Shown: one piece after another, positions 1 through 64,000 of the stretch
Position numbering within the stretch: position 1 is the stretch's first letter
Layout: the number at the start of each line of letters is the position of its first letter
DNA from: Rhodocytophaga aerolata
Lineage (GTDB): Bacteria; Bacteroidota; Bacteroidia; Cytophagales; 172606-1
Assembly: GCF_030503435.1 (NCBI RefSeq)
Contig: NZ_JAUKPO010000016.1
Location: forward strand, 1-64,000
DNA length: 64,000 bases
Direction: 5' to 3'
Made by a program: the position numbers and the translations under genes
Notes under the pieces: model-generated
Databases searched by the model: none
The model's input: the letters and a program-made list of their open reading frames with translations, nothing else
What the model was told of the DNA's origin: nothing

Positions 1-55
1 ATAATGAATAATGAATAATGAATAATGAATAATGAATAATGAATAATGAATAATG
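1..55. repeat. ATAATGA heptamer tandem repeat
   Basis: Seven perfect copies of the heptamer ATAATGA fill positions 1-49, followed by a partial eighth copy. The array begins at the window edge, so its true length is unknown. A 7-bp period gives stop codons in all frames, so it is not coding. It lies downstream of the efflux operon. The words AATGA/ATGAAT recur in other spacers of this window (33.1, 35.8 and 44.0 kb). Confidence 0.95.
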
Positions 56-89
56 CAAACCACCTAAATTAAATTGACTGTAAGGAAAC

Positions 90-125
90 AAAAAGGTCTG
101 GCTCCATTGAACCAGACCTTTTTTA
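90..125 (-). terminator. Rho-independent terminator of the efflux operon
   Basis: The arms AAGGTCTGG (93-101) and CCAGACCTT (112-120) form a perfect stem with a 10-nt loop. The stem has A/T runs on both sides, so it could act in either direction. It lies 26 bp beyond the stop of the minus-strand RND pump gene and should end that operon. Confidence 0.85.
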
Positions 126-150
126 TATAATGTATTTGTGTATTTGACTA

Positions 151-3100
151 TTACCTCTGTACTTCCCAGGAAGGTGCCGTGCTTGGAGCAGGCAAATTAG
201 GTTTATTGCCAAAGCGTTTTTTTACTTTTGAAATAACTCTCTCAAAGGTCATATAGGCAGAGGGTACTAATACCAGAGTTAAGAGCAAAGAACTGGTCAA
301 TCCCCCAATAATTACCCAGGCCAGGCCATTTTTCGTTTCAGCGCCTGCACCGGATGCCAAAGCAATGGGCAACATACCGAACACCATCGCCAGGGTAGTC
401 ATTAAGATAGGACGCAGACGTTCCCGGCCTGCTTCTATCAGCGCCTCACGCACAGCCATGCCTTTTTCGCGCAAGTGGTTGGTAAAGTCTACCAGCAGGA
501 TGGCATTTTTGGCTACCAGACCCATCAGCATAATCATACCAATGATAGAGAAAATACTTAGGTTTTCTCTGGCCAAGGCTAGAGCCATTAATGCACCAAT
601 TAAGGCAACTGGCAGCGAGAACAATACTATAAATGGATAGATGAATGAATCGTACAAAGCCACCATAATCAGGTAAACAAACACAATCGCAATGACCAGG
701 GCAATACCCAGACTGCTAAAGGCATCGCCTTGCTGCTGCAAACTACCAGCATATTCAATGACAATACCATCGGGCAATGTTTTCTTTTGCATAAGTGCTT
801 GTATATCTGCACCTACCGTACCAACCGGGCGTCCAACTACCTGAGAGTTAACCGTAATAGATGTAAGCCTGTCGCGACGTTCGAGTACACTGGCACCTAA
901 TTCCTGATTTACTGTCGCAAATTGTTTCAACTCTACCTGCTGACCCCGGTTGTTGACAAACATAAGCTTCTCCACATCTTCTTTGCTTGAGCGGTTAAAC
1001 TTATCGAGCGAAACCAGAATGTCGTATTCAAAACCTTCTTCCCGGTATTTGGACTGGTCGTTTCCATTGAAGGCTGTTTGCAAGGTGCTTCCTACGTCTG
1101 CCACAGACAAGCCCAGTGCCGCCATGCGTTCACGGTCGATATGTACCTGTAATTCCGGATTAGGATCTTCCACAGAAAATTCAACATCGGCTGTGCCTGG
1201 TACCTGCTTTACAACATTGAGTACAATATTGGCAGCTTCCTGTACCTTGGCTAATTCGGTACCTTTTAAGGCAATCTGGATAGGGGCCTGGTTGGCATTT
1301 CCGGTAATACCAGTAGGCGCAGCTTTCACCTGTACACCAGGAATTTTATTAATTTCTTTCTTAATCTGTGCGCCAAACTCCTCACTGCTAATGCTGCGCT
1401 CTTTTTTATCTACCAGAATTACCGTTAGTTCAGAGCGGTTGCTGGTACCTGTACTGGCTCCCATGGTAGTGCTGGAACGCCCTACCTGGCTCAACACCAG
1501 TTTCACTTCCGGGCGTTTCCGGATAAGGTCTTCTACCTGTTTGGTGATCTGATTATTCTGATATACGGTTACCTGTGGGTCCATTTTCAGGGATACAACT
1601 ATTTCTCCACGGTCGCCCTGCGCTGTAAATTCACTTCCGATAAACCCAAGCGGAACCAACGCAATAGAACCTACAAACAGAATAAAGGAAACCAGATAAA
1701 TTGCCCAGCGGTGACTTAACGCCCATTGTAAGATGCGGGTATATGCTTCTTGTAACGAATTAAAACCTCTTTCAAAGCCCAGAGATATACGGCCCCAAAG
1801 CGTCTTATTGGTAAAATGGTCCAACTTACCAAAGCGGGAAGCCAGCATTGGCGTAATGGTAAAAGACACAAATAAACTCATTAGGGTAGAAAATACTACC
1901 ACCAGCGAAAACTCGCGTACGATGTTACCAATCAACCCGGAAACTACAGACATTGGCAAGAACACCACCACGTCTACCAAGGTAATGGCAAGGGCTGTAA
2001 AACCAATTTCATTCCGTCCATCCAGGGCAGCCGTGCGTTTGTCTTTGCCCATTTCCATGTGGCGGTAAATGTTTTCCAACACCACAATGGAGTCATCCAC
2101 CAGAATACCTACCACCAGCGAAAGAGCCATCAACGTCATCAGGTTGAGCGAGAAGCCCATTACATACATCAGAATAAAGGTAGATATCATAGAGGTTGGT
2201 AAGGCCACCATAACAATGAGTGAGCTACGCAAACTATGCAGGAATACCAGCATTACCCCTGCCACAATAACAACTGCCAGCATCAGGTCAAACTGTACAG
2301 CATCGGCAGAGGCAAGGGTATAGGTAGACGTATCGTTGGCAATGCTGAATTTTACTCCTTCGGCCGCATACATCCGTTCAACGTTTGCCAGTTCTGCCCG
2401 TATTTTCTCACTTACATCCACCGCATTCGCATCGGCTTGTTTCTGAATGATAATACCAATGGATGAGCGGCCATCTATGCGGTTCAACGTCGTAATTTCG
2501 GCTACACCATCTACCACTTCTGCTACGTCTCCAACGGTAATGCGGCTTCCACTCGGCTGATAGGATACAACCAGGTTACGTATTTGATCAAGTGAAGCAA
2601 ACTTTGCGGCTACCCGCAGGCTGTATTGCTGCTCCGTAGTTTCTACCTTTCCGGTAGGGAAATCCTGATTAGCACTGATAATAGCTTGGGTTACCTGATT
2701 TAGAGAAAGGCCATATGCTTTTAACTTTTCCAGATTTGCATTCACCTGGATCTCACGTTCCTGGCCACCAACCAGTGTAATCTGGCCAACACCTTGTACT
2801 TTAGCTAACTGTGGCTGTATCCGGTCTTCTACCAGCTTATAAAACTGAGTAGGGCTTACATTACCAGATATTCCCAGCTGCAATACTGGCAAATCACCGG
2901 TAGAGAATTTGTTTATAGTTGGGGCATCTACCTCATCTGGCATCTGGGCCATTACCGCATTTACTTTGCGCTGGGCATCCTGTACGGCCTGGTCTATGTC
3001 TGCTGACTGTAACAACTGAATCACTACCAACGATACTCCTTCCCGGGAGGTAGACTGAATTTTATCCAGATTTTCCAGAGAGGAAAGAGCATCTTCCAGC

Positions 3101-3297
3101 TTTTTCGTAACAGATGTTTCCACCTCGCCAGCTGCTGCACCAGGATATACCGTAACAATGGACATTACGGGCGCCTCAAATTCGGGAAGCAGGTTATAAT
3201 TCAGATTAGAGTAACTAATCATCCCAAGAATACCTAGCACGGTAAAAATTACAATGACCAGTGCCGGGCGTTTAATGGATATTTCGGTTATTGACAT
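151..3297 (-). CDS. RND efflux permease (HAE1/AcrB-like), inner membrane
   Basis: This is the proton-driven inner-membrane pump of a tripartite drug/solvent efflux system. The 1048-residue length is typical of the hydrophobe/amphiphile exporter (HAE1) family. The N-terminus (SITEISIKRPALVIVIFTVLG) runs into TM1. The TM4 acidic pair D401-D402, within a GILVDDSIVVLEN segment, corresponds to the AcrB proton-relay aspartates D407/D408. A second hydrophobic block (about 860-1030) repeats the first, as expected from the internal duplication. It is the last gene of a minus-strand operon TetR-TolC-MFP-RND, 63 bp after the adaptor gene. The substrate cannot be read from the sequence. The family call is secure. 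Confidence 0.95.
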   Translation of the reverse strand: MSITEISIKRPALVIVIFTVLGILGMISYSNLNYNLLPEFEAPVMSIVTVYPGAAAGEVETSVTKKLEDALSSLENLDKIQSTSREGVSLVVIQLLQSADIDQAVQDAQRKVNAVMAQMPDEVDAPTINKFSTGDLPVLQLGISGNVSPTQFYKLVEDRIQPQLAKVQGVGQITLVGGQEREIQVNANLEKLKAYGLSLNQVTQAIISANQDFPTGKVETTEQQYSLRVAAKFASLDQIRNLVVSYQPSGSRITVGDVAEVVDGVAEITTLNRIDGRSSIGIIIQKQADANAVDVSEKIRAELANVERMYAAEGVKFSIANDTSTYTLASADAVQFDLMLAVVIVAGVMLVFLHSLRSSLIVMVALPTSMISTFILMYVMGFSLNLMTLMALSLVVGILVDDSIVVLENIYRHMEMGKDKRTAALDGRNEIGFTALAITLVDVVVFLPMSVVSGLIGNIVREFSLVVVFSTLMSLFVSFTITPMLASRFGKLDHFTNKTLWGRISLGFERGFNSLQEAYTRILQWALSHRWAIYLVSFILFVGSIALVPLGFIGSEFTAQGDRGEIVVSLKMDPQVTVYQNNQITKQVEDLIRKRPEVKLVLSQVGRSSTTMGASTGTSNRSELTVILVDKKERSISSEEFGAQIKKEINKIPGVQVKAAPTGITGNANQAPIQIALKGTELAKVQEAANIVLNVVKQVPGTADVEFSVEDPNPELQVHIDRERMAALGLSVADVGSTLQTAFNGNDQSKYREEGFEYDILVSLDKFNRSSKEDVEKLMFVNNRGQQVELKQFATVNQELGASVLERRDRLTSITVNSQVVGRPVGTVGADIQALMQKKTLPDGIVIEYAGSLQQQGDAFSSLGIALVIAIVFVYLIMVALYDSFIYPFIVLFSLPVALIGALMALALARENLSIFSIIGMIMLMGLVAKNAILLVDFTNHLREKGMAVREALIEAGRERLRPILMTTLAMVFGMLPIALASGAGAETKNGLAWVIIGGLTSSLLLTLVLVPSAYMTFERVISKVKKRFGNKPNLPAPSTAPSWEVQR

Positions 3298-3360
3298 TTT
3301 GTTGATTTCCTGTTAAATGATTGTTCGATTAAATCAGTATTGGCTGACATACTTTCCCGA

Positions 3361-4497
3361 TTACTGATTCATGCTAGATGTATTACCAGAGGCAGCTGCC
3401 TTACCAGTGTCTTGAGCTGTTACACCGTTTTGAGCACCCGATTGGATAATGCTTACCTTGGTGCTGTCTGCCAGGTTGATCTGCCCGGTAGTAACTACCC
3501 GTTCGCCTTCCTGCAATCCTTCTTGTACTTCCAGATAGCTGCCATTATCGGCACCTACGGTTATTTTCTTTAACTTAGCTACATTGTTCTGGTCTACCAC
3601 ATATACTTTGGCATCACGGATACTACCCACCAGGGCATCTCTTGGAATTTGCAACGTAGGAACCTGGCTTTTCCGGTTAAAGGCTGTATTTACATAGGTA
3701 CCAGCTTTCAAAGTATATTTGCTCTGGTTGTTGAAAGCAATTTCTACCGGATAATTATGGGCATCGTCGCCACGTGGGCTGATAAACGTAATTTTACCTT
3801 CATAAGTAACGCCAGGAAATACGGTAGCAGTAATTTGTACAGGATCACCCACTTTTAATGCATACACATCATTTTCAGCAACATTCAACTGCACTTTCAG
3901 GCGGGATACGTCTACTACCGTAACAATAGAAGTACCGATGTTTACAAAGGCTCCGGCCTCTACGGCTTTCTGCGTAATCTGTCCGCTGATTGGCGCTCTG
4001 ACAACTGCGTTAGATAACTGTTTGCGGGCTTGTTCTACAGCAATTTGTGCATTTTCGAAGCCTAGTTTATACTGATCGTATTGTGCTTGTGTAGCCGCTC
4101 CTCCTTCAAATAGGTTCTTATACCGCTCCAGGTTCTGTTTGGCATCCGCTAGCTGTTGTTCCGCATTTGCTACCGCTAAGGCCTGTAGTTTATTGTCAAT
4201 GCGTCCGATCACCTGACCCTTTTTTACTTCATCACCCAGGTCTACATTCAGGCTAAGTAAGTTGCCCTGTACTTCCGCCTTTATTTCTATTACCTGATTG
4301 GCAGCTACAGTACCAATCATGCTCAAATTTCTCTCGCTGATCCGGTTTTGCACTGGCGCTACATTGACGGCAACGGCTACATTGGTATTATCCGGTAATT
4401 TATTCTTTTCATCAATAGCCTTTTTATTGCTTACCAGGCGGAAGGCAACTAAACCAACTACTGCTATGATGACCACTATTGTGATAATTCGTTTCAT
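3361..4497 (-). CDS. RND efflux periplasmic adaptor (MFP/HlyD family)
   Basis: This is the membrane-fusion adaptor that links the RND pump to the TolC-like channel. It has 378 residues. An N-terminal hydrophobic anchor (about 4-20, ITIVVIIAVVGLVAF) is followed by a split lipoyl/barrel-sandwich domain (GTVAANQVIEIKAEVQG...LGDEVKKGQVIGRID, then VRAPISGQITQKAVEAGAFV), with a helical hairpin of about 70 residues between the halves. A beta-barrel and a membrane-proximal domain (VVTTGQINLADSTKV) follow. There is no lipobox cysteine, so it is probably held by an uncleaved N-terminal helix. It sits between the TolC and pump genes on the same strand (37-bp and 63-bp gaps). Confidence 0.94.
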   Translation of the reverse strand: MKRIITIVVIIAVVGLVAFRLVSNKKAIDEKNKLPDNTNVAVAVNVAPVQNRISERNLSMIGTVAANQVIEIKAEVQGNLLSLNVDLGDEVKKGQVIGRIDNKLQALAVANAEQQLADAKQNLERYKNLFEGGAATQAQYDQYKLGFENAQIAVEQARKQLSNAVVRAPISGQITQKAVEAGAFVNIGTSIVTVVDVSRLKVQLNVAENDVYALKVGDPVQITATVFPGVTYEGKITFISPRGDDAHNYPVEIAFNNQSKYTLKAGTYVNTAFNRKSQVPTLQIPRDALVGSIRDAKVYVVDQNNVAKLKKITVGADNGSYLEVQEGLQEGERVVTTGQINLADSTKVSIIQSGAQNGVTAQDTGKAAASGNTSSMNQ

Positions 4498-4534
4498 ACG
4501 TTCTAAACTTTGCTAGTTATTGTGTGCGTAAAAT

Positions 4535-5992
4535 TTATTTTGAGTTAAGATAGGAGAGTAAGTTGCCTTTGGCTCTTTCCAGATCCAGGCGGGCAGTATA
4601 TAAGTCTAACAGGGTAGTGATATAGGTGTTCTGAGCCTGCCGCAGGGCAGTTTCTGCATTTACCACATCGGTAGAAGTACCCACTCCTTCTCTGAATTCC
4701 AGTTGTGTAACCTGGTATACTTCCTGCGCCAAGTCAACATTTTGCTGTTCATCTTCAATGCGTTGCAAGGTGTTGCGGTACAAGGTTAACGCATTGGATA
4801 CTTCCAGGTTGATGCTTTGCCGGGTAAAGTTTATCCGTTCTTCCAGCTGCAGGGATTTTAGTTTTGCCTGCTGTACCAGCGCATTTCGTTGTAAGCCATC
4901 GAAAATCGGAATCCGCAACCGCAGACCAATGGACGAAGTAGCATAATCTACCCAGCTGTTTCCGGAAGTTTTGAAAAAACCAAAATTCGGACCTTGTCCT
5001 ACATACCCATAATTAGCAAAAGCTGTCAGGGTAGGAAAGTAGCCGGTAACGGTATTCTTCTTATCCAGTTCCTGCAATTCCAGATTGGTTTGTAAGACTT
5101 TGTATTCTATGCGGTTATTGTAGAAGTTATCGGTTACATCCGTAAGCACAGCTTCTTCCTGACTGAATGTAAGCACGGTATCGCTGAGGGTAATAGGCTG
5201 AGTTAATGGCATACCCATCTGGAACTTCAAGGCATTGGTAACCTGTACCAGATTGGCTTCTGCCTGCTTAATCTGAGATTCCAGGTTGCTGGCATTTACC
5301 CGCAAGCGGTTTACATCTACCCGTTTGGCTACTCCGTTTTTGTATTGCAGTTCGGTGTTGGCCAGGGTAGCTTGTGTGTTTGCCAGATTAGTTTGCAGGA
5401 GCACCAGTTGTTTCTGCACCACAATTACCTGATAATAAGCATCCGCTATGCTATAGGCTGTTTCCTCATTTACCTGCTGGGTAGTCTGCTGGTATAACTG
5501 GTTACTGGCCTTGGCTGCTTTTAATCCTACCCAGAAAGAAGGGTCCAGGATCATCTGGGTTGCTTCTCCGGTAAGCGTGCTGTTGTATTTAAAACCCAAA
5601 GGTATACCGGCTCCTTCGGCATTATTGCCATTGTTGCTGCCACTCCCAGTTCCGGTTGTATCACCACGGCCCAGAAAACTGCCAGCTCCAGGAATTACCA
5701 GTAAAGGCACTTTCAGCCTGTTTTCAAAATTTCCATTGATGTTTACCTGAGGTAAGCCTCGCCCCCGGATCTGATTTACCTGTTGACGGGCAATGCGCTC
5801 ATCGAAGCGGGCAATTTTAATGTTGCTGTTGTTCTGGCTGGCGTAATTGATACAATCTTTGATAGAGAAAGCCTCAGGTTCGCCAGCAGACTGCGCAGTA
5901 GCCGGATTTGCACCCAGCAACAAGCCTACGGCTACTAACCCACAGGTTACCTGCCGCTGAACTGCTGAAATAATGTTGTGTAAACGATTCAT
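4535..5992 (-). CDS. TolC family outer-membrane efflux channel
   Basis: This is the outer-membrane exit duct of the efflux system. I take the ATG at 5992 as the start because it gives a clean signal peptide (MNRLHNII...GLLLGANPATAQS). An ATG at 6028 in the same frame would add 12 residues ahead of it. The mature part shows the two TolC-like repeats of long amphipathic helices, rich in Gln/Asn/Leu (for example SIADAYYQVIVVQKQLVLLQ near the middle and LDLYTARLDLERAKGNLL at the end). About 485 residues is normal for the family. It follows the TetR gene closely and precedes the adaptor gene, so one transcript probably encodes the regulator and all three pump parts. Confidence 0.93.
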   Translation of the reverse strand: MNRLHNIISAVQRQVTCGLVAVGLLLGANPATAQSAGEPEAFSIKDCINYASQNNSNIKIARFDERIARQQVNQIRGRGLPQVNINGNFENRLKVPLLVIPGAGSFLGRGDTTGTGSGSNNGNNAEGAGIPLGFKYNSTLTGEATQMILDPSFWVGLKAAKASNQLYQQTTQQVNEETAYSIADAYYQVIVVQKQLVLLQTNLANTQATLANTELQYKNGVAKRVDVNRLRVNASNLESQIKQAEANLVQVTNALKFQMGMPLTQPITLSDTVLTFSQEEAVLTDVTDNFYNNRIEYKVLQTNLELQELDKKNTVTGYFPTLTAFANYGYVGQGPNFGFFKTSGNSWVDYATSSIGLRLRIPIFDGLQRNALVQQAKLKSLQLEERINFTRQSINLEVSNALTLYRNTLQRIEDEQQNVDLAQEVYQVTQLEFREGVGTSTDVVNAETALRQAQNTYITTLLDLYTARLDLERAKGNLLSYLNSK

Positions 5993-6034
5993 TGCTATAC
6001 TTCTGATTGGAACGACTCTGTTATTCATGTAGAT

Positions 6035-6631
6035 TTATTGTAAACTTTTAATGAACCGGCGGTTTGCCCTTTCCAGGAAATGCTCCGGCTCCCACTCATC
6101 CTGTTCTTTATTTTTGTCTTGCATAATTAAGGCCATGGTTACAAAGCCATTCACAATACACATCCACTGAAAGAACAGCTCTTTTACTTCTTTTTCCTGT
6201 AAGGATGGCGCTAAAGATTTAATTGTACTCTTTATTAGTTCGCCGATGGCAAGCAATTCCTGTGGCCGCTCCAGAGCCAGCGATGGGATTGTTTCAATGC
6301 CATACATTAGTTTATATAGCTCTGTATGTTCATTGGCAAATTGCCAGTGAGCCATAGCATAATTAACTAACCGCTGGCTGGGGTCCTCATGCGTTTGAGC
6401 TTCCAGTAAACTCCGCAGGATATTAAATCCTTCAATGGCCAGTTCGTAAAAAACAGCCTCTTTGTTGGCAAAATGCTCATATACAATGGGCGGCGTATAG
6501 TCTATTTCATCAGCAATTTTACGGATGGTAACCGATTGCCAGCCTTCGGAAATAGCTATTTTCCGGGCTGCTTGCAGAATACCTCCCCGTAACGATTCTT
6601 TTTGCCTGATTTTTCTATGTGTACTACTCAT
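6035..6631 (-). CDS. TetR/AcrR family regulator of the efflux operon
   Basis: A 198-residue one-component repressor. The N-terminal helix-turn-helix is clear (ISEGWQSVTIRKIADEIDYT...VYEHFANKEAVFYEL, residues about 28-65), and the C-terminal helical ligand-binding half is of normal size. As first gene of the operon it is likely autoregulatory and represses the downstream tolC-mfp-rnd genes until a ligand binds (family knowledge plus context). A 17-bp inverted repeat 21 bp upstream of the start codon is the probable operator. The stop codon is about 6 bp from the longer possible start of the TolC gene. Confidence 0.92.
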   Translation of the reverse strand: MSSTHRKIRQKESLRGGILQAARKIAISEGWQSVTIRKIADEIDYTPPIVYEHFANKEAVFYELAIEGFNILRSLLEAQTHEDPSQRLVNYAMAHWQFANEHTELYKLMYGIETIPSLALERPQELLAIGELIKSTIKSLAPSLQEKEVKELFFQWMCIVNGFVTMALIMQDKNKEQDEWEPEHFLERANRRFIKSLQ

Positions 6632-6651
6632 TCATTTAATGGCTTTAGAAA

Positions 6652-6668
6652 ATCTAACTAAGTTAGAT
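6652..6668. promoter_or_regulatory. Candidate TetR operator for the efflux operon
   Basis: Perfect inverted repeat ATCTAACT-A-AGTTAGAT (8-bp arms, 1-nt centre), just upstream of the TetR start at 6631. A near-consensus -7 box on the minus strand, TATTATTG (6680-6673, one mismatch to TAnnTTTG), places the operator over the likely transcription start, as expected for autorepression. Size and symmetry fit TetR operators. Binding is inferred. Confidence 0.7.
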
Positions 6669-6870
6669 AATGCAATAATACTTTTTAATTTGAATAAGTT
6701 TCAAATTTCCGGACAAAATATTTTTGGAGTCGATGTAAGATAAATCCAACTATGTAAAAAATAAGTGATCTATATTTTAGCTAATATTTTCTTTATTTAG
6801 TACATTTTGCGAAAATTAAGTGAATATTCATCTTGAAATTTTTCTAAAGTCATAAAACCTCCCTTATTCT

Positions 6871-7974
6871 ATGAAAGGAATCTCTATCTACCGTGCTACT
6901 TTTATACTTGCATTTGGCATAGCCTTGGTTGCTGCACTTTACTATGGCCGTCAGTTCTTTATTCCTTTTACATTCGGATGTTTGCTGGCTATGCTTTTTC
7001 TCCCGGTATGCAAAAAACTGGAAAGCTGGGGTGTCGGCCGTGTGCCTGCTATTCTTCTTTGCCTGTTCCTTATTTTTCTATTGTTAGGGGCTGTTGCCGC
7101 AGTCTTGTCTTTGCAGGCTGCCAGCTTTGCCAAAGACCTGCCCCAGATACAGGAAAAGCTTACGCAGGTAATTACTACGTTGCAGGACTGGATACAAAGC
7201 CGATTTGGTGTATCGCCACAGAAGCAGCTGGACATGCTCAAGAAAGGGGTTTCTTCACTTTCTCAATCAGGTAGCAATTTTGTAACAATGTTTTTTTCAG
7301 GGTTATTGGGTAGCCTTACATCTTTTGCTCTGGTGCTGGTATATATCTTTTTTCTATTATGGAAGCGGGAGAAATACGAAGAGTTTTTCTTAAAACTAAC
7401 CAGAAACGAAAACAAACCAGAGGCAAAAGAAACATTAGGGCAGATTACCAAAGTTTCTTCCGATTACCTGGCCGGGCGTATGTTATCTATGGGGATGTTG
7501 GCTATTCTCTACAGTATTGGTTTTTCAATTGTCGGGTTAAAGAATGGAATACTGCTAGGCATTATTGCCGTTATTCCTACGATTATACCCTATGTAGGTC
7601 CGTTAATCGGTGGCTTTTTTCCTCTGGCCATGGCCTTTGTCGCTAGTTCTTCCGATTTAGTTATACCTGTGCTGCTGGTTTTGGTGGTAGCGCAAGCGGT
7701 AGACAATTACCTGATTGAGCCATTTGTACTAGGTTCCAACCTGAATCTGAGTCCTTTTGTCACGATTGTAAGTATTGTTGTGGGAGAGTTAATCTGGGGC
7801 GTGGCGGGTATGATCTTATTTATTCCGCTGTTTGCCATGATTCATATTGTGGCAGATCATGTGCCGGCTTTACATCCTATTGCATTTTTGCTAGGTGATA
7901 CAGAAGGCGAACCAGCGTTTATTGGGAAAATAAAAGAATGGGTTGGTAAAGCCAAAGAGAAAGCAAAAAAATAA
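6871..7974 (+). CDS. AI-2E family transporter (PerM/YdiK-like membrane protein)
   Basis: A 367-residue polytopic inner-membrane protein with about eight transmembrane segments. The layout is typical of the family: two or three N-terminal helices, a long soluble stretch (about 88-145), then the conserved C-terminal membrane core (IPTIIPYVGPLIGGFFPLAMAF and AVDNYLIEPFVLGSNLNLSP, the family signature). Members have been linked to autoinducer-2 export or ion/H+ antiport; the substrate here is unknown. It is divergent from the efflux operon and stands alone. It ends in a lysine-rich tail (GKAKEKAKK). Confidence 0.9.
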   Translation: MKGISIYRATFILAFGIALVAALYYGRQFFIPFTFGCLLAMLFLPVCKKLESWGVGRVPAILLCLFLIFLLLGAVAAVLSLQAASFAKDLPQIQEKLTQVITTLQDWIQSRFGVSPQKQLDMLKKGVSSLSQSGSNFVTMFFSGLLGSLTSFALVLVYIFFLLWKREKYEEFFLKLTRNENKPEAKETLGQITKVSSDYLAGRMLSMGMLAILYSIGFSIVGLKNGILLGIIAVIPTIIPYVGPLIGGFFPLAMAFVASSSDLVIPVLLVLVVAQAVDNYLIEPFVLGSNLNLSPFVTIVSIVVGELIWGVAGMILFIPLFAMIHIVADHVPALHPIAFLLGDTEGEPAFIGKIKEWVGKAKEKAKK

Positions 7975-8161
7975 ATACAAGCCAGGAAAGTAGAATAGTC
8001 AGAATTGAAAGATAGCAGCCGCTTTATTCAAATGGAATTACATCAGTAAAGGGCAGGCTTTGTAACGATTTAACTTTAATTTTTATAAGACTGATTGTGC
8101 CTGGCTACGTATAAGGCGTAATACAACCTATTTGTCCATTAAAAAACTTCATAAACCAATT

Positions 8162-9163
8162 ATGCAAACCCAGGCACATCCACTTACCAAAGTAATATCT
8201 TTTAAAGGCATCCAGGTAACCGGCGTAACTAGTAGTGAACAGGGAAGGCTTTTTGCTAATTTTCCCCGTTGGCACGGAAACCTACCCTTCTCGGTGGTAG
8301 AAGTTCTCAGGGATGGAACCTATCAGCCTTACCCAACCAAAGAATGGAATACCTGGAGCGGGCAACCGCAAGAAAATACCTTTACCTGTGTTCAATCGGT
8401 CGTAGCCCACGGCAACTCATTATTTGTACTAGATCCGGCGAGTCCGATGATGAAAGGAGTACAAGGAAATGCAGCTTTATACGAGTTTGATTTATCCACC
8501 AATCAACTAAAACAAAAGTGGACCTTTGACAAAAGCATTGCCCCGGAAAAATCTTACCTCAACGATTTGCGGATTGATGCCGAAGCCGGAAAAATTTATA
8601 TGACTGAATCTGGTCTGGGAGCCATTATCGTTCTGGATGTGCATACTGGCCAGGCCAGGCGTTTACTGGCCGATCATCCTTCTACCAAATCTGAAGATGT
8701 ATGGCTAACGGTGGAGGGGGAGAGATGGGTAAAAGAGGGAGAAAAGCCCCAAATGCATGCGGATGGCATAGCCCTCTCACATGACAAGCAATATCTCTAT
8801 TACCACGCCCTCACGGGTTATACTTTGTACCGCATTGCCACTGCCGCACTGAACGACTCAGCAATTGACGAAGCAACCCTGGCATCTAAGGTTGAAGACA
8901 TGGGCCAGACCCCGGCGCCTGACGGAATGATTTTCGATCAACAGGGAAACCTCTACATGGGCAACCTGGAAGGCAATGCAGTGATGTACCGGACGGACGA
9001 TGGCGTAATACATATGCTGGCGCAGCATGAGGAATTAAAATGGCCAGATACCTTTACATTAGATAATCAAGGAAATTTATACGTGACTACTTCCCGCATT
9101 CACGAAATGGAAGGAGATATATCGGATTTAGAATTTGCTATTTTCAAAATGAAGACTGTTTAG
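8162..9163 (+). CDS. Yellow/MRJP family (L-dopachrome tautomerase-related) beta-propeller protein
   Basis: About 333 residues resembling the major royal jelly/Yellow family and, more distantly, SMP-30 lactonases. The N-terminal FPRWHGNLPFSVVEV with a following tryptophan-rich WNTWSG stretch, the YLNDLRID and YMTESGLGAIIVLDV blades, and HADGIALS and PAPDGMIFD fit that propeller. A TTG at 8132 would add ten residues in frame; I prefer the ATG at 8162 because the extension adds nothing recognisable. No signal peptide is seen, so it is probably cytoplasmic. Bacterial members often have no assigned reaction, so no substrate is claimed. Confidence 0.8.
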   Translation: MQTQAHPLTKVISFKGIQVTGVTSSEQGRLFANFPRWHGNLPFSVVEVLRDGTYQPYPTKEWNTWSGQPQENTFTCVQSVVAHGNSLFVLDPASPMMKGVQGNAALYEFDLSTNQLKQKWTFDKSIAPEKSYLNDLRIDAEAGKIYMTESGLGAIIVLDVHTGQARRLLADHPSTKSEDVWLTVEGERWVKEGEKPQMHADGIALSHDKQYLYYHALTGYTLYRIATAALNDSAIDEATLASKVEDMGQTPAPDGMIFDQQGNLYMGNLEGNAVMYRTDDGVIHMLAQHEELKWPDTFTLDNQGNLYVTTSRIHEMEGDISDLEFAIFKMKTV

Positions 9164-9192
9164 CAAAAGCAGGAAGGGATACATTGCTGGCT

Positions 9193-9216
9193 TAGGCAGA
9201 AATGCTTAACTGCCTA
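9193..9216. terminator. Weak hairpin between convergent genes
   Basis: The arms TAGGCAG (9193-9199) and CTGCCTA (9210-9216) enclose a 10-nt loop. The right arm overlaps the stop codon of the minus-strand gene. There is no clear T-run, so its role as a terminator is doubtful. Confidence 0.35.
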
Positions 9217-9831
9217 TTCCAGTTTATGCACCAGGTAATCTGTTAGCTTTTGCCATTGCACCTTCTGGAAGAACGCCCAGCCTCCTTCGGCTATTAATGT
9301 ATTGATAACCGAACGATTGCCTGCTTCCTCTCCCTGATTATTGATCCCTTCATTTTTGCCGATTTCTGAAGCGGTTATGCGCTTTCCCTGCCATTCCACC
9401 CGGAACGTGCTGCTGGCTTCTTTGTTAAAAAAATGCTCAATCTTGTTATCCGGATCATGGGTAGTAGGATTTTCACTGGGATTCACCGTAAATTCTGCCA
9501 GCTTGTCTTCCGAACGTATACTGGTTACCTGAACCCAGTTTTCCGGCATGGGTCCGGGCAAAAGTATGCGGATATAGTCGCCAACCTGGGGAGACTGCGC
9601 TTTTTTCCGTTGGCCGCCAGCTGTATGTAATTCAAAGGAGGAGCTTAATCCTGGTAACGCTGACCAGGCATCCACATCAAACAACTTCTCCTTCGATCGC
9701 TTAAAATGCTGGAAAGCCATTTGCTCGCTTTCAAAATCCTGGGAACTGGTGTAGAGTTTATCCTTGGTTTCTTCCCCTTGTAACACGCGGCCTTCTTTTT
9801 TTGCACCGCTAAAAAAATCTTTAATACCCAT
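9214..9831 (-). CDS. Unassigned 205-residue cytoplasmic protein
   Basis: I do not recognise this protein. It begins MGIKDFFSGAKKEG, is strongly charged, has no signal peptide or membrane segment, and has a central beta-rich stretch (about 85-150: GDYIRILLPGP, NWVQVTSI, FRVEWQGKRI) between helical ends. The ATG at 9831 is the first in frame. A small palindrome (TATCTA-tttg-TAGATA, 9837-9852) lies 5 bp upstream. Codon use matches the neighbours, so it is probably a real conserved gene. It is convergent with the Yellow-like gene. Confidence 0.7.
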   Translation of the reverse strand: MGIKDFFSGAKKEGRVLQGEETKDKLYTSSQDFESEQMAFQHFKRSKEKLFDVDAWSALPGLSSSFELHTAGGQRKKAQSPQVGDYIRILLPGPMPENWVQVTSIRSEDKLAEFTVNPSENPTTHDPDNKIEHFFNKEASSTFRVEWQGKRITASEIGKNEGINNQGEEAGNRSVINTLIAEGGWAFFQKVQWQKLTDYLVHKLE

Positions 9832-10272
9832 AATCGTATCTATTTGTAGATAGGCATAAAAGTCAGCACTATCCTGAAACAGTCTTACGTATATGGGCTA
9901 TTTTCGGTTTACCTGGATGCATGTAGTAGAATCAGGTTATCTGTGAAAAAGGTACTGGTAAGTTTAAACGGGAGGTTGTGGATTTGGCTTTCAATTCAAC
10001 GTTTACTGTTTCGGCATTCGATAAAGCGGCTTTGGTAAGTTGTCAGTAATAATACTTATTTGCAGTTATAGCGGTAAGTTTAGACTGCTAAATGAAAGGA
10101 ATGAGTTAAAAGGCCAAAATTTTTTATGTTTACGATTGGTTAAGCTTTGATCTATAATCAAAAAAATTAAATCTTAATACATAGGAAGGATATACAATTG
10201 ATTCGCTTTACCTTTTTTTTCACAACAAATTCAATGGCTTGTCTTCTATTTTTGTTATTCTCTAGAATAAGA
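9832..10272. other. 441-bp spacer without a recognisable gene
   Basis: No open frame of convincing length or composition lies here. The right third is AT-rich (poly-A and poly-T runs around 10119-10220). Apart from the short palindrome at 9837-9852 I see no hairpin terminator or promoter consensus. It may include decayed sequence next to the AT-rich orphan gene that follows. Confidence 0.6.
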
Positions 10273-10893
10273 TTACTGATTTAACAAGATGTTTATTTTT
10301 TCTAAAATTATTGGAGTGTAAGCATTTACCGCCACGCCTTCTAATAAAGTTTTAATTGTTCTTAAAGACTCATTTATAATAATAAACTTTGGTTTTGGGG
10401 ATTTGCTTTGTGCAATAATTGTTTCCAATTCTGACAAAGCCTCGTCTTTCTCTTCTTTGCCAATTTGAATTATATCAATAGCCTTTTTAATCTCTTCAAC
10501 GAGTAATAATATTGAGTCCGTATTTTCATTTTTATATGAATTACTCTGAAATGCGTTTGGGCTTCCTTGTTGAATTGAGGAGCCGTACATATTTTGAACA
10601 CTAATTATATTAATGGGCAAAAAGTGTTTGGTTGGCTTTTCTGGGTGTTCAATCGCTTCTTCAATTTCTAAAACACCTCTATGAGTTATAGTTAAAACCC
10701 TATCCCTCGTTTTACCCTCTATGAGGTATTCTCCTTTCAAAAAGGACACAATATTATCTGTTACCTCATTGTCTAAATTTAATTCTTGGCCTATTTCATA
10801 GGTATATACACCCTTATGTATATTGCCGTCTGTTTTTTGATATAACCTTTGCAAAAACAAAAATCTATATTTCTTCTTTTCTTCAATATCCAT
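10273..10893 (-). CDS. Unassigned protein: winged-helix-like N-terminus, Gln/Ser linker, helical C-terminus
   Basis: A 206-residue protein of unknown function. Residues about 1-80 read like a winged-helix/PadR-type fold (YRFLFLQRLYQKTDGN...YEIGQELNLDNEVTDNIVSFLKGEYLIEG...LTITHRGVLEIEEAIEHP). Residues about 100-125 form a polar linker with GSSIQQGSPNAFQSNS, a GS-IQQGS pattern I associate with linkers in abortive-infection or effector-type proteins (weak memory-based association). The C-terminal 80 residues are helical and charged. Base composition is clearly more AT-rich than neighbouring genes, and it sits beside a tRNA, so recent acquisition is plausible. There is no recombinase or flanking repeat to prove it. 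Confidence 0.65.
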   Translation of the reverse strand: MDIEEKKKYRFLFLQRLYQKTDGNIHKGVYTYEIGQELNLDNEVTDNIVSFLKGEYLIEGKTRDRVLTITHRGVLEIEEAIEHPEKPTKHFLPINIISVQNMYGSSIQQGSPNAFQSNSYKNENTDSILLLVEEIKKAIDIIQIGKEEKDEALSELETIIAQSKSPKPKFIIINESLRTIKTLLEGVAVNAYTPIILEKINILLNQ

Positions 10894-11060
10894 ATATCAA
10901 TTTACATCTATAAATAAAATTAGAAGATAATAATGCTTATAATGCCCTCTTTATTAGAGTACGCTATATTTGCTTTATGGAATCTATTGTATTTTATACC
11001 CAACAAATAGCAAAGTAAAAAATTTATAAATTTTGTATCGTTTTTTGTATCGCTAATAAA

Positions 11061-11094
11061 GAAAAAGCCCCGTAACTTCTTGAGTTACAGGGCT
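11061..11094 (-). terminator. Terminator of tRNA-fMet
   Basis: A 12-bp stem with one mismatch, AGCCCCGTAACT (11066-11077) and AGTTACAGGGCT (11083-11094), with a 5-nt loop. It is followed on the minus strand by TTTTTC. It lies 17 bp after the tRNA 3' end and should terminate its transcript. Confidence 0.85.
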
Positions 11095-11110
11095 ACAGGG
11101 GTTTGCTTTG

Positions 11111-11183
<73 letters not shown>

Positions 11184-11198
11184 CTATAATTTGGTCCA

Positions 11199-11230
11199 CA
11201 AACTTACCTGGTATTTTTGTATAAAACAAG
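11199..11230 (-). promoter_or_regulatory. Bacteroidota-type promoter of tRNA-fMet
   Basis: On the minus strand, a perfect -7 box TAAGTTTG (11206-11199) lies 15 nt before the tRNA 5' end. A CTTG (11230-11227) sits 20 bp upstream as a partial -33 box. Confidence 0.65.
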
Positions 11231-11338
11231 TAGCTTTGTAAAATATTTTTAAATACTGGCCTTTCAAATAGTAAATGTTTGATACTGTGCACAGTCTTTG
11301 TAAAATTTACGTATCTCTGCATATTCACACTGCATGCT

Positions 11339-12229
11339 ATGACAACGCCACCAGAACACAAAGCCGGATTTGTAAGTATTATCGGGAAGCCTAATGTAGG
11401 GAAGTCCACCTTGATGAACGCCTTGGTCGGCGAAAAGCTTTCAATTATTACATCAAAAGCGCAGACAACCCGCCACCGCATTATGGGGATTATCAATGGA
11501 GACAATTTTCAAATTGTATACTCCGACACCCCAGGGATCATTGAGCCCAAGTATGAACTTCACAAATCCATGATGCGTTTTGTGCAAACCTCACTGGAAG
11601 ATGCCGATGTAGTGTTATTTGTTACCGATATTTATGAAAAAACCGGGGAAGAAGAGCTTATTGCCAGGCTTCAACATATACAGGTACCGCTGTTTCTGGT
11701 GCTGAACAAAATAGATCAGGCCACCCAGGAGCAGGTGAATGAACGCCTTACTTTCTGGCAGGAAAAAATTAATCCCAAAGAGGTAATGGCTGTTTCTGCC
11801 TTGAATAAATTTAATACTGAACGCATTTTGCAGGCTATCCAGGAACATCTACCCTTACACCCGCCGTATTTTCCGAAAGATGAATTAACCGACAAGCCCG
11901 AACGTTTCTTTGCGGCAGAGATTATCCGGGAAAAAATATTTCTAAACTATAAAAAAGAAGTGCCCTATAGCTGCGAAGTAGTAGTTACCGAGTTCAAAGA
12001 AAAAGAAGATATTATTGTGATCCGGGCGGAAATAATGGTGGAACGGGCTACTCAACGGGCTATTATTATCGGACACCAGGGAGAGGCTATTAAAAAAGTA
12101 GGCATACAGGCCAGAGAAGATATGGAAGCTTTTTTTGGAAAAAAGATATTTCTGGAACAATACGTAAAAGTAGAACCAGACTGGCGGTCTCAAACTAAAT
12201 CGCTGGACAGGTTTGGCTACAATAGCTAA
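11339..12229 (+). CDS. era: GTPase Era (30S ribosome assembly)
   Basis: Era binds the 3' end of 16S rRNA and acts late in 30S maturation. The protein has 296 residues from the ATG at 11339; an upstream in-frame start at 11279 gives a non-conserved leader and is rejected. The GTPase motifs are intact: G1 GKPNVGKST (about 16-24), G3 DTPG, G4 NKID, and VSAL (G5-like). The C-terminal KH domain carries VGHQG-like IIGHQGEAIKKVGIQAREDME. It is followed 193 bp later by der, so the two essential ribosome-assembly GTPases are neighbours. Confidence 0.97.
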   Translation: MTTPPEHKAGFVSIIGKPNVGKSTLMNALVGEKLSIITSKAQTTRHRIMGIINGDNFQIVYSDTPGIIEPKYELHKSMMRFVQTSLEDADVVLFVTDIYEKTGEEELIARLQHIQVPLFLVLNKIDQATQEQVNERLTFWQEKINPKEVMAVSALNKFNTERILQAIQEHLPLHPPYFPKDELTDKPERFFAAEIIREKIFLNYKKEVPYSCEVVVTEFKEKEDIIVIRAEIMVERATQRAIIIGHQGEAIKKVGIQAREDMEAFFGKKIFLEQYVKVEPDWRSQTKSLDRFGYNS

Positions 12230-12422
12230 GCTAAAAATCCGGGAATCTGTGCAGGAGAAATTTTAGCTATGTTTGCAGGATTCCAAGAGGTAGCCTTATA
12301 AGGCTTAGAATCATACAGAGGTAGGCAAACCTGTAGCACCGGAATTATTTTGAGCCAATGCATGGAAACCACTGGCTCACATACTATACTCAATTACTCA
12401 ATCTATTTATTATACAAGTAAA

Positions 12423-13730
12423 ATGGCAAATATAGTTGCAATTGTTGGCAGGCCCAATGTTGGAAAATCTACCTTGTTTAACCGGCTCATCGAAAGCCGC
12501 AAGGCCATCATGGACGATGTAAGCGGTGTTACCCGCGACCGGCATTATGGATACGCAGAATGGACAGGGAAATTTTTTACGGTGATCGATACTGGGGGCT
12601 ATGTAGTAGGCTCTGAAGATATTTTTGAAGGAGCCATCCGCGAGCAGGTAGAAATTGCCATTGAAGAAGCTTCCGTCGTGTTATTTATGGTGGATCTTAA
12701 CACTGGCCTTACCGACCTGGATAAAGATTTTGCCTCTGTTATGCGCAGATCCAAGAAGCCTGTGCTGGTAGTAGCCAACAAAGCCGATACACACGAAAAA
12801 GCCATGGCCATGCATGAGTTTTATGCCTTGGGCTTGGGAGAAATCTACCCTGTTTCCTCACAGAACGGCTCTGGAACCGGCGACCTGCTGGACGAAGTGG
12901 TGAAGCATTTCCCGGATGAGGGAATAGAAAATCCGGAAGAAGGTATTCCCAGATTTGCTGTACTGGGAAGGCCCAATGTGGGTAAATCATCGTTTGTAAA
13001 TATGCTGCTGGGGAAAGACCGTACTATTGTTACAGATATAGCCGGCACTACCCGCGATTCGATTCACACACATTACAATGCTTTTGGAAAAGAGTTTATA
13101 TTAATTGACACAGCCGGTATCCGCCGGAAAGCAAAAGTAACCGACAATATTGAATTTTATTCAGTCATGCGGTCTATTCAGGCACTGGAAGAAGCAGATG
13201 TTTGTATTATTATGCTGGATGCCACCAGGGGTATAGAGTCGCAGGACGTAAATATTGTTGCCCTGGCAGCTAAAAACAAAAAAGGCATGGTATTGATGGT
13301 AAATAAATGGGATTTGATTGAGAAAGATACACAAACAGCTAAGAAGTTTACCGAGGCTATTGTGGATAAGTTGAAGCCCTTAGATTACCTGCCCATTATT
13401 TTTACATCGGTTACCGAGAAGCAGCGGATTTTTAAAGCTATTGAAAAAGCAGTAGAAGTGCATGAGAACCGCCGCCGGAAAATTCCTACCTCTGCCCTGA
13501 ACGATGCCATGCTCAAGGAGATAGACAACTATCCGCCGCCAGCTATTAAAGGGAAGTTTGTGAAAATTAAGTACGTAACCCAGTTGCCTATTTATACGCC
13601 AACGTTTGCCTTTTTCTGTAATTTGCCCCAGTATATTCAGCCTGCCTATGAACGGTACCTGGAAAATAAGCTGCGGGAACACTTTAGTTTTGAAGGGGTG
13701 CCTATTACTGTGGTGTTCCGGAAAAAATAA
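12423..13730 (+). CDS. der: GTPase Der (EngA, 50S ribosome assembly)
   Basis: Double-GTPase needed for 50S subunit assembly. The 435 residues contain two tandem G domains: GRPNVGKST at about residue 8 with DTGG, and GRPNVGKSS at about residue 180 with DTAG and NKWD. A C-terminal KH-like domain follows (PPAIKGKFVKIKYVTQ... to GVPITVVFRKK). The DTGG in domain 1 and DTAG in domain 2 are the usual Der pattern. There is no hairpin between era and der, so read-through is possible. Confidence 0.97.
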   Translation: MANIVAIVGRPNVGKSTLFNRLIESRKAIMDDVSGVTRDRHYGYAEWTGKFFTVIDTGGYVVGSEDIFEGAIREQVEIAIEEASVVLFMVDLNTGLTDLDKDFASVMRRSKKPVLVVANKADTHEKAMAMHEFYALGLGEIYPVSSQNGSGTGDLLDEVVKHFPDEGIENPEEGIPRFAVLGRPNVGKSSFVNMLLGKDRTIVTDIAGTTRDSIHTHYNAFGKEFILIDTAGIRRKAKVTDNIEFYSVMRSIQALEEADVCIIMLDATRGIESQDVNIVALAAKNKKGMVLMVNKWDLIEKDTQTAKKFTEAIVDKLKPLDYLPIIFTSVTEKQRIFKAIEKAVEVHENRRRKIPTSALNDAMLKEIDNYPPPAIKGKFVKIKYVTQLPIYTPTFAFFCNLPQYIQPAYERYLENKLREHFSFEGVPITVVFRKK

Positions 13731-13809
13731 TACCTGTTTACGCGAATGCATGCAAACAAAAGTGGGGAGAGTATGTTAAATACCTTAAAATTCAAACCAC
13801 TTAGTTATT

Positions 13810-14667
<858 letters not shown>

Positions 14668-14691
14668 TTTGCTTGCTCCCTATTCTATTAC

Positions 14692-14733
14692 AAAACACCT
14701 CACTGGTTCAAACTCCGGTGAGGTGTTTTTTTT
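14692..14733 (+). terminator. Rho-independent terminator after the hydrolase pseudogene
   Basis: The arms AAAACACCTCAC (14692-14703) and GTGAGGTGTTTT (14718-14729) pair perfectly. The loop can extend the stem, and a T-run continues to 14733. Its presence shows the broken gene kept its transcription unit. Confidence 0.9.
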
Positions 14734-14927
14734 GCCATCTACGATTCGGTCGGCTACGCTACTATCTTCAGTTATTCTTACCAAGTAAAGCTTTTACGCA
14801 TGTTTGGCGTATATTTTGTAAAATCATTCTAATAAAAAAAATCTACTTTCACGCCGGATGAATCTTATTATCTTGTAAATTTTAGAAAAATCTATCGCAT
14901 TACCCTGGCTTTTCCCTAAAGCACCTT

Positions 14928-17900
14928 ATGAAAACAATTAACCTTAAATTCTCTGTATTTCTTGCCTTGTTGTTGGTATATGCTTGTAAAAGCAGCCAGG
15001 TGGAGGTACGCACCCGCAACTTTCAGGAACAGGTAGATCTGCAACAAAACCTGATTTTTACCTTTACCAATGATCTGATTGCTGACTCGCTGGTGAACAA
15101 ATGGGACACTACAGCTTATATTGAGTTTACTCCCAACGTCCGCGGCAAATTCAAATGGACCAGTACCAATGAGTTGCTCTTCTCGCCTGACCCAGGCTTC
15201 CGGCCAAGCACCGATTATCAGGCTACGCTTACCAAAGCAGTTTTAAATAAGGCTCAATCCGGTACTAAATTAGCTTTGGCAGAGAACACAACCTTTGCTT
15301 TTCATACACCTTACCTGGCATTGCAGGAAAGCGATATGTACTGGGCTAAAAATCCCAATGATTCCATAGAAATACGGCTGAATCTCAACTTTAACTATCA
15401 GGTAAACCCCATGGAAGTGGCCAACCTGCTGAGTATCCAGATTGGCGGACAAAAAGCTGCTTTTAAGGTAACCAGTTCTGTTATTGCCGAAACAGTCAGT
15501 GTAAGTATTACCCAGCCAACCGGTACAACCTATGATGATAAAACTGCCGTGATCACCATTCGGGAAGGCTTAAAATGTGCCCAGAGTGATTATGTGAGCA
15601 AAAAGCCCATGGAGCTGAAAAAAGATATTCCTGGCAAAGATGAATTTAAAATTATGCAGGTGAATGCTGAATATGAAGGCGAAAGTGGCTATATCCAGGT
15701 GTTTACCAACCAGACGGTCGAAAGCACCAAACTTTCCAGATTCATCACCCTGGACCCAGCTACCGACTTTTCAGTAGAAACCGGCGACTTCGGATTTATT
15801 ATCAAAGGTGACTTTAAAGTAGGTAGTTATTCGCTAAAGATTGCAAAAAACCTGCGGGGAATTTTTGGTGGCACCTTGCCCGATGCTTACGAGCAGGTGG
15901 TTGTTTTCGGCGAAATGCAGCCTTATATCAGCTTTGCTTCTAAAAAAGGTTTATACCTGACCAGCAAAGGCAGCAAAAATATAGGTGTAAAAATTATTAA
16001 TGTGCCTAAAGTACGGGTAACCGTTTATAAGATCTACGAAAATAATATTCTGCCTTTTATGCGGAACAATGGCATCTACAGCCCCTGGTATGCAGAAGGC
16101 GAGTACGAGCCAGGCTATTATTTAGGCGAAGAAGGCGATAACCAGTATGGCGATGTAGTCTTAGACCGGGAAGTAGAAACCAAAAGCCTGGGTAAGTCCG
16201 GAAATATGCATGTGTTGAACCTGGAATTGCCATCCAGTACCAATGCCTTTAAAGGGATTTATGCGGTAAAAGTATCTTCTACCGAAGACCAGTGGTTGTA
16301 TTCGACCAAACTGGTATCTATCTCAGATATGGGTTTTATGGTGAAAGAAACAGGCAATGAAATCCATGTATTTGCCAACTCCATCCTTACGGCCAATCCC
16401 TTAGCTGGGGTAAGTGTAAACCTGATCAGTTCTAATAACCAGTCGGTCTACACGGCCGAAACCGATGCCGATGGCGTTGCCCGGTTCACAGACCTTCAAA
16501 CAAAAGCACCTGATTTTAACATACAAATGATTACTGCCCGCCAGGGAGATGATTTTACGTACTTGCTCTTTAATCAGAATAAAGTAGAAACATCCAGATA
16601 TGAAGTAGGCGGTATGCGGGAAAATCCTTCGGGCTACCAGGCGTTTATTTATGGCGAACGGGATATTTACCGGCCAGGCGAAACCGTGAATCTAAATACC
16701 GTAATCCGGAATGCACAGTGGAAAACAGTAGGGGACATGCCAGTGAAGTTGAAGGTTTTGCAGCCGAATGGCAAAGAATTTACTATGCTGAAAGGCAACT
16801 TAAACAGCCAGAGTGCCTTTGCCGCTTCTTTCACTATTCCTACAAGTGCCGTTACTGGAACCTATATGGCAGAGGTATATACGTCTAATGATGTGCTCCT
16901 GAGCAGCAAAGCCATCAGCATTGAAGAGTTTATTCCAGACCGCATTAAGGTTACTGTGAATTTAGGTAAGCCTGTGTATGAGGCAGAGGAAGAAATAGCT
17001 GTGAAAGCCACAGCCCTCAACCTGTTCGGTCCTCCGGCGGCTAACCGCAATTATGAGATGACGTTCGATTTGAAACGAAAAAACCTGATTCCTAAAGCCT
17101 ATGCAGATTATACGTTTTTTGTTACAAATAATTCTGCCGGAGGCGAAAATAGCAGGCAGGGCAGGGGCAGAAATAATTCAGAAGGGTTTACTTTTAAACA
17201 GGAACTCCGCCAGGGAAAAACCGATGCAGAGGGATTAATCCAGGAGAATTTTACCGTGCCTGCAGAATACAAAGATTTCGGTATCCTTACTGGTTCTATA
17301 TTTACTACGGTGTTTGATGAATCTGGCCGCCCGGTAAACCGGATGAACCGCTTTGATGTGCTGACCCAGGAGGTTTTTTATGGCATCAAGCAAACAGATT
17401 CCTATGTATCTACCAACCAGCCGGTGCAAGTGCCTCTGATTGCTCTTAATAAAGATGAAAAGCCCTTACAAAACGTAAAAGCCCAGGTGCAACTAATCCG
17501 CCTCAACTGGCAAACAGCCCTGGTGAAAAACGAATCTGGTTCCTATAATTATGTATCGCAGAAGAAAGAGCAATTTTTAGAAGACAAAACCATTACGGTG
17601 AGTGGTACCAATACAGTCTACACCTTTGTGCCCCGCCAATCCGGAGAGTACGAAGTACGGATAATGAAACCAGGTTCAAGTGCTTATGTCAGCATTGGTT
17701 ATTATGCGTATGGATATGGCTATACGGAGAACTCTTCTTTTGAAGTAGATAAAGAAGGCCAGATTACCATGGAACTGGACAAACCAACCTACCAGGTAGG
17801 CGACAAAGCGCAAATACTCATGAAAACGCCTTTTGCCGGAAAAATCCTGGTATCCATTGAGCGGAACAAAGTATTTGAACATGTGTATGTAAACACGGAT

Positions 17901-20420
17901 AAAAAATCGGCTTCCGTTACTATTCCCATCAAAGAAGAGTACCTGCCCAATGTATATATAACCGCTACGCTTATTAAACCAGTAGACGATGGGGCTATTC
18001 CGCTGACAGTAGCCCACGGATTTGTACCTGTGCCAGTAGAAGCACCAGATAAAAAACTTCCGGTAGAACTCGTAGCGGCTGCCCAGTCAGGTTCCAAAAC
18101 CAAACAGACCATTACGGTTAAAACCAAACCTAATACAGAAGTAACACTGGCAGTAGTAGACGAAGGGATTCTGCAACTGAAAAATTATACCTCCCCCAAT
18201 CCATATGAATATTTCTTCCAGAAACGAGCCCTGGAAGTAAAATCGTATGACTTGTATCCACGGCTGTTTCCTGAACTGAGCAGCAAAAGCAGTGTAGGGG
18301 GAGATGGGTATGACCTTTCCAGAAGAGTAAATCCGCTGACGAATAAACGGGTAAAACTGGTGGCTTTCTGGAGTGGCACCTTAACCACTAATGGCAATGG
18401 GGAGGCGCAATATACGGTAGATATTCCGCAATTCTCCGGCGATCTGCGCATCATGGCTGTGGCGTATAAAGACAATGCCTTTGGTGCAGCCAGCAAAAAT
18501 ATGAAAGTAGCCGACCCAGTGGTGATCAGCACTTCGATGCCGCGTTTCTTGAGTCCTGGAGATAAATTACTCGTGCCTGTAACCCTGACCAATACAACAA
18601 CTGCTGCCACGAATGCAACCATTAAACTACAAGTGAAGGGTGGACTGGCCATAGAAGAAGCGAGTGAGCAAACGGTGGAATTACCAGCCAACAGTGAATC
18701 GCAGGTGCAATTTGCGGTAAATGCGGCTCCGGCAATCGGTAGTGGAGAAGTGGTAGTAGAAGTACAGGCATTCAACAAAACGTATACAGATAACACGGAT
18801 ATTACCATCCGGCCAATTACTTCGTTGCTGAAAACCAGTGGGTCAGGAGTGGCAGCAGCCGGAACATCTACCAACGTAAAAATAGCTGCCGATTTTATAC
18901 CGGCAACTACCCAGGCCAAGCTGGTGGTGAGCAAATCTCCTTTGGCTCAATTTACCGAACACCTGGAGTACTTACTGGTTTATCCGTATGGCTGTGTGGA
19001 ACAGACTACTTCCGGAGCTTTTCCACAGTTGTATGCAGCCGAACTTAGTTCTGCTCTTTCGAAGAACCGGGCAGCGGCAGCCTTTACAAGTAAAAATACC
19101 CGCAGTATTGCCCACGAAAATGTGCAAGCAGCCATTAGCCGCCTGCAATCTATGCAAATGTATAATGGGGCGCTTAGCTACTGGCCAGAAGGGGGCTATG
19201 AAAGCTGGTGGGGTACTACCTATGCCGGGCATTTCTTATTGGAAGCTAAAAAAGCCGGTTTTCAAGTAAGTGAGGTGGTCCTGGATCGGATGATGTCGTA
19301 TCTGCAACAACAAGTGAAGCTGAAAAAACTGGAGGAGTATTTCTATTATAATGAACAAGGCACCCGCCTTTCTAAAAAAATTGCTCCCAAAGAAGTAGCC
19401 TATACCTTATATGTACTGGCTTTGGCGGGTGAGGGGGATATTGCCAGCATGAACTACTACAAATCTAACAAAGATGTACTGGCCCTTGACTCTAAATACC
19501 TCCTGGCAAGCACTTACTTACTGCTAGGCGATAATGCCGGATACAAAGCCCTCTTACCCACAAGTTTTACTGGCGAACGTTCGGTAAATGCGTTTGGCGG
19601 CAGTTTTTATTCCTATATCCGCGATGAAGCAATTGCCTTGAATGTGCTGCTGGAAACCGACTCAAAAAATGCCCAGATTCCCATGATGGCAAAACACCTC
19701 TCTGAACAGATGAAGGCACAGAAATACCTAAATACCCAGGAAAGAGCCTTCGGCTTGCTGGCTTTGGGTAAACTGGCTAAAAAGAATAATGAAACGGAAA
19801 TAAAGGCGGACCTTAAACAAGGCAACACAACCCTTGCCTCCTTCAATGGAGAAGACGTGGTATTGACAAAGAATCTGGCAAACAAAAACATTACTATTCA
19901 ACCTAGCGGAAGTGGTTCTTTGTATTATTTCTGGCAGGCAGAAGGGTTAAGTGAAACAGGTCAGGTTGCTGAAGAAGATAGTTATTTGCAGGTGCGGAAA
20001 ACCTTCTATAACCGCTTTGGTAAACCTATATCCGGCACGTCTTTTAAGCAAAATGATCTGGTGGTCGTAAAGATTACTCTCTCGTCTACCGATGGGTCGT
20101 CTGTGCAAAATGTGGTAATTACTGACATGCTGCCTGCCGGCTTTGAAATTGAAAATCCACGCATAGCCGACTTACCTGAAATGACCTGGGCTAGCAATGC
20201 GGCCACTGCCGACCACTTCGACGTACGTGACGACCGCATCAACTTTTTCACGACAGCTACTGCGCAGACACAAACATTTTATTATGTAGTTAGGGCGGTA
20301 TCTAAAGGTACTTTCAAAATGGGTCCTGTCAGTGCCGATGCCATGTATAATGGTGAGTATCACTCTCTCAGCGGAGCCGGAGAAATACGGGTGACAGAAA
20401 AAGGTGGAGAGGAGCTTTAG
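14928..20420 (+). CDS. Bacterial alpha-2-macroglobulin family lipoprotein (thioester protease trap)
   Basis: A very large (1830 aa) protein of the YfhM/bacterial A2M class, thought to trap attacking proteases in the periplasm or at the cell surface. The N-terminus MKTINLKFSVFLALLLVYAC ends in a lipobox-like cysteine (C20). Macroglobulin (MG) domains follow, with ERDIYRPGETVNLNTVIRN typical of MG2/MG3, then the A2M domain (VKLVAFWSGTLTTNGNGEAQYTVDIPQFSGDLRIMAVAY). The thioester motif G-C-V-E-Q has its cysteine at residue 1356 and sits in a helical thioester domain (about 1330-1620), so covalent trapping should work. The C-terminal part resembles the receptor-binding/MG10 region. In many proteobacteria the partner gene is pbpC; none is adjacent here. 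Confidence 0.93.
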   Translation: MKTINLKFSVFLALLLVYACKSSQVEVRTRNFQEQVDLQQNLIFTFTNDLIADSLVNKWDTTAYIEFTPNVRGKFKWTSTNELLFSPDPGFRPSTDYQATLTKAVLNKAQSGTKLALAENTTFAFHTPYLALQESDMYWAKNPNDSIEIRLNLNFNYQVNPMEVANLLSIQIGGQKAAFKVTSSVIAETVSVSITQPTGTTYDDKTAVITIREGLKCAQSDYVSKKPMELKKDIPGKDEFKIMQVNAEYEGESGYIQVFTNQTVESTKLSRFITLDPATDFSVETGDFGFIIKGDFKVGSYSLKIAKNLRGIFGGTLPDAYEQVVVFGEMQPYISFASKKGLYLTSKGSKNIGVKIINVPKVRVTVYKIYENNILPFMRNNGIYSPWYAEGEYEPGYYLGEEGDNQYGDVVLDREVETKSLGKSGNMHVLNLELPSSTNAFKGIYAVKVSSTEDQWLYSTKLVSISDMGFMVKETGNEIHVFANSILTANPLAGVSVNLISSNNQSVYTAETDADGVARFTDLQTKAPDFNIQMITARQGDDFTYLLFNQNKVETSRYEVGGMRENPSGYQAFIYGERDIYRPGETVNLNTVIRNAQWKTVGDMPVKLKVLQPNGKEFTMLKGNLNSQSAFAASFTIPTSAVTGTYMAEVYTSNDVLLSSKAISIEEFIPDRIKVTVNLGKPVYEAEEEIAVKATALNLFGPPAANRNYEMTFDLKRKNLIPKAYADYTFFVTNNSAGGENSRQGRGRNNSEGFTFKQELRQGKTDAEGLIQENFTVPAEYKDFGILTGSIFTTVFDESGRPVNRMNRFDVLTQEVFYGIKQTDSYVSTNQPVQVPLIALNKDEKPLQNVKAQVQLIRLNWQTALVKNESGSYNYVSQKKEQFLEDKTITVSGTNTVYTFVPRQSGEYEVRIMKPGSSAYVSIGYYAYGYGYTENSSFEVDKEGQITMELDKPTYQVGDKAQILMKTPFAGKILVSIERNKVFEHVYVNTDKKSASVTIPIKEEYLPNVYITATLIKPVDDGAIPLTVAHGFVPVPVEAPDKKLPVELVAAAQSGSKTKQTITVKTKPNTEVTLAVVDEGILQLKNYTSPNPYEYFFQKRALEVKSYDLYPRLFPELSSKSSVGGDGYDLSRRVNPLTNKRVKLVAFWSGTLTTNGNGEAQYTVDIPQFSGDLRIMAVAYKDNAFGAASKNMKVADPVVISTSMPRFLSPGDKLLVPVTLTNTTTAATNATIKLQVKGGLAIEEASEQTVELPANSESQVQFAVNAAPAIGSGEVVVEVQAFNKTYTDNTDITIRPITSLLKTSGSGVAAAGTSTNVKIAADFIPATTQAKLVVSKSPLAQFTEHLEYLLVYPYGCVEQTTSGAFPQLYAAELSSALSKNRAAAAFTSKNTRSIAHENVQAAISRLQSMQMYNGALSYWPEGGYESWWGTTYAGHFLLEAKKAGFQVSEVVLDRMMSYLQQQVKLKKLEEYFYYNEQGTRLSKKIAPKEVAYTLYVLALAGEGDIASMNYYKSNKDVLALDSKYLLASTYLLLGDNAGYKALLPTSFTGERSVNAFGGSFYSYIRDEAIALNVLLETDSKNAQIPMMAKHLSEQMKAQKYLNTQERAFGLLALGKLAKKNNETEIKADLKQGNTTLASFNGEDVVLTKNLANKNITIQPSGSGSLYYFWQAEGLSETGQVAEEDSYLQVRKTFYNRFGKPISGTSFKQNDLVVVKITLSSTDGSSVQNVVITDMLPAGFEIENPRIADLPEMTWASNAATADHFDVRDDRINFFTTATAQTQTFYYVVRAVSKGTFKMGPVSADAMYNGEYHSLSGAGEIRVTEKGGEEL

Positions 20421-20769
20421 CAGTTAAATCCTGCTATGTAGGTATACGTATAGTTAGTAGGCAGACCAAGGAAAAACTTGTTGAAGGACTTTGTTTCTTG
20501 GTCTGCTTCAAACAGCAACGGCTGCATCAGAAAAAACAGAAACCGCTCTCAGGCTTTAACATCTTCTGTGGAATGCAAGCCATGCTTATTGTTTTCTTTG
20601 CGGCACTTTCCACACGAAAATCATTCTTTTCTATAACCTTACTCCTTGTTTTCTACCTGTATTTTACTAATTACAGAAAAACCTGCTACTTATCAGCCAG
20701 AAAGTAAAAACCTGTAGATAATCCATTGAAGCCTGTTTATTCGCAACAAACAACACGTTTTATTAATGC
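20421..20769. other. 349-bp spacer with a long inverted repeat
   Basis: No convincing gene. A short hairpin TAGCAG/CTGCTA (20418-20436) overlaps the A2M stop codon. A second, stronger one pairs GCAGACCAAG (20461-20470) with CTTGGTCTGC (20497-20506) across a 26-nt loop, without a T-run. A 69-codon open frame (20498-20707) starts inside that hairpin and is low-complexity; I do not call it. Confidence 0.6.
20461..20506. repeat. Inverted repeat downstream of the A2M gene
   Basis: Perfect 10-bp arms GCAGACCAAG and CTTGGTCTGC, about 40 bp after the stop codon. It may act as an RNA 3'-end hairpin, though the usual uridine tract is absent. Confidence 0.6.
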
Positions 20770-22932
20770 ATGAATTCAATAGACCTTTACCCGCAAAGTC
20801 CGCAAAATATAGATAAGTCTATTACCTCGCCAGGCAAAGAATATATCAGACAAGTGACGAAAGTGTTTTGTTCGGTAGTTCTGTTTATGCTGATCTATAT
20901 GGCTTTGTTAGCCATCGCCGGCGGTATGTTATATTATGGCATACAGGGAGCTTTTTATATCATCACTGCAAAATTTAGTTTCATTACGCTGGCTGCTGGT
21001 GCTGGTATGGTAGGCCTAGCAGTGATGTTTGCCTGGTTTATGGTAAAATTTATTTTCAAAACCCGCAAAAATGAGAATCCGCAACGGATACAGATTTTTG
21101 AAAATGAGCATCCGCAGCTTTTTGCTTTTATCCGGAAACTGGCTACTGAAACCGGTACCCCTTTCCCTAAGAAAATATTTATTAGTCCGGAAGTAAATGC
21201 CTGTGTGTTTTATAACTCCAGCTTTCTGAGTTTGTTTCTGCCTGTACCCAAAAACCTTGAAATTGGCCTGGGTTTAGTTAACTCAGTAAATATGAGTGAA
21301 TTTAAAGCAGTTATCGCCCATGAATTTGGGCACTTCTCTCAGAAAAGTATGAAGTTGGGAAGTTATATATACACGGTAAATCATATGCTGTATAACCTGG
21401 TCTATGAATACGACAGCTGGGATCATACGTTGGAAAAATGGGCGAACATTGGCGGCATCTTTGGTTTTTTTGCCATTGTTACTTTTAAAATGATTAGTGT
21501 GGTCCGGTTTATTCTGGGCAAAGCTTATAATTTCATCAACTTGTTTTATATGAGTTTATCCAGGGCTATGGAATACCATGCCGACCTAGTGGCCGTAAGT
21601 GTAGCCGGAAGTATACCTATGAAGCATGCCCTCCGCCGGATAGAACTAAGTGCCGTAGCCTACGATTATAGCATGAATTATTTACAGACTCAGGCGGAAA
21701 AAGGCAGGTATTCCAGCAATATTTACCTGAATCACCAGGCGGCTATCTCTCATCTGTGCCATACCCATGAGTTGTCAAAATCCGGGCATTTGCCTGTGAT
21801 TGAAGATACAGATGTGCCCAATAATGCCAGTAAAAGCAGGCTTCGCATTAAGGATCAGTGGGCTTCGCATCCAAGCATGGAAGAACGGGAATTGAATATT
21901 TTGAAACACCCGGCAACTGTGGTAATCCACGCAGGTTCTCCCTGGAAACTTTTTGAAAATCCTGCACAAGTACAAGAGGCCATGACGAGGCATCTTTATC
22001 AGTTATTGCTGCCAGATACCAAAGACCTGCAGTTGGAAAACGCAGAAATTGTTCAGCAGCACATTAATCAGGAAATAGAAGCTGGCAAACTGGATAGCCG
22101 CTACAATGGCTATTACAATGGCCGCACGATAGAATATTTTGATGTACCCCAGACAATAGCTGATATATTTAATAGCCAGGGATATTTTACTAAAGAAGCC
22201 GATTTGTTTTCTGATGCTGTGGTGCAGAAAATTGAACAACTCCATACCAATACTCATGATCGGCAAACACTGCAGCAGATAATCTCCGGTCAGGTAGATG
22301 CCAAATTTTTTGAATTTGATGCCATTAAATACAGACGGAAAGAGGCAGGACAGCTACGTACTAGGCTGGATACAGAAATTGCTGAACAGCAAAAATGGCT
22401 TTGCAATCAGGATAAACAAGTGTTTGGCTATTATTACCGGCTGGCTATGGCACAGGGCAACACCCATTCTATACCATATGCCGCATCGTTTACAGATTAC
22501 TTTGCCTTACAAGCAGAAGAGAAAAAATTTGCCGGGCTGCTTCACCGGATGCAAGTAGTACAATACCAGCTTATTACCAAACCCCGCTGGACAGACGACG
22601 AGCAACGGAACCTGGTTGGCGAAATTAGTTCCTTGCATATGCTGTTTGAAAAGTACCTGCGGGAGGCAGAAGCCATTAATCTTTCTGTACCTATAAATGA
22701 TCAGGCTGGAGAAAACCAGACTTTCCGGGCATGCATTCTGACTGAACCAGTGGCCGCTGTTTCATCGGTTACCTTTGATTATGAACAACTTCAGGTGTTT
22801 GGCAACCAGGTTTCACAGGTAATTAACCGGATAGCAACAGTAACTAACGAATGTTTTAAAAGAATTTTGGCTATGCAGATTTCCCTTAGTCAGGGGGATA
22901 AAATCAGCACAGATAATCAGATAGCTTGCTAA
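20770..22932 (+). CDS. M48 family membrane zinc metallopeptidase (HtpX/Ste24-like)
   Basis: A 720-residue protein with an N-terminal membrane region (two strong hydrophobic segments, about 33-62 and 70-96) and an M48 catalytic domain. The zinc site is complete: HEFGH at 184-188, and the third ligand in SRAMEYHAD (E268) on the following helix. A membrane stretch sits between them (about 225-245). The C-terminal 400 residues are a long extension rich in Gln/Glu helices that ordinary HtpX (about 290 residues) lacks, so this is a larger variant, perhaps with its own regulatory or scaffold role. Likely task: proteolysis of membrane or envelope proteins. Substrate unknown. Confidence 0.88.
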   Translation: MNSIDLYPQSPQNIDKSITSPGKEYIRQVTKVFCSVVLFMLIYMALLAIAGGMLYYGIQGAFYIITAKFSFITLAAGAGMVGLAVMFAWFMVKFIFKTRKNENPQRIQIFENEHPQLFAFIRKLATETGTPFPKKIFISPEVNACVFYNSSFLSLFLPVPKNLEIGLGLVNSVNMSEFKAVIAHEFGHFSQKSMKLGSYIYTVNHMLYNLVYEYDSWDHTLEKWANIGGIFGFFAIVTFKMISVVRFILGKAYNFINLFYMSLSRAMEYHADLVAVSVAGSIPMKHALRRIELSAVAYDYSMNYLQTQAEKGRYSSNIYLNHQAAISHLCHTHELSKSGHLPVIEDTDVPNNASKSRLRIKDQWASHPSMEERELNILKHPATVVIHAGSPWKLFENPAQVQEAMTRHLYQLLLPDTKDLQLENAEIVQQHINQEIEAGKLDSRYNGYYNGRTIEYFDVPQTIADIFNSQGYFTKEADLFSDAVVQKIEQLHTNTHDRQTLQQIISGQVDAKFFEFDAIKYRRKEAGQLRTRLDTEIAEQQKWLCNQDKQVFGYYYRLAMAQGNTHSIPYAASFTDYFALQAEEKKFAGLLHRMQVVQYQLITKPRWTDDEQRNLVGEISSLHMLFEKYLREAEAINLSVPINDQAGENQTFRACILTEPVAAVSSVTFDYEQLQVFGNQVSQVINRIATVTNECFKRILAMQISLSQGDKISTDNQIAC

Positions 22933-22955
22933 GCTGTAAAATGCATAGATATTTA

Positions 22956-22993
22956 AAACCCAAAAGCTACCTCTACAGGTAGCTTTTGGGTTT
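22956..22993. terminator. Strong bidirectional terminator
   Basis: Perfect 17-bp stem AAACCCAAAAGCTACCT (22956-22972) / AGGTAGCTTTTGGGTTT (22977-22993) with a 4-nt loop. It lies between the convergent peptidase and exonuclease genes and can serve both. Confidence 0.9.
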
Positions 22994-23009
22994 ATAGGTT
23001 TGCAATAGT

Positions 23010-23771
23010 TTATTCTACTTCCAGTAAAATGGGGCAGTGATCGGAATAAGTAATATCACACAGAATCGAGGTGCTTTTTAATCTGGCAGCCAGAGGAGCG
23101 GTAGCCATGTGGTAATCGATACGCCAGCCTAAGTTTTTGCCTCGAGCACCTGCCCTATAACTCCACCAGGTATAATTGTGAGGTTCCGGGTTAAAATGCC
23201 TGAACGTATCTATCAGCCCGGAGTCTATAAACTTTGTCATCCACTCACGTTCTTCTGGCAGGAAACCGGAGCTGTTTTTATTAGAAACCGGGTTATGAAT
23301 ATCAATCGGTTTATGGCAGATATTATAGTCGCCGCTGATAAGTAGATTGGGTTGTTGCCGCCTCACATCCTGTATGTAGTGGTGAAAGTCGTCAATGTAC
23401 TTTATTTTAAACGCTTGCCGGTCTTCACCACTGGAACCAGAGGGAATGTATACACTCATCACGGACAGGTCTGCAAAATCTACCCGGATTGTTCTGCCTT
23501 CACAATCATACAGATCCATGCCGCAGCCATATTCTACATGCTGCGGTTTTTGTTTAGTAAAAATAGCTACACCACTGTAGCCTTTTTTATGGGCCGGTAA
23601 CCAGTAAATATGATAGCCCATATCCTCAAAAATGCGGCGGTCAATCTGGTCTTCGCTGGCTTTTACTTCCTGCAAACACAAAACATCGGCATCAGTAGCT
23701 TTTACCCAGTCAGCAAATCCATTTTTTAATACCGCCCGGATACCATTAACATTATAGGAGATAATTTTCAT
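23010..23771 (-). CDS. xth: Exodeoxyribonuclease III / AP endonuclease
   Basis: DNA base-excision repair enzyme that cleaves abasic sites and degrades DNA 3'-5'. The start is the ATG at 23771, giving MKIISYNVNGIRAVLKNG, the standard N-terminus; nine upstream in-frame codons are rejected. The 253 residues contain LCLQEVKA (metal-binding Glu), YSGVAIF, SGDYNICH (Asp/Asn active site) and the C-terminal SDHCPILLEVE (catalytic Asp-His). A perfect -7 box lies about 40 bp upstream. Confidence 0.95.
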   Translation of the reverse strand: MKIISYNVNGIRAVLKNGFADWVKATDADVLCLQEVKASEDQIDRRIFEDMGYHIYWLPAHKKGYSGVAIFTKQKPQHVEYGCGMDLYDCEGRTIRVDFADLSVMSVYIPSGSSGEDRQAFKIKYIDDFHHYIQDVRRQQPNLLISGDYNICHKPIDIHNPVSNKNSSGFLPEEREWMTKFIDSGLIDTFRHFNPEPHNYTWWSYRAGARGKNLGWRIDYHMATAPLAARLKSTSILCDITYSDHCPILLEVE

Positions 23772-23809
23772 AGGGATGCATAATGCAAGTAATACCATAA
23801 ATCTGTGAG

Positions 23810-23817
23810 CAAAAGTA
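23810..23817 (-). promoter_or_regulatory. -7 promoter element for exonuclease III
   Basis: Minus-strand TACTTTTG matches TAnnTTTG and lies 38 bp upstream of the start at 23771. I see no clear TTTG at -33. Confidence 0.45.
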
Positions 23818-23869
23818 GGAAAATGCGGGTTAAAAGCCTTAGAAAAACAGATGTAGAATAGGTTTGTTT

Positions 23870-25186
23870 TTAATCTGCCAGAAATAAGGAGACTACAGCA
23901 AAAGCATCTATAATGAGTAAGGTGAGAGAAACCTCTTCCTTCTTGCCGATCATTAATTTAATGACGGTCCAGCTGAGAAAGCCCCAAATAATACCCTGCG
24001 TGATGGAGTAGGAAAAGGGGATTAATACTAAGCCAAGGAATGCGGGAATGGCATCGTCCAGTTGCGTCCAGTTAATTTTTACAATGGGTTTCATCATAAA
24101 TACGCCTACCAGAATCAGCGCAGGCGCTGTAGCAATGGCCGGGATAACCGATAGCAAAGGAGATAAAAACATAAAGGGCAGAAACAGCAAACCAGCTACA
24201 ATGGCTGTTATGCCTGTTCGGCCTCCTTGCTCAATGCCTACCGCCGATTCAATATAAGCTGTACCCGGACTGGAACCTAGCAACCCGGAAACCGTGGTGG
24301 AAAATGCATCGGTAGTCAATGATTGTTTGATGTGGCGGGGTTCTCCTTTTTCGTCGTATAACTGGGCTGCTTCAGCTACACCCACAAATGTGGAAAGGCT
24401 ATCGAACATATCGGTGAACACAAAAGCAAAAATAACCGGCCAAACGGCAAACTGTAAGGAACCAGCCATATCCAGTTGTAGGATTAGACTAAAATCCGGG
24501 CTTGCGGCAAATCCCTGCCAGTTCACCAGCAATCCATTGCCTGATGTGTCGCCCCACCACCGGCCAATAGGAATGGCCAGTATCGTAGTTAAAATAATCC
24601 CTATAATTACTGCTCCGCGGATGTTTTTGATCACCAGAATGGCCGTGAGAAGCAGCCCTGTTATGAAAATAGCAGTGGTTACATTCATCGGGGCAATTCC
24701 GATAACTGTTCCTGGATTGGCCGCTATAAATTTGGCATTGATAAACCCGATTAAGGTAATAAACAGACCAATACCGGCAGAAATAGCATACCGGAGTTGT
24801 TTAGGAATAGCCTGCACAATATATGTCCGGATATTGAAGATAGATAACAAAATGAAGACTATGCCTGCCCAAAATACAGCTCCCAGGGCTATTTGCCAGC
24901 TGATTCCCATCCCGATAACAGCCGTATACGTAAAGAATGCATTTAAACCCATGCCAGGTGCTACTACTATTGGGTTTCTGGCATAAATACCCATCATCAG
25001 GCTACTGAAAAAAGAAACCAACACAGTAGCTGTTAGAACTCCGCTAAAAGGCATACCTGCCTGGCTCAGTATCGCCGGATTTACCACAATAATGTACATA
25101 GTAGCCAGAAAGGAAGAAACGCCGGCAATGATTTCTGTACGAAAGGTGGTCCGGTTCTTTTCAAATTCGAAGTAGCGTTGTATCAT
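23870..25186 (-). CDS. NCS2/AzgA family purine permease
   Basis: A 438-residue proton-driven uptake system, probably for guanine/hypoxanthine/adenine (family knowledge). It opens with FEFEKNRTTFRTEIIAGVSSFLATMYIIVVNPAIL, typical of the AzgA/PbuG subgroup, and has about 12-14 hydrophobic segments. The substrate-site signatures APGMGLNAFFTY (about 74-85) and FVFTDMFDSLSTFVGVAEAA are both present, as is SSPGTAYIESAVGIEQGGRTG. It stands upstream of xth on the same strand but with a separate promoter each. It fits functionally with guaB at 51 kb only in the broad sense of purine metabolism. Confidence 0.93.
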   Translation of the reverse strand: MIQRYFEFEKNRTTFRTEIIAGVSSFLATMYIIVVNPAILSQAGMPFSGVLTATVLVSFFSSLMMGIYARNPIVVAPGMGLNAFFTYTAVIGMGISWQIALGAVFWAGIVFILLSIFNIRTYIVQAIPKQLRYAISAGIGLFITLIGFINAKFIAANPGTVIGIAPMNVTTAIFITGLLLTAILVIKNIRGAVIIGIILTTILAIPIGRWWGDTSGNGLLVNWQGFAASPDFSLILQLDMAGSLQFAVWPVIFAFVFTDMFDSLSTFVGVAEAAQLYDEKGEPRHIKQSLTTDAFSTTVSGLLGSSPGTAYIESAVGIEQGGRTGITAIVAGLLFLPFMFLSPLLSVIPAIATAPALILVGVFMMKPIVKINWTQLDDAIPAFLGLVLIPFSYSITQGIIWGFLSWTVIKLMIGKKEEVSLTLLIIDAFAVVSLFLAD

Positions 25187-25224
25187 TCCTGACAGGTGTT
25201 AGACGAGAGAAGAAAGCATCAAAG

Positions 25225-25232
25225 CAAATATA
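25225..25232 (-). promoter_or_regulatory. -7 promoter element for the purine permease
   Basis: Minus-strand TATATTTG matches TAnnTTTG and lies 38 bp before the start at 25186. There is no clear -33 box. Confidence 0.4.
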
Positions 25233-25343
25233 TAGAAAAGGCAGTATGAACTACTTTGCGAAGATTATTTTATCAGAATAATCCAGAAATATATGGTATC
25301 ATTTACAGTTCTTAGTATTACCCGAAGTTCTTGTTATATATAT

Positions 25344-25377
25344 AGTAAAAAATCCGGTATTTGCCGGATTTTTTACT
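25344..25377 (-). terminator. Terminator of the isoaspartyl peptidase gene
   Basis: Perfect 14-bp arms AGTAAAAAATCCGG (25344-25357) / CCGGATTTTTTACT (25364-25377) with a 6-nt loop. It is symmetric, so it can work in both directions. It lies 43 bp past the stop of the minus-strand peptidase gene. Confidence 0.9.
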
Positions 25378-25420
25378 GTTTATGGAATGTACTAAAATGC
25401 ATTTTACCTCTGGCTAACGG

Positions 25421-26473
25421 TTATTTATAGATCAATACTTCTGACTTACCATCTGCCTTAATGTAGCCCCTGTACATGCCTTCGGAGTTAAAGGGCATGG
25501 CAAAATTTCCCTTATTATCCAGGGCTATTACGCCCCCTTCTCCTTCCATTTTTACCAGTTTTTTCATTACTACTTCGTCTGCCGCTTGTTTTACACTCAT
25601 GCCTTTGTATTGCATTAAGGCTGATATGTCGTAAGCCACTACCGCCCGTATAAAGTATTCACCGTGCCCGGTGGCTGAAACGGCGCACGTTTGGTTATTG
25701 GCATAGGTACCGGCCCCAATAATGGGTGCATCTCCTACACGGCCGTACCGCTTATTGGTCATACCACCAGTAGAGGTGGCAGCCGCCAGATTCCCATATT
25801 GATCCAGGGCAACCGCACCTACTGTTCCGAATTTTTTGCCTTCAAACATCTGTTGCTCCTCTTCCAGGCTGCCTTTATCTTCTGAATGGTCCAGTTGTGT
25901 TTTTTCTTCTTCCTTAATTTTCTGCAATTGCTGGTAACGCATATCTGTATGAAAGTAAGAGGGATCTACTATTTCTGCGCCTTTCTCTTTGGCAAATTGT
26001 TCTGCTCCGGTGCCAGTCATCATCACATGTTCAGATTTTTCCATCACCATTCTGGCTACGGTAATGGGATTTTTAATGGTGGTAACTCCGGCAATAGAAC
26101 CTGCTTTTAAGGTTTTACCTTCCATAATGGAGGCATCCAGTTCGTTTTTGCCAGCATTGGTAAATACAGCCCCTTTACCAGCATTAAATAAAGGAGAATC
26201 TTCCATTACACGGATGGCTGCTTCTACGGCATCCAGGCTGGTTCCTCCTTTCTTCAATACAGCATAGCCGGTTTGTAAGGCTTCATTTAATTTTTCGGTA
26301 TAGGCTTTTTCCTTTTCTGGAGTCATGTTTTTCCGGGTAATGGTACCTGCCCCCCCATGTATGACTAAGGTAATGGTATTATTCATTTGCTTAGAAGCTG
26401 TTTGTTGTGCTTGTACGTGTACAGCCGGCCAGAGGATAGCAGGCAAGAGCAACAGTATACAGAATATTCTCAT
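25421..26473 (-). CDS. Secreted isoaspartyl peptidase / plant-type L-asparaginase
   Basis: Ntn-hydrolase that self-cleaves to expose an N-terminal threonine and hydrolyses isoaspartyl dipeptides or asparagine. The start is the ATG at 26473, which gives a signal peptide (MRIFCILLLLPAILWPAVHVQAQ); the frame upstream to 26614 is not conserved-looking. Of 350 residues, the alpha part has VIHGGAGT (about 37-44) and NAGKGAVFTNAGKNELDASIM. The autocleavage/nucleophile site is G-T-V-G-A-V with T217. The beta part has TGGMTNKRYGRVGDAPIIGAGTYA and SATGHGEYFIR. The linker before T217 is long and Glu/Gln-rich, and is removed or flexible in relatives. Periplasmic location is expected. Confidence 0.93.
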   Translation of the reverse strand: MRIFCILLLLPAILWPAVHVQAQQTASKQMNNTITLVIHGGAGTITRKNMTPEKEKAYTEKLNEALQTGYAVLKKGGTSLDAVEAAIRVMEDSPLFNAGKGAVFTNAGKNELDASIMEGKTLKAGSIAGVTTIKNPITVARMVMEKSEHVMMTGTGAEQFAKEKGAEIVDPSYFHTDMRYQQLQKIKEEEKTQLDHSEDKGSLEEEQQMFEGKKFGTVGAVALDQYGNLAAATSTGGMTNKRYGRVGDAPIIGAGTYANNQTCAVSATGHGEYFIRAVVAYDISALMQYKGMSVKQAADEVVMKKLVKMEGEGGVIALDNKGNFAMPFNSEGMYRGYIKADGKSEVLIYK

Positions 26474-26503
26474 AGAATAAGCATCAGTTAAATGGTTTGT
26501 TTT

Positions 26504-26532
26504 CAAATTTAACCAATTATTCCATAAAGCAA
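26504..26532 (-). promoter_or_regulatory. Promoter of the isoaspartyl peptidase gene
   Basis: Minus-strand -7 box TAAATTTG (26511-26504) has TTG (26532-26530) 18 bp upstream, close to the TTTG-N19-TAnnTTTG consensus. It is 31 bp before the chosen ATG and so supports that start. Confidence 0.6.
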
Positions 26533-26595
26533 TTTTGAAAAATAAGCTGGTATTGATAATAAAAGGTGTAGGCACGCAGCCAGAAAAGGCATGGA

Positions 26596-26631
26596 AATAA
26601 AAAGCCTGCCTCACACGGTAGGAGACAGGCT
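26596..26631 (-). terminator. Terminator of the 126-residue gene
   Basis: On the minus strand AGCCTGTCTC and GAGGCAGGCT pair with one G-U across a 9-nt loop (26631-26603), followed by TTTTTATTT. Confidence 0.85.
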
Positions 26632-26656
26632 AAGTTAAATAAATATACTGTAGTGG

Positions 26657-27037
26657 TTAGTTAGCTGCGGATTGCTCGGCCGTTTGAAAACCAGTAGCTT
26701 GTTTTAAAGTCCGTTCATTATCGGATTCAGGAATTTCATAGGTTCGTTCTTCCACTGTAATAAACAATTTTTTACCCACTAATTTCTCTGTGTTTGCTGT
26801 GGCTCCTTCTTCCAGGGGCATATTTACCGCTTCAAACAGGCTGGCAATAATTGGCATACCGGCTTTAGAATTATAGAACCGCTGTGTTACAAAACCCTGT
26901 TCATTTTCAAAACGGCAAGCAAAGAAAGGTACGCCTTTGTGTTCACTGGTTCCTTCTTCTATATGCGTTATTTCTACTAAGTGTCTGCCGTTTTCCAGGA
27001 AGGGTTTGTCCATTCCTTCATTCACTTTTATTTTCAT
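26657..27037 (-). CDS. Unassigned small cytoplasmic protein
   Basis: 126 residues, acidic, no signal peptide or membrane helix. It begins MKIKVNEGMDKPFLENGRHLVEITHIEEG and alternates short beta-like strands (FFACRFENEQGFVTQRFYNS, KKLFITVEERTYEI) with one helix (IIASLFEAVNM), ending in a disordered Gln/Ala tail. The strand pattern and the phrase G-x-F-V-T-Q-R-F recall small phage-type DUF proteins associated with single-stranded DNA metabolism, but I cannot name a family. A dedicated terminator and clean start support a real gene. Confidence 0.7.
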   Translation of the reverse strand: MKIKVNEGMDKPFLENGRHLVEITHIEEGTSEHKGVPFFACRFENEQGFVTQRFYNSKAGMPIIASLFEAVNMPLEEGATANTEKLVGKKLFITVEERTYEIPESDNERTLKQATGFQTAEQSAAN

Positions 27038-27190
27038 AGCTGATCATTTTTAAATTACATGTAGTATGATATACGGCATATAAACAATAAATGTTGTATG
27101 GATTATACAAATACTTTTGTGTAGTACGGTGGGCGGTTGAGAACCAATGAATTAGAGTTCAATTATTTGAAAACCTAGCAGTAGCTAAAT

Positions 27191-28372
27191 CTATCTTGGT
27201 TTATTGTGAGAGGCTATATAGTCGCCAATTTTATTTTTCATGGAATGGTAAAGCATTAAGGTTTTTCCTCCAATTAAGGCTCCATCTGTGTTACTGGCAA
27301 TAAACACTACTGTTTCTTGTTCTTCAAAATATAACAGTAAGGAAGCCCCGCCAAATACTGCACCCGAGTGTCCGTATTGTGGTTTATTCTGAAACTTATA
27401 AATATCTATACCTAGCCCATAATCATTAAAATAAGCTTTCTTCATTTCGTTGTAAGATGCAGAAGAGATTATTTGCCCATTTACCAGCATATCCATAAAA
27501 TGGACAAAATCTATGGCTGTAGCAACCAAGCCTCCATCACCAAGTTCGCTATAGATTTCTACTTTGGTAGGAAGCGTAACATTTTGCAGTCTGCCGTCGC
27601 CGTAGCGGTCCAGGTAATAATTCGGCATCGACAGGCCTTCCAAATAGCCAGGTTGAATTTTATAATAGGTTCTCGACAATTGCAAGGGATCGAAAATATG
27701 CTCTTTCATCCAGGCGGCCTCTTCTTGCCCGGTTACTTGGGTAATGATAAGAGAAAGCAACATATAATTGTTGTTGGAATACGAAAAACCGGAGCCTAGG
27801 CGGAACAATAAAGGCTGATCATACGCATAGGAGAGGGCTTCTTCTGCTGTCCATCCTTGAGCTAAGTTATTGAACCAGCGCATACGGAACGTAGTATTAT
27901 CAATATAATCTCTGATGCCGGATGTGTGATTCAACAGCATACGGACAGTAATACTATCTGCACGTGTAATTCTGGTAGAGACGTTTGCCGGCAAATAGTT
28001 TGTAATGGCTTTGTCTAGTTGCAGTTTATTCAATTCCTGAAGCTTCATAATTGCCGCAGCCGTATATATCTTTGTAATACTGCCTCCGGCATGTACAAAA
28101 CCCGGCCTAAGCCTGGTGCCGGTTTCTATTTTTGCTAAGCCGCTGGTTCCTTCCCATACCCCTTCTTTGTCTCTAATAGCCACCACAGCACCCGGCAAAC
28201 CTTTGGCTGTGAATTCATCCAATATAGCTTGCAAATCGTTGGCTTTGGAGTGATTTTGATTAAAAGGTTGTGGGGATGGTAGCGCAAGGATCATGCCTTC
28301 AAAAGCTTCTTTTTTGCAGCCAGTGAAAAAGAACCAGCCTGCCAGAAGGAATAGTATATTTACTGTTTTCAT
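27191..28372 (-). CDS. Serine hydrolase lipoprotein (class C beta-lactamase / DD-peptidase fold)
   Basis: A 393-residue penicillin-recognising-fold hydrolase. Signal MKTVNILFLLAGWFFFTGC ends in a lipobox (C19), so it is an envelope lipoprotein. Catalytic motifs are in order: S98-I-T-K101 (SxxK), Y198-S-N200 (YxN), and H-S-G in QYGHSGAVFGG near the C-terminus (KTG equivalent). Such proteins include DD-carboxypeptidases, esterases and D-amino-acid peptidases; true beta-lactamase activity cannot be inferred. It follows the next gene upstream (28374-29006) by 1 bp, so the two are co-transcribed. Confidence 0.88.
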   Translation of the reverse strand: MKTVNILFLLAGWFFFTGCKKEAFEGMILALPSPQPFNQNHSKANDLQAILDEFTAKGLPGAVVAIRDKEGVWEGTSGLAKIETGTRLRPGFVHAGGSITKIYTAAAIMKLQELNKLQLDKAITNYLPANVSTRITRADSITVRMLLNHTSGIRDYIDNTTFRMRWFNNLAQGWTAEEALSYAYDQPLLFRLGSGFSYSNNNYMLLSLIITQVTGQEEAAWMKEHIFDPLQLSRTYYKIQPGYLEGLSMPNYYLDRYGDGRLQNVTLPTKVEIYSELGDGGLVATAIDFVHFMDMLVNGQIISSASYNEMKKAYFNDYGLGIDIYKFQNKPQYGHSGAVFGGASLLLYFEEQETVVFIASNTDGALIGGKTLMLYHSMKNKIGDYIASHNKPR

Positions 28373-28373
28373 G

Positions 28374-29006
28374 TTATTTCTCTTTTATAGGGTTGTCAAA
28401 TTTGATTCGGGTGCCAACGGAAATCAAGGAATACGGAAGAATGGAAAAGGCATTGTTGTAGCGGATAATAGGGGTAGTCTCGTACCCTATGTAGGGTGTA
28501 AATGTGGTGCCATTGGCTAGTGTGGTCCGGTAACCCATGCTCAGCGAGAGAGGAACCTGCCAGTGACCCTGCGTTTGTTGCGTGCTTTTTTTCCACGAAC
28601 CATTTGCCAGTTCGTAATAAGGGTTTTGTGAATTAGATATGGCTACTGCCCGGCCAATACCCAACGCCAACCCAGGTTCTATCCGGTTAAACAGTAGAGG
28701 GCGGTACGCAAATTGAGTATTTACGTACACCAGTCTTTCATGCGCTGTGTGGCATTGAAAGCCTATTGTAACACTTTGGTACAAGGTCTGAGAGCGATTG
28801 TATACATAATCTACACCAATGGCTCCGCCTACATTCCGGAAACTTTGGGCTAGATTTTTAAAGGGTAATCCGTATGCCTGAAAAGTAAGTTTGGCCGAAT
28901 AAACCAGGCGGCTTTGCCGGTAATCCTGTGCGTGAATATCATGAGCCAGAAAGCCCAGAAAGTATACCAGAACCAGGAATTTTCCTTTTGTTAGTAGCTG
29001 TTGCAT
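28374..29006 (-). CDS. Secreted beta-barrel-like protein of unknown function
   Basis: 210 residues with a signal peptide (MQQLLTKGKFLVLVYFLGFLAHDIHAQ). The mature part is built of alternating hydrophobic/polar strands with aromatic residues (VGGAIGVDYVYNR, QSVTIGFQCHT, LVYVNTQFAYRPLLF, PLSLSMGYRTTL, LISVGTRIKFDN), as in small outer-membrane barrels. I cannot assign a family. It is the first gene of a two-gene minus-strand operon with the serine hydrolase lipoprotein, which suggests a shared envelope role. Confidence 0.72.
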   Translation of the reverse strand: MQQLLTKGKFLVLVYFLGFLAHDIHAQDYRQSRLVYSAKLTFQAYGLPFKNLAQSFRNVGGAIGVDYVYNRSQTLYQSVTIGFQCHTAHERLVYVNTQFAYRPLLFNRIEPGLALGIGRAVAISNSQNPYYELANGSWKKSTQQTQGHWQVPLSLSMGYRTTLANGTTFTPYIGYETTPIIRYNNAFSILPYSLISVGTRIKFDNPIKEK

Positions 29007-29154
29007 TGTTGTTTTTTTTCTGCAATATTATAGCATTCAGTAAGGCAAAAGTTGGCGGAAAAGCCAGACAGACGGATGAGAGCGCTGAGCGGCTGAAAAT
29101 TTGAGGCGACCGGAATGATAATTTTTGCAAGTGGAAGTTAATTTTGCGCCTACT

Positions 29155-30045
29155 ATGACAACTATGGGAACCAACATCCTGCCATCTGTGCCGTATGCAG
29201 ACCGATGGATGAAAATCCTGTGTATACCTTTGTGGGCAATTTTTTTCCGGCATACGGCTGAAACTGCTCAGGTAATTGATCTGTTGCGTAGCCCCCAGTA
29301 TTATATAGATATCCTTTATATCATGCTTGCTTCGTTTGTGCTTTGGCAAATAAATGTTTATCTCATCCAGTGGATAGACAAAAGATATTCCTGGGCAGAG
29401 GAAACACGCAAAAGGTTTTACATACAAGGAGCCTTAGGCTATGGAATAACAGCCTTATTAATAGCCTCATTTTCGGTTGTTTATTATACCGTTGTTCTCT
29501 TAGAACCTCAGCCACTCAATGTTAGTTACTTGTTGCTGACAGAAATATGCCTTAGTTTGCTATTTGTTACCATTATTCATTTGCTGTACACAGGTTTATG
29601 GATGATTCATTATCACCGGCAATGTTTGGTATCTCTAGAAGAAGAAATAAGAACATTGGAAAAAAACCATGCTTTTCACGGCGAAGTAAACTCACCAGAA
29701 GAGCCCAAGAAGCGGACCTTACTTGTCCATCAGGGCAAAGGTTTAGTGCCGGTAGCTACCGAACAAATCGCCTATATTTTCCTAGCCAATGAAGTAAGTA
29801 TTGTGCGGACGCTCAGCGGGCAATCCTATACAGTGGATGGCACTTTAGAACAACTCACCGAGCAACTGTCCTCCAAGGATTTTTTCCGCATCAGCCGCCA
29901 GTGTATTGTCCAGAAAGGGGCTATCCGCAAGGTAGATAATGAAAGCTCAGGCCGGTTGCTGCTGCATATACAGCCAGAGCACACCGAGCAACTAACTGTC
30001 AGCCGCCGTAGAGCCCCGGAGTTTAAAAACTGGATGGCTAGGTAG
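29155..30045 (+). CDS. Membrane-anchored LytTR transcription regulator
   Basis: A 296-residue regulator with an N-terminal membrane part (four hydrophobic segments: about 21-36, 53-76, 92-119 and 128-156) and a C-terminal LytTR DNA-binding domain (about 190-296: LLVHQGKGLVPVATEQIAYIF...FFRISRQCIVQKGAIRKV). There is no receiver domain, so it is not a classical response regulator; the membrane part probably senses a signal. A TTG at 29125 opens the frame ten codons earlier but lies in promoter-like sequence (TAATTTTTG), so I choose the ATG at 29155. It is divergent from the barrel/serine hydrolase operon, which is a candidate target. Confidence 0.87.
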   Translation: MTTMGTNILPSVPYADRWMKILCIPLWAIFFRHTAETAQVIDLLRSPQYYIDILYIMLASFVLWQINVYLIQWIDKRYSWAEETRKRFYIQGALGYGITALLIASFSVVYYTVVLLEPQPLNVSYLLLTEICLSLLFVTIIHLLYTGLWMIHYHRQCLVSLEEEIRTLEKNHAFHGEVNSPEEPKKRTLLVHQGKGLVPVATEQIAYIFLANEVSIVRTLSGQSYTVDGTLEQLTEQLSSKDFFRISRQCIVQKGAIRKVDNESSGRLLLHIQPEHTEQLTVSRRRAPEFKNWMAR

Positions 30046-30247
30046 TAACCTGAATGATTCCATGCCTTTTGCTATCCAAGTAGCCACAACACAACGGCTT
30101 AGGTATCCGGGTCTAGATTGACTTTGGGCAATTGATCTTTTAGTATATAATTCAATGTATGGGAGCCAGGCAAGTGCTTAACTTACCAGAGAATGGTACA
30201 AATACAGGTAAAAGAGAAGGATAGTGTGTATATGAACCTTTAGAATA

Positions 30248-30541
30248 TTACTCTTGATGGGAGGCTACCAGCTTCTGTTCATTAATTAAGTCCAGTAATA
30301 CATCTATAATAGTATCGCAATTCTCTAGATTCAGCCCTTTACAGACATAGGTCAAAATCTGGCCAGTCTCCATCTGGTAGATAATTACTTTTTCTTTTTT
30401 CTCCTTCTTCCATGTCAACCGTATTTCATGAAAGGATCTGCCTTCCCCATCGGTGAAGCAACACTTTGTTTTCCAGGAAATCTGGCTGTTTTCGGCTGCA
30501 AGCTTGGTGAGTAATCCTGCAATCATTTTTTGATTTGCCAT
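30248..30541 (-). CDS. Unassigned 97-residue protein
   Basis: A small soluble protein, MANQKMIAGLLTKLAAENSQ at the start, with an amphipathic N-terminal helix, a central beta region (FHEIRLTWKKEKKEKVIIYQMETGQILTYV broken into strands), and a C-terminal helix (IIDVLLDLINEQKLVAS). No family recognised. It stands alone between the LytTR and L,D-transpeptidase genes. Composition is like the neighbours, but there is no independent support such as a terminator. Confidence 0.6.
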   Translation of the reverse strand: MANQKMIAGLLTKLAAENSQISWKTKCCFTDGEGRSFHEIRLTWKKEKKEKVIIYQMETGQILTYVCKGLNLENCDTIIDVLLDLINEQKLVASHQE

Positions 30542-30680
30542 ATAGCTAAAAGATTAGGTTGGAGAAAGGTTTAGTGATTCCTCTGCCTCATACTATATTC
30601 CTGCACACAGATATATAATGGAAGTTAAGAAATATACTATTATTTATTGATAAATTACTATTATTTTTCCTATATACAAA

Positions 30681-30711
30681 AGAAAAGCCCGGTTTGTTTA
30701 AAAACCGGGCT
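30681..30711 (-). terminator. Terminator of the L,D-transpeptidase gene
   Basis: Perfect 10-bp arms AGCCCGGTTT (30686-30695) / AAACCGGGCT (30702-30711) around a 6-nt loop, with TTTTC following on the minus strand. It is 26 bp past the gene's stop. Confidence 0.85.
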
Positions 30712-30736
30712 ATATTCAATATAAAAACTATGGAGT

Positions 30737-31537
30737 TTATAAAGTACTTAAGGCATTTCCTGTTAATTGGTTAGCAAAGAAGTAATTTAACGCAGCTGTA
30801 TTAGATAGTAATTTAGCTTTCTTCTCATAAGCTGTGTTAGGGTAATAAATGAACAAACATGTTTTGTCCATCAATGTATTAATTACCTCCTGGTGATTCG
30901 CTGCCGGAATAGCCGGACATCCTAAACTTCTTCCCAGCCGTCCATACTGATTAATAAACTCTTTATTTACATAATCAGCGCTATGCATAACGATTGCACG
31001 GGTACGGGCATTGGAATTATATCCGGCATCCATCCCATCCAGGTACAACGACAATCCATGCTTGCCGGTATAGGTACTGCCGGTAACATAAAACCCAAAG
31101 CTGCTCATATGGGACTCCAGAGTATTAGAGAATTTTTTGGCAAACTCTTCACCGGATTTACGGCCATGAGCAACTAAAGAATGAAATAATACTTTTTTTT
31201 CAGCCAGATCAATGCTCCAGAACCGCTCTTTAGTGGAAGAAAGGCGGAAGTCAATAATAGTTAAAATGTTCTTGTCAGAGAGTTTGTTGGCTGCTTTCAG
31301 GTTCAGAAAACCCACATACGCTTTCCGGAATAATTCATAATCCGGGCGGGAATCGCCAAAAACAATAGATTGATATAAATCTGTGATATGATTCTCAAAC
31401 AGTACCTGCTTAGAGGCAGACTCCTTTTTTTCTGTAAGAGAGTTATCCTTGTTGCCATCATTTGCAAACACAGGAGAGGTAAATAGGAAAGAAAAGAACA
31501 AAAAAGCCATCATTAAAACTCTGCTTTTCTTCAGCAT
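30737..31537 (-). CDS. Murein L,D-transpeptidase family protein (YkuD_2 type)
   Basis: A 266-residue secreted protein likely to cross-link or modify peptidoglycan, or attach proteins to it. The ATG at 31537 gives a signal peptide (MLKKSRVLMMAFLFFSFLFTSPVFA); the frame upstream to 31627 lacks one. The catalytic domain has a conserved His (MHSADYV, H185) and the cysteine motif RSLGCPAI (C207), with the glycine-rich GFYVTGSTYTGKHGLSLYLDG before it. This pattern matches the YkuD_2 subfamily common in Bacteroidota rather than classical YkuD (SHGC). Stand-alone gene. Confidence 0.87.
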   Translation of the reverse strand: MLKKSRVLMMAFLFFSFLFTSPVFANDGNKDNSLTEKKESASKQVLFENHITDLYQSIVFGDSRPDYELFRKAYVGFLNLKAANKLSDKNILTIIDFRLSSTKERFWSIDLAEKKVLFHSLVAHGRKSGEEFAKKFSNTLESHMSSFGFYVTGSTYTGKHGLSLYLDGMDAGYNSNARTRAIVMHSADYVNKEFINQYGRLGRSLGCPAIPAANHQEVINTLMDKTCLFIYYPNTAYEKKAKLLSNTAALNYFFANQLTGNALSTL

Positions 31538-31889
31538 AACGTAGGGTTTAGGTTTGGAAAAAGGATTTTTTAACTGGACTCTTATATAGAACGCCTTTAG
31601 CAGCCGTATAATTCCCCTTGGCGCCAAATATTTGTATTTATTTACTATAATGTTCTAAAAAAACATGCTTGCGTACTCATTTTCAGTAAATACAGGCAGA
31701 TTCTCTATTATATAATTGTCAACAGCAGATCGCATAAAATATACTACTTGCCCGAACGACTTACCTGGTAGGGCAGCAAACTAGAAGCTGTCGACTAAAC
31801 AAGGCAGGTAGCTTTGTGCAAATAAATTTGATCTTTTCTGCCTACTTTTGCTATCCGTACGTACTAGCCACCAGTAAGCTTATCATACT
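31538..31889. other. Divergent promoter region, 352 bp
   Basis: No gene is visible. Two plus-strand -7 matches sit here: TAGCTTTG (31809-31816) and TACTTTTG (31843-31850). They precede the GlmU-like gene. The left half, upstream of the L,D-transpeptidase, is AT-rich without a clear consensus. Confidence 0.6.
31843..31850 (+). promoter_or_regulatory. -7 promoter element for the GlmU-like gene
   Basis: TACTTTTG fits TAnnTTTG perfectly and lies 39 bp before the ATG. A second perfect match (TAGCTTTG, 31809) may be an alternative start. Neither has TTTG at exactly 19 bp. Confidence 0.5.
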
Positions 31890-33098
31890 ATGAACTACCT
31901 ATTATTTGATGATCCAACATTACGGATGTCATTAATGCCATTTACCCTGACCAGGCCAATAGCAGAACTGAGATGTGGTATAGCTACTATTTCACAAAAG
32001 TGGCAACACTTGCTGAATGCCACCCCGTCGTATATAACAGAAGCCTATCTGCAGGACAAATTTCCTGGTATCCGGTCAGGTAAAAACCTGTATATAAATG
32101 GAGCGGTTTGTCCGGTTGAGCCACTTCTCAAAGTTCTGGATAAATTAAAAGCCGGCGAAAAACTTATGCAGGGCGACACGTGTATTGCTTTGAAAACGGA
32201 TGATTTCTTCGAAGACACGGAAAAACTAATGGTTGCCATTAGCCAGGCCAAAGGAAAAGAATTCCCGGAGCCACTTACCGTTATACGCCAGGTTTATGAT
32301 CTGTTTATTCAAAATGGTGCCCAGATCAGATACGATTTTCATTGGCTGACCAAAGGGCGGGAATCAGTGCCTATTACCGACAAACATACCAGTGTTTATA
32401 ACCCCAAAGAAGTGTTTGTGGAAGAAGGGGCGGTTATTATTTCTGCAGTACTCAATGCCAATGCCGGCCCCATTTATATAGGAAAAAATGCGGAAGTTCA
32501 GGAAGGGAGTCTGGTGAGAGGGGCTTTTGCCATTTGTGAAGGATCTATTCTGCATATGGGTAGTAAAATGCGTGGCGACAATACCATAGGCCCGTATTGT
32601 AAAGTAGGCGGTGAAATCACCAATAGTGTGTTTATGGGGTATAGCAACAAGGCGCATGAAGGATATCTGGGAAACTCAGTAATTGGCGAGTGGTGTAATA
32701 TTGGTGCAGATACAAATACCTCCAACATGAAAAATGATTATGGGTCTATCAAAATATGGAGTTATGCGGAGAATAAACTGGTTAATACCGGGTTACAATT
32801 TTGCGGCCTGATGATGGGCGACCATTCCAAGGCAGGTATTAACACCATGTTTAACACAGGTTCGGTTGTGGGAGTGAGTGCTAACATATTCGGAGGCGAC
32901 TTTCCACCTAAGTTTGTGCCTTCATTTTCCTGGGGGGGAGCCAAAGGCCTGGAGGTATATCAATTGGAAAAAGCGTTGGATGTAGCCGAGAAAGCCTTGC
33001 AGCGCAGGGGAAAAACCTTTGAGGCGGCAGATAAAAAAATTTTAGAACATGTTTTTCAGCTTACACACCGGTCAAATAAACGGATTGGCTTTAAATAA
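31890..33098 (+). CDS. GlmU-like sugar nucleotidyltransferase/acyltransferase family protein
   Basis: 402 residues. The N-terminal half (MNYLLFDDPTLRMSLMPFTLTRPIAELRCG) is a divergent nucleotidyltransferase domain characteristic of Bacteroidota GlmU-family proteins (NTP_transf_4 type). The C-terminal half has repeated hexapeptides (GPIYIGKNAEVQEGSLVRG, GNSVIGEWCNIGADTNTSNMKNDYG) forming a left-handed beta-helix as in GlmU acetyltransferase. The classical GlmU pyrophosphorylase loop (LAAGxGTRM) is absent, so the first half-reaction is uncertain. Probable role in sugar-nucleotide or envelope precursor synthesis. holB follows 79 bp later on the same strand. Confidence 0.82.
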   Translation: MNYLLFDDPTLRMSLMPFTLTRPIAELRCGIATISQKWQHLLNATPSYITEAYLQDKFPGIRSGKNLYINGAVCPVEPLLKVLDKLKAGEKLMQGDTCIALKTDDFFEDTEKLMVAISQAKGKEFPEPLTVIRQVYDLFIQNGAQIRYDFHWLTKGRESVPITDKHTSVYNPKEVFVEEGAVIISAVLNANAGPIYIGKNAEVQEGSLVRGAFAICEGSILHMGSKMRGDNTIGPYCKVGGEITNSVFMGYSNKAHEGYLGNSVIGEWCNIGADTNTSNMKNDYGSIKIWSYAENKLVNTGLQFCGLMMGDHSKAGINTMFNTGSVVGVSANIFGGDFPPKFVPSFSWGGAKGLEVYQLEKALDVAEKALQRRGKTFEAADKKILEHVFQLTHRSNKRIGFK

Positions 33099-33110
33099 TG
33101 AGCAGTAAAC

Positions 33111-33158
33111 GAATGATGAATGATTACCAACAACATCCGTCTGAATCAATATTCATTC
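33111..33158. repeat. Imperfect ATGAAT-rich inverted repeat
   Basis: GAATGATGAATGATT (33111-33125) and AATCAATATTCATTC (33144-33158) pair at 12 of 15 positions, in the spacer between the GlmU-like gene and holB. It shares words with the repeats at 1-55, 35764 and 43941. Confidence 0.5.
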
Positions 33159-33177
33159 CTCATGACTGATTAGTCCT

Positions 33178-34302
33178 ATGTTTTTCAGAGAAATTCCTGG
33201 CTTAGAAGATATCAAACAAACCCTTGTTGCGGCTGTGCAAAAAGGCCAGATAGCCCATGCCCAGCTGTTTTTTGGCAATGAAGGCAGTGCTAATCTGGCT
33301 ATGGCCCTGGCATATGCTACCTATATTAACTGTGAGAACCGGCAGAATCAGGATTCTTGTGGGCAATGCGCTTCCTGCAGTAAAATAAACAAGCTGATTC
33401 ACCCGGATCTGCATTTTGTATTTCCGGTGGCTACAACCAAAAAAGTTTCCAAAGATCCGTTAAGTGAAAATTTTTTACCTGAATGGCGCACCTACCTGAA
33501 AGAAAATGTATACGCTGGCCTGACCGACTGGTGCAGCTATATCGGCACAGAAAATAAACAACCCAATATATCAGCCGAAGAAAGCCGGTCAATTATTCAG
33601 AAGTTGAGTCTGAAATCGTACGAAGCGCAATACAAGGTGCTGATCCTGTGGCTCCCGGAACTGCTAAATAATACTTCTGCCAATGCACTGCTTAAAATTT
33701 TAGAGGAACCACCGCCTAAAACAGTATTTCTGCTGGTTAGCCAGAGTATAGAGAAGTTACTCACCACCATTATCTCCCGTACGCAACTTATCAGAATCCG
33801 GTCTTTTAGCGGCCAGGAGATTGAGAAGGTACTTGTAACCAGTTATGGGGTAGAATCTAAAAGGGCAGGGCAGATCGCATATTTGAGTGATGGTAACCTG
33901 TATGAAGCTTTGCGGCTTATCAAAGAGACGGCCAACGATAACCATGAACTGTTCCGTGAATGGATGCGCCTATGTTTCCGGGGCAATGTGACCGGACTGG
34001 TAGACTGGATGGAAAAATTTGCTAAAATGAGTAAAGAAAGTCAGAAAAGCCTGATGATGTATGGAATGGAAATGGTTCGTGAAACCCTGGTATGGCCATA
34101 TAAAGAAATCCAGTTAAGCAGGCTGGAAGGAGAGGAGCGGACATTTATTGAGGGCTTTTCTAAAGTGGTGAACGCAGCTAAAGCAGAAGGTTTATATAAG
34201 CAACTGAATGATGTCTGTTTTCATCTGGAAAGAAATGCCAGTGCGAAAATAGTATTTTTAGATACTTCCCTGGCTATTTCAGGCATTATCCGGTCTGCCT
34301 GA
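33178..34302 (+). CDS. holB: DNA polymerase III delta' subunit (clamp loader)
   Basis: Clamp-loader subunit of the replicative polymerase, 374 residues. The N-terminal MFFREIPGLEDIKQTLVAAVQKGQIAHAQLFFG is typical. The zinc module is present as C-x8-C-x2-C-x2-C (CENRQNQDSCGQCASC, about 52-67). The P-loop position reads GNEGSAN without GKT, as in other non-hydrolysing delta' proteins. The SRC-like motif is ISRTQLIRI after NALLKILEEPPPKTVFLLVS. Stand-alone on the plus strand between the GlmU-like gene and the protease/RimK pair. Confidence 0.93.
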   Translation: MFFREIPGLEDIKQTLVAAVQKGQIAHAQLFFGNEGSANLAMALAYATYINCENRQNQDSCGQCASCSKINKLIHPDLHFVFPVATTKKVSKDPLSENFLPEWRTYLKENVYAGLTDWCSYIGTENKQPNISAEESRSIIQKLSLKSYEAQYKVLILWLPELLNNTSANALLKILEEPPPKTVFLLVSQSIEKLLTTIISRTQLIRIRSFSGQEIEKVLVTSYGVESKRAGQIAYLSDGNLYEALRLIKETANDNHELFREWMRLCFRGNVTGLVDWMEKFAKMSKESQKSLMMYGMEMVRETLVWPYKEIQLSRLEGEERTFIEGFSKVVNAAKAEGLYKQLNDVCFHLERNASAKIVFLDTSLAISGIIRSA

Positions 34303-34384
34303 CTTATAAACTAGCCGGAAAATAGTATATTAATTTAATCTTCAAACATTCCAACACGTTCCTATTCAACCATTAGATTCTTTC

Positions 34385-34840
34385 ATGAAAGAAAAGCCAC
34401 AAAAGTGCCTGATCGGCAGAAGAGATCTGATTGATTTACCCGGATTTGGTCTGGAGAATATAGAAGCAAAAATTGATACTGGCGCCTATACGTCGGCCAT
34501 TCATTGTTCACAAATTAAGATTATCGAGAGGAACGGGCTAAAAAAAATAAGTTTTCACATCCTGGGCTCTCACCAGGAAGGCCTGGGAGAGAAGGTGTTT
34601 ATCACCAGGAATTTTAAGGAAAAAAAGATTAAAAGTTCTTTTGGCCAGATTGAAGAGAGATTCGTAATAAAGACTAAAGTTAAAGTATTTGGGAGGGTAA
34701 TCAGGGCTGAGTTCTCCTTATCTGACCGCACAGAAATGAAATACCCCATATTGCTTGGAAGAAAATTACTAAAAAACAGATTTATCGTAGACGTATCTCT
34801 GTACAATCTGTCCTACAATCAAAAAATTAGACAATCCTAA
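34385..34840 (+). CDS. RimK-associated retropepsin-like (ATP-dependent zinc protease family) protein
   Basis: A 151-residue member of the family usually annotated as RimK/LysX-linked ATP-dependent zinc protease, now regarded as retropepsin-like aspartic peptidase (RimB type). The key motif is [11 protein letters not shown] with D31-T-G, followed by a second Gly-rich strand [16 protein letters not shown] that mirrors the hydrophobic-hydrophobic-Gly of retropepsins. It probably dimerises because only one DTG is present. Its stop TAA shares one base with the start of rimK (TAATG), implying translational coupling: a ligase that adds glutamates and a peptidase that removes or processes them. Confidence 0.85.
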
Positions 34841-35742
34841 TGCGTATCGCTATATTATCCAGGAATGCAAGTTTGTATTCCACCAAACGGCTAGTCGAAG
34901 CTGCTAAGCTCAGAGGCCATGATGTACTCGTACTGGACCATCTTAAATGCTATGTAATCATTGAAAGAGGAAATCCGGTGATCTATTATAATGGTAAAGT
35001 TATACCCAAAGTAGATGCAATTATTCCCCGTATTGGCAACTCGGTAACGGCATATGGCACGGCCATTGTGCGGCAGTTTGAAATCATGCAGGTATTTAGT
35101 GCCGTAAAATCTCTGGCTATTGTCCGTTCCAGAGATAAACTGAGAAGTTTACAGATTTTGTCGAAAGCAGGGGTAGGCTTACCCAAAACAGCCTTTGCCA
35201 ACCACACCAAAGACATAGACCAGGTAATCAGCCAGGTAGGGGGTACACCGGTCGTCATTAAACTGCTGGAGGGAACCCAGGGAATAGGGGTAATGCTGGC
35301 AGAATCGCGAAAAGCGGCTAAGTCCATTATCGAAGCTTTTTACGGATTGAAAGCCGATATTCTGATCCAGGAATTTATTAAAGAAGCCGCCGGTGCTGAT
35401 ATCCGGGCATTTGTGGTAGATGGGAAAGTGGTAGGAGCCATGAAACGTCAGGGCAAAGGAGACGATTTCCGCTCGAACCTTCACCGGGGAGGTAGTGGCG
35501 TATTGATTAAACTCAGTAAACAGGAAAAAGAGACGGCCTTAGCCGCAGCCGATGCGCTGGGGCTGGCGGTAGCCGGGGTAGATATGCTGCAATCCAGCCG
35601 CGGACCCTTAGTAATGGAAGTAAATTCGTCTCCAGGCTTGCAGGGTATTGAAGCCGCCACCCAGGTAGATATTGCCGGAAAAATTATCCAGTATATTGAA
35701 AAGAACATTAAAGTAAAATCCAAAGACAAGGTGGGTGTGTAG
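34840..35742 (+). CDS. rimK: RimK family alpha-L-glutamate ligase (ATP-grasp)
   Basis: 300-residue ATP-grasp ligase. In E. coli RimK adds glutamates to the C-terminus of ribosomal protein S6. The protein begins [22 protein letters not shown] and has ATP-grasp signatures: [18 protein letters not shown] (about 135-152), [29 protein letters not shown], and the metal-binding end [19 protein letters not shown]. The length matches RimK. It overlaps the preceding protease gene by 1 nt. Whether S6 or another protein is the target cannot be told. Lysine-rich C-terminal tail. Confidence 0.93.
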
Positions 35743-35763
35743 AGCAATAATTAAGGAATAGTG

Positions 35764-35803
35764 ACGAATGAATACTGAGTATGCTTATTTAGTATTCATT
35801 CGT
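35764..35803. repeat. Perfect inverted repeat of the ATGAAT family
   Basis: Arms ACGAATGAATACT (35764-35776) and AGTATTCATTCGT (35791-35803), 13 bp, loop 14 nt. It sits just after rimK. No T-run follows immediately, so a terminator role is unclear. It resembles the other ATGAAT spacer repeats. Confidence 0.8.
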
Positions 35804-35854
35804 TATTTGCGTTTTTGGCTTAACTTGCACATTCCAACTAACTGATTTTAGATT

Positions 35855-36805
35855 TTGAATGCACAAACCATACGTATAGGCACCCGTGGCAGTGCACTTG
35901 CCCTATGGCAGGCACATCACATTGCTGCCCTTCTTACCAAAGGAGGCCTGCTTCCACAGATTGTTACCATAGAAACCAAAGGAGATAAAATACTTGATAA
36001 ATCCCTGGCGAAAATAGGCAGTAAAGGCGTATTTACAGCTGAACTGGAAGACGGTTTACGCGATGGCAGCATAGATATTGCCGTACACAGTGCCAAGGAT
36101 ATGCAATCGCAGCTACCGGAAGATCTAGAAATTATAGCCTTTACCCAGCGGGAAGTTACCAATGATGTCCTCATTAGCTTTAATAAAACTATATCTCTCG
36201 ACGATCAGCATCCCTGGGTAGTGGGTACTTCCTCTACGCGGCGGGTAGCCATGCTGAAGCACTACTATCCGCACATTAAAACAGTAGATATGCGGGGTAA
36301 CTTACAAACCCGCATGAAAAAGCTGGAAGATGGCCAGTGCGAAGCCATTATTCTAGCCTTTGCCGGCGTACACCGCATGGATTATGACAAACATATAGTC
36401 TCTCGGTTGCCTTTGGATAAATTTACACCAGCTGTAGGGCAGGGAAGTGTAGCTGTAGAATCATCTGTGGCGCTGGATGCTGAGAAACGAAGTATTATCC
36501 GCAACCTTTGCAACCATCCGGATACTGAATATTGTTTGCTCTCAGAAAGAGCATATTTGAATAAATTACAGGGTGGATGCAGCATTCCGGTTTTTGCCTT
36601 GGCAACGTTGCACAATAATATAGTAAACATTACCGGGGGTATTATTAGCCTGAATGGAAAACAGCTAGTGAAAAAGACTTTACAAAGTCCGGCAGAAGAA
36701 GCCGTAGCTCTGGGGCAGCGGTTGTCAGAAGAAGTATTAGGTGCAGGCGGCGATACCATTCTTAAAGAAATTAGAAACACCCTGAAAGATATTCGCAAAG
36801 AATAA
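35855..36805 (+). CDS. hemC: Hydroxymethylbilane synthase (porphobilinogen deaminase)
   Basis: Joins four porphobilinogen molecules into hydroxymethylbilane for heme. 316 residues starting TIRIGTRGSALALWQA. The cofactor-attaching cysteine is C242 in LQGGCSIPV. The catalytic aspartate region is VHSAKDM, and the arginine-rich GTSSTRRVAML and MRGNLQTRM are present. The start is an unusual TTG at 35855: an in-frame TAG lies two codons upstream (35849-35851) and there is no ATG before the conserved IGTRGS, so a longer ATG start is impossible. No other heme genes are adjacent. Confidence 0.96.
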   Translation: MNAQTIRIGTRGSALALWQAHHIAALLTKGGLLPQIVTIETKGDKILDKSLAKIGSKGVFTAELEDGLRDGSIDIAVHSAKDMQSQLPEDLEIIAFTQREVTNDVLISFNKTISLDDQHPWVVGTSSTRRVAMLKHYYPHIKTVDMRGNLQTRMKKLEDGQCEAIILAFAGVHRMDYDKHIVSRLPLDKFTPAVGQGSVAVESSVALDAEKRSIIRNLCNHPDTEYCLLSERAYLNKLQGGCSIPVFALATLHNNIVNITGGIISLNGKQLVKKTLQSPAEEAVALGQRLSEEVLGAGGDTILKEIRNTLKDIRKE

Positions 36806-36991
36806 ATAATACCTCAGCCGGAAACTAGTTTTGAGTGTAGTCTTACATGCCGCATTATAAGCAACTAAGCAGCGTTTGGTTTTATTTTGTAATCTCCGTA
36901 TTATCATAGCTTCAATCAATCAACGTTAACCATACCGGGCTCCGCTCAGCATCTCTGGCAGGCTAGGCCCACAAATTGCCATTCATCGTTT

Positions 36992-37690
36992 ATGAAGAAG
37001 TATTTTATTTTATTGCTTGTTTTAGCTATTGCCCATGCAGGTGTTGCCCAGAAAAAGTCGAAAAAAGACCATTTAATTACTATTTCCACCCAGTTTGGCG
37101 ACATGCAACTAGTCTTATTTGATGAAACACCCAAACACAAAGCGAACTTTCTCAAACTAGCCGAAGAAGGATTTTACAATGGTACCCTGTTTCACCGGGT
37201 TATTGATGGATTTATGATTCAAGGTGGTGATCCGGATTCGAAAAAAGCCAAACCAGGCGATCCACTTGGAGAGGGAGACTTAGGCTATACCATTCCTGCC
37301 GAGTTCAACGATAAGTTGTTTCATAAAAAAGGAGTTATTGCAGCAGCCAGAGATAATAATCCACAGAAAGCATCTAGTGCCTCTCAATTCTATCTGGCCC
37401 AGGGCAAAGTTTTTAAAGAAGAAGATTTTGCGGCCGTAGAACGCCGGACAGGCCGGCCCGTACCCGCTGCCCATAAAGAAGTGTACAAAAAAATCGGTGG
37501 TATTCCACATTTAGACCAGAATTATACCGTTTATGGCATTGTTATTAAAGGCCTCGAAGTAATAGATAAAATTGCCCAGCAACCCAAAGATAGCCGCGAC
37601 CGTCCGAGCAAAGATATTCCCATGAAGGTAAGTGTGAAGAAAATGCGGAAGAAGAAAATTACCAAACAATATGGCTATCAGTATTCGTAG
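36992..37690 (+). CDS. Secreted cyclophilin-type peptidyl-prolyl isomerase
   Basis: Catalyses cis-trans isomerisation of proline bonds during folding in the periplasm. Signal peptide MKKYFILLLVLAIAHAGVAQ, then a cyclophilin domain: FGDMQLVLFDETPKHKANFLKLAEEGFYNGTLFHRVIDGFMIQGG broken into the usual strands, with catalytic FHRV (R about 70) and SASQFYLA. An insert (EDFAAVERRTGRPVPAAHKEVYKKIGG, about 155-180) is typical of the Bacteroidota secreted form. It ends in a basic tail. Isolated gene in a plus-strand run. Confidence 0.94.
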   Translation: MKKYFILLLVLAIAHAGVAQKKSKKDHLITISTQFGDMQLVLFDETPKHKANFLKLAEEGFYNGTLFHRVIDGFMIQGGDPDSKKAKPGDPLGEGDLGYTIPAEFNDKLFHKKGVIAAARDNNPQKASSASQFYLAQGKVFKEEDFAAVERRTGRPVPAAHKEVYKKIGGIPHLDQNYTVYGIVIKGLEVIDKIAQQPKDSRDRPSKDIPMKVSVKKMRKKKITKQYGYQYS

Positions 37691-37811
37691 CCTGACGCTA
37701 TAGCTCTATAGATTAACTACTGACACTAAGGTATCATCTCTGTTCTATGAACGGATATCAATAGACAACTAACTTACCAAACCCCATTATCCTGATAAGC
37801 CCGGTATAGGA

Positions 37812-38723
37812 ATGAAAAAAATACTAATTACAGGTTCTAATGGCCTGCTAGGACAGAAGCTGGTTGCCCTGTTGGCAGACAAAGCTACTTACCAGGTAAT
37901 TGCTATTGCCAAAGGAACTAACCGGCTGCAATCGTCAACTGCCTATACTTATCAATCAATAGATGTTACCGACCAAGAACAGGTAGAGAGTTTGATTGCC
38001 AGAGAAAAACCAGAATTCGTTATTCATACGGCTGCCATGACCAATGTCGATCAGTGTGAGACGCAGAAAGAAGCCTGCTGGCAATTAAATGTAACAGCAG
38101 TAGAATTTCTGGTAAAAGCTTGCAGAAAACATCATTGTTTTCTTGTTCACCTTTCTACCGATTTTATATTTGATGGAGAAAATGGCCCCTATACTGAGGA
38201 GGCACCCGCAAATCCTATAAACTATTATGGCCAGAGTAAGCTGGCGGCTGAGCAATTAGTAACCTCAAGCGATATCCGGTGGGCTATTATCCGTACGGTG
38301 CTGGTATACGGAATTGTGCAGGATATGAGCCGGAATAATATTATTTTGTGGGTAAAAAAATCTCTGGAAGAAAAAAAAACGATACAGGTGGTAACAGACC
38401 AATGGCGCACCCCTACACTTGCCGAAGACCTGGCCATGGGTTGTTATCTGATTATTGAACAGGAGGCAGAGGGGATTTTCAATATTGCCGGAAAGGAGTT
38501 ATTAAGCCCTTACCAGATGGCATTACAAACAGCCAGCTATTTTCACCTGGATGCCTCTTACATAAATGAAGCTGACTCCAGTACATTTAGCCAGCCAGCC
38601 AGAAGGCCACTCAAAACCGGACTCTTAATCAACAAAGCTCAACAGCAACTTCAATTCAGGCCTCATTCCTTTACCGATGGGATAGCCAAAATAGCAGCGC
38701 AGGTACAAACACACAGCTTATGA
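37812..38723 (+). CDS. RmlD-like SDR reductase (dTDP-4-dehydrorhamnose reductase family)
   Basis: 303-residue NAD(P)-dependent extended SDR. The Rossmann motif is GSNGLLGQ (about 8-15), the catalytic region is LSTDFIFDGENGPYTEE followed by YYGQSKLAAEQ (Y-x3-K), and HTAAMTNVDQCE is the RmlD-type active-site strand. Called as RmlD family; but no rml or polysaccharide gene is nearby, so the true substrate may differ. It could equally be a generic sugar-nucleotide reductase. Confidence 0.82.
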   Translation: MKKILITGSNGLLGQKLVALLADKATYQVIAIAKGTNRLQSSTAYTYQSIDVTDQEQVESLIAREKPEFVIHTAAMTNVDQCETQKEACWQLNVTAVEFLVKACRKHHCFLVHLSTDFIFDGENGPYTEEAPANPINYYGQSKLAAEQLVTSSDIRWAIIRTVLVYGIVQDMSRNNIILWVKKSLEEKKTIQVVTDQWRTPTLAEDLAMGCYLIIEQEAEGIFNIAGKELLSPYQMALQTASYFHLDASYINEADSSTFSQPARRPLKTGLLINKAQQQLQFRPHSFTDGIAKIAAQVQTHSL

Positions 38724-38931
38724 TTATGAGTTTTAATTTGGCCAGATGGCAAATGTTCATATCCAATGATAATTATCTGCTAATTAGGAAATTTGCGGGT
38801 TGAGGCTCTTAGGGTTTATATAACTATTTCAGTAAGCATGTGGATTCATCTGCCAGAAATAGGGAATTAAATTTTGCAATTATGGCTAAGATAACTAAAT
38901 TTCAACTTTACACCAGGAAACCAATAACTGC

Positions 38932-40635
38932 ATGAGTTCATCCACCACCACTACTACCACATCTCCTTCTACAAATACTGAATCTTGGGGCTCCAGAGTG
39001 GGGTTGATCCTGGCCATGGCCGGAAACGCAGTTGGACTTGGCAATTTTCTTCGCTTTCCGGTACAAGCAGTGCAAAACGGGGGCGGTGCCTTCATTATTC
39101 CTTACCTGATCTGCTTCCTGTTGATGGGTGTTCCTTTATTATGGATTGAGTGGTCTATGGGACGCTTTGGAGGTAAACATGGGCATCATTCTACGCCCTT
39201 TATCCTGGACACCATGGACAGGCGAAGTTTCTGGAAATACATAGGGGTGTTTGGCATATTTACCAATATTGCAGTAGCCTCCTATTACTGTTATCTGGAA
39301 AGCTGGACCATGTCCTATGTATTCCATTCGGTGGCAGGTACTTTTGCAGGAATGGATCAGGGGCAGGTAGCTAGCTTTTTTGAAAAATATGTAGATGTTG
39401 GCGTATCCACTACTGGTATCCCTTATGAAGCAGTTATTTTCTTTTTACTGTGTTTAATTCTAAATACCTGGATATTAAGTAAAGGATTAAGTGGAGGGGT
39501 TGAAAAAGCTGCCAAAATTGGTATGCCGCTGTTAATCTTGTTTGGGGTATTCCTTGCGTATAAAGGTATTACCCTGCAAGCCGGTAAAGAGGGTGCACTG
39601 TTTGGTGGTTCAGTAGGTTTAAATTTCCTCTGGACGCCTCAGTTTGACTCGTTGGCAAATCCTAAAGTGTGGTTGGCGGCCGCTGGCCAGATATTCTTTA
39701 CCTTATCTGTTGGTATGGGTACTATTCAGTGTTACGCTTCGTATGTGAGTAAAAAAGATGATATAGCGCTTAATGCCATGTCTGCCGGATGGATGAACGA
39801 GTTTGTGGAAGTAGTATTAGGCAGCGCCATTCTGATTCCTATTTCTGTTGGCTATCTGGGTATAGACAGGGTAATTGAGCTGACCGCTAGTGGAGGCCTT
39901 GGCCTTGGTTTCCGTACCATGCCCTTTCTGTTTAGCCAATGGGGAACCTTTATTGGTGCTTTTGCTGGAGTAGCTTTCTTTGGTTTGTTATTCTTTGCAG
40001 GTATTACCTCTTCATTAGCTATGGGTACTCCCTGGATGGGTTTTATGCAGGATGAGTTCAAGTGGACACGTGAAAAAGCTGCCCTTTCTTTTGGAATCAT
40101 TGTACTTATTTTAGGCTTACCTACTGTTCTGTTCTTTAACGAAGGGGTATTTGATGAGTATGATTATTGGGCCGGTACGGTTTCGCTGGTAGTTTTTGCC
40201 TTAGCGGAAACCATTCTGTTTGCCTGGGTTTTCGGAATGACCAAAGGCTGGAAAGAAATAAATGATGGGGCCGATCTGAAAGTACCCTCTTTTTACAAGT
40301 TCGTCATTAAATGGATTACGCCTTTCTTGTTGATATTTGTTTTTGTTGGTTCATTAATTGGACCGGCCGGCGGAGATTGGGGGGCTGCCTTTGCAGGTTT
40401 AGGCAATGGAGAAGGATGGAATCTGGATAACGGCTCTATCATTGCTCAACTGATGAACAAAGGTATAAAACAGCAAATAGCCGCTACAACAGACTCAGCT
40501 CTTGTTGAATCCCTGGAAAGCAGAATTACTTATATTAATGGAGCCAGGTTATTGCTGTTAGCTGTATTTCTAACAGCAGCTTACTTGGTGTTTGTGGCTT
40601 ATAAAAAACGTATTAGAGAAGGGAGATTTTCGTAA
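38932..40635 (+). CDS. NSS family sodium-dependent amino-acid transporter
   Basis: A 567-residue neurotransmitter:sodium-symporter family protein with about 12 transmembrane segments. TM1 carries the family signature NAVGLGNFLRFPVQAVQNGGGAF (split here as GNAVGLGNFLRF and QNGGGAF), which forms the Na+ and substrate site. The N-terminus is a short Ser/Thr-rich tail. The substrate is unknown, but relatives with a small partner gene import methionine/alanine. Its TAA shares a base with the ATG of a 48-codon ORF that encodes a likely small subunit. Confidence 0.93.
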   Translation: MSSSTTTTTTSPSTNTESWGSRVGLILAMAGNAVGLGNFLRFPVQAVQNGGGAFIIPYLICFLLMGVPLLWIEWSMGRFGGKHGHHSTPFILDTMDRRSFWKYIGVFGIFTNIAVASYYCYLESWTMSYVFHSVAGTFAGMDQGQVASFFEKYVDVGVSTTGIPYEAVIFFLLCLILNTWILSKGLSGGVEKAAKIGMPLLILFGVFLAYKGITLQAGKEGALFGGSVGLNFLWTPQFDSLANPKVWLAAAGQIFFTLSVGMGTIQCYASYVSKKDDIALNAMSAGWMNEFVEVVLGSAILIPISVGYLGIDRVIELTASGGLGLGFRTMPFLFSQWGTFIGAFAGVAFFGLLFFAGITSSLAMGTPWMGFMQDEFKWTREKAALSFGIIVLILGLPTVLFFNEGVFDEYDYWAGTVSLVVFALAETILFAWVFGMTKGWKEINDGADLKVPSFYKFVIKWITPFLLIFVFVGSLIGPAGGDWGAAFAGLGNGEGWNLDNGSIIAQLMNKGIKQQIAATTDSALVESLESRITYINGARLLLLAVFLTAAYLVFVAYKKRIREGRFS

Positions 40636-40781
40636 TGAATTCAAGTGCTTTAGTTATGATGGTGGCTACACAGCTGATAGTTACGGGCTTTACCGGCTAT
40701 TTCTTTTACAGAGTGTTAACTGGTAAGCCCAGTACGGAACCAGACTCATTTTCAGAAAATGACGATGAACCCAGAACCTAA
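40635..40781 (+). CDS. 48-residue single-pass membrane peptide, probable NSS transporter small subunit (MetS-like)
   Basis: A short ORF that length-filtered gene calling misses. It starts in the transporter's stop (TAATG, 1-nt overlap), which implies coupled translation. The sequence has one hydrophobic helix (ALVMMVATQLIVTGFTGYFF, about 5-24), a short basic hinge (YRVLTGK) and an acidic tail (EPDSFSENDDEP). Size, N-terminus (SSALVMM) and position match the small subunits described for actinobacterial MetP/MetS methionine importers (family knowledge); sequence identity was not tested. I infer that it stabilises or activates the transporter. Confidence 0.75.
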   Translation: MNSSALVMMVATQLIVTGFTGYFFYRVLTGKPSTEPDSFSENDDEPRT

Positions 40782-40804
40782 GCAATACCTGTTGTTGGGT
40801 TTGT

Positions 40805-41749
40805 ATGAAAAAAGTAAAGTATTGGCTCCGTAACGTTTTTGGCTTTTCCGGGAAAGAAATCAGTGGATTTGGTGTGCTTACAATAATCCTGGTGTTGGCA
40901 GTAGCCGCACCTTTTTTTGCTAACCTCCTGTATTCCGGCAAACGTGCAGAGGCTACTGCAGATATTCGTAAGCTGGATAGTTTAAAAGCCCTACTGCAAG
41001 AATCCACGGCCAACTCTTCCGATATTCAAGCGGCTGTTCCCTCACCCTCCGATAGTTTTCCAATAAGTTCTTTCAATCCCAATGATCTTTCTGTGGATCA
41101 ATGGCAGACATTAGGGCTTCAACAAACCATAGCACAGCGGATTAGTAATTACCGGCAAAAGGGAGGTACATTCCGGATAAAATCAGATTTGCTAAAAATA
41201 TATGGCTTTCCGGCGGAAATATACGCACAACTGAAACCCTATCTCCTCTTACCTGACTCTCTCACCTACACAAAGAAAGAATATTCAACTACTCCATCTG
41301 CTAAGATTGAAAAACGTGTTACGCCGGAAGCAAAACCTGAAAAAGAGGTATTGTCTTTTGATTTAAACCTGGCAGATAGTACACAATTAGTTCAACTAAA
41401 AGGGATAGGACCTGGTTTATCCAGAAGAATTATTACTTACCGGAATAAGTTAGGCGGTTTTTACACAAGCAACCAATTAAGAGAAGTGTACGGCCTTGAC
41501 TCAGTTGTGGTAGAGGAAGTGTTAAAACATGGGTATATCAAAACTCCCATCTTGCAACAAATCCCTATTAATTCGGCCACAGTACAGGAATTAGATGCCC
41601 ATCCATACATTACTCCCAAAATTGCCAACATAATTGTCGACTTCAGAAAACAACATGGAAAGTACACAAGTCTAGAGAATCTTTATCAGATACGTGCGTT
41701 GGATAAAGGGACCTTGGATAAATTAGCTCCCTATCTTAGCTTTGATTAA
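40805..41749 (+). CDS. Helix-hairpin-helix protein with N-terminal membrane anchor (ComEA-like)
   Basis: 314 residues. One membrane segment (about 24-40, LTIILVLAVAAPFFANLL) is followed by a low-complexity linker and three helix-hairpin-helix units: about 97-150 (FNPNDLSVDQWQTLGL...QRISNYRQKGG), about 195-245 (LNLADSTQLVQLKGIGPGLSRRIITYRNKLGGF) and about 255-314 (INSATVQELDAHPYITPKIANIIVDFRKQHG). HhH units bind DNA or proteins; membrane-anchored forms resemble ComEA DNA-uptake receptors. No other competence genes are nearby, so DNA uptake is only a possibility. Confidence 0.83.
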   Translation: MKKVKYWLRNVFGFSGKEISGFGVLTIILVLAVAAPFFANLLYSGKRAEATADIRKLDSLKALLQESTANSSDIQAAVPSPSDSFPISSFNPNDLSVDQWQTLGLQQTIAQRISNYRQKGGTFRIKSDLLKIYGFPAEIYAQLKPYLLLPDSLTYTKKEYSTTPSAKIEKRVTPEAKPEKEVLSFDLNLADSTQLVQLKGIGPGLSRRIITYRNKLGGFYTSNQLREVYGLDSVVVEEVLKHGYIKTPILQQIPINSATVQELDAHPYITPKIANIIVDFRKQHGKYTSLENLYQIRALDKGTLDKLAPYLSFD

Positions 41750-41803
41750 TCAAACAGATAGTTAAACAGCCATGCCAGTCCTTTGTTTCAGAAACCAATA
41801 TGG

Positions 41804-41905
41804 ATGGAAAGTATCTGTGCAGGACGATCTTCATTTACGGAGGCAAAGGACATTGAAAAAGCTTTCAAAAAAGCATTTGATAAGGGCAGAAATACTACCG
41901 CATGA
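41804..41905 (+). CDS. Possible 33-residue ORF or gene remnant overlapping the PAP2 gene
   Basis: ATG at 41804 opens 33 codons (ESICAGRSSFTEAKDIEKA..., then a basic KAFKKAFDKGR tail) ending in a TGA that overlaps the ATG of the PAP2 gene (ATGA). The frame stays open upstream to a TAG without a better start. Composition is protein-like (alternating Lys/Phe/Asp helix). It could be a coupled leader peptide, the tail of a decayed gene, or chance. Confidence 0.3.
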   Translation: MESICAGRSSFTEAKDIEKAFKKAFDKGRNTTA

Positions 41906-42492
41906 TTGAAAAAATAAAAGAATGGGACACACAACTGTTCCTCTTGCTGAATAGCTTTCATACTCCGTTGATGGACACAGCTATGTACTGGATCACAGAC
42001 AAATGGTTCTGGTTTCCGTTTTATGGCCTTATCATCGTTTTTCTGATTAAGCGGTATAAATGGCAAGGGCTGTGGATTGTGATTGCCGTAGTTATTGCTA
42101 TTACACTGGCAGATCAGATTGCCTCGGCCGTTTTCAAGCCCTATTTTTTGCGGAAGCGTCCCTGTTATGAAGAGGCGATCACGCAGATTGTTCATGTGGT
42201 GCGGGGTTGTGGCGGGCAATATGGGTTTGTTTCTTCGCATGCATCTACCACGTTCGCTTTTGCTATGCTGATGTGGCTCTTGCTGAGAAATTCATTGCCT
42301 TATATTTCCTACTTATTTTACTGGGCCTTTTTGGTTTCCTACAGCCGCATTTATGTAGGCGTACACTATCCCTTAGATTTGTTTTTTGGAGCAATGGTAG
42401 GAATCGGATGTGCTTTAGTAATGTATATGCTGTATAAACTACTGAAAATTGATAAACGGGCAATCAGCAGTAAGCAGCAAATAAATAATTAA
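41902..42492 (+). CDS. Membrane PAP2 phosphatase (undecaprenyl/lipid phosphate type)
   Basis: 196 residues, about five or six membrane segments. PAP2 motifs in order: K-x6-RP as KPYFLRKRP, SSHAST in place of PSGH (still S-x-H), and SRIYVGVHYPLD as SR-x5-H-x3-D. This fits lipid-phosphate or undecaprenyl-pyrophosphate phosphatases used in envelope lipid recycling. The start overlaps the stop of the upstream mini-ORF. It is convergent with the LytTR response regulator. Confidence 0.88.
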   Translation: MIEKIKEWDTQLFLLLNSFHTPLMDTAMYWITDKWFWFPFYGLIIVFLIKRYKWQGLWIVIAVVIAITLADQIASAVFKPYFLRKRPCYEEAITQIVHVVRGCGGQYGFVSSHASTTFAFAMLMWLLLRNSLPYISYLFYWAFLVSYSRIYVGVHYPLDLFFGAMVGIGCALVMYMLYKLLKIDKRAISSKQQINN

Positions 42493-42523
42493 ACGCCCTG
42501 CTTTGAAGTTGATAGGAGCAACC

Positions 42524-43213
42524 TTACAGGATATTTAACTTTTTCAAAAAACCATCTTTATAGGAAGCACCAATGGGAATAAGCTTTTTATTGATGATAA
42601 TAGAGAGGTCTTCAATAGATTCTATTTTTTCGATGTTGATAATAAATGAACGGTGTACCCGCATAAAACCTCCGGAACTCAGCCTCTTTTCCACGCCTTT
42701 CATAGTAGAATGTACCACATGGCGGCTGCCATTAGCTGTGTAGAACATTACATAGTCTGCCAGAGCTTCCACATAGAGCAAATCTTTCAGGTGAATTTTT
42801 ACAATTTTGGAATCTGTCTTAATATATAGGTCCTTGGCATAGAGTTGTACTGGTTGCTGGGCATCAAAAAGCTCTTTGGCTTTGGTTACAGCTTTTAAAA
42901 ATCTGGCATAGGTAATAGGCTTCACCAGATAGTCTGTAACGTTATACTCAAATGCTTCTACAGCATAGTCGGCACGGGAGGTGATAAAAATAACCTGTGG
43001 CTTTACCTGGAGGCTCTTTACCAGTTCCATGCCCGACATGTGCGGCATTTCTATATCCAGGAAAAGTACGTCTACTGGCGTTTGCTGCAATACGTTTGCC
43101 GCCTGAATAGCATCCGGGCAAGATTGAACCAGGCTGAGAAAATTGGTTTGCTCAACAAAATGTTGAACAATGGAACGGGACATATCTTCGTCATCAACAA
43201 TCAAACAAGTCAT
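42524..43213 (-). CDS. LytTR family response regulator
   Basis: A 229-residue two-domain regulator. The receiver domain (about 1-120) has DDEDMSR at the acidic pocket, the phospho-acceptor in LFLDIEMPHMSG, the conserved Thr/Ser in FITSRAD, and KPITYARF (Lys). The LytTR domain (about 135-229) has LLYVEALADYVMFYT...FMRVHRSFIINIEKI. No histidine kinase is adjacent, so it is an orphan here and its kinase must be elsewhere. It is convergent with the PAP2 gene and followed on its strand by nothing nearby. Confidence 0.92.
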   Translation of the reverse strand: MTCLIVDDEDMSRSIVQHFVEQTNFLSLVQSCPDAIQAANVLQQTPVDVLFLDIEMPHMSGMELVKSLQVKPQVIFITSRADYAVEAFEYNVTDYLVKPITYARFLKAVTKAKELFDAQQPVQLYAKDLYIKTDSKIVKIHLKDLLYVEALADYVMFYTANGSRHVVHSTMKGVEKRLSSGGFMRVHRSFIINIEKIESIEDLSIIINKKLIPIGASYKDGFLKKLNIL

Positions 43214-43338
43214 GTATACTAAGCTGGTTATAAAAACTACGGTTATTCTACCCGAAAAAGGGAATGCAGAACATTACTCTTGCATTTTGAAAAATAGATT
43301 TTACAAATACAACAAAAAAATCAATTAATTGCTATTCA

Positions 43339-43932
43339 TTACTTAAATCTGTCAGGAAGCATGCGCATTAGGTATTTACCAATAATATCAAATTCCAGGT
43401 TTACCGTGTCTCCTTTTTTAATCTCATGAAAATTAGTATGGGTAAATGTATAGGGAATAATAGCTACTCTAAATGTGTTATTGGTGGAGTTGAAGGCCGT
43501 TAAACTTACGCCATTAACACAGATAGACCCTTTTTCAACGGTAAAGTTACCTGAAGTAGCCTCGTATTCAAAGTCAAAGAGCCAGCTTCCGTCCAGTTCT
43601 TGTACTTGCGTACAAATACCAGTCTGGTCTACATGGCCTTGTACAATATGCCCATCAAAACGTCCATTGAGTTGCATGCACCGCTCCAGGTTTACTTTGC
43701 TCCCAATAGTAAGCTTTCCCAAATTGGTTTTCGACAAGGTTTCCTGAATAGCCGTTACCTTGTAGGTATCTGCTGTAATATCTGTTACGGTCAGGCAAAC
43801 CCCGTTATGCGACAGGCTCTGGTCTACTTTTAATTCTGGTGCCAGTGGTGAGGCAATAGTAAAAGTAAGATTTGTTCCCTGCAGCTCTATCTGCCTGACT
43901 TCTCCAACTGATTCAATAATTCCGGTAAACAT
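43339..43932 (-). CDS. ribE: Riboflavin synthase (alpha subunit)
   Basis: Makes riboflavin from two 6,7-dimethyl-8-ribityllumazine molecules. 197 residues with the duplicated barrel: first half MFTGIIESVGEVRQIEL...NGVCLTVTD, second half GRFDGHIVQGHVDQTG...CVNGVSLTAFN. Motif MFTGII and NG-V-LT in both halves are diagnostic. No other rib genes are adjacent. No riboswitch-like structure is evident in the 80-bp upstream spacer, which instead holds an inverted repeat. Confidence 0.95.
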   Translation of the reverse strand: MFTGIIESVGEVRQIELQGTNLTFTIASPLAPELKVDQSLSHNGVCLTVTDITADTYKVTAIQETLSKTNLGKLTIGSKVNLERCMQLNGRFDGHIVQGHVDQTGICTQVQELDGSWLFDFEYEATSGNFTVEKGSICVNGVSLTAFNSTNNTFRVAIIPYTFTHTNFHEIKKGDTVNLEFDIIGKYLMRMLPDRFK

Positions 43933-43940
43933 AGGTATTG

Positions 43941-44012
43941 ACTAATGATGAATGATAATTGAGAGCGACTATTAACAAATGACTAATTACGCATTTTTAT
44001 TTGTTAATAGTC
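43941..44012. repeat. ATGAAT-family repeat with a 14-bp inverted repeat
   Basis: The left part carries ACTAATGATGAATGATAATT. Within the rest, GACTATTAACAAAT (43967-43980) and ATTTGTTAATAGTC (43999-44012) are perfect 14-bp arms around an 18-nt loop. It fills the hisB-ribE spacer. There is no uridine run, so it is not a typical terminator. Confidence 0.8.
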
Positions 44013-44013
44013 A

Positions 44014-45129
44014 TTATAATACGCCTTTGGTGCTGGGCATACTTTGCAGGTTTTGCACATCTCTGGCCACAGCCATTTTCACTGATTTGGCAAAAGCTTT
44101 GAAAATGGCTTCTATTTTGTGATGCTCGTTCGTGCCTTCTGCTTTAATATTTAAGTTACATTTCGCTGTATCTGTAAACGATTTAAAAAAGTGAAAAAAC
44201 ATCTCGGTCGGCATGTCACCAATCTTTTCCCGTTTAAAGTCTGCTTCCCAGACAAGCCAGTTTCTGCCGGAAAAATCTATCGCTACTTGTGCCAGGGCTT
44301 CATCCATAGGCAACAAAAACCCATACCGGTTTATGCCACGTTTATCTCCCAGGGCTTTGGCATAGGCTTCTCCCAGGGCAAGTGCTGTATCTTCTATGGT
44401 ATGGTGCTCATCTATATGCAAATCACCCTTTACCTTAATTTGCAGGTCGGCACCAGAATGTTTAGCCAGCTGGTCGAGCATATGATCAAAAAAACCGACT
44501 CCAGTTTGCATATCTGCTTTTCCCTGTCCATCTAAATTTAATTCAATAGTAATATCCGTTTCTTTGGTAGTCCGACGCACCTGTGCTTTGCGTGCCGGTA
44601 AGCTCAGAAAACGCTGAATTTCCTCCCACTCTTGCGAAATCAATACAAGTGTTTCATCTAACGCGGCCAATTCTGTATCCGGAGCAGCGAATAGAATGGC
44701 TTTCGTACCCAGGTTACGGGCCAACTTTACATCTGTTAACCTGTCGCCAATTACATAAGAGTTGGCTAGGTCATAGTTGCCGTTTAGATACGCAGTAAGC
44801 ATACCAGTACCGGGCTTGCGGGTAGGCAGTTGCTGGTGTTCAAAACTTTTATCGATATATACAGCTGAAAAATGGATACCTTCCCCAGCCAGTGTTTTTA
44901 TCATTTTATTGTGTGCCGGCCAGAAGGTATTTTCGGGGAAAGAATCTGTTCCTAAACCGTCCTGGTTGGTAACCATTACGAATTCATAGTCTGTCTGTTT
45001 GGCAAGGCTATGGAGGGAAGTAATTACTTTAGGCAGAAATTCCAGTTTCTCTAGTGAATCTACCTGATAATCGGATGGCGGCTCAACAATAATGGTTCCA
45101 TCACGGTCTATAAACAGTACTTTTTTCAT
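44014..45129 (-). CDS. hisB: Bifunctional histidinol-phosphatase / imidazoleglycerol-phosphate dehydratase
   Basis: Two steps of histidine synthesis in one protein of 371 residues. The N-terminal HAD phosphatase starts [18 protein letters not shown] (DxDGT nucleophile) and has the metal-binding region around TRKPGTGML. The C-terminal dehydratase has the His-rich [16 protein letters not shown] and a second HHK motif ([17 protein letters not shown]). The start at 45129 is preferred over three extra codons upstream. No other his genes are nearby, so the pathway is dispersed or the gene has moved. Confidence 0.95.
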
Positions 45130-45203
45130 GGCATGCAAGTTAAGTCTTCCTGAAGAGAAGTAAAAGCATCAGATAAAATTGGCAGTTTCCTCTGATAAAC
45201 ACG

Positions 45204-45211
45204 TAGCTTTG
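45204..45211 (+). promoter_or_regulatory. -7 promoter element for pabB
   Basis: TAGCTTTG fits TAnnTTTG and ends 17 bp before the pabB ATG. An ATTG at 45178-45181 is a possible -33 box at longer-than-usual spacing. The leader would be only about 10-14 nt. Confidence 0.5.
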
Positions 45212-45228
45212 TTAGTAGTTTCCAACCT

Positions 45229-46521
45229 ATGGCAAAAAGGACAACCAACGTATTTACGCCACATCATTTTAGTGAATTCAGGCAAAAAGCCATAGCCTGG
45301 GCACGCCAATTCAGCCATATGCATTTGTTCGACAACAATGCCTATACGTATCCTTTCGGGGGATTTGCTACTCTTCTGGCAGCCGGACATGCAGCTATAT
45401 GTCCCATAACACCAGGAAATACGTTTGCATCTATGCAGCAGTTTCATGATGTGCACCAAGACTGGCTCATCGGGTATTTTACCTATGATTTAAAAAATGA
45501 GCTGGAAGACTTACAAAGCCGTAACCCAGATTATCTGCAATTTCCTCCGGCGTATTTTTACATCCCACTGCATATTATCCATTTTGACCAGGAAACTATC
45601 CGGATAGAGACCTTAGCAGATCCAGATAAGGTGTATCAGCAAATACTATCACAAGACCTGCCAAAAGAACCTGCTTCTCCTAAGATGGCTATCCAAATAA
45701 AGCAACGGACTACTGCTGAAACCTATCTGGCACATGTGGAGCAAATCAAAAAACATATTCTAGAAGGGGATGTCTATGAACTGAATTATTGTATAGAATT
45801 TTTTGCTGAAAATGTATCTATCCATCCCTGGCAGCTGTATCAGGAATTAACTACCAAATCTCCTATGCCTTTCTCCGTATATGGCCGCATAGAAGATTAT
45901 TATTTACTTTGTGCCTCTCCCGAACGGTTTTTGAAGAAAACATGCAACCAGTTACTTTCCCAGCCGATCAAAGGCACCGCCCGGCGTGGCAGCTCTTTGG
46001 AAGAAGATGAACAAATAAAGTTTCAATTGCGGCATAACGAGAAAGAACTGGCAGAAAACATGATGATTGTAGATCTGGTACGTAATGATCTGGCTAGGAG
46101 TGCTGTTACGGGAAGTGTGGTTGTGGAAGAGCTGTTTGGCATCTATACTTTTCCCCAGCTCCACCAGATGATCTCCAGTGTGTCGGCTACTATTCGTCCA
46201 GATTTACCCTTTACCGACGCTATTAAACATGCCTTTCCCATGGGAAGTATGACTGGTGCACCTAAAATTAAAGCGATGGAGCTGATTGATGTGTATGAGC
46301 AAGCTTACCGGGGATTGTTTTCCGGGGCGGTGGGCTATATTACCCCAACAAGCGACTTTGATTTTAATGTAGTTATCCGTAGCCTTTTCTATCATGCCCA
46401 AACAAAATATCTTTCCTTCCAGGCAGGAAGTGCTATTACCTATGATGCGCAGGCGCAGCAAGAATATGAGGAGTGTTTATTAAAAGCCAGAGCCATCTGG
46501 AACATTTTGCAAACCGGGTAA
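45229..46521 (+). CDS. pabB: Aminodeoxychorismate synthase component I
   Basis: Converts chorismate to 4-amino-4-deoxychorismate for folate. 430 residues, chorismate-binding fold. The discriminating motif is PIKGTARRG, with K248 where TrpE has Ala (PIAGT); a lysine here is the PabB hallmark. Other signatures: VYELNYC, NMMIVDLVRNDLARS, FPMGSMTGAPKIKAMELID and SGAVGYITP. No glutaminase component (pabA) or pabC is next to it, so those are encoded elsewhere. Divergent from hisB. Confidence 0.93.
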   Translation: MAKRTTNVFTPHHFSEFRQKAIAWARQFSHMHLFDNNAYTYPFGGFATLLAAGHAAICPITPGNTFASMQQFHDVHQDWLIGYFTYDLKNELEDLQSRNPDYLQFPPAYFYIPLHIIHFDQETIRIETLADPDKVYQQILSQDLPKEPASPKMAIQIKQRTTAETYLAHVEQIKKHILEGDVYELNYCIEFFAENVSIHPWQLYQELTTKSPMPFSVYGRIEDYYLLCASPERFLKKTCNQLLSQPIKGTARRGSSLEEDEQIKFQLRHNEKELAENMMIVDLVRNDLARSAVTGSVVVEELFGIYTFPQLHQMISSVSATIRPDLPFTDAIKHAFPMGSMTGAPKIKAMELIDVYEQAYRGLFSGAVGYITPTSDFDFNVVIRSLFYHAQTKYLSFQAGSAITYDAQAQQEYEECLLKARAIWNILQTG

Positions 46522-46788
46522 TACAAAATTATGGATTTGAAAAAATATTTGGTTACAATCAATCAGAGGTATAAATTAAGCTTAAATATTACATTTGTTT
46601 TTTCCTTAAAAACGAGTTGTTTTATAGGGTTATTTGATTATATTAGCTGCACTTTTACTAGTAAAAAGTATAAATGCTTCAACTAGAAAATCATTTCTAA
46701 CTATTTTTATGATTTTTTGTAGTTATTGGCGTTAAGCTAATTGTTGAATTATTAGATAGTTCAAGCTTTTATATTACACTACCTGCCT

Positions 46789-47577
46789 ATGGTTTTAAAA
46801 TCTACTAATACTCCTGAAACATACAGAGAGAATCTTAAATTATGGCAAACCCAGAATTTTGATAAGAATCTAACAGAATACTATCATTTGTTTCAGGAAA
46901 ATCCGGTGATGGATATTATATTGAATGCCGGCCCCTCCATGACCATTATTACAGATCTGCGTATTTCCAAGTATGTGTACGTTACAAAAAACTGCGAACA
47001 TATATTAGGATTTACAAGTGCCGAATTTTTGCAGAAAGGAATGGATTTTGGCCTTAGTCTGATCCATCCGGATGACATAGAGGATTATCAGAAGGCGTTA
47101 AAATTTGTCTGGGATTTTTTACTCTCTTTGCCCGCGGCAAAAAGGAAGTATTATAAAACAAGCGCTGACTTCAGAATATGTACCAGGGCAGGCGTATACA
47201 AGCGGGTGCTGCAGCAAAATACTACTTTGCAGACTGATAAATCAGGAAATATAGTACTACTGCTCATGGTACTTTCCGATATATCCCATCTCAAAAAAGA
47301 AACTGGTGTATCGGCTGCCATTATATCTACAGAAAACGAAGGATATTTGGTGTGGGATGCAAAAGATTCACAGTTGAAAAACCAGATTGCTTTTAGCAAA
47401 CGCGAAAGGGAACTTATAAAATATTTAGCAGAAGGATTCAGTACAAAGCAAATTGCTGATCGGTTAAATTTGAGTGAATACACTGTAAGTACACACCGCC
47501 GCAACATGCTCGACAAAACCAAACTACCCAATGCTAGAGCCTTGGTTAGTTATGCCATTAATCATGGAATGCTATAG
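46789..47577 (+). CDS. PAS-domain LuxR-type transcription regulator
   Basis: 262 residues. The central part (about 50-175: IITDLRISKYVYVTKNCEHILGFTSAEFLQKGMDFGLSLIHPDD) is a PAS-like sensor fold with its C-terminal cap. The C-terminal HTH is a clear LuxR/GerE domain (about 198-262: FSKRERELIKYLAEGFSTKQIADRLNLSEYTVSTHRRNML). No receiver domain, so it likely responds to a small ligand or redox cue rather than a kinase. The 267-bp upstream spacer is AT-rich; it has a -7 match TACATTTG (46590-46597) far from the start. Confidence 0.87.
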   Translation: MVLKSTNTPETYRENLKLWQTQNFDKNLTEYYHLFQENPVMDIILNAGPSMTIITDLRISKYVYVTKNCEHILGFTSAEFLQKGMDFGLSLIHPDDIEDYQKALKFVWDFLLSLPAAKRKYYKTSADFRICTRAGVYKRVLQQNTTLQTDKSGNIVLLLMVLSDISHLKKETGVSAAIISTENEGYLVWDAKDSQLKNQIAFSKRERELIKYLAEGFSTKQIADRLNLSEYTVSTHRRNMLDKTKLPNARALVSYAINHGML

Positions 47578-47714
47578 TCAGCAACTGATCAGAAACTGGC
47601 TTTAAATGAATCAGCCCCAGGTTTCTGCTCCTTCTGCTTTCACTGCCTTGCAAAAGCCAAGGTCTTTTGACTATTGATTTTTTATTTGCTAACTTACTTG
47701 AAAGACCTGTCTCT

Positions 47715-48431
47715 ATGAAAAATACATCTCTGCCATTGTTATTATTTCTTTTATTGGTGTCCTGTTTGGCCTCTGCACAAAGTTTTGAAGGAACCATTAA
47801 ATACAACATGAAAGTTAATTTACCGAAAGAACAACAGGAGCAACTAGATAAAATGGCGCAAATGGGGTATGCCGTGCCCATGCCTACAGGTTTTGAGATC
47901 ACTTCCAAGGCTCCGGTTACTAAAATGAAAATGCTGAATGGCAAGAGTACATTTATGGAATTTGTGACATTGGATGATAAAAAAGAAAGCTATTTGTTGA
48001 ATCATAAAGAGAAAAAAGCTTATAAAATGCCTGAGGAATCAGAAAAAAGTGAGGGTACCAAACCGAAAGTTACTAAAACCAGTGAGACCACTACGATTGC
48101 CGGATATAAGTGCATTAAATATGTAGTAGAATACGCTAATCAAAAAACAACCCAACATATATGGGCTGCCACTGATATAAAGATGCCTGCTTCGGCTTTT
48201 AAAAACAGTATGGGGGGAAATAGAGGAGGTTCGTTGTTTATGGAAGGTATTGAGGGCGTACCCTTAAAAATGACCGTGACAGAAAATGGGAGTACATCCG
48301 AAATGACAGCCACTGAAGTGAACCGGGCAAAACTCAATATTGCTGATTTGCAAGTGCCTGCCGGATATACCGTAGAGCCCTTTAATGCCGCAGCCATGAC
48401 CCGCATGATGATGGGAGGAATGGGAAATTAG
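47715..48431 (+). CDS. Secreted DUF4412-type protein
   Basis: 238 residues from the ATG at 47715; an upstream TTG-initiated frame is discounted. Signal peptide MKNTSLPLLLFLLLVSCLASAQ, then a single beta-rich domain (FEGTIKYNMKVNLPKEQQ, YLLNHKEKKAYKMPE, TTIAGYKCIKYVVEY, HIWAATDIKMP). The strand-rich layout with CKIKYVVEY-like core is typical of DUF4412, a periplasmic or outer-membrane-associated fold common in Bacteroidota. No function is known. It ends with a Met/Gly-rich tail (MTRMMMGGMGN), and a terminator follows. Confidence 0.75.
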   Translation: MKNTSLPLLLFLLLVSCLASAQSFEGTIKYNMKVNLPKEQQEQLDKMAQMGYAVPMPTGFEITSKAPVTKMKMLNGKSTFMEFVTLDDKKESYLLNHKEKKAYKMPEESEKSEGTKPKVTKTSETTTIAGYKCIKYVVEYANQKTTQHIWAATDIKMPASAFKNSMGGNRGGSLFMEGIEGVPLKMTVTENGSTSEMTATEVNRAKLNIADLQVPAGYTVEPFNAAAMTRMMMGGMGN

Positions 48432-48465
48432 CTATAAAGATTGAAAAGTATTTTAGAACAGAAAG

Positions 48466-48492
48466 AACGTGCTGCCTGGCAGTGCGTTTTTT
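48466..48492 (+). terminator. Terminator after the DUF4412-type gene
   Basis: AACGTGCTG (48466-48474) and CAGTGCGTT (48480-48488) pair with two G-U wobbles around a 5-nt loop, followed by TTTT. Confidence 0.7.
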
Positions 48493-48555
48493 GTTATGAT
48501 ATGCTATCCCTATTGTAATTTTATTGAATTCATTCCTTTTTTCTGTGGCATATTT

Positions 48556-48563
48556 TACCTTTG
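48556..48563 (+). promoter_or_regulatory. -7 promoter element upstream of the IMPase-like gene
   Basis: TACCTTTG matches TAnnTTTG. It lies 105 bp before the ATG at 48669, so the leader would be long. No -33 box at standard distance. Confidence 0.35.
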
Positions 48564-48668
48564 CAGGCTTAGCTGGCATTGTCTGGCAACTTGCCTGATA
48601 CAAGTTCCGATTAAAGAGTGTTAGTAATCCAATATCATTTTAACGCGCATTCTATTTAGCTAAACTTT

Positions 48669-49685
48669 ATGCAACATACTTTTATCCGGGATGTACTTAT
48701 TGAAATAGGGGAAGCCGTTTGTAAAAAAGTGCACCGCTCGCTGCAGGAACAAACAGTAGAACAACGAAGTGCCGTTTACAAGGAGGGAGAAGACGATACA
48801 ATCTATCAGATAGACCGCGACGTGGAGGAAATTCTTATTCCCATCCTGGAGAAAAATGCCAAAGTACTGAATGGCATTGTGCTTATTGCCGAAGGAATAG
48901 GCGAAGATACAAATGCGTTGGTTTTGCCAAAAGGCAAACGTGCCGAATCGGCTGCTTTACGAATCATCATGGACCCGATTGATGGTACCCGTGGAATTAT
49001 GTACGATAAACGTTCTGCTTTTTTCCTGGCGGCTGCCGCCCCAAACAGAGGCGCGGCTACTTCGCTGATCGACATAGAAGTAGCAGTAATGACCGAACTT
49101 CCGACTTCCCGCAGTATCAGCAGCGATACGTTATGGGCTATCCGGGGGAAAGGTGCACACGGATTCACCCGTAATTTACTGACCCATGACATCACCAAAC
49201 GGGAGGTTGCTCCTTCCAAATCTAAAACTATTATTGGCGGATTTGCACAGATCGCCCGGTTCTTTCCTCCCGGAAGAGACTTGTTAGCCCGGATTGAAGA
49301 CGAGTTAATAGAAACCATAATGCCAGATATGCCTGCCGGGAAAGCAATAATATTTGAAGATCAATACATCTCAACCGGTGGCCAGTTATATGAAATGCTT
49401 ATGGGCCACGACCGCTTCATTGCTGATATCCGGAATGTGCTCTATAAAAAACTGGCAAAAGAAGGAAAAAGGCCCGGCCACGTTTGCCATCCCTATGATA
49501 TTTGTACGAAGATGATTGCCAGCGAAGCAGGAGTAATAATTACCGATGTATACGGTACCCGCCTGGATGCACCTCTGGATGTACTTTCACCAGTTGACTG
49601 GATCGGATATGCCAATGCCCATATACGTGCAGAAGTAGAACCTATACTACAGCACCTGATGAAAAAATATGGTTTATTAACGTAA
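48669..49685 (+). CDS. Inositol-monophosphatase family phosphatase
   Basis: 338 residues, Li+-sensitive phosphatase superfamily. The metal-binding motif DPIDGTRG has D102 and D105, and E75 (AEGIGED) supplies another ligand. The C-terminal HPYDICTKMIASEAG and VDWIGYANA match the second signature (W-D-x-A-A-G region, here modified). It is longer than the typical 260-270 residues. The next gene, an arabinokinase-like GHMP kinase, begins 13 bp later, so the two form an operon; the pair suggests sugar-phosphate turnover. Confidence 0.85.
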   Translation: MQHTFIRDVLIEIGEAVCKKVHRSLQEQTVEQRSAVYKEGEDDTIYQIDRDVEEILIPILEKNAKVLNGIVLIAEGIGEDTNALVLPKGKRAESAALRIIMDPIDGTRGIMYDKRSAFFLAAAAPNRGAATSLIDIEVAVMTELPTSRSISSDTLWAIRGKGAHGFTRNLLTHDITKREVAPSKSKTIIGGFAQIARFFPPGRDLLARIEDELIETIMPDMPAGKAIIFEDQYISTGGQLYEMLMGHDRFIADIRNVLYKKLAKEGKRPGHVCHPYDICTKMIASEAGVIITDVYGTRLDAPLDVLSPVDWIGYANAHIRAEVEPILQHLMKKYGLLT

Positions 49686-49698
49686 TCCTAAATTTTTG

Positions 49699-51051
49699 AT
49701 GGATAAAACATTACTTGCCAGTTTTTTTTCACCCGATCAAGCTTATGTAGTAGCAAAGGCGCCTGGCCGGCTGGATGTAATGGGCGGTATAGCAGATTAT
49801 TCCGGGTCTTTGGTGCTTCAAAAAGCAATTAAGGAAACTACCACGGTAGCTATCGCCCTCCGGCATGATGGAGTAGTTCGGATTAAAAGTTTAACAGCTG
49901 ATAAAGCAGACCTTCAAACTACATTTCTGTATCAGGATCTTTTAAAAAATAGACAAGAGGTTGACTACGCAATTGCCAGGGAACAGGTAAAAAAGATACA
50001 AGGAGGCGATTGGGCAAGTTATGTGGTAGGCTGCTTTTTGGTCTTGCAAAAAGAAAAAGGCATTGTTGTATCCGGTGCAGACATTCTCATTACCTCTGAC
50101 GTGCCAGTTGGCAAAGGAGTATCTTCCTCAGCCGCCCTGGAAGTAGCCACCATGAAGGCATTGAAAGAACTTTATCCACTTACGTTTGAACCTACAGAAC
50201 TTCCCAGACTGGCGCAAAAAGTAGAAAACCTGATAGTAGGGGCGCCTTGTGGATTGATGGATCAGCTGGCATCCTACTTTGGCAACCATTCTCACCTATT
50301 ACCCATCCTTTGCCAGCCGGATATTGTTCATGCACCTGTAGCTATCCCTGCAGGTATTTATTTTGTAGGGATTGATAGTGGTATCCGGCACTCAGTAGGG
50401 GATGCGTCCTATAGCGATGTTCGGGCAGCGGCCTATATGGGGTACAGTATGATCGTCCGGGAAAAAGGTATTACCAACGAGCAACTTGCCCATGCTAAAA
50501 CCCAAAGAGACTTTTTACAATTGCCCTATCAAGGATATCTGGCTAATATTACGCCTGCAGAGTTTGAAGCTAGCTATGCCCAAAAACTGCTGTACCGGAT
50601 GGCCGGCCACTATTTTATCAGACATTATCCGGTGCATCCAGACCCAGTGACAACGGTGGAAGAAGAAAAGTTTTATGCCATCCTGGATTGCACCAGGCAC
50701 CCGGTCTATGAAAACTTCCGCGTAAAAACATTCCTATTGCTCCTGCAATACCTGGCTACAGGCCTTAATCAACAAAGCCGGATACAATGCCTGGAACAGT
50801 TAGGCGAACTAATGTACCAGTCTCATACGAGTTATTCGATCTGTGGCCTTGGCAATCCGCATACAGACGAACTGGTAGAAATGGTAAAACAGAACCGCAA
50901 CAAAGGGGTATATGGCGCTAAAATTACCGGGGGTGGGTCTGGCGGAACAGTTTGTGTGTTATGTGACGGCGCAGAAGGGTTGCAAACTGCCCATACTATT
51001 CATCAACAATACCAGGAAAAGCACAGAAAATCTGTTAAATTTTTTGAGTAA
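49699..51051 (+). CDS. GHMP sugar kinase of the L-arabinokinase type
   Basis: 450 residues, galactokinase superfamily. The N-terminal signature APGRLDVMGGIADYSGSLVL replaces the galactokinase GRVNLIGEHTDY; from memory this wording is characteristic of plant L-arabinokinase (ARA1) and its bacterial relatives. The ATP-binding motif is SDVPVGKGVSSSAALE (about 133-148), the third motif is KITGGGSGGTVCVL near the C-terminus. Likely reaction: ATP-dependent phosphorylation at C1 of a sugar, feeding a nucleotide-sugar salvage route. The start is the ATG at 49699; a TTG just before it is ignored. Coupled to the upstream phosphatase gene. Confidence 0.85.
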   Translation: MDKTLLASFFSPDQAYVVAKAPGRLDVMGGIADYSGSLVLQKAIKETTTVAIALRHDGVVRIKSLTADKADLQTTFLYQDLLKNRQEVDYAIAREQVKKIQGGDWASYVVGCFLVLQKEKGIVVSGADILITSDVPVGKGVSSSAALEVATMKALKELYPLTFEPTELPRLAQKVENLIVGAPCGLMDQLASYFGNHSHLLPILCQPDIVHAPVAIPAGIYFVGIDSGIRHSVGDASYSDVRAAAYMGYSMIVREKGITNEQLAHAKTQRDFLQLPYQGYLANITPAEFEASYAQKLLYRMAGHYFIRHYPVHPDPVTTVEEEKFYAILDCTRHPVYENFRVKTFLLLLQYLATGLNQQSRIQCLEQLGELMYQSHTSYSICGLGNPHTDELVEMVKQNRNKGVYGAKITGGGSGGTVCVLCDGAEGLQTAHTIHQQYQEKHRKSVKFFE

Positions 51052-51126
51052 GGAAAAGTAAGATAGATTATTTCCATAATTCCAATTTTATTTTACGCAT
51101 TCATTTTTATTCTCATTGGCATTTAA

Positions 51127-51134
51127 TATCTTTG
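51127..51134 (+). promoter_or_regulatory. -7 promoter element of guaB
   Basis: TATCTTTG is a perfect TAnnTTTG match, 36 bp before the ATG. At the -33 position TTTT (51104-51107) agrees at three of four bases with 19-bp spacing, a good overall match. Confidence 0.65.
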
Positions 51135-51136
51135 CG

Positions 51137-51171
51137 TGGCAAATAACCATACGTAAACTGATTATTTGCCA
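51137..51171 (+). promoter_or_regulatory. Inverted repeat in the guaB leader ending on the start codon
   Basis: Perfect 10-bp arms TGGCAAATAA (51137-51146) and TTATTTGCCA (51162-51171) around a 15-nt loop. The left arm begins 2 bp after the -7 box, so it lies at the transcription start, and the right arm ends with the A of the ATG. It could be a 5'-terminal mRNA hairpin that hides the start codon or a DNA operator for a dimeric regulator. Confidence 0.6.
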
Positions 51172-52640
51172 TGACCCTAGACAGCTCCAAGCTTTTATTC
51201 GAAGCACTTACCTACGACGACGTTTTATTGCTTCCTGCTTATTCCGAAGTGCTTCCCCGCGATACGCAGACTACTACCAAATTAACACCTAACATTACCC
51301 TCAATATTCCGCTCATCTCTGCTGCCATGGATACCGTAACAGAGTATGAACTAGCTATTGCCATGGCGCAGGAGGGAGGAATAGGCATTATTCATAAAAA
51401 TATGTCTATAGAGATGCAGGCAGAGCAGGTACGAAAGGTTAAACGCTCCGAAAGCGGCATGATCCTCGACCCGATCACCCTGGATACCGATGCAACCCTA
51501 GGTGATGCACATAAGATTATGCGTGACTTTAAGATTGGAGGTATTCCGGTAGTAGATAAAAATGGCAAATTAGCCGGTATTCTTACCAACCGCGATCTCC
51601 GCTTTGAAAAAGTGATGAACAAACCTGTACGGGAGATAATGACGAAAGCAAACTTAATAACCGCTCCGGAAGGCATCAACCTGAATGAGGCAGAAGAAAT
51701 TCTGCAGCAATATAAAATTGAGAAGCTTCCTATTGTTAATAAAGAATACAAGCTTATTGGGCTAATTACCTATAAAGACATTTTGAAGAAGAAGAGCCAT
51801 CCGAATGCTTGCAAAGATTCCTTCGGACGTTTACGCGTGGGAGCAGCTGTGGGCATAACCCCAGATTACCTGACCCGTATAGCTGCGTTGAAAAAAGCAG
51901 GCGTGGATGTAATTAGCATCGATACAGCACATGGACATTCCAAAGGGGTTATTACAGCTCTAAAAGAGATTAAAGCTTCCTTTAAAGATTTAGAAGCCAT
52001 TGTAGGAAACGTAGCCACTGGTGCCGGGGCCAGAGCATTAGCCGATGCAGGCGCCGATGCTGTGAAGATAGGGGTAGGTCCGGGTAGTATTTGCACAACC
52101 AGAGTGATAGCAGGCGTAGGCATGCCACAGTTGTCAGCTGTATATGAATCTGCCAAAGCGTTGGAAGGTACGGGTATTCCGGTTATTGCCGACGGCGGTA
52201 TCCGGTTCTCAGGCGACCTGGTGAAAGCGATAGCCGGAGGAGCCAGCAGCATTATGATTGGATCATTGCTGGCAGGAGCTGAAGAAGCGCCGGGCGAAGT
52301 ACTGATCTATGAAGGACGTAAGTTTAAAACCTACCGTGGCATGGGCTCTGTAGAAGCGATGGAAGATGGCTCCAAAGACCGTTATTTCCAGGATGCAGAA
52401 GATGATATAAAGAAACTTGTTCCGGAGGGAATTGTTGGCCGGGTGCCCTTTAAAGGAAAAGTAGCCGAAGTAGTATATCAATTAATTGGTGGATTACGGG
52501 CAGGCATGGGTTACTGTGGAGCAAAAGATATTGAAGCACTAAAGCAAGCTAAGTTTGTGAAAATTACGGCCGCCGGGGTGAAAGAAAGCCATCCGCATGA
52601 TGTACAGATTGTTCGGGAAGCACCTAATTACAGCAGATAA
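51171..52640 (+). CDS. guaB: Inosine-5'-monophosphate dehydrogenase
   Basis: Rate-limiting step of guanine nucleotide synthesis (IMP to XMP). 489 residues with the (beta/alpha)8 barrel and two inserted CBS domains (about 95-215: [21 protein letters not shown]...[35 protein letters not shown]). The catalytic cysteine is C308 in GPGSICTTR. The flap RYFQ and GMGS near residue 400-420 are present. It has its own promoter and a strong terminator, so it is monocistronic. guaA is not nearby. Confidence 0.97.
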
Positions 52641-52658
52641 ACAGCAGCATTTGCCATT

Positions 52659-52693
52659 AAAAAGCCGTACAGATTAGTTTGTACGGCTTTTTT
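52659..52693. terminator. Terminator after guaB
   Basis: Perfect 13-bp arms AAAAAGCCGTACA (52659-52671) / TGTACGGCTTTTT (52680-52692), 8-nt loop, T-run. It serves guaB and, in reverse, the convergent gene at 52750. Confidence 0.92.
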
Positions 52694-52749
52694 AGTTTGT
52701 CAGGTAGACATGTACTCACAGTACTGGCAGTAGTTGAACTATGAACGTA

Positions 52750-53247
52750 TTAGCCAATATTCTTTCTATACCCTGAATTCACTAAATGCTTCTTTATAAC
52801 TAATCTCATATCTTCTGCTTTTAACAAAGTTTCATGAGTTAAATGATCAATTAATAATTGCTTTGTTTCTTGTATGTCATTTTCTGTCAACAAATAAAGC
52901 TGAGAATCAATATTGAGTAGATAAACCTCTTTCTGTTGTTTCTTTGTTTTCAATCCAAGGGAACTGACATTTATTGTATAGGTTCCTTTTTGTTTTCCAA
53001 CTTTTCCTAAGCAAGTTACTTCTGCAGAAGAAAAGAGGTTGCCGTATGCAAACGTTATATTGCTACTTGAAAACCTTTCCATTTTAGACCATTTCCCAAG
53101 AAGTTCAGTTAATTGTATAGATACCTTGTTTTCTTCAACCATTAACTCAAGTAAAGAATCAATAGGAAGGCTACTATTTGTAGGACCTCCTTCAGCATGA
53201 GCAAAGCTGGTAAGTATTAGCAACAATCCGGTATAAATAAACTTCAT
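52750..53247 (-). CDS. Secreted unassigned 165-residue protein
   Basis: Signal peptide MKFIYTGLLLILTSFAHA, then a Lys/Glu-rich domain with beta strands (NITFAYGNLFSSAEVTCLG, GTYTINVSSLGLK, EVYLLNIDSQLYLL) and a C-terminal helix (QLLIDHLTHETLLKAEDMRLVIKK). No family is recognised. It lies 44 bp downstream of the dipeptidase gene on the same strand and could share its transcript. Base composition is somewhat more AT-rich than neighbours. Only one cysteine is in the mature part, so no disulfide is expected. Confidence 0.65.
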   Translation of the reverse strand: MKFIYTGLLLILTSFAHAEGGPTNSSLPIDSLLELMVEENKVSIQLTELLGKWSKMERFSSSNITFAYGNLFSSAEVTCLGKVGKQKGTYTINVSSLGLKTKKQQKEVYLLNIDSQLYLLTENDIQETKQLLIDHLTHETLLKAEDMRLVIKKHLVNSGYRKNIG

Positions 53248-53291
53248 TGGATACTCTTATATGTTCATAATGGTAAGTAGATGCTATTAAC

Positions 53292-54551
53292 TCAACTCTT
53301 CTGCTGCGATTCTTTGGCAATCTGTTCTACTTCGTTCCATACCCGGAATACATTATCCGAACAAATCTTGCGGATATCTTCTTCAGAATACCCTCGTTTG
53401 AGCAAGTGAAAAATCAGGTTTGGGTAAAAGGAAACATCTGTTAAGCCTTTGGGCAGGGTAGGACCGACTCCATCAAAATCAGAACCAAAGCCTACATAAT
53501 CAATGCCCACTAATTTTACCACATGATCTATATGGTCGGCTACTACCGATACATCTGATAACCTGGTGTTGGCTTTCATATATTCCTCCTCATATGCTTC
53601 TACTTTCGGATCGTCTGGAGAAAGGTTGTTTTGTTTAATCCAATCGGCCATATGTTTATTATTCAAGTCGCCTTGTTTGCGGGAAGCAGAATCCACAAAG
53701 GTAGAACCGAAGTTGATCTGGATTACGCCACCTTTGGCAGCCAGTAGCTTAATCATATCATCCGTCATGTTTCGTTCAAAACCGGGGGTAAAGTGGCGGC
53801 ATGACGAATGAGAAGCAATAACGGGTGCTTTAGAAAGTTGCATAACCTGATAAAAAGCACTATCCGAAATATGCGATACATCTACCATAATGCCTACCCG
53901 GTTCATTTCGGCTACCACTTGTTTTCCCATCGGACTTAATCCATTCCAGGTACGGGTAGTATCATAGGAAGAGTCGCAGATAAAGTTGTCTTTGCCATGG
54001 GTAAGTGTAATATAGCGGATACCTTTCTTATAGAAATAATCCACGTTTTCTAGTTTCTCTTCTAAGGGAGCGCCATTTTCCATGCCCATAGGGAGGGAAA
54101 TCTTGCCCTGTTCATAATTTTGCTTTACCTCTGCCGGAGAGTTGGCCAGAGCAAATTTATCCGGATGATCTTTAGTAATTTTTACGACCATATCTATCAG
54201 GGAATCGGCTAATGCTTTGGCTCCGCCACTTTTCTGGTACGAAGAAGAAACATAAATAGACATAAAGGGAGCATCCAGACCTCCTTCTTTCGCACGTATA
54301 TAATCAAATTCTCCCCCTGCTGTTTTCTGGGATACATCTTCCATTTTGTTGCGCAGCCGGTAAGGAAGATCAATGTGGCCGTCGGTAATAATGTATGTAT
54401 GGGCTAGTTCATTGGCTTTTTTTCTCAACTCATCATCAGTTTCTGTAGTTGTGTTTGTGGTTTGTTGCTGGTCGCAGGAAGCAAGAATAAGTGTGCATAA
54501 AACAGAGAAGAAGAGTATTGGAATTTTGGGAAGTAAATGGATTGAAGTCAT
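53292..54551 (-). CDS. Membrane dipeptidase (M19, renal dipeptidase family) lipoprotein
   Basis: Zinc dipeptidase that cleaves dipeptides, including D-amino-acid ones, at the cell envelope. 419 residues; signal MTSIHLLPKIPILFFSVLC with lipobox LASC (C26). The metal-binding sequence DGHIDLPYRL (His and Asp) is at the N-terminal barrel edge, with further ligands in the ENGAPLEE region and ASHSSCRHF, and the C-terminal GSDFDGV. These match M19 ligands (H-x-D, E, H, H). It starts 130 bp downstream of the PorE-like gene but behind a terminator, so it has its own promoter. Confidence 0.92.
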   Translation of the reverse strand: MTSIHLLPKIPILFFSVLCTLILASCDQQQTTNTTTETDDELRKKANELAHTYIITDGHIDLPYRLRNKMEDVSQKTAGGEFDYIRAKEGGLDAPFMSIYVSSSYQKSGGAKALADSLIDMVVKITKDHPDKFALANSPAEVKQNYEQGKISLPMGMENGAPLEEKLENVDYFYKKGIRYITLTHGKDNFICDSSYDTTRTWNGLSPMGKQVVAEMNRVGIMVDVSHISDSAFYQVMQLSKAPVIASHSSCRHFTPGFERNMTDDMIKLLAAKGGVIQINFGSTFVDSASRKQGDLNNKHMADWIKQNNLSPDDPKVEAYEEEYMKANTRLSDVSVVADHIDHVVKLVGIDYVGFGSDFDGVGPTLPKGLTDVSFYPNLIFHLLKRGYSEEDIRKICSDNVFRVWNEVEQIAKESQQKS

Positions 54552-54629
54552 GTATACATAAACGGTTAGTGGTCATTGGGTAATCTATCTATATTTTTAA
54601 AGACAACAAAATCAAGCCTCATTAAAATA

Positions 54630-54665
54630 AAAAACTCCCTCACATTTAGGTAAGGGAGTTTTTTT
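54630..54665. terminator. Terminator of the PorE-like gene
   Basis: AAAAACTCCCT (54630-54640) and AGGGAGTTTTT (54653-54663) form an 11-bp stem with a 12-nt loop and A/T runs on both sides, 16 bp after the stop of the minus-strand gene. Confidence 0.9.
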
Positions 54666-54680
54666 AAGAAATTGTTGAAA

Positions 54681-57005
54681 TTAGTTCTTTGGCAATTCCA
54701 CCATCATAATTTCTGCTTTGCGGTGATTTTTCTTTGCCTGCTCTGCTTCATCTTTTCTGGCTTCTGGTGTCTGTCCCATGCCTTTGGCGGAAACTCTGGC
54801 AGAAGGAATTCCTTTGGAAGTTAAATACCCCGCTACGGCTTTTGCCCGTTTTTCTGAGATCTGTAAATTATGTTCTGCTGTTCCGTCAGCATCCGCATAC
54901 CCGGCTATAGTAATAGCATAGCCAGAATTATTTTTCAGGTACGCATATACCTTTTCTAGTTCCGGCATAGCATCCGACTTTAGATTCGTTTTGTCTGTAT
55001 CAAAGAAGATGATGTATGTCAGATTGGGCTTGATTACTGTTTCTTTCGTGATTTTTTGCTTCTCTTCTTTTTTTGCTGGTTCAACTTTTACTACCTGATC
55101 GCCAGTGATATTGAAAGCGGGCAGGGTGTAAATAGTTTCTCCGTTAATCACTACCGGTTGTAATTTGCCTTCATTATCTGAGTAATAATAGGTACCCGTC
55201 AGTGGCTCGTTAGGTATTTTGGTTAAATCTACCGCATTTTCGTTATACATCATGTTCAGCAGATAATCCAGGGCTACCGAGTCGGAAGCAGCAATAATGT
55301 TATCCATCAGTTCGTATAGGTCCAGTTTATCTTTGCCAAATTTTGCCGGATCTATTAAGGTGCTGTCTTTGGTAATATCATAAAACACATTCTTAATAGA
55401 TACCTCCTGGCCAATCTGCTTACCGGCTTCCACAATGCCTTTCATACGGATTTCCTGATATAATTCATAGAAGTAATTCTGATTTGGGATACACACATTC
55501 ACCAGATAGGGCATATAGCCTTTTGCTTCAATCACCATATCGTAGCTTTTTCCCGGAGGAAAAATTACCAGGTACTGGCCCGTTTTACTGTTTGGATTAT
55601 ATACGTTTTTAATTACCTCTCCACTTTCTTTTTCAATAATCTGAATTTTGACCGGTACTTGTTTATCACCGGTAATAATTTTTCCCTTCATCATGGTTAG
55701 TGGCACTACTCCTTGTTCTTCCGGAATACCCAGGAAATAAATATCCTGGCCGCCTAAACCGCCGGGGCGGTTAGAGGAATAGTACCCTTTTTTTCCATCT
55801 GCAGAAAGTACAAAATAATTATCGTTATACACAGTATTTATCGGATATCCCATATTTACCGGCATTGTCCAGGATTTGCCTTTGTTCACCGTTTTGAAAA
55901 TATCACTGCCACCCATGGTATTGTGTCCGTTGGAGCTGAAATATAATGTCTGGCCATCTGGGTGGATAAAGGGAGAATCTTCATCATAGGGCGTATTAAT
56001 CATTGGCCCCAGGTTAACAGGGTCGCCCCATTCCCCGCTGTTGTTTTTCCGGATTACATACACATCTTGCCCTCCAAAACCTCCGGGACGGTTACTGGAG
56101 AAGTACATGGTTTTCTGGTCTGGAGTAAGGCTGGCACTGCTTTCCTGGGAAGTGGAATTAATTTTAGAGCTGAGTTTTACCGGGTTTGTCCAGTTATCGC
56201 CTTGCATTTCGCAGCTATAAATATCACCGTTGTTTGTTTGACCACCCATATAAATCAACAGGTGCTGACCATCGGGTGATAAGCCTACAGAACCAATATT
56301 TGTTTTAGCATTTAGCCCGATACTTTTGGGTGCCGACCAGCTGCCATCTTTTTTATAGGCAATGGCAATGTCTTCTGTTTCTGTAAGCGTACCTGTGGCT
56401 CCTGGTTTTTTGGCTGCCTGCTGTGGCCTGAGAGAGGTATACAGCAATACACTTTCATCCGCTGAGATTACCGGGCCATATTCCGTGAAATTTGTGTTAA
56501 TAGGGGCGCCTACATTCTGAATAAATACATTCAGGGTATCTTTAATTAACTGCTGGGCATTCCGGCAAATTTGTAGCTGGCGTTCAGTTTCAGCCAGTTT
56601 AGCATCGTTTTTTGCTAAGGTCTTTTTATAGGCACTAAAGCTGGCAATAGCTTTGTCGAACTGGTACGTGAGATGATAAAGTTGCCCCAAATATTGATGG
56701 ATTTTGTCGGGTATGCGTTCGTTTTTATGTTGCCGGGCATACTCAAAATAGGGTAATGCTTTTTGTTTTTCATCGGTCGTGCTGAAATAACACAGACCAA
56801 TGCGGAAATTGGTTAGAGCATCTTTGGATTCTGTTTTGTCCAGATCCAGATATATGGGCAAGGCACTCGCAAAATCATTGATCAGGAAAAACTTGTCGGC
56901 TTTGTCTGTTTTTGCAATTGCTGACTTACTCTGTGCCTGCAGATGTACCGAAAACAAACCCAGGAAAATGATTAAAATACTTGTGGTGTATACTTTCTTA
57001 TGCAT
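54681..57005 (-). CDS. PorE-like OmpA-family protein (TPR - beta-propeller - CRD - OmpA)
   Basis: 774 residues from the ATG at 57005, which gives a signal peptide (MHKKVYTTSILIIFLGLFSVHLQAQ); a frame extending 42 codons upstream lacks one. Domains: TPR-like helices (about 30-165), WD40/PD40-type propeller with repeated S-S-N-R-P-G-G-x-G-G-Q-D (about 185-470), a carboxypeptidase-regulatory-like beta module (about 480-570), then an OmpA peptidoglycan-binding domain (about 657-774: FFDTDKTNLKSDA...GYADADGTAEHN...LQISEKRAKAV). This order matches P. gingivalis PorE of the type IX secretion system (family knowledge). It may anchor the secretion machine to peptidoglycan, but no T9SS genes are nearby and similar non-T9SS OmpA proteins exist. 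Confidence 0.82.
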   Translation of the reverse strand: MHKKVYTTSILIIFLGLFSVHLQAQSKSAIAKTDKADKFFLINDFASALPIYLDLDKTESKDALTNFRIGLCYFSTTDEKQKALPYFEYARQHKNERIPDKIHQYLGQLYHLTYQFDKAIASFSAYKKTLAKNDAKLAETERQLQICRNAQQLIKDTLNVFIQNVGAPINTNFTEYGPVISADESVLLYTSLRPQQAAKKPGATGTLTETEDIAIAYKKDGSWSAPKSIGLNAKTNIGSVGLSPDGQHLLIYMGGQTNNGDIYSCEMQGDNWTNPVKLSSKINSTSQESSASLTPDQKTMYFSSNRPGGFGGQDVYVIRKNNSGEWGDPVNLGPMINTPYDEDSPFIHPDGQTLYFSSNGHNTMGGSDIFKTVNKGKSWTMPVNMGYPINTVYNDNYFVLSADGKKGYYSSNRPGGLGGQDIYFLGIPEEQGVVPLTMMKGKIITGDKQVPVKIQIIEKESGEVIKNVYNPNSKTGQYLVIFPPGKSYDMVIEAKGYMPYLVNVCIPNQNYFYELYQEIRMKGIVEAGKQIGQEVSIKNVFYDITKDSTLIDPAKFGKDKLDLYELMDNIIAASDSVALDYLLNMMYNENAVDLTKIPNEPLTGTYYYSDNEGKLQPVVINGETIYTLPAFNITGDQVVKVEPAKKEEKQKITKETVIKPNLTYIIFFDTDKTNLKSDAMPELEKVYAYLKNNSGYAITIAGYADADGTAEHNLQISEKRAKAVAGYLTSKGIPSARVSAKGMGQTPEARKDEAEQAKKNHRKAEIMMVELPKN

Positions 57006-57075
57006 GAAATAAAAAGTTAACGGCGTATTATCCTTAAAAAATTGCATTTTAGTGCTTACGCTACTATTGCAGGGA

Positions 57076-57133
57076 TAAAAATAGAAAGTGTACCAGGCAA
57101 TAGATGTATGATGACCTATTGCTTGGTACACTT
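57076..57133 (-). terminator. Terminator of the PfkB kinase gene
   Basis: 18-bp arms AAGTGTACCAGGCAATAG (57086-57103) / CTATTGCTTGGTACACTT (57116-57133) with one G-U, 12-nt loop. On the minus strand it is followed by TTTCTATTTTTATCC. It is 110 bp beyond the kinase stop. Confidence 0.85.
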
Positions 57134-57242
57134 GTAATAAATGAAGGAAAAATATACTGGCTTTTTACCAGGCGGAGATCACCGGAAACAAGGATTATTT
57201 AAAGCATACATAGGTAGAGCCGCTGCAATTTTGCATAGGTTA

Positions 57243-58166
57243 TTAACCTAAACTGATTTCAAACTGAACAAGGTCTACAAATTCCTGTACCCGGCTATCC
57301 AGTTCGTCTTTCGATAGGTGTTGAAGCCGTTCGGTGCCAAATTTTTCCACGCAAAAAGAAGCCATAGCTGATCCGTAAATAATGGCCCGCTTCATATTTT
57401 TAAATGACGTATCTTTTGTACTTGCCAGATAGCCAATAAATCCTCCGGCAAAAGTATCACCGGCTCCAGTGGGGTCAAAAACATCTTCTAAAGGAAGGGC
57501 TGGGGCAAAAAATACCTGGTTTTCTTTAAATAATAAAGCCCCATGTTCCCCTTTTTTGATGATCAGAATTTTGGGGCCCATCGTTAATATCTTCTTGGCT
57601 GCTTTTACCAGGGAATATTCTTTGGCTAGCTGTCGGGCTTCTTCATCGTTTATGGAAAGCACATCTACCATGGTTAGCACGTCCATTAAATCAGTCAAGG
57701 CCACATTCATCCAGAAATTCATGGTATCCATCATAATCAGTTTCGGGCGTTTATGCAGCCGCTGAATAACTGTTTTTTGAACAGATGGAGCCAGGTTACC
57801 AAGCATCAGGTATTCACAGTTCTGGTATTCATCCGGAATAATGGGATCAAAATCTCCCAGTACATTCAGTTCCGTAACTAAGGTGTCCCGGGTATTCATA
57901 TCATTGTGGTATTTGCCAGACCAGAAAAAAGATTTTTCGTTTTCTTTGATCTGCAACCCATTGGTGTTAATGCCGTGCTCCTGCATCATCTTAATATCTG
58001 ACTTCAGGAAGTCGCCGCCTACAACTGCCACTAAGTTGCTGTTTTTTGTAAAATAGGAAGCAGCAAGGGAAATAAATGTGGCTGAACCACCGATGATTTT
58101 GTCTGTTTTTCCGAAAGGAGTCTCTAATGCATCAAAAGCAACGGACCCAACCACTAATAAACTCAT
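57243..58166 (-). CDS. PfkB family carbohydrate kinase
   Basis: 307 residues from the ATG at 58166 (MSLLVVGSVAFDALETPFG); twelve codons upstream are discounted. The ribokinase/PfkB signatures are GGSATFISLAASYF at the N-terminal side and DPTGAGDTFAGGFIGYLA (catalytic Asp and anion hole) in the C-terminal half. The substrate cannot be deduced; candidates are ribose, adenosine or a nucleoside. It shares the strand with the acetyltransferase gene 38 bp upstream, suggesting an operon, and it ends in a strong terminator. Confidence 0.9.
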   Translation of the reverse strand: MSLLVVGSVAFDALETPFGKTDKIIGGSATFISLAASYFTKNSNLVAVVGGDFLKSDIKMMQEHGINTNGLQIKENEKSFFWSGKYHNDMNTRDTLVTELNVLGDFDPIIPDEYQNCEYLMLGNLAPSVQKTVIQRLHKRPKLIMMDTMNFWMNVALTDLMDVLTMVDVLSINDEEARQLAKEYSLVKAAKKILTMGPKILIIKKGEHGALLFKENQVFFAPALPLEDVFDPTGAGDTFAGGFIGYLASTKDTSFKNMKRAIIYGSAMASFCVEKFGTERLQHLSKDELDSRVQEFVDLVQFEISLG

Positions 58167-58204
58167 GAGAAAATAGTTAAGTATATAATTTAATTTGAGC
58201 AAAA

Positions 58205-58816
58205 TTACAAATCTGCGGTACTATTGCTAGCATATTGAGCGAATACTCTTTGTTTGATGGCCGGCCACTCGCTGTCTAGAATGCTGTAATACACAGAATC
58301 CCGGCTCCGGCCACTTTCCGTAATCAGATGCTTGCGCAGGATACCTTCTTCGGTAGCTCCCATTTTCAGCATGGCTTGCCGGGAATTAGTGTTCAAAACA
58401 TCCGTTTTCAATTCGACCCTCTGCATGTCTAGTACAGTAAAAGCGTAGTTTAATAATTCGTACTTGCAGGCCCGGTTCAGGCCGGTTTTCTGATAATCTA
58501 CGCCCAACCAGGTCCATCCGATTTCCAGTTTCCGGTGTTCAAAGGCAATGTTGCCGTAACGGGTACAGCCAGCAATGCTATTTGTTTGTTTGTCTATAAT
58601 GGTAAAGGGTACCGATTGCCCGGCCTTACGCTGCGCAATGGCTGTTTGCAGGTACCGGAGCAGATCTTCTCTGGTATCTACTTTGTTGGAAGATATTTGC
58701 CACAGGGAAGGTTCCAGGCCAATAGATACTAAGCCTTCAAAATCTTCTTCGCCCAGGGGTTTTAGCAGCGACCGGTTATTTTGTAGCGTAGGAGGGTGCA
58801 GGAATACAGGATGCAT
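58205..58816 (-). CDS. GNAT N-acetyltransferase (RimJ/RimL type)
   Basis: 203 residues, acetyl-CoA-dependent N-acetyltransferase fold. The typical features are LKPLGEEDFEGLV at the start, GCTRYGNIAFEHRKLEIGWTWLGVDYQKTGLNRACKYELLNYAF (motif A region, split here as GWTWLGVDYQKTGLNRA), and DVLNTNSRQAMLKMGATEEGILRKH. It resembles the Acetyltransf_3 subfamily that modifies ribosomal proteins or amino groups. The substrate is unknown. First gene before the PfkB kinase; a -7 match lies 37 bp upstream. Confidence 0.88.
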   Translation of the reverse strand: MHPVFLHPPTLQNNRSLLKPLGEEDFEGLVSIGLEPSLWQISSNKVDTREDLLRYLQTAIAQRKAGQSVPFTIIDKQTNSIAGCTRYGNIAFEHRKLEIGWTWLGVDYQKTGLNRACKYELLNYAFTVLDMQRVELKTDVLNTNSRQAMLKMGATEEGILRKHLITESGRSRDSVYYSILDSEWPAIKQRVFAQYASNSTADL

Positions 58817-58853
58817 AGGAATAAATAATTAACGGCATATATTAAACTAATTA

Positions 58854-58861
58854 CAAAAGTA
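58854..58861 (-). promoter_or_regulatory. -7 promoter element for the GNAT-kinase operon
   Basis: Minus-strand TACTTTTG is a perfect TAnnTTTG match located 37 bp before the start at 58816. No clear -33 box. Confidence 0.45.
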
Positions 58862-58955
58862 AACCATGAAAAGAGTAAATTTTACCGGATGTATGTTTGT
58901 AAACAGCCATATTGGGTAGTAAACCAGATACATATACATGAGCTTAGGTATTGCA

Positions 58956-60116
58956 TTAAATTACCGTAGCCCGTTTGAATGGTTTGGAATCATCGAAAAG
59001 CTTGCGGTAAGTAACATGGGTTTTACAAACTTTTCCTCCCATTATTTCTACCATTTTCATCATGGTTGGGTTAAAATCTCCAATCCAGTTCATTTCGAAG
59101 TCTTCATAGATTTGCCCAGGGACTTGTACATGTTTGCCGGCTGCCACCACAATGGCACTTTCCAGTCCTTTGCCCTGGTATTCTGGGATGAAGCCGAATA
59201 CTAATCCGAACATTTTCTTAATCGTCCGGCGGTATTGGTGCCAGAGGAGTTTAACAATGCCAACTGCGTTTAGTTTGCCATTTACATATTTAAATATCTG
59301 GTTCATTTCCGGTAACATCACAAAAAAGCCGATAGGCTGTTCTTTATGATAAGCAAACCAGACAATGTCTTCATCCAGAATAGGCTTAAATTGTTTCATC
59401 AGGGCTTTTACTCCATCAGAGGTCATCTCTTGAACGCCTTCGTGGCGGGCCCAGGCTTTGTTATAAATACTGCGTAAATCTTCCCCGTATTTTTCCAGTT
59501 TACTTTTTTCAATATGCCGGAAAGAATACTCCGGGTTCTGGAAAATGCGTTCTGCTTTTTTTACCACAATCGGATGAAGCGGTTCCATTACCTTTCGGTG
59601 ATAGGTATATTGCTGAAAATAATCTTTGAACCCATACGCCTCAAATAAAGCCCGGTAATACCGGTGATGATAAAACATGCCATAATTGGGTTCTGTAAAC
59701 CCTTCTATCAATAAACCCCACCACTGATTCCGGTCTCCAAAGTTTACCGGACCATCCATGGCTTCCATTCCTTTGGCTTGTAGCCACTGTTTACATATGT
59801 CAAATAAGGTAAAGGCCGCCTCCTGGCTATTAATACACTCGAAAAAACCCATTCCCCCGGTTGGCTGATCAAATTTGGTAGCGGTATTATGGTCAATAAA
59901 AGCAGCTACCCGTCCAATCGTTTGCCCTTGTGAGTCTTGTAAAATCCACCTGGTACATACCCCATGTGTAAAAAATTTATTTTTTTCTGGAGTAAAAACA
60001 TTTTCTATATCGCTATCCAGCGGGCGTATCCAGTTTTTATCATCTATGTACAATCGTACGGGCAGTTGTAAGAATTCTTTTTTATGGGCAGGCGTACGTA
60101 CTTCTATTGCTTGCAT
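58956..60116 (-). CDS. GNAT-fold hypothetical protein (YghO-like acyltransferase family)
   Basis: 386 residues with no signal peptide. An N-terminal part (MQAIEVRTPAHKKEFLQLP...IGRVAAFIDHN) leads to a C-terminal GNAT-like acyltransferase fold: GFFVMLPEMNQIF strand, then a GLVFGFIPEYQGKGLESAIVVAA Q-x2-G-x-G-type acyl-CoA loop (about 322-344), and a closing MNWIGDFNPTMMKMVEIMGGK. This matches the widespread, uncharacterised YghO/N-acyltransferase group found across Bacteroidota. Substrate unknown. Divergent from the TIGR01777 oxidoreductase. Confidence 0.8.
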   Translation of the reverse strand: MQAIEVRTPAHKKEFLQLPVRLYIDDKNWIRPLDSDIENVFTPEKNKFFTHGVCTRWILQDSQGQTIGRVAAFIDHNTATKFDQPTGGMGFFECINSQEAAFTLFDICKQWLQAKGMEAMDGPVNFGDRNQWWGLLIEGFTEPNYGMFYHHRYYRALFEAYGFKDYFQQYTYHRKVMEPLHPIVVKKAERIFQNPEYSFRHIEKSKLEKYGEDLRSIYNKAWARHEGVQEMTSDGVKALMKQFKPILDEDIVWFAYHKEQPIGFFVMLPEMNQIFKYVNGKLNAVGIVKLLWHQYRRTIKKMFGLVFGFIPEYQGKGLESAIVVAAGKHVQVPGQIYEDFEMNWIGDFNPTMMKMVEIMGGKVCKTHVTYRKLFDDSKPFKRATVI

Positions 60117-60292
60117 AAGAGGCTATCTGAATAAAAGCCCGAAGTTAAGGCAAACAGGTAAGAAGAAAAAATGGATGGGTGTTACAAAAAACCATAACCA
60201 TTGAACAGGTGAGCGGATATTTCAAACATTTATGCTTCATTAAAAGTATATTAGCTAATAAGCAATAGTCTTACGCCTATAATCATTCAACT

Positions 60293-61204
60293 ATGTCCCA
60301 AAACGTATTAATTACCGGAGGAACCGGCCTGGTGGGTCAACGGTTAACACAACTTTTGTTGCAGGAAGGCTACCAGGTTTCTTACCTGAGCCGCAGCAAA
60401 GAACCCATAAATGGTGTACATGTGTATGCCTGGGACATTGAAAATGGTAGTATAGAAAATGGAGCTGTAGAAAAAGCCGACTATATTATTCACCTGGCTG
60501 GTGCCGGGGTTGCCGACAAACGGTGGACCAGTAGCCGCAAACGGGAAATTCTGGAAAGCCGCACTAAGTCAGCTGATCTGTTATATAAAACATTACAACG
60601 AGGTTCTCATCAGGTAAAGTCGGTAATTGCTGCATCGGCTATCGGATATTATGGGTATGACACCGGCAATGCTCTGATTACAGAAGATTCTCCGGCTGGG
60701 GATGATTTTCTGGCGGATGTTTGTCAGCAATGGGAGTTTTCTGTAGGCCAGATCCGGCAGTTAGGTATCCGGACGGTTAGCTTCCGGATAGGGATTGTTT
60801 TGAGCCCACAGGGTGGAGCCTTGGCGAAATTGCTTCAAACGATAAAAGTAGGGGCCGGCGCAGCCATAGGGAGTGGCAAGCAATATTTTTCATGGGTACA
60901 CATCGAGGATGTTTGCCGTGCTTTTATGAAAGCGATGACAGACGATACAATGGAAGGCATATACAACCTGACAGCGCCAAACCCAGTTACCAATGAACAA
61001 CTCACCAAGCAAACAGCCGATGTACTGGAGAAACCTTTGCTTTTGCCTAATGTTCCTGGCTTTGCCTTAAAACTGGGTATGGGCGAAATGGCTAATGCTG
61101 TATTAGGGGGTAGCAACGTTTCCAGTCAACGGTTACAGGCTACTGGATATCACTTCCTGTTTCCTGAACTGAAGCCTGCCCTGGAAGATTTGTTGATAGA
61201 ATAA
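60293..61204 (+). CDS. TIGR01777 family NAD-dependent oxidoreductase (YfcH-like)
   Basis: 303-residue extended SDR. The nucleotide motif is GGTGLVGQRLTQ (about 8-19), the active-site region is SAIGYYGYDTG (Y-G-Y in place of YxxxK), and the C-terminal half has WVHIEDVCRAF and YNLTAPNPVTNEQLTKQTADVL, as in the SDR39U1/YfcH family. No reaction is established for the family. It stands alone, convergent with the flavin monooxygenase. Confidence 0.9.
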   Translation: MSQNVLITGGTGLVGQRLTQLLLQEGYQVSYLSRSKEPINGVHVYAWDIENGSIENGAVEKADYIIHLAGAGVADKRWTSSRKREILESRTKSADLLYKTLQRGSHQVKSVIAASAIGYYGYDTGNALITEDSPAGDDFLADVCQQWEFSVGQIRQLGIRTVSFRIGIVLSPQGGALAKLLQTIKVGAGAAIGSGKQYFSWVHIEDVCRAFMKAMTDDTMEGIYNLTAPNPVTNEQLTKQTADVLEKPLLLPNVPGFALKLGMGEMANAVLGGSNVSSQRLQATGYHFLFPELKPALEDLLIE

Positions 61205-61253
61205 TTTTTGCTTTTCCTTACAAGTCTAGCCCTAAACTGTGAGTTGAGTCCGG

Positions 61254-62411
61254 TCAAACATTGGCAAAATCTATAGCATAGAGAAACTGCAATTGCTTGT
61301 TGTTCGCACTGGCAGGTACAAGTCTTAACAAAGTGTTTCGCAGGCTGAGTAACAGTTTATTTTCAAGCTGGGCCACTTTTCCCAGTTGCCAGGAAGTATT
61401 AACGATTCTGGTGGTACGGGATATCCGCTTCTGTTCAAATACTTGAAATGCTTTTTCTAGATCCGTGGCGTATACGGACATACAATTAGCTAAAATAACG
61501 GCATCTTCAATGGCCTGGCAAGCGCCTTGTCCCATATTTGGCGTAGTGGCATGGGCAGCATCGCCACAGAGCAGTACTTTACCAAAAGCAAATTGTTTAA
61601 TAGGTTTTATATCTATAATATCATTCCAGATTAACTGCTCATCGGTGGTCATCGCCAGAATGTTGGGAATGGGCTGGTGATAATCCTTAAAGTTGTCTGA
61701 TAACTCTTTTGTGGTGAATTTTGCATAATGCGTATCCTGGTAGGGAGCATTTTTACAGGCAAACCAGTAAATACGGTTTTGTGACAAAGGTACAATGCCA
61801 AATCTGCCTTTGCTACCCCATGTTTCGGTAGCTTTTTGCTTGTGAAAACCCTCTGGCTGGCCTTCTATTACTGCCCTCCAGCAGGTATATCCGGCATACC
61901 TGGGTACACTGCCCGGAACCAGCTTTTTTCTTACAACGGAATGTATGCCATCGGCAGCTATCAAATAATCTCCTTTTGCCTCACTGCCATCTTTAAAAAA
62001 AATCCGGACACCTGTAGATGATTGCTCAAAGTCTTTACAGGCTTTCCCTAACACAAGCGTGTGGGGTTGCAACTGTTGCACTAAAAGGTGGTGTAAATCA
62101 GCCCGGTGTATGGTAACATTATCAGTACCGAATTTTTTGCTCACTTCCAGGCTATTGGTTTTGGTAATTAACTTGCCGTTTTCTGCCAGAATTTCAAAGC
62201 TGGTTAATACTGCTCCAGCTTGTAGTAATTCTTCACCCATACCCAAATCGGTTAGTGCTTTTACAGCATTGGCTGCCAGACCTAAGCCTGCACCCAATGC
62301 TTTTAGTACAGGTGCACTTTCGTAGATGTTAACCTGAAATCCTTTTTTTTGCAGGGCAATGGCCGTACATAAACCTCCTATACCGCCACCTAAAATAGCT
62401 ATTGTTTTCAT
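61254..62411 (-). CDS. FAD-dependent aromatic-ring/PHBH-type monooxygenase
   Basis: 385 residues. The FAD motifs are complete: GxGxxG as AILGGGIGGLCTAIALQKKGF with the acidic E in VNIYES, DG motif in LIAADGIHSVVRKKL (about 157-171), and GD motif in VLLCGDAAHATTPNMGQGACQAIED (split as VLLCGDAAHATTP and NMGQGACQAIED). Members hydroxylate aromatic compounds or inactivate tetracyclines (TetX); the substrate is unknown. The start is the ATG at 62411, one codon after a TTG. It is divergent from a TetR regulator, and its promoter overlaps two operator-like repeats, so it is very likely regulated by that TetR. Confidence 0.88.
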   Translation of the reverse strand: MKTIAILGGGIGGLCTAIALQKKGFQVNIYESAPVLKALGAGLGLAANAVKALTDLGMGEELLQAGAVLTSFEILAENGKLITKTNSLEVSKKFGTDNVTIHRADLHHLLVQQLQPHTLVLGKACKDFEQSSTGVRIFFKDGSEAKGDYLIAADGIHSVVRKKLVPGSVPRYAGYTCWRAVIEGQPEGFHKQKATETWGSKGRFGIVPLSQNRIYWFACKNAPYQDTHYAKFTTKELSDNFKDYHQPIPNILAMTTDEQLIWNDIIDIKPIKQFAFGKVLLCGDAAHATTPNMGQGACQAIEDAVILANCMSVYATDLEKAFQVFEQKRISRTTRIVNTSWQLGKVAQLENKLLLSLRNTLLRLVPASANNKQLQFLYAIDFANV

Positions 62412-62474
62412 CAAGTTAGAATTTTTGTAATCCGGAAATCTACTTACAGATACAGATAAGTAGTTTGTTTATTG

Positions 62475-62520
62475 TTTAGGACAAATGTACTAATTTTTAA
62501 ATTTAGGACAAATGTTCTAA
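62475..62520. promoter_or_regulatory. Twin TetR operators on the monooxygenase promoter
   Basis: Two copies of TTTAGGACAAATGTNCTAA (62475-62493 and 62502-62520), one mismatch between them, 27 bp start to start. Each is a near-palindrome (TTAGGACA-AA-TGTnCTAA, one mismatch). On the minus strand they carry TTTG (62512-62509) and TACATTTG (62489-62482) separated by exactly 19 bp: a perfect consensus -33/-7 promoter for the monooxygenase. Each operator sits on one promoter element. Confidence 0.85.
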
Positions 62521-62526
62521 ATAATT

Positions 62527-62534
62527 TATTTTTG
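62527..62534 (+). promoter_or_regulatory. -7 box immediately before the TetR start
   Basis: TATTTTTG is a perfect TAnnTTTG match ending 5 bp before the ATG at 62539, with TTTA in the -33 position. If used, the transcript would be leaderless or nearly so. Confidence 0.45.
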
Positions 62535-62538
62535 CTGA

Positions 62539-63168
62539 ATGACTACTAAAGAGAAGATAATAGATACAGCCTTACAATTATTTAATAAACAAGGTATCGA
62601 TCCTGTTACTACCAGACATATAGCCAAAGAGATGAATATCAGTCATGGTAATTTGTGTTATCATTACTCAAAAAAAGAAGACATTATTGGGCAATTGTAC
62701 CATAACCTTGTGGCTGAACTGGACCAGGAAATTGCTGCCATACAATCTGGTGTTCCAAGCCTGGAGATGTTAATGCAAGCAACGGCTGCTACTTTCCGGA
62801 TTCAGTATAAATACAAATTTATTCTGCAGGATATGGTGGCTATTATGCGCAAAATTGAGCCTATCGGGCAGCATTTTAAGGTACTTTATCAGCAAAGGAA
62901 AAATCAGTTCCGGCTAATTATTCAATACTTGCTTATGCAAGGGCTTATAGAGTCTGAAAAGGTAAAAGGGCAATACGATAATTTTATAGATCAGTTTTAT
63001 ATCATTGGCGATTTCTGGGTATCGGAAGCAGAAATTTTATTTGACGGACCGGACGAAGAAAAATTAGCTCATTACACGCAACTTGCTTTCAGTCTGATCA
63101 TACCTTACTTTACCCCAAAAGGCCTGGAAGCCTACCAGTATTTACAGAAGGCACATCAAAAAGATTAA
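62539..63168 (+). CDS. TetR family regulator of the divergent monooxygenase
   Basis: 209 residues. N-terminal helix-turn-helix MTTKEKIIDTALQLFNKQGIDPVTTRHIAKEMNISHGNLCYHYSKKEDIIGQLYH (split here: MTTKEKIIDTALQLFNKQG and TRHIAKEMNISHGNLCYHY). The C-terminal domain is helical and hydrophobic, a ligand pocket. It is divergent from the flavin monooxygenase, and the spacer holds two near-identical operators on that gene's promoter. It most likely represses the monooxygenase and itself until a ligand, perhaps the monooxygenase substrate, releases it (inference). It is followed 40 bp later by an RDD-family gene. Confidence 0.9.
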   Translation: MTTKEKIIDTALQLFNKQGIDPVTTRHIAKEMNISHGNLCYHYSKKEDIIGQLYHNLVAELDQEIAAIQSGVPSLEMLMQATAATFRIQYKYKFILQDMVAIMRKIEPIGQHFKVLYQQRKNQFRLIIQYLLMQGLIESEKVKGQYDNFIDQFYIIGDFWVSEAEILFDGPDEEKLAHYTQLAFSLIIPYFTPKGLEAYQYLQKAHQKD

Positions 63169-63208
63169 GGAGGTACAGGTAAATTACTTCCATTATTAAC
63201 AAACAACT

Positions 63209-63745
63209 ATGCAACAGATTTCTACAGATGGCTTACTTAACAAACAGGAGTTACTAAAAGACATTATACGTCCCACCAGACGCCGGAAACGGTTTTTTAA
63301 CAGCCTGCTGGATGGAATATTTTTTAGTCTTTTCTTTTATGCCCTAGTTATGATTATTGTGTTGGGGTATGGCGTTATTTCATTTCTTACAGGCAATGAT
63401 TCTTCTCAGATGATCGGCGAGGAGGCAGGTATGATGATTTACCTGATTTATTATATAGGCTATCTGACGTACTTTATTACATTTGAACACTATTTTGGAA
63501 AAACCCTCGGAAAAATGGTGACCAATACCAGAGTAGTGTTAATGGATGGTTCTCAACCTAAGTTAATTAAGCTTATCATGCGGTCGTTTGCTAGGTTGAT
63601 TCCCCTGGATTTTCTTTCCTACTTATCTAAAGATCCCCGTGGCTGGCACGATACCATATCTGATACGATGGTAATAGATGATATTCCGCTATACAGGGTC
63701 GGACCTAAAGCCATATCGCAGGAAAAAGAGGAAGAGGTTTTCTAA
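63209..63745 (+). CDS. RDD family membrane protein
   Basis: 178 residues with two to four membrane segments (about 33-62, 75-95). The RDD motif parts are visible: the Arg/Asp of RRKRFFNSLLDGIFFSLFFY and the C-terminal RGWHDTISDTMVI (Asp-x-x-x-Asp). Members are linked to Na+/H+ or water homeostasis or act as partners of other membrane systems; the role here is unknown. It is possibly co-transcribed with the TetR regulator, and ends at a strong terminator. Confidence 0.88.
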   Translation: MQQISTDGLLNKQELLKDIIRPTRRRKRFFNSLLDGIFFSLFFYALVMIIVLGYGVISFLTGNDSSQMIGEEAGMMIYLIYYIGYLTYFITFEHYFGKTLGKMVTNTRVVLMDGSQPKLIKLIMRSFARLIPLDFLSYLSKDPRGWHDTISDTMVIDDIPLYRVGPKAISQEKEEEVF

Positions 63746-63765
63746 TTCAACAGGTAAATTGAAAT

Positions 63766-63799
63766 AAAAAAGGCGGGCTATCGATAGCCCGCCTTTTTT
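63766..63799. terminator. 34-bp perfect palindromic bidirectional terminator
   Basis: Perfectly palindromic: A6-GGCGGGCTATC mirrored by GATAGCCCGCC-T6. It lies between the convergent RDD and tatC genes and overlaps the tatC stop codon. Confidence 0.92.
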
Positions 63800-64000
63800 A
63801 GGTGTTTTCCTCCATACTCAGCTCTTTGAGTTTTGCCCGCACCACTCTTGCACAGATGGTAATACTGATCTCATACAACAAGAATAAAGGTATAGATATC
63901 AAAATCTGGCTGATAACATCCGGAGGAGTAATAACGGCTGCAACGATAAGGATAACTACAATGGAATGTTTCCGGTACTGACGCATAAGCGTGGGGGTGA
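63798..64000 (-). CDS. tatC: Sec-independent translocase TatC, C-terminal part (runs off the window)
   Basis: Only the last 67 codons are inside the window; the frame stays open to the right edge, so this is a partial gene. The visible part has the typical TatC ending: RQYRKHSIVVILIVAAVITPPD, then VISQILISIPLFLLYEISITI, in which the conserved TPPD-x-x-SQ and P-x-x-LLYEIS are diagnostic. It forms the core twin-arginine translocation channel. An internal ATG at 63986 is not the start. The gene should continue beyond 64000. Confidence 0.9.
   Translation of the reverse strand, partial: TPTLMRQYRKHSIVVILIVAAVITPPDVISQILISIPLFLLYEISITICARVVRAKLKELSMEENT

Follow-up and report, generated by a model that had tools for sequence, protein, structure and literature searches.

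The window (the whole 64,000-nucleotide stretch of Rhodocytophaga aerolata DNA analysed here) carries on its forward strand an NSS transporter gene at 38932-40635, encoding a 12-helix LeuT-type protein of 567 amino acids, the putative large subunit of a two-part system. The first-pass annotation had called this upstream ORF an NSS transporter, and the match to PF00209 (E 4.2e-56) bears it out. Directly behind, on the same strand, lies a 48-codon ORF (40635-40781, 40781 being the last base of its stop codon) that encodes MNSSALVMMVATQLIVTGFTGYFFYRVLTGKPSTEPDSFSENDDEPRT and that we propose to be the small subunit gene. As described earlier, this ORF starts inside the transporter stop: in the TAATG at 40633-40637 (forward strand) the last base of the NSS stop codon TAA (40633-40635) is the first base of the small-ORF ATG (40635-40637). 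The same annotation had seen one transmembrane helix with a basic hinge and an acidic tail. The helix and the tail stand: as judged by hydrophobicity, a single helix spans approximately residues 5-28 (codons 40647-40718, forward strand), with a single conserved face according to the conservation moment, and a conserved acidic tail (EPDSFSENDDEPRT) occupies residues 35-48 (codons 40737-40778, forward strand). The hinge is mild in the window copy. Residues R26, K31 and P32 precede the acidic E35, D37, E41, D43, D44 and E45, and the two basic residues compare with a family mean of 2.5 K/R in residues 24-34 over 135 pairs. The consensus of the small family reads M(N)TSALI.M..TQ..VT.IT.YFF.KVL.TPPKPEPDSY.END.

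With the large chain as the only query, the best PDB matches of the window NSS are LeuT entries (E 2.9e-123), with 208 of 448 aligned residues identical (46%). All nine positions that we take to be the Na1/Na2 ligand positions of LeuT are identical in the window NSS. The PF00209 match, the Na1/Na2 ligands and a place in one clade with LeuT, the marks of the LeuT clade of NSS/SLC6 transporters, are all found in this protein. LeuT of Aquifex aeolicus (PDB 2a65, 3qs6 and others) is its close counterpart in identity (46%), Na+ ligands and clade, but differs in that the stretch between helices 11 and 12 is longer in the window NSS. The alignment with LeuT stops at LeuT 464; beyond it the window NSS continues for 96 residues that contain a hydrophobic stretch, and its residues 539-563 align weakly with LeuT 487-511. 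On the basis of this hydrophobic stretch and weak alignment we place the predicted 12th-helix codons at 40540-40614 on the forward strand (approximately residues 537-561), a segment that is absent from 11-helix NSS.

To score small ORFs uniformly we used a fixed rule: an ATG ORF of 28-60 codons with a hydrophobic N-terminal helix, starting at -20 to +130 of the stop codon of the gene upstream. Behind the 44 window ORFs of at least 200 amino acids the rule gave a single match, the ORF at 40635-40781, and this baseline of 1/44 places the ORF above chance. In other genomes an NSS match at E<=0.001 was obtained in 17 of 39 (the window's own genome counted). Upon reading the downstream DNA, the same small protein was found behind the nearest NSS in six loci (L002, L003, L005, L006, L007 and L009) and was not found behind the NSS of L004, L008 and L018 or behind 13 distant NSS (~30% identical). 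At E<=0.1, a first profile built from seven small-protein sequences matched in 92 of the 295 genomes surveyed from the window's class; 55 matches, spread over 54 genomes, were at E<=1e-4. When the same 295 genomes were searched with the window NSS, 56 places were found at E<=1e-100, and 50 of them have a small match directly downstream, so the conserved short ORF that the first-pass annotation proposed to look for behind NSS genes is indeed there. Among the other six places, two (G270 and G085) carry a divergent one-helix ORF missed by the profile, one (G225) stops at the contig edge, and three have no small ORF, namely G154, G215 and the additional NSS of the window genome.

When GTDB contigs were scanned with two family peptide patterns as bait (one at the helix end and one in the tail), 216 places were confirmed; among the best 80 of the 216, 79 titles name Bacteroidota taxa and one (L072) reads 'Bacterium isolate' only. 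Since these loci were baited, conservation is also given from loci found otherwise: among 36 loci obtained with no tail bait, 28 have the PDS motif of the tail and 8 lack it, with the helix kept. All but one of the 118 loci that gave a small match have an NSS gene directly upstream on the same strand. Some places are counted twice, the 117 pairs containing 105 distinct small genes. The exception, L116, sits 312 bases into its contig, and the contig start reads as an NSS-like C-terminal end. In these pairs, which are not all distinct places, the gap between the two genes is -4 (ATGA) in 59 of 117 and -1 (TAATG) in 5 of 117. A plasmid search with one small protein of the family gave no match. 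The small protein is widespread in the window's class and widely conserved.

It could be supposed that a self-standing small membrane protein with partners of its own is merely parked behind NSS genes, and copies away from NSS do exist, next to CitMHS-type genes (L177, and L181 with its frame broken), panD (L180), and RidA and a helix-hairpin-helix gene (L179). However, 50 of the 55 confident matches sit behind a close NSS, and of the other five, L178 lies behind a shortened NSS frame and L181 is the broken copy; we regard this explanation as very improbable.

The five confident family members that have no full-length close NSS ahead of them, and several other unusual copies, deserve a description of their own. 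In L178 a shortened NSS frame (2813-3487, 225 amino acids stop to stop, with a weak PF00209 match) is followed by an open small frame at 3469-3621. The members in L177 (3718-3885) and L181 (~3744-4013) are near CitMHS-type (Pfam) transporter genes rather than NSS genes, and are possibly small partners of another transporter. Tail-less relatives are encoded on the reverse strand in L180 (2599-2736, MTTTALIFWLS..., behind panD) and L187 (1184-1306, MTTSALITWLF..., behind a WGR-domain gene). A third sequence type, a divergent one-helix ORF of the form M(K)(P/L)ESL.LMLIINGITIYFVIKFLWKV that was missed by the first profile, lies behind LeuT-clade NSS in L183 and L184; the L183 form gave no match against NCBIfam at E<=1. 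In the window, the gene at 40805-41749, next after the NSS and its small ORF, encodes a helix-hairpin-helix protein; such a gene also follows the small copy without NSS in L179 (3670-3849), which has RidA on its other side, and, in Bacteroides finegoldii (L198, 2847-3761), an 11-helix NSS. This may reflect an ancient gene neighbourhood where one type of transporter replaced another. Finally, the window's own genome contains a second NSS (L186, G000:C110:135000-141500) that is 81% identical to the window's and has no small ORF behind it; it is either partner-independent or shares the copy at 40635-40781.

Selection on the small ORF was assessed over 36 independent pairs with pS of 0.1-0.6, which gave a pooled pN/pS of 0.45 (Fisher on pooled sites 3.5e-53), with 0.49 for residues 1-31 and 0.36 for the rest. 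Because the GTDB scan loci were baited, we repeated the test with loci picked by NSS alone (61 distinct small genes) and obtained a pooled pN/pS of 0.57 over 27 independent pairs with pS of 0.1-0.7, many of them near saturation (Fisher 5.6e-26). Several closer pairs display dN/dS of 0.02-0.11; the comparison of the window with its genus-mate L002 is saturated (dN 0.28, dS 2.2). One might suspect an ORF that arose by chance, or a stretch of DNA kept for coupling or terminating translation, given that the ORF is short and overlaps a stop codon and that dN/dS is 0.56 in the very close pair L006/L007, the closest of all. The two pooled ratios, the low dN/dS of several close pairs, residues kept at the amino-acid level across families and the rule baseline of 1/44 all speak against a non-coding origin, which we rejected and hold to be next to impossible. 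Neither of the outcomes that the first-pass annotation had named as fatal, a reading frame not conserved among relatives or a ratio near neutrality, was observed: the frame is conserved and both ratios lie below neutral. The ORF at 40635-40781 is a real gene, and purifying selection acts on it. The conserved residues A5, M9, V16, T20, F23 and V27 lie on one face of the helix (shuffle P 0.0026 with 105 rows and 0.0022 with the 36 rows obtained without sequence bait), the pattern expected where a helix packs against a partner protein.

Next, we examined kinship with MetS (NF033493, MetS_like_NSS; PF16951, MaAIMP_sms), the partner of MetP in Corynebacterium glutamicum, since a MetS-type NSS partner had been proposed for this ORF along with a search by MetS profiles. 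That search was negative for the window protein, which is matched by neither MetS model at E<=10 and does not reach the curated cut-off of NF033493 (25 bits); against Pfam it gave no match at E<=10 and against NCBIfam only PsbN, at E 0.075. When 36 family members were compared with Pfam and NCBIfam, no model matched below E 0.002. NF033493 was the commonest NCBIfam match, weakly hitting 10 of the 36 at E<=1 (best E 0.0022), with PsbN weakly matching 7 of 36; PF16951 matched 2 of 36 (best E 0.1). Two members scored 11.8 and 12.6 bits against NF033493, compared to its 25-bit cut-off. An identity with PsbN (NF009650/PF02468) was rejected as a generic one-helix resemblance, the score being 12.9 bits versus the 70-bit cut-off of NF009650, and other weak one-helix family matches were likewise rejected as generic helix matches.

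The window family shares with MetS a one-helix protein of ~30-60 amino acids (by hydrophobicity) whose gene lies directly behind, and often overlaps, that of a 12-helix NSS. In hhalign comparisons the two families align ungapped from M1 with a probability of 90-93% (E 1.5e-6 to 3.3e-7), over 29-31 columns only; against two Bacillota MetS alone the probability is 25%. None of the column shuffles (300 under each of three schemes) and none of the 263 NSS-alignment windows reached the match score, and reversed profiles fail. Unlike MetS, the window family lacks the WGG motif, which is replaced by TGF in the window protein and does not occur in the 36-row alignment, whereas W-G-G is present in the helix of all nine MetS-like rows (six over the cut-off, three just under) and of two annotated Bacillota MetS. 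The window family instead conserves YFF.KVL, and most members carry an acidic EPDS(Y/F)SEND tail; its NSS belong to the LeuT clade, the window NSS being 25-30% identical to those of ten MetS-linked loci. On these comparisons the small family is a probable distant relative of MetS; as judged by the curated models, it is not a member of MetS. What stands of the earlier proposal is thus a conserved, MetS-like protein behind an NSS gene. A Bacteroidota version is not in itself new: MetS proper, with the WGG motif, exceeds the NCBI cut-off in 6 of 247 genomes of the window's phylum, and MetS genes are already annotated behind NSS genes in two Bacillota records, Priestia and Peptoclostridium, the former with the same -1 overlap as in the window.

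To place the transporters themselves, we constructed trees. In the first, 32 sampled NSS with the small protein, five without it and two with the divergent type form one clade (100/100), and 10 MetS-linked NSS fall apart from it. In two trees with LeuT, LeuT is inside a clade with the Acetoanaerobium NSS (outermost) and the window's group (100/100 and 100/99), and in the second this clade also takes in NSS from other classes of the phylum. Support for the fork that nests LeuT in the Acetoanaerobium branch is 89/75 and 94/92, short of the level that the tree program stars, and the program flags the Acetoanaerobium row as a long branch. On 12-helix NSS as one group the trees disagree, the phylum's MetS-linked NSS joining the 12-helix side in one (97/94) and the 11-helix side in the other (90/74). 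Identity to LeuT among the sampled NSS is 39-47% for the window's group versus 28-35% for 11-helix and MetS-linked NSS.

The presence of the small ORF follows the 12th helix. Among 100 NSS loci picked by the transporter alone (including seven plasmid-collection loci hand-picked for spread, and leaving out the MetS-linked loci, which had been chosen for having MetS), the fixed rule found a small ORF behind 73 of 83 12-helix NSS versus 0 of 17 11-helix NSS; the Fisher value of 1.3e-12 overstates independence, the rows being related by descent. The 11-helix rows comprise 13 from the window's order and four from plasmid records, and one row counted as 11-helix, the archaeal L217, has an ambiguous 38-residue tail. 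Three of the ten rule misses do have a small ORF (L228 and L233 by reading, L175 by profile match), as do seven of nine 12-helix places read later, so that by rule or reading the total is 83 of 92, with 9 of 92 lacking it. A phylum-wide NSS search gave matches in 39 of 296 genomes at E<=1e-70; among the 38 places outside the window genome, a one-helix ORF lies behind the NSS, by rule or reading, in 25 of the 29 at L218-L246 and in seven of the remaining nine, the later-read places already counted above. The Acetoanaerobium NSS is also followed by a one-helix ORF, of 35 codons (MTGAALGFLVITWGIVFSVVGISLKAILDSEKKKK), which no NCBIfam model matches at E<=1; viral contigs searched with this NSS gave no match. 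Taken together, these results, which go beyond the earlier annotation, suggest that the bacterial transporter group containing LeuT is normally two-part. To the stronger reading we give an even chance: the clade would be ancestrally two-subunit, 12-helix bacterial NSS having a one-helix partner that docks with the 12th helix and 11-helix NSS having none, and LeuT would have been studied without a partner that it or its ancestor had.

For the window, we consider it likely that the product of this ORF is the smaller chain of a Na+-driven amino-acid importer that consists of two subunits and belongs to the NSS family (LeuT clade), with coupled translation and one helix whose conserved face is packed on the transporter. 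The small subunit would be translated together with the large one by way of the overlapping stop and start codons, and would insert as a single helix with its N-terminus outside and the K/R-rich hinge and acidic tail inside. This topology is predicted from the positive-inside rule, the mean K/R content being 0.02 in residues 1-4 versus 2.49 in residues 24-34 across 135 family pairs. The substrate is presumably a neutral amino acid. The conserved face may pack close to helix 12 and to the transporter's basic C-terminal tail in the cytoplasm; docking on that side is suggested by the co-occurrence with the 12th helix, and the site itself is a guess. MetS is reportedly required for transport by the large subunit MetP, and is said to stabilise the complex or to tune the transport cycle. 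By analogy, the small subunit might stabilise the complex or tune the cycle here, whether through stability, coupling or gating. Since 9 of 92 12-helix NSS have no small ORF, among them the second NSS of the window genome (L018/L186, 81% identical), the small subunit is not indispensable for every 12-helix NSS, and the two-subunit design can be lost.

Covariation between the subunits was also analysed. In a first run four residue pairs exceeded the best of 20 re-pairings, and only small residue 2 with NSS residue 235 (presumably LeuT T232 in extracellular loop 3, by LeuT topology) grew with more rows (z 9.0); N2 of the small protein occurs only with T235 (86 of 86 rows). In a phylogeny-aware count this pair had P 0.03-0.05 and shared first place among 335 columns with NSS residue 538. 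Against entropy-matched controls in 36 segment tests, the transporter C-tail gave P 0.0005 with the small helix and 0/2000 with the small tail; other segments below 0.05 were TM7 (0.001), EL4 (0.017), TM12 (0.026 and 0.020), TM9 (0.034) and TM10 (0.022, with the tail). Most of these P values would fail correction, and TM12 was not the best, the C-tail and TM7 being stronger. We treat the covariation as a hint rather than as evidence of contact, and rejected it as a means of locating the docking site, the signal being weak after phylogeny and not singling out the 12th helix. An NSS end of the form GR[FILM] was found in 24 of 108 cases with the acidic tail versus 2 of 27 without, giving no clear rule.

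A different role is conceivable for the same helix: its binding to the NSS would serve solely to control how the transporter folds or is proteolysed, the tail recruiting a protease or signalling partner, so that the protein would be a co-translated regulator and not a stoichiometric subunit. The resemblance of the EPDS(Y/F)SEND tail to a docking peptide (PDS in 28 of 36 unbaited loci) and the nine 12-helix NSS without a small ORF are in line with such a role. However, the tail is missing from 8 of 36 members that retain the helix, and both synteny and profile kinship connect the family to MetS, whose system, MetPS, is described as a two-subunit NSS in PMC3219685. We regard a regulator as unlikely and favour the subunit.

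Single-helix partners also exist in eukaryotes, where collectrin and ACE2 pair with the SLC6 transporter B0AT1. The likeness noted here is one of idea, a single-helix chain on which an NSS/SLC6 transporter depends; collectrin/ACE2-type partners carry large ectodomains. Among the titles and abstract openings listed in a literature search, in which subscription journals were mostly outside coverage, none describes a small subunit of NSS transporters from the LeuT clade or from Bacteroidota. The small-protein family is widespread in the window's class yet missed by the curated Pfam and NCBIfam models searched, and the 12th NSS helix gains a possible role. LeuT is the structural paradigm and textbook model of the SLC6/NSS family. 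If the LeuT clade is two-subunit by default, the kinetics and structures of LeuT by itself may be those of a core that lacks its partner, and the questions of LeuT's stoichiometry, oligomeric state and slow turnover would gain a testable new variable.
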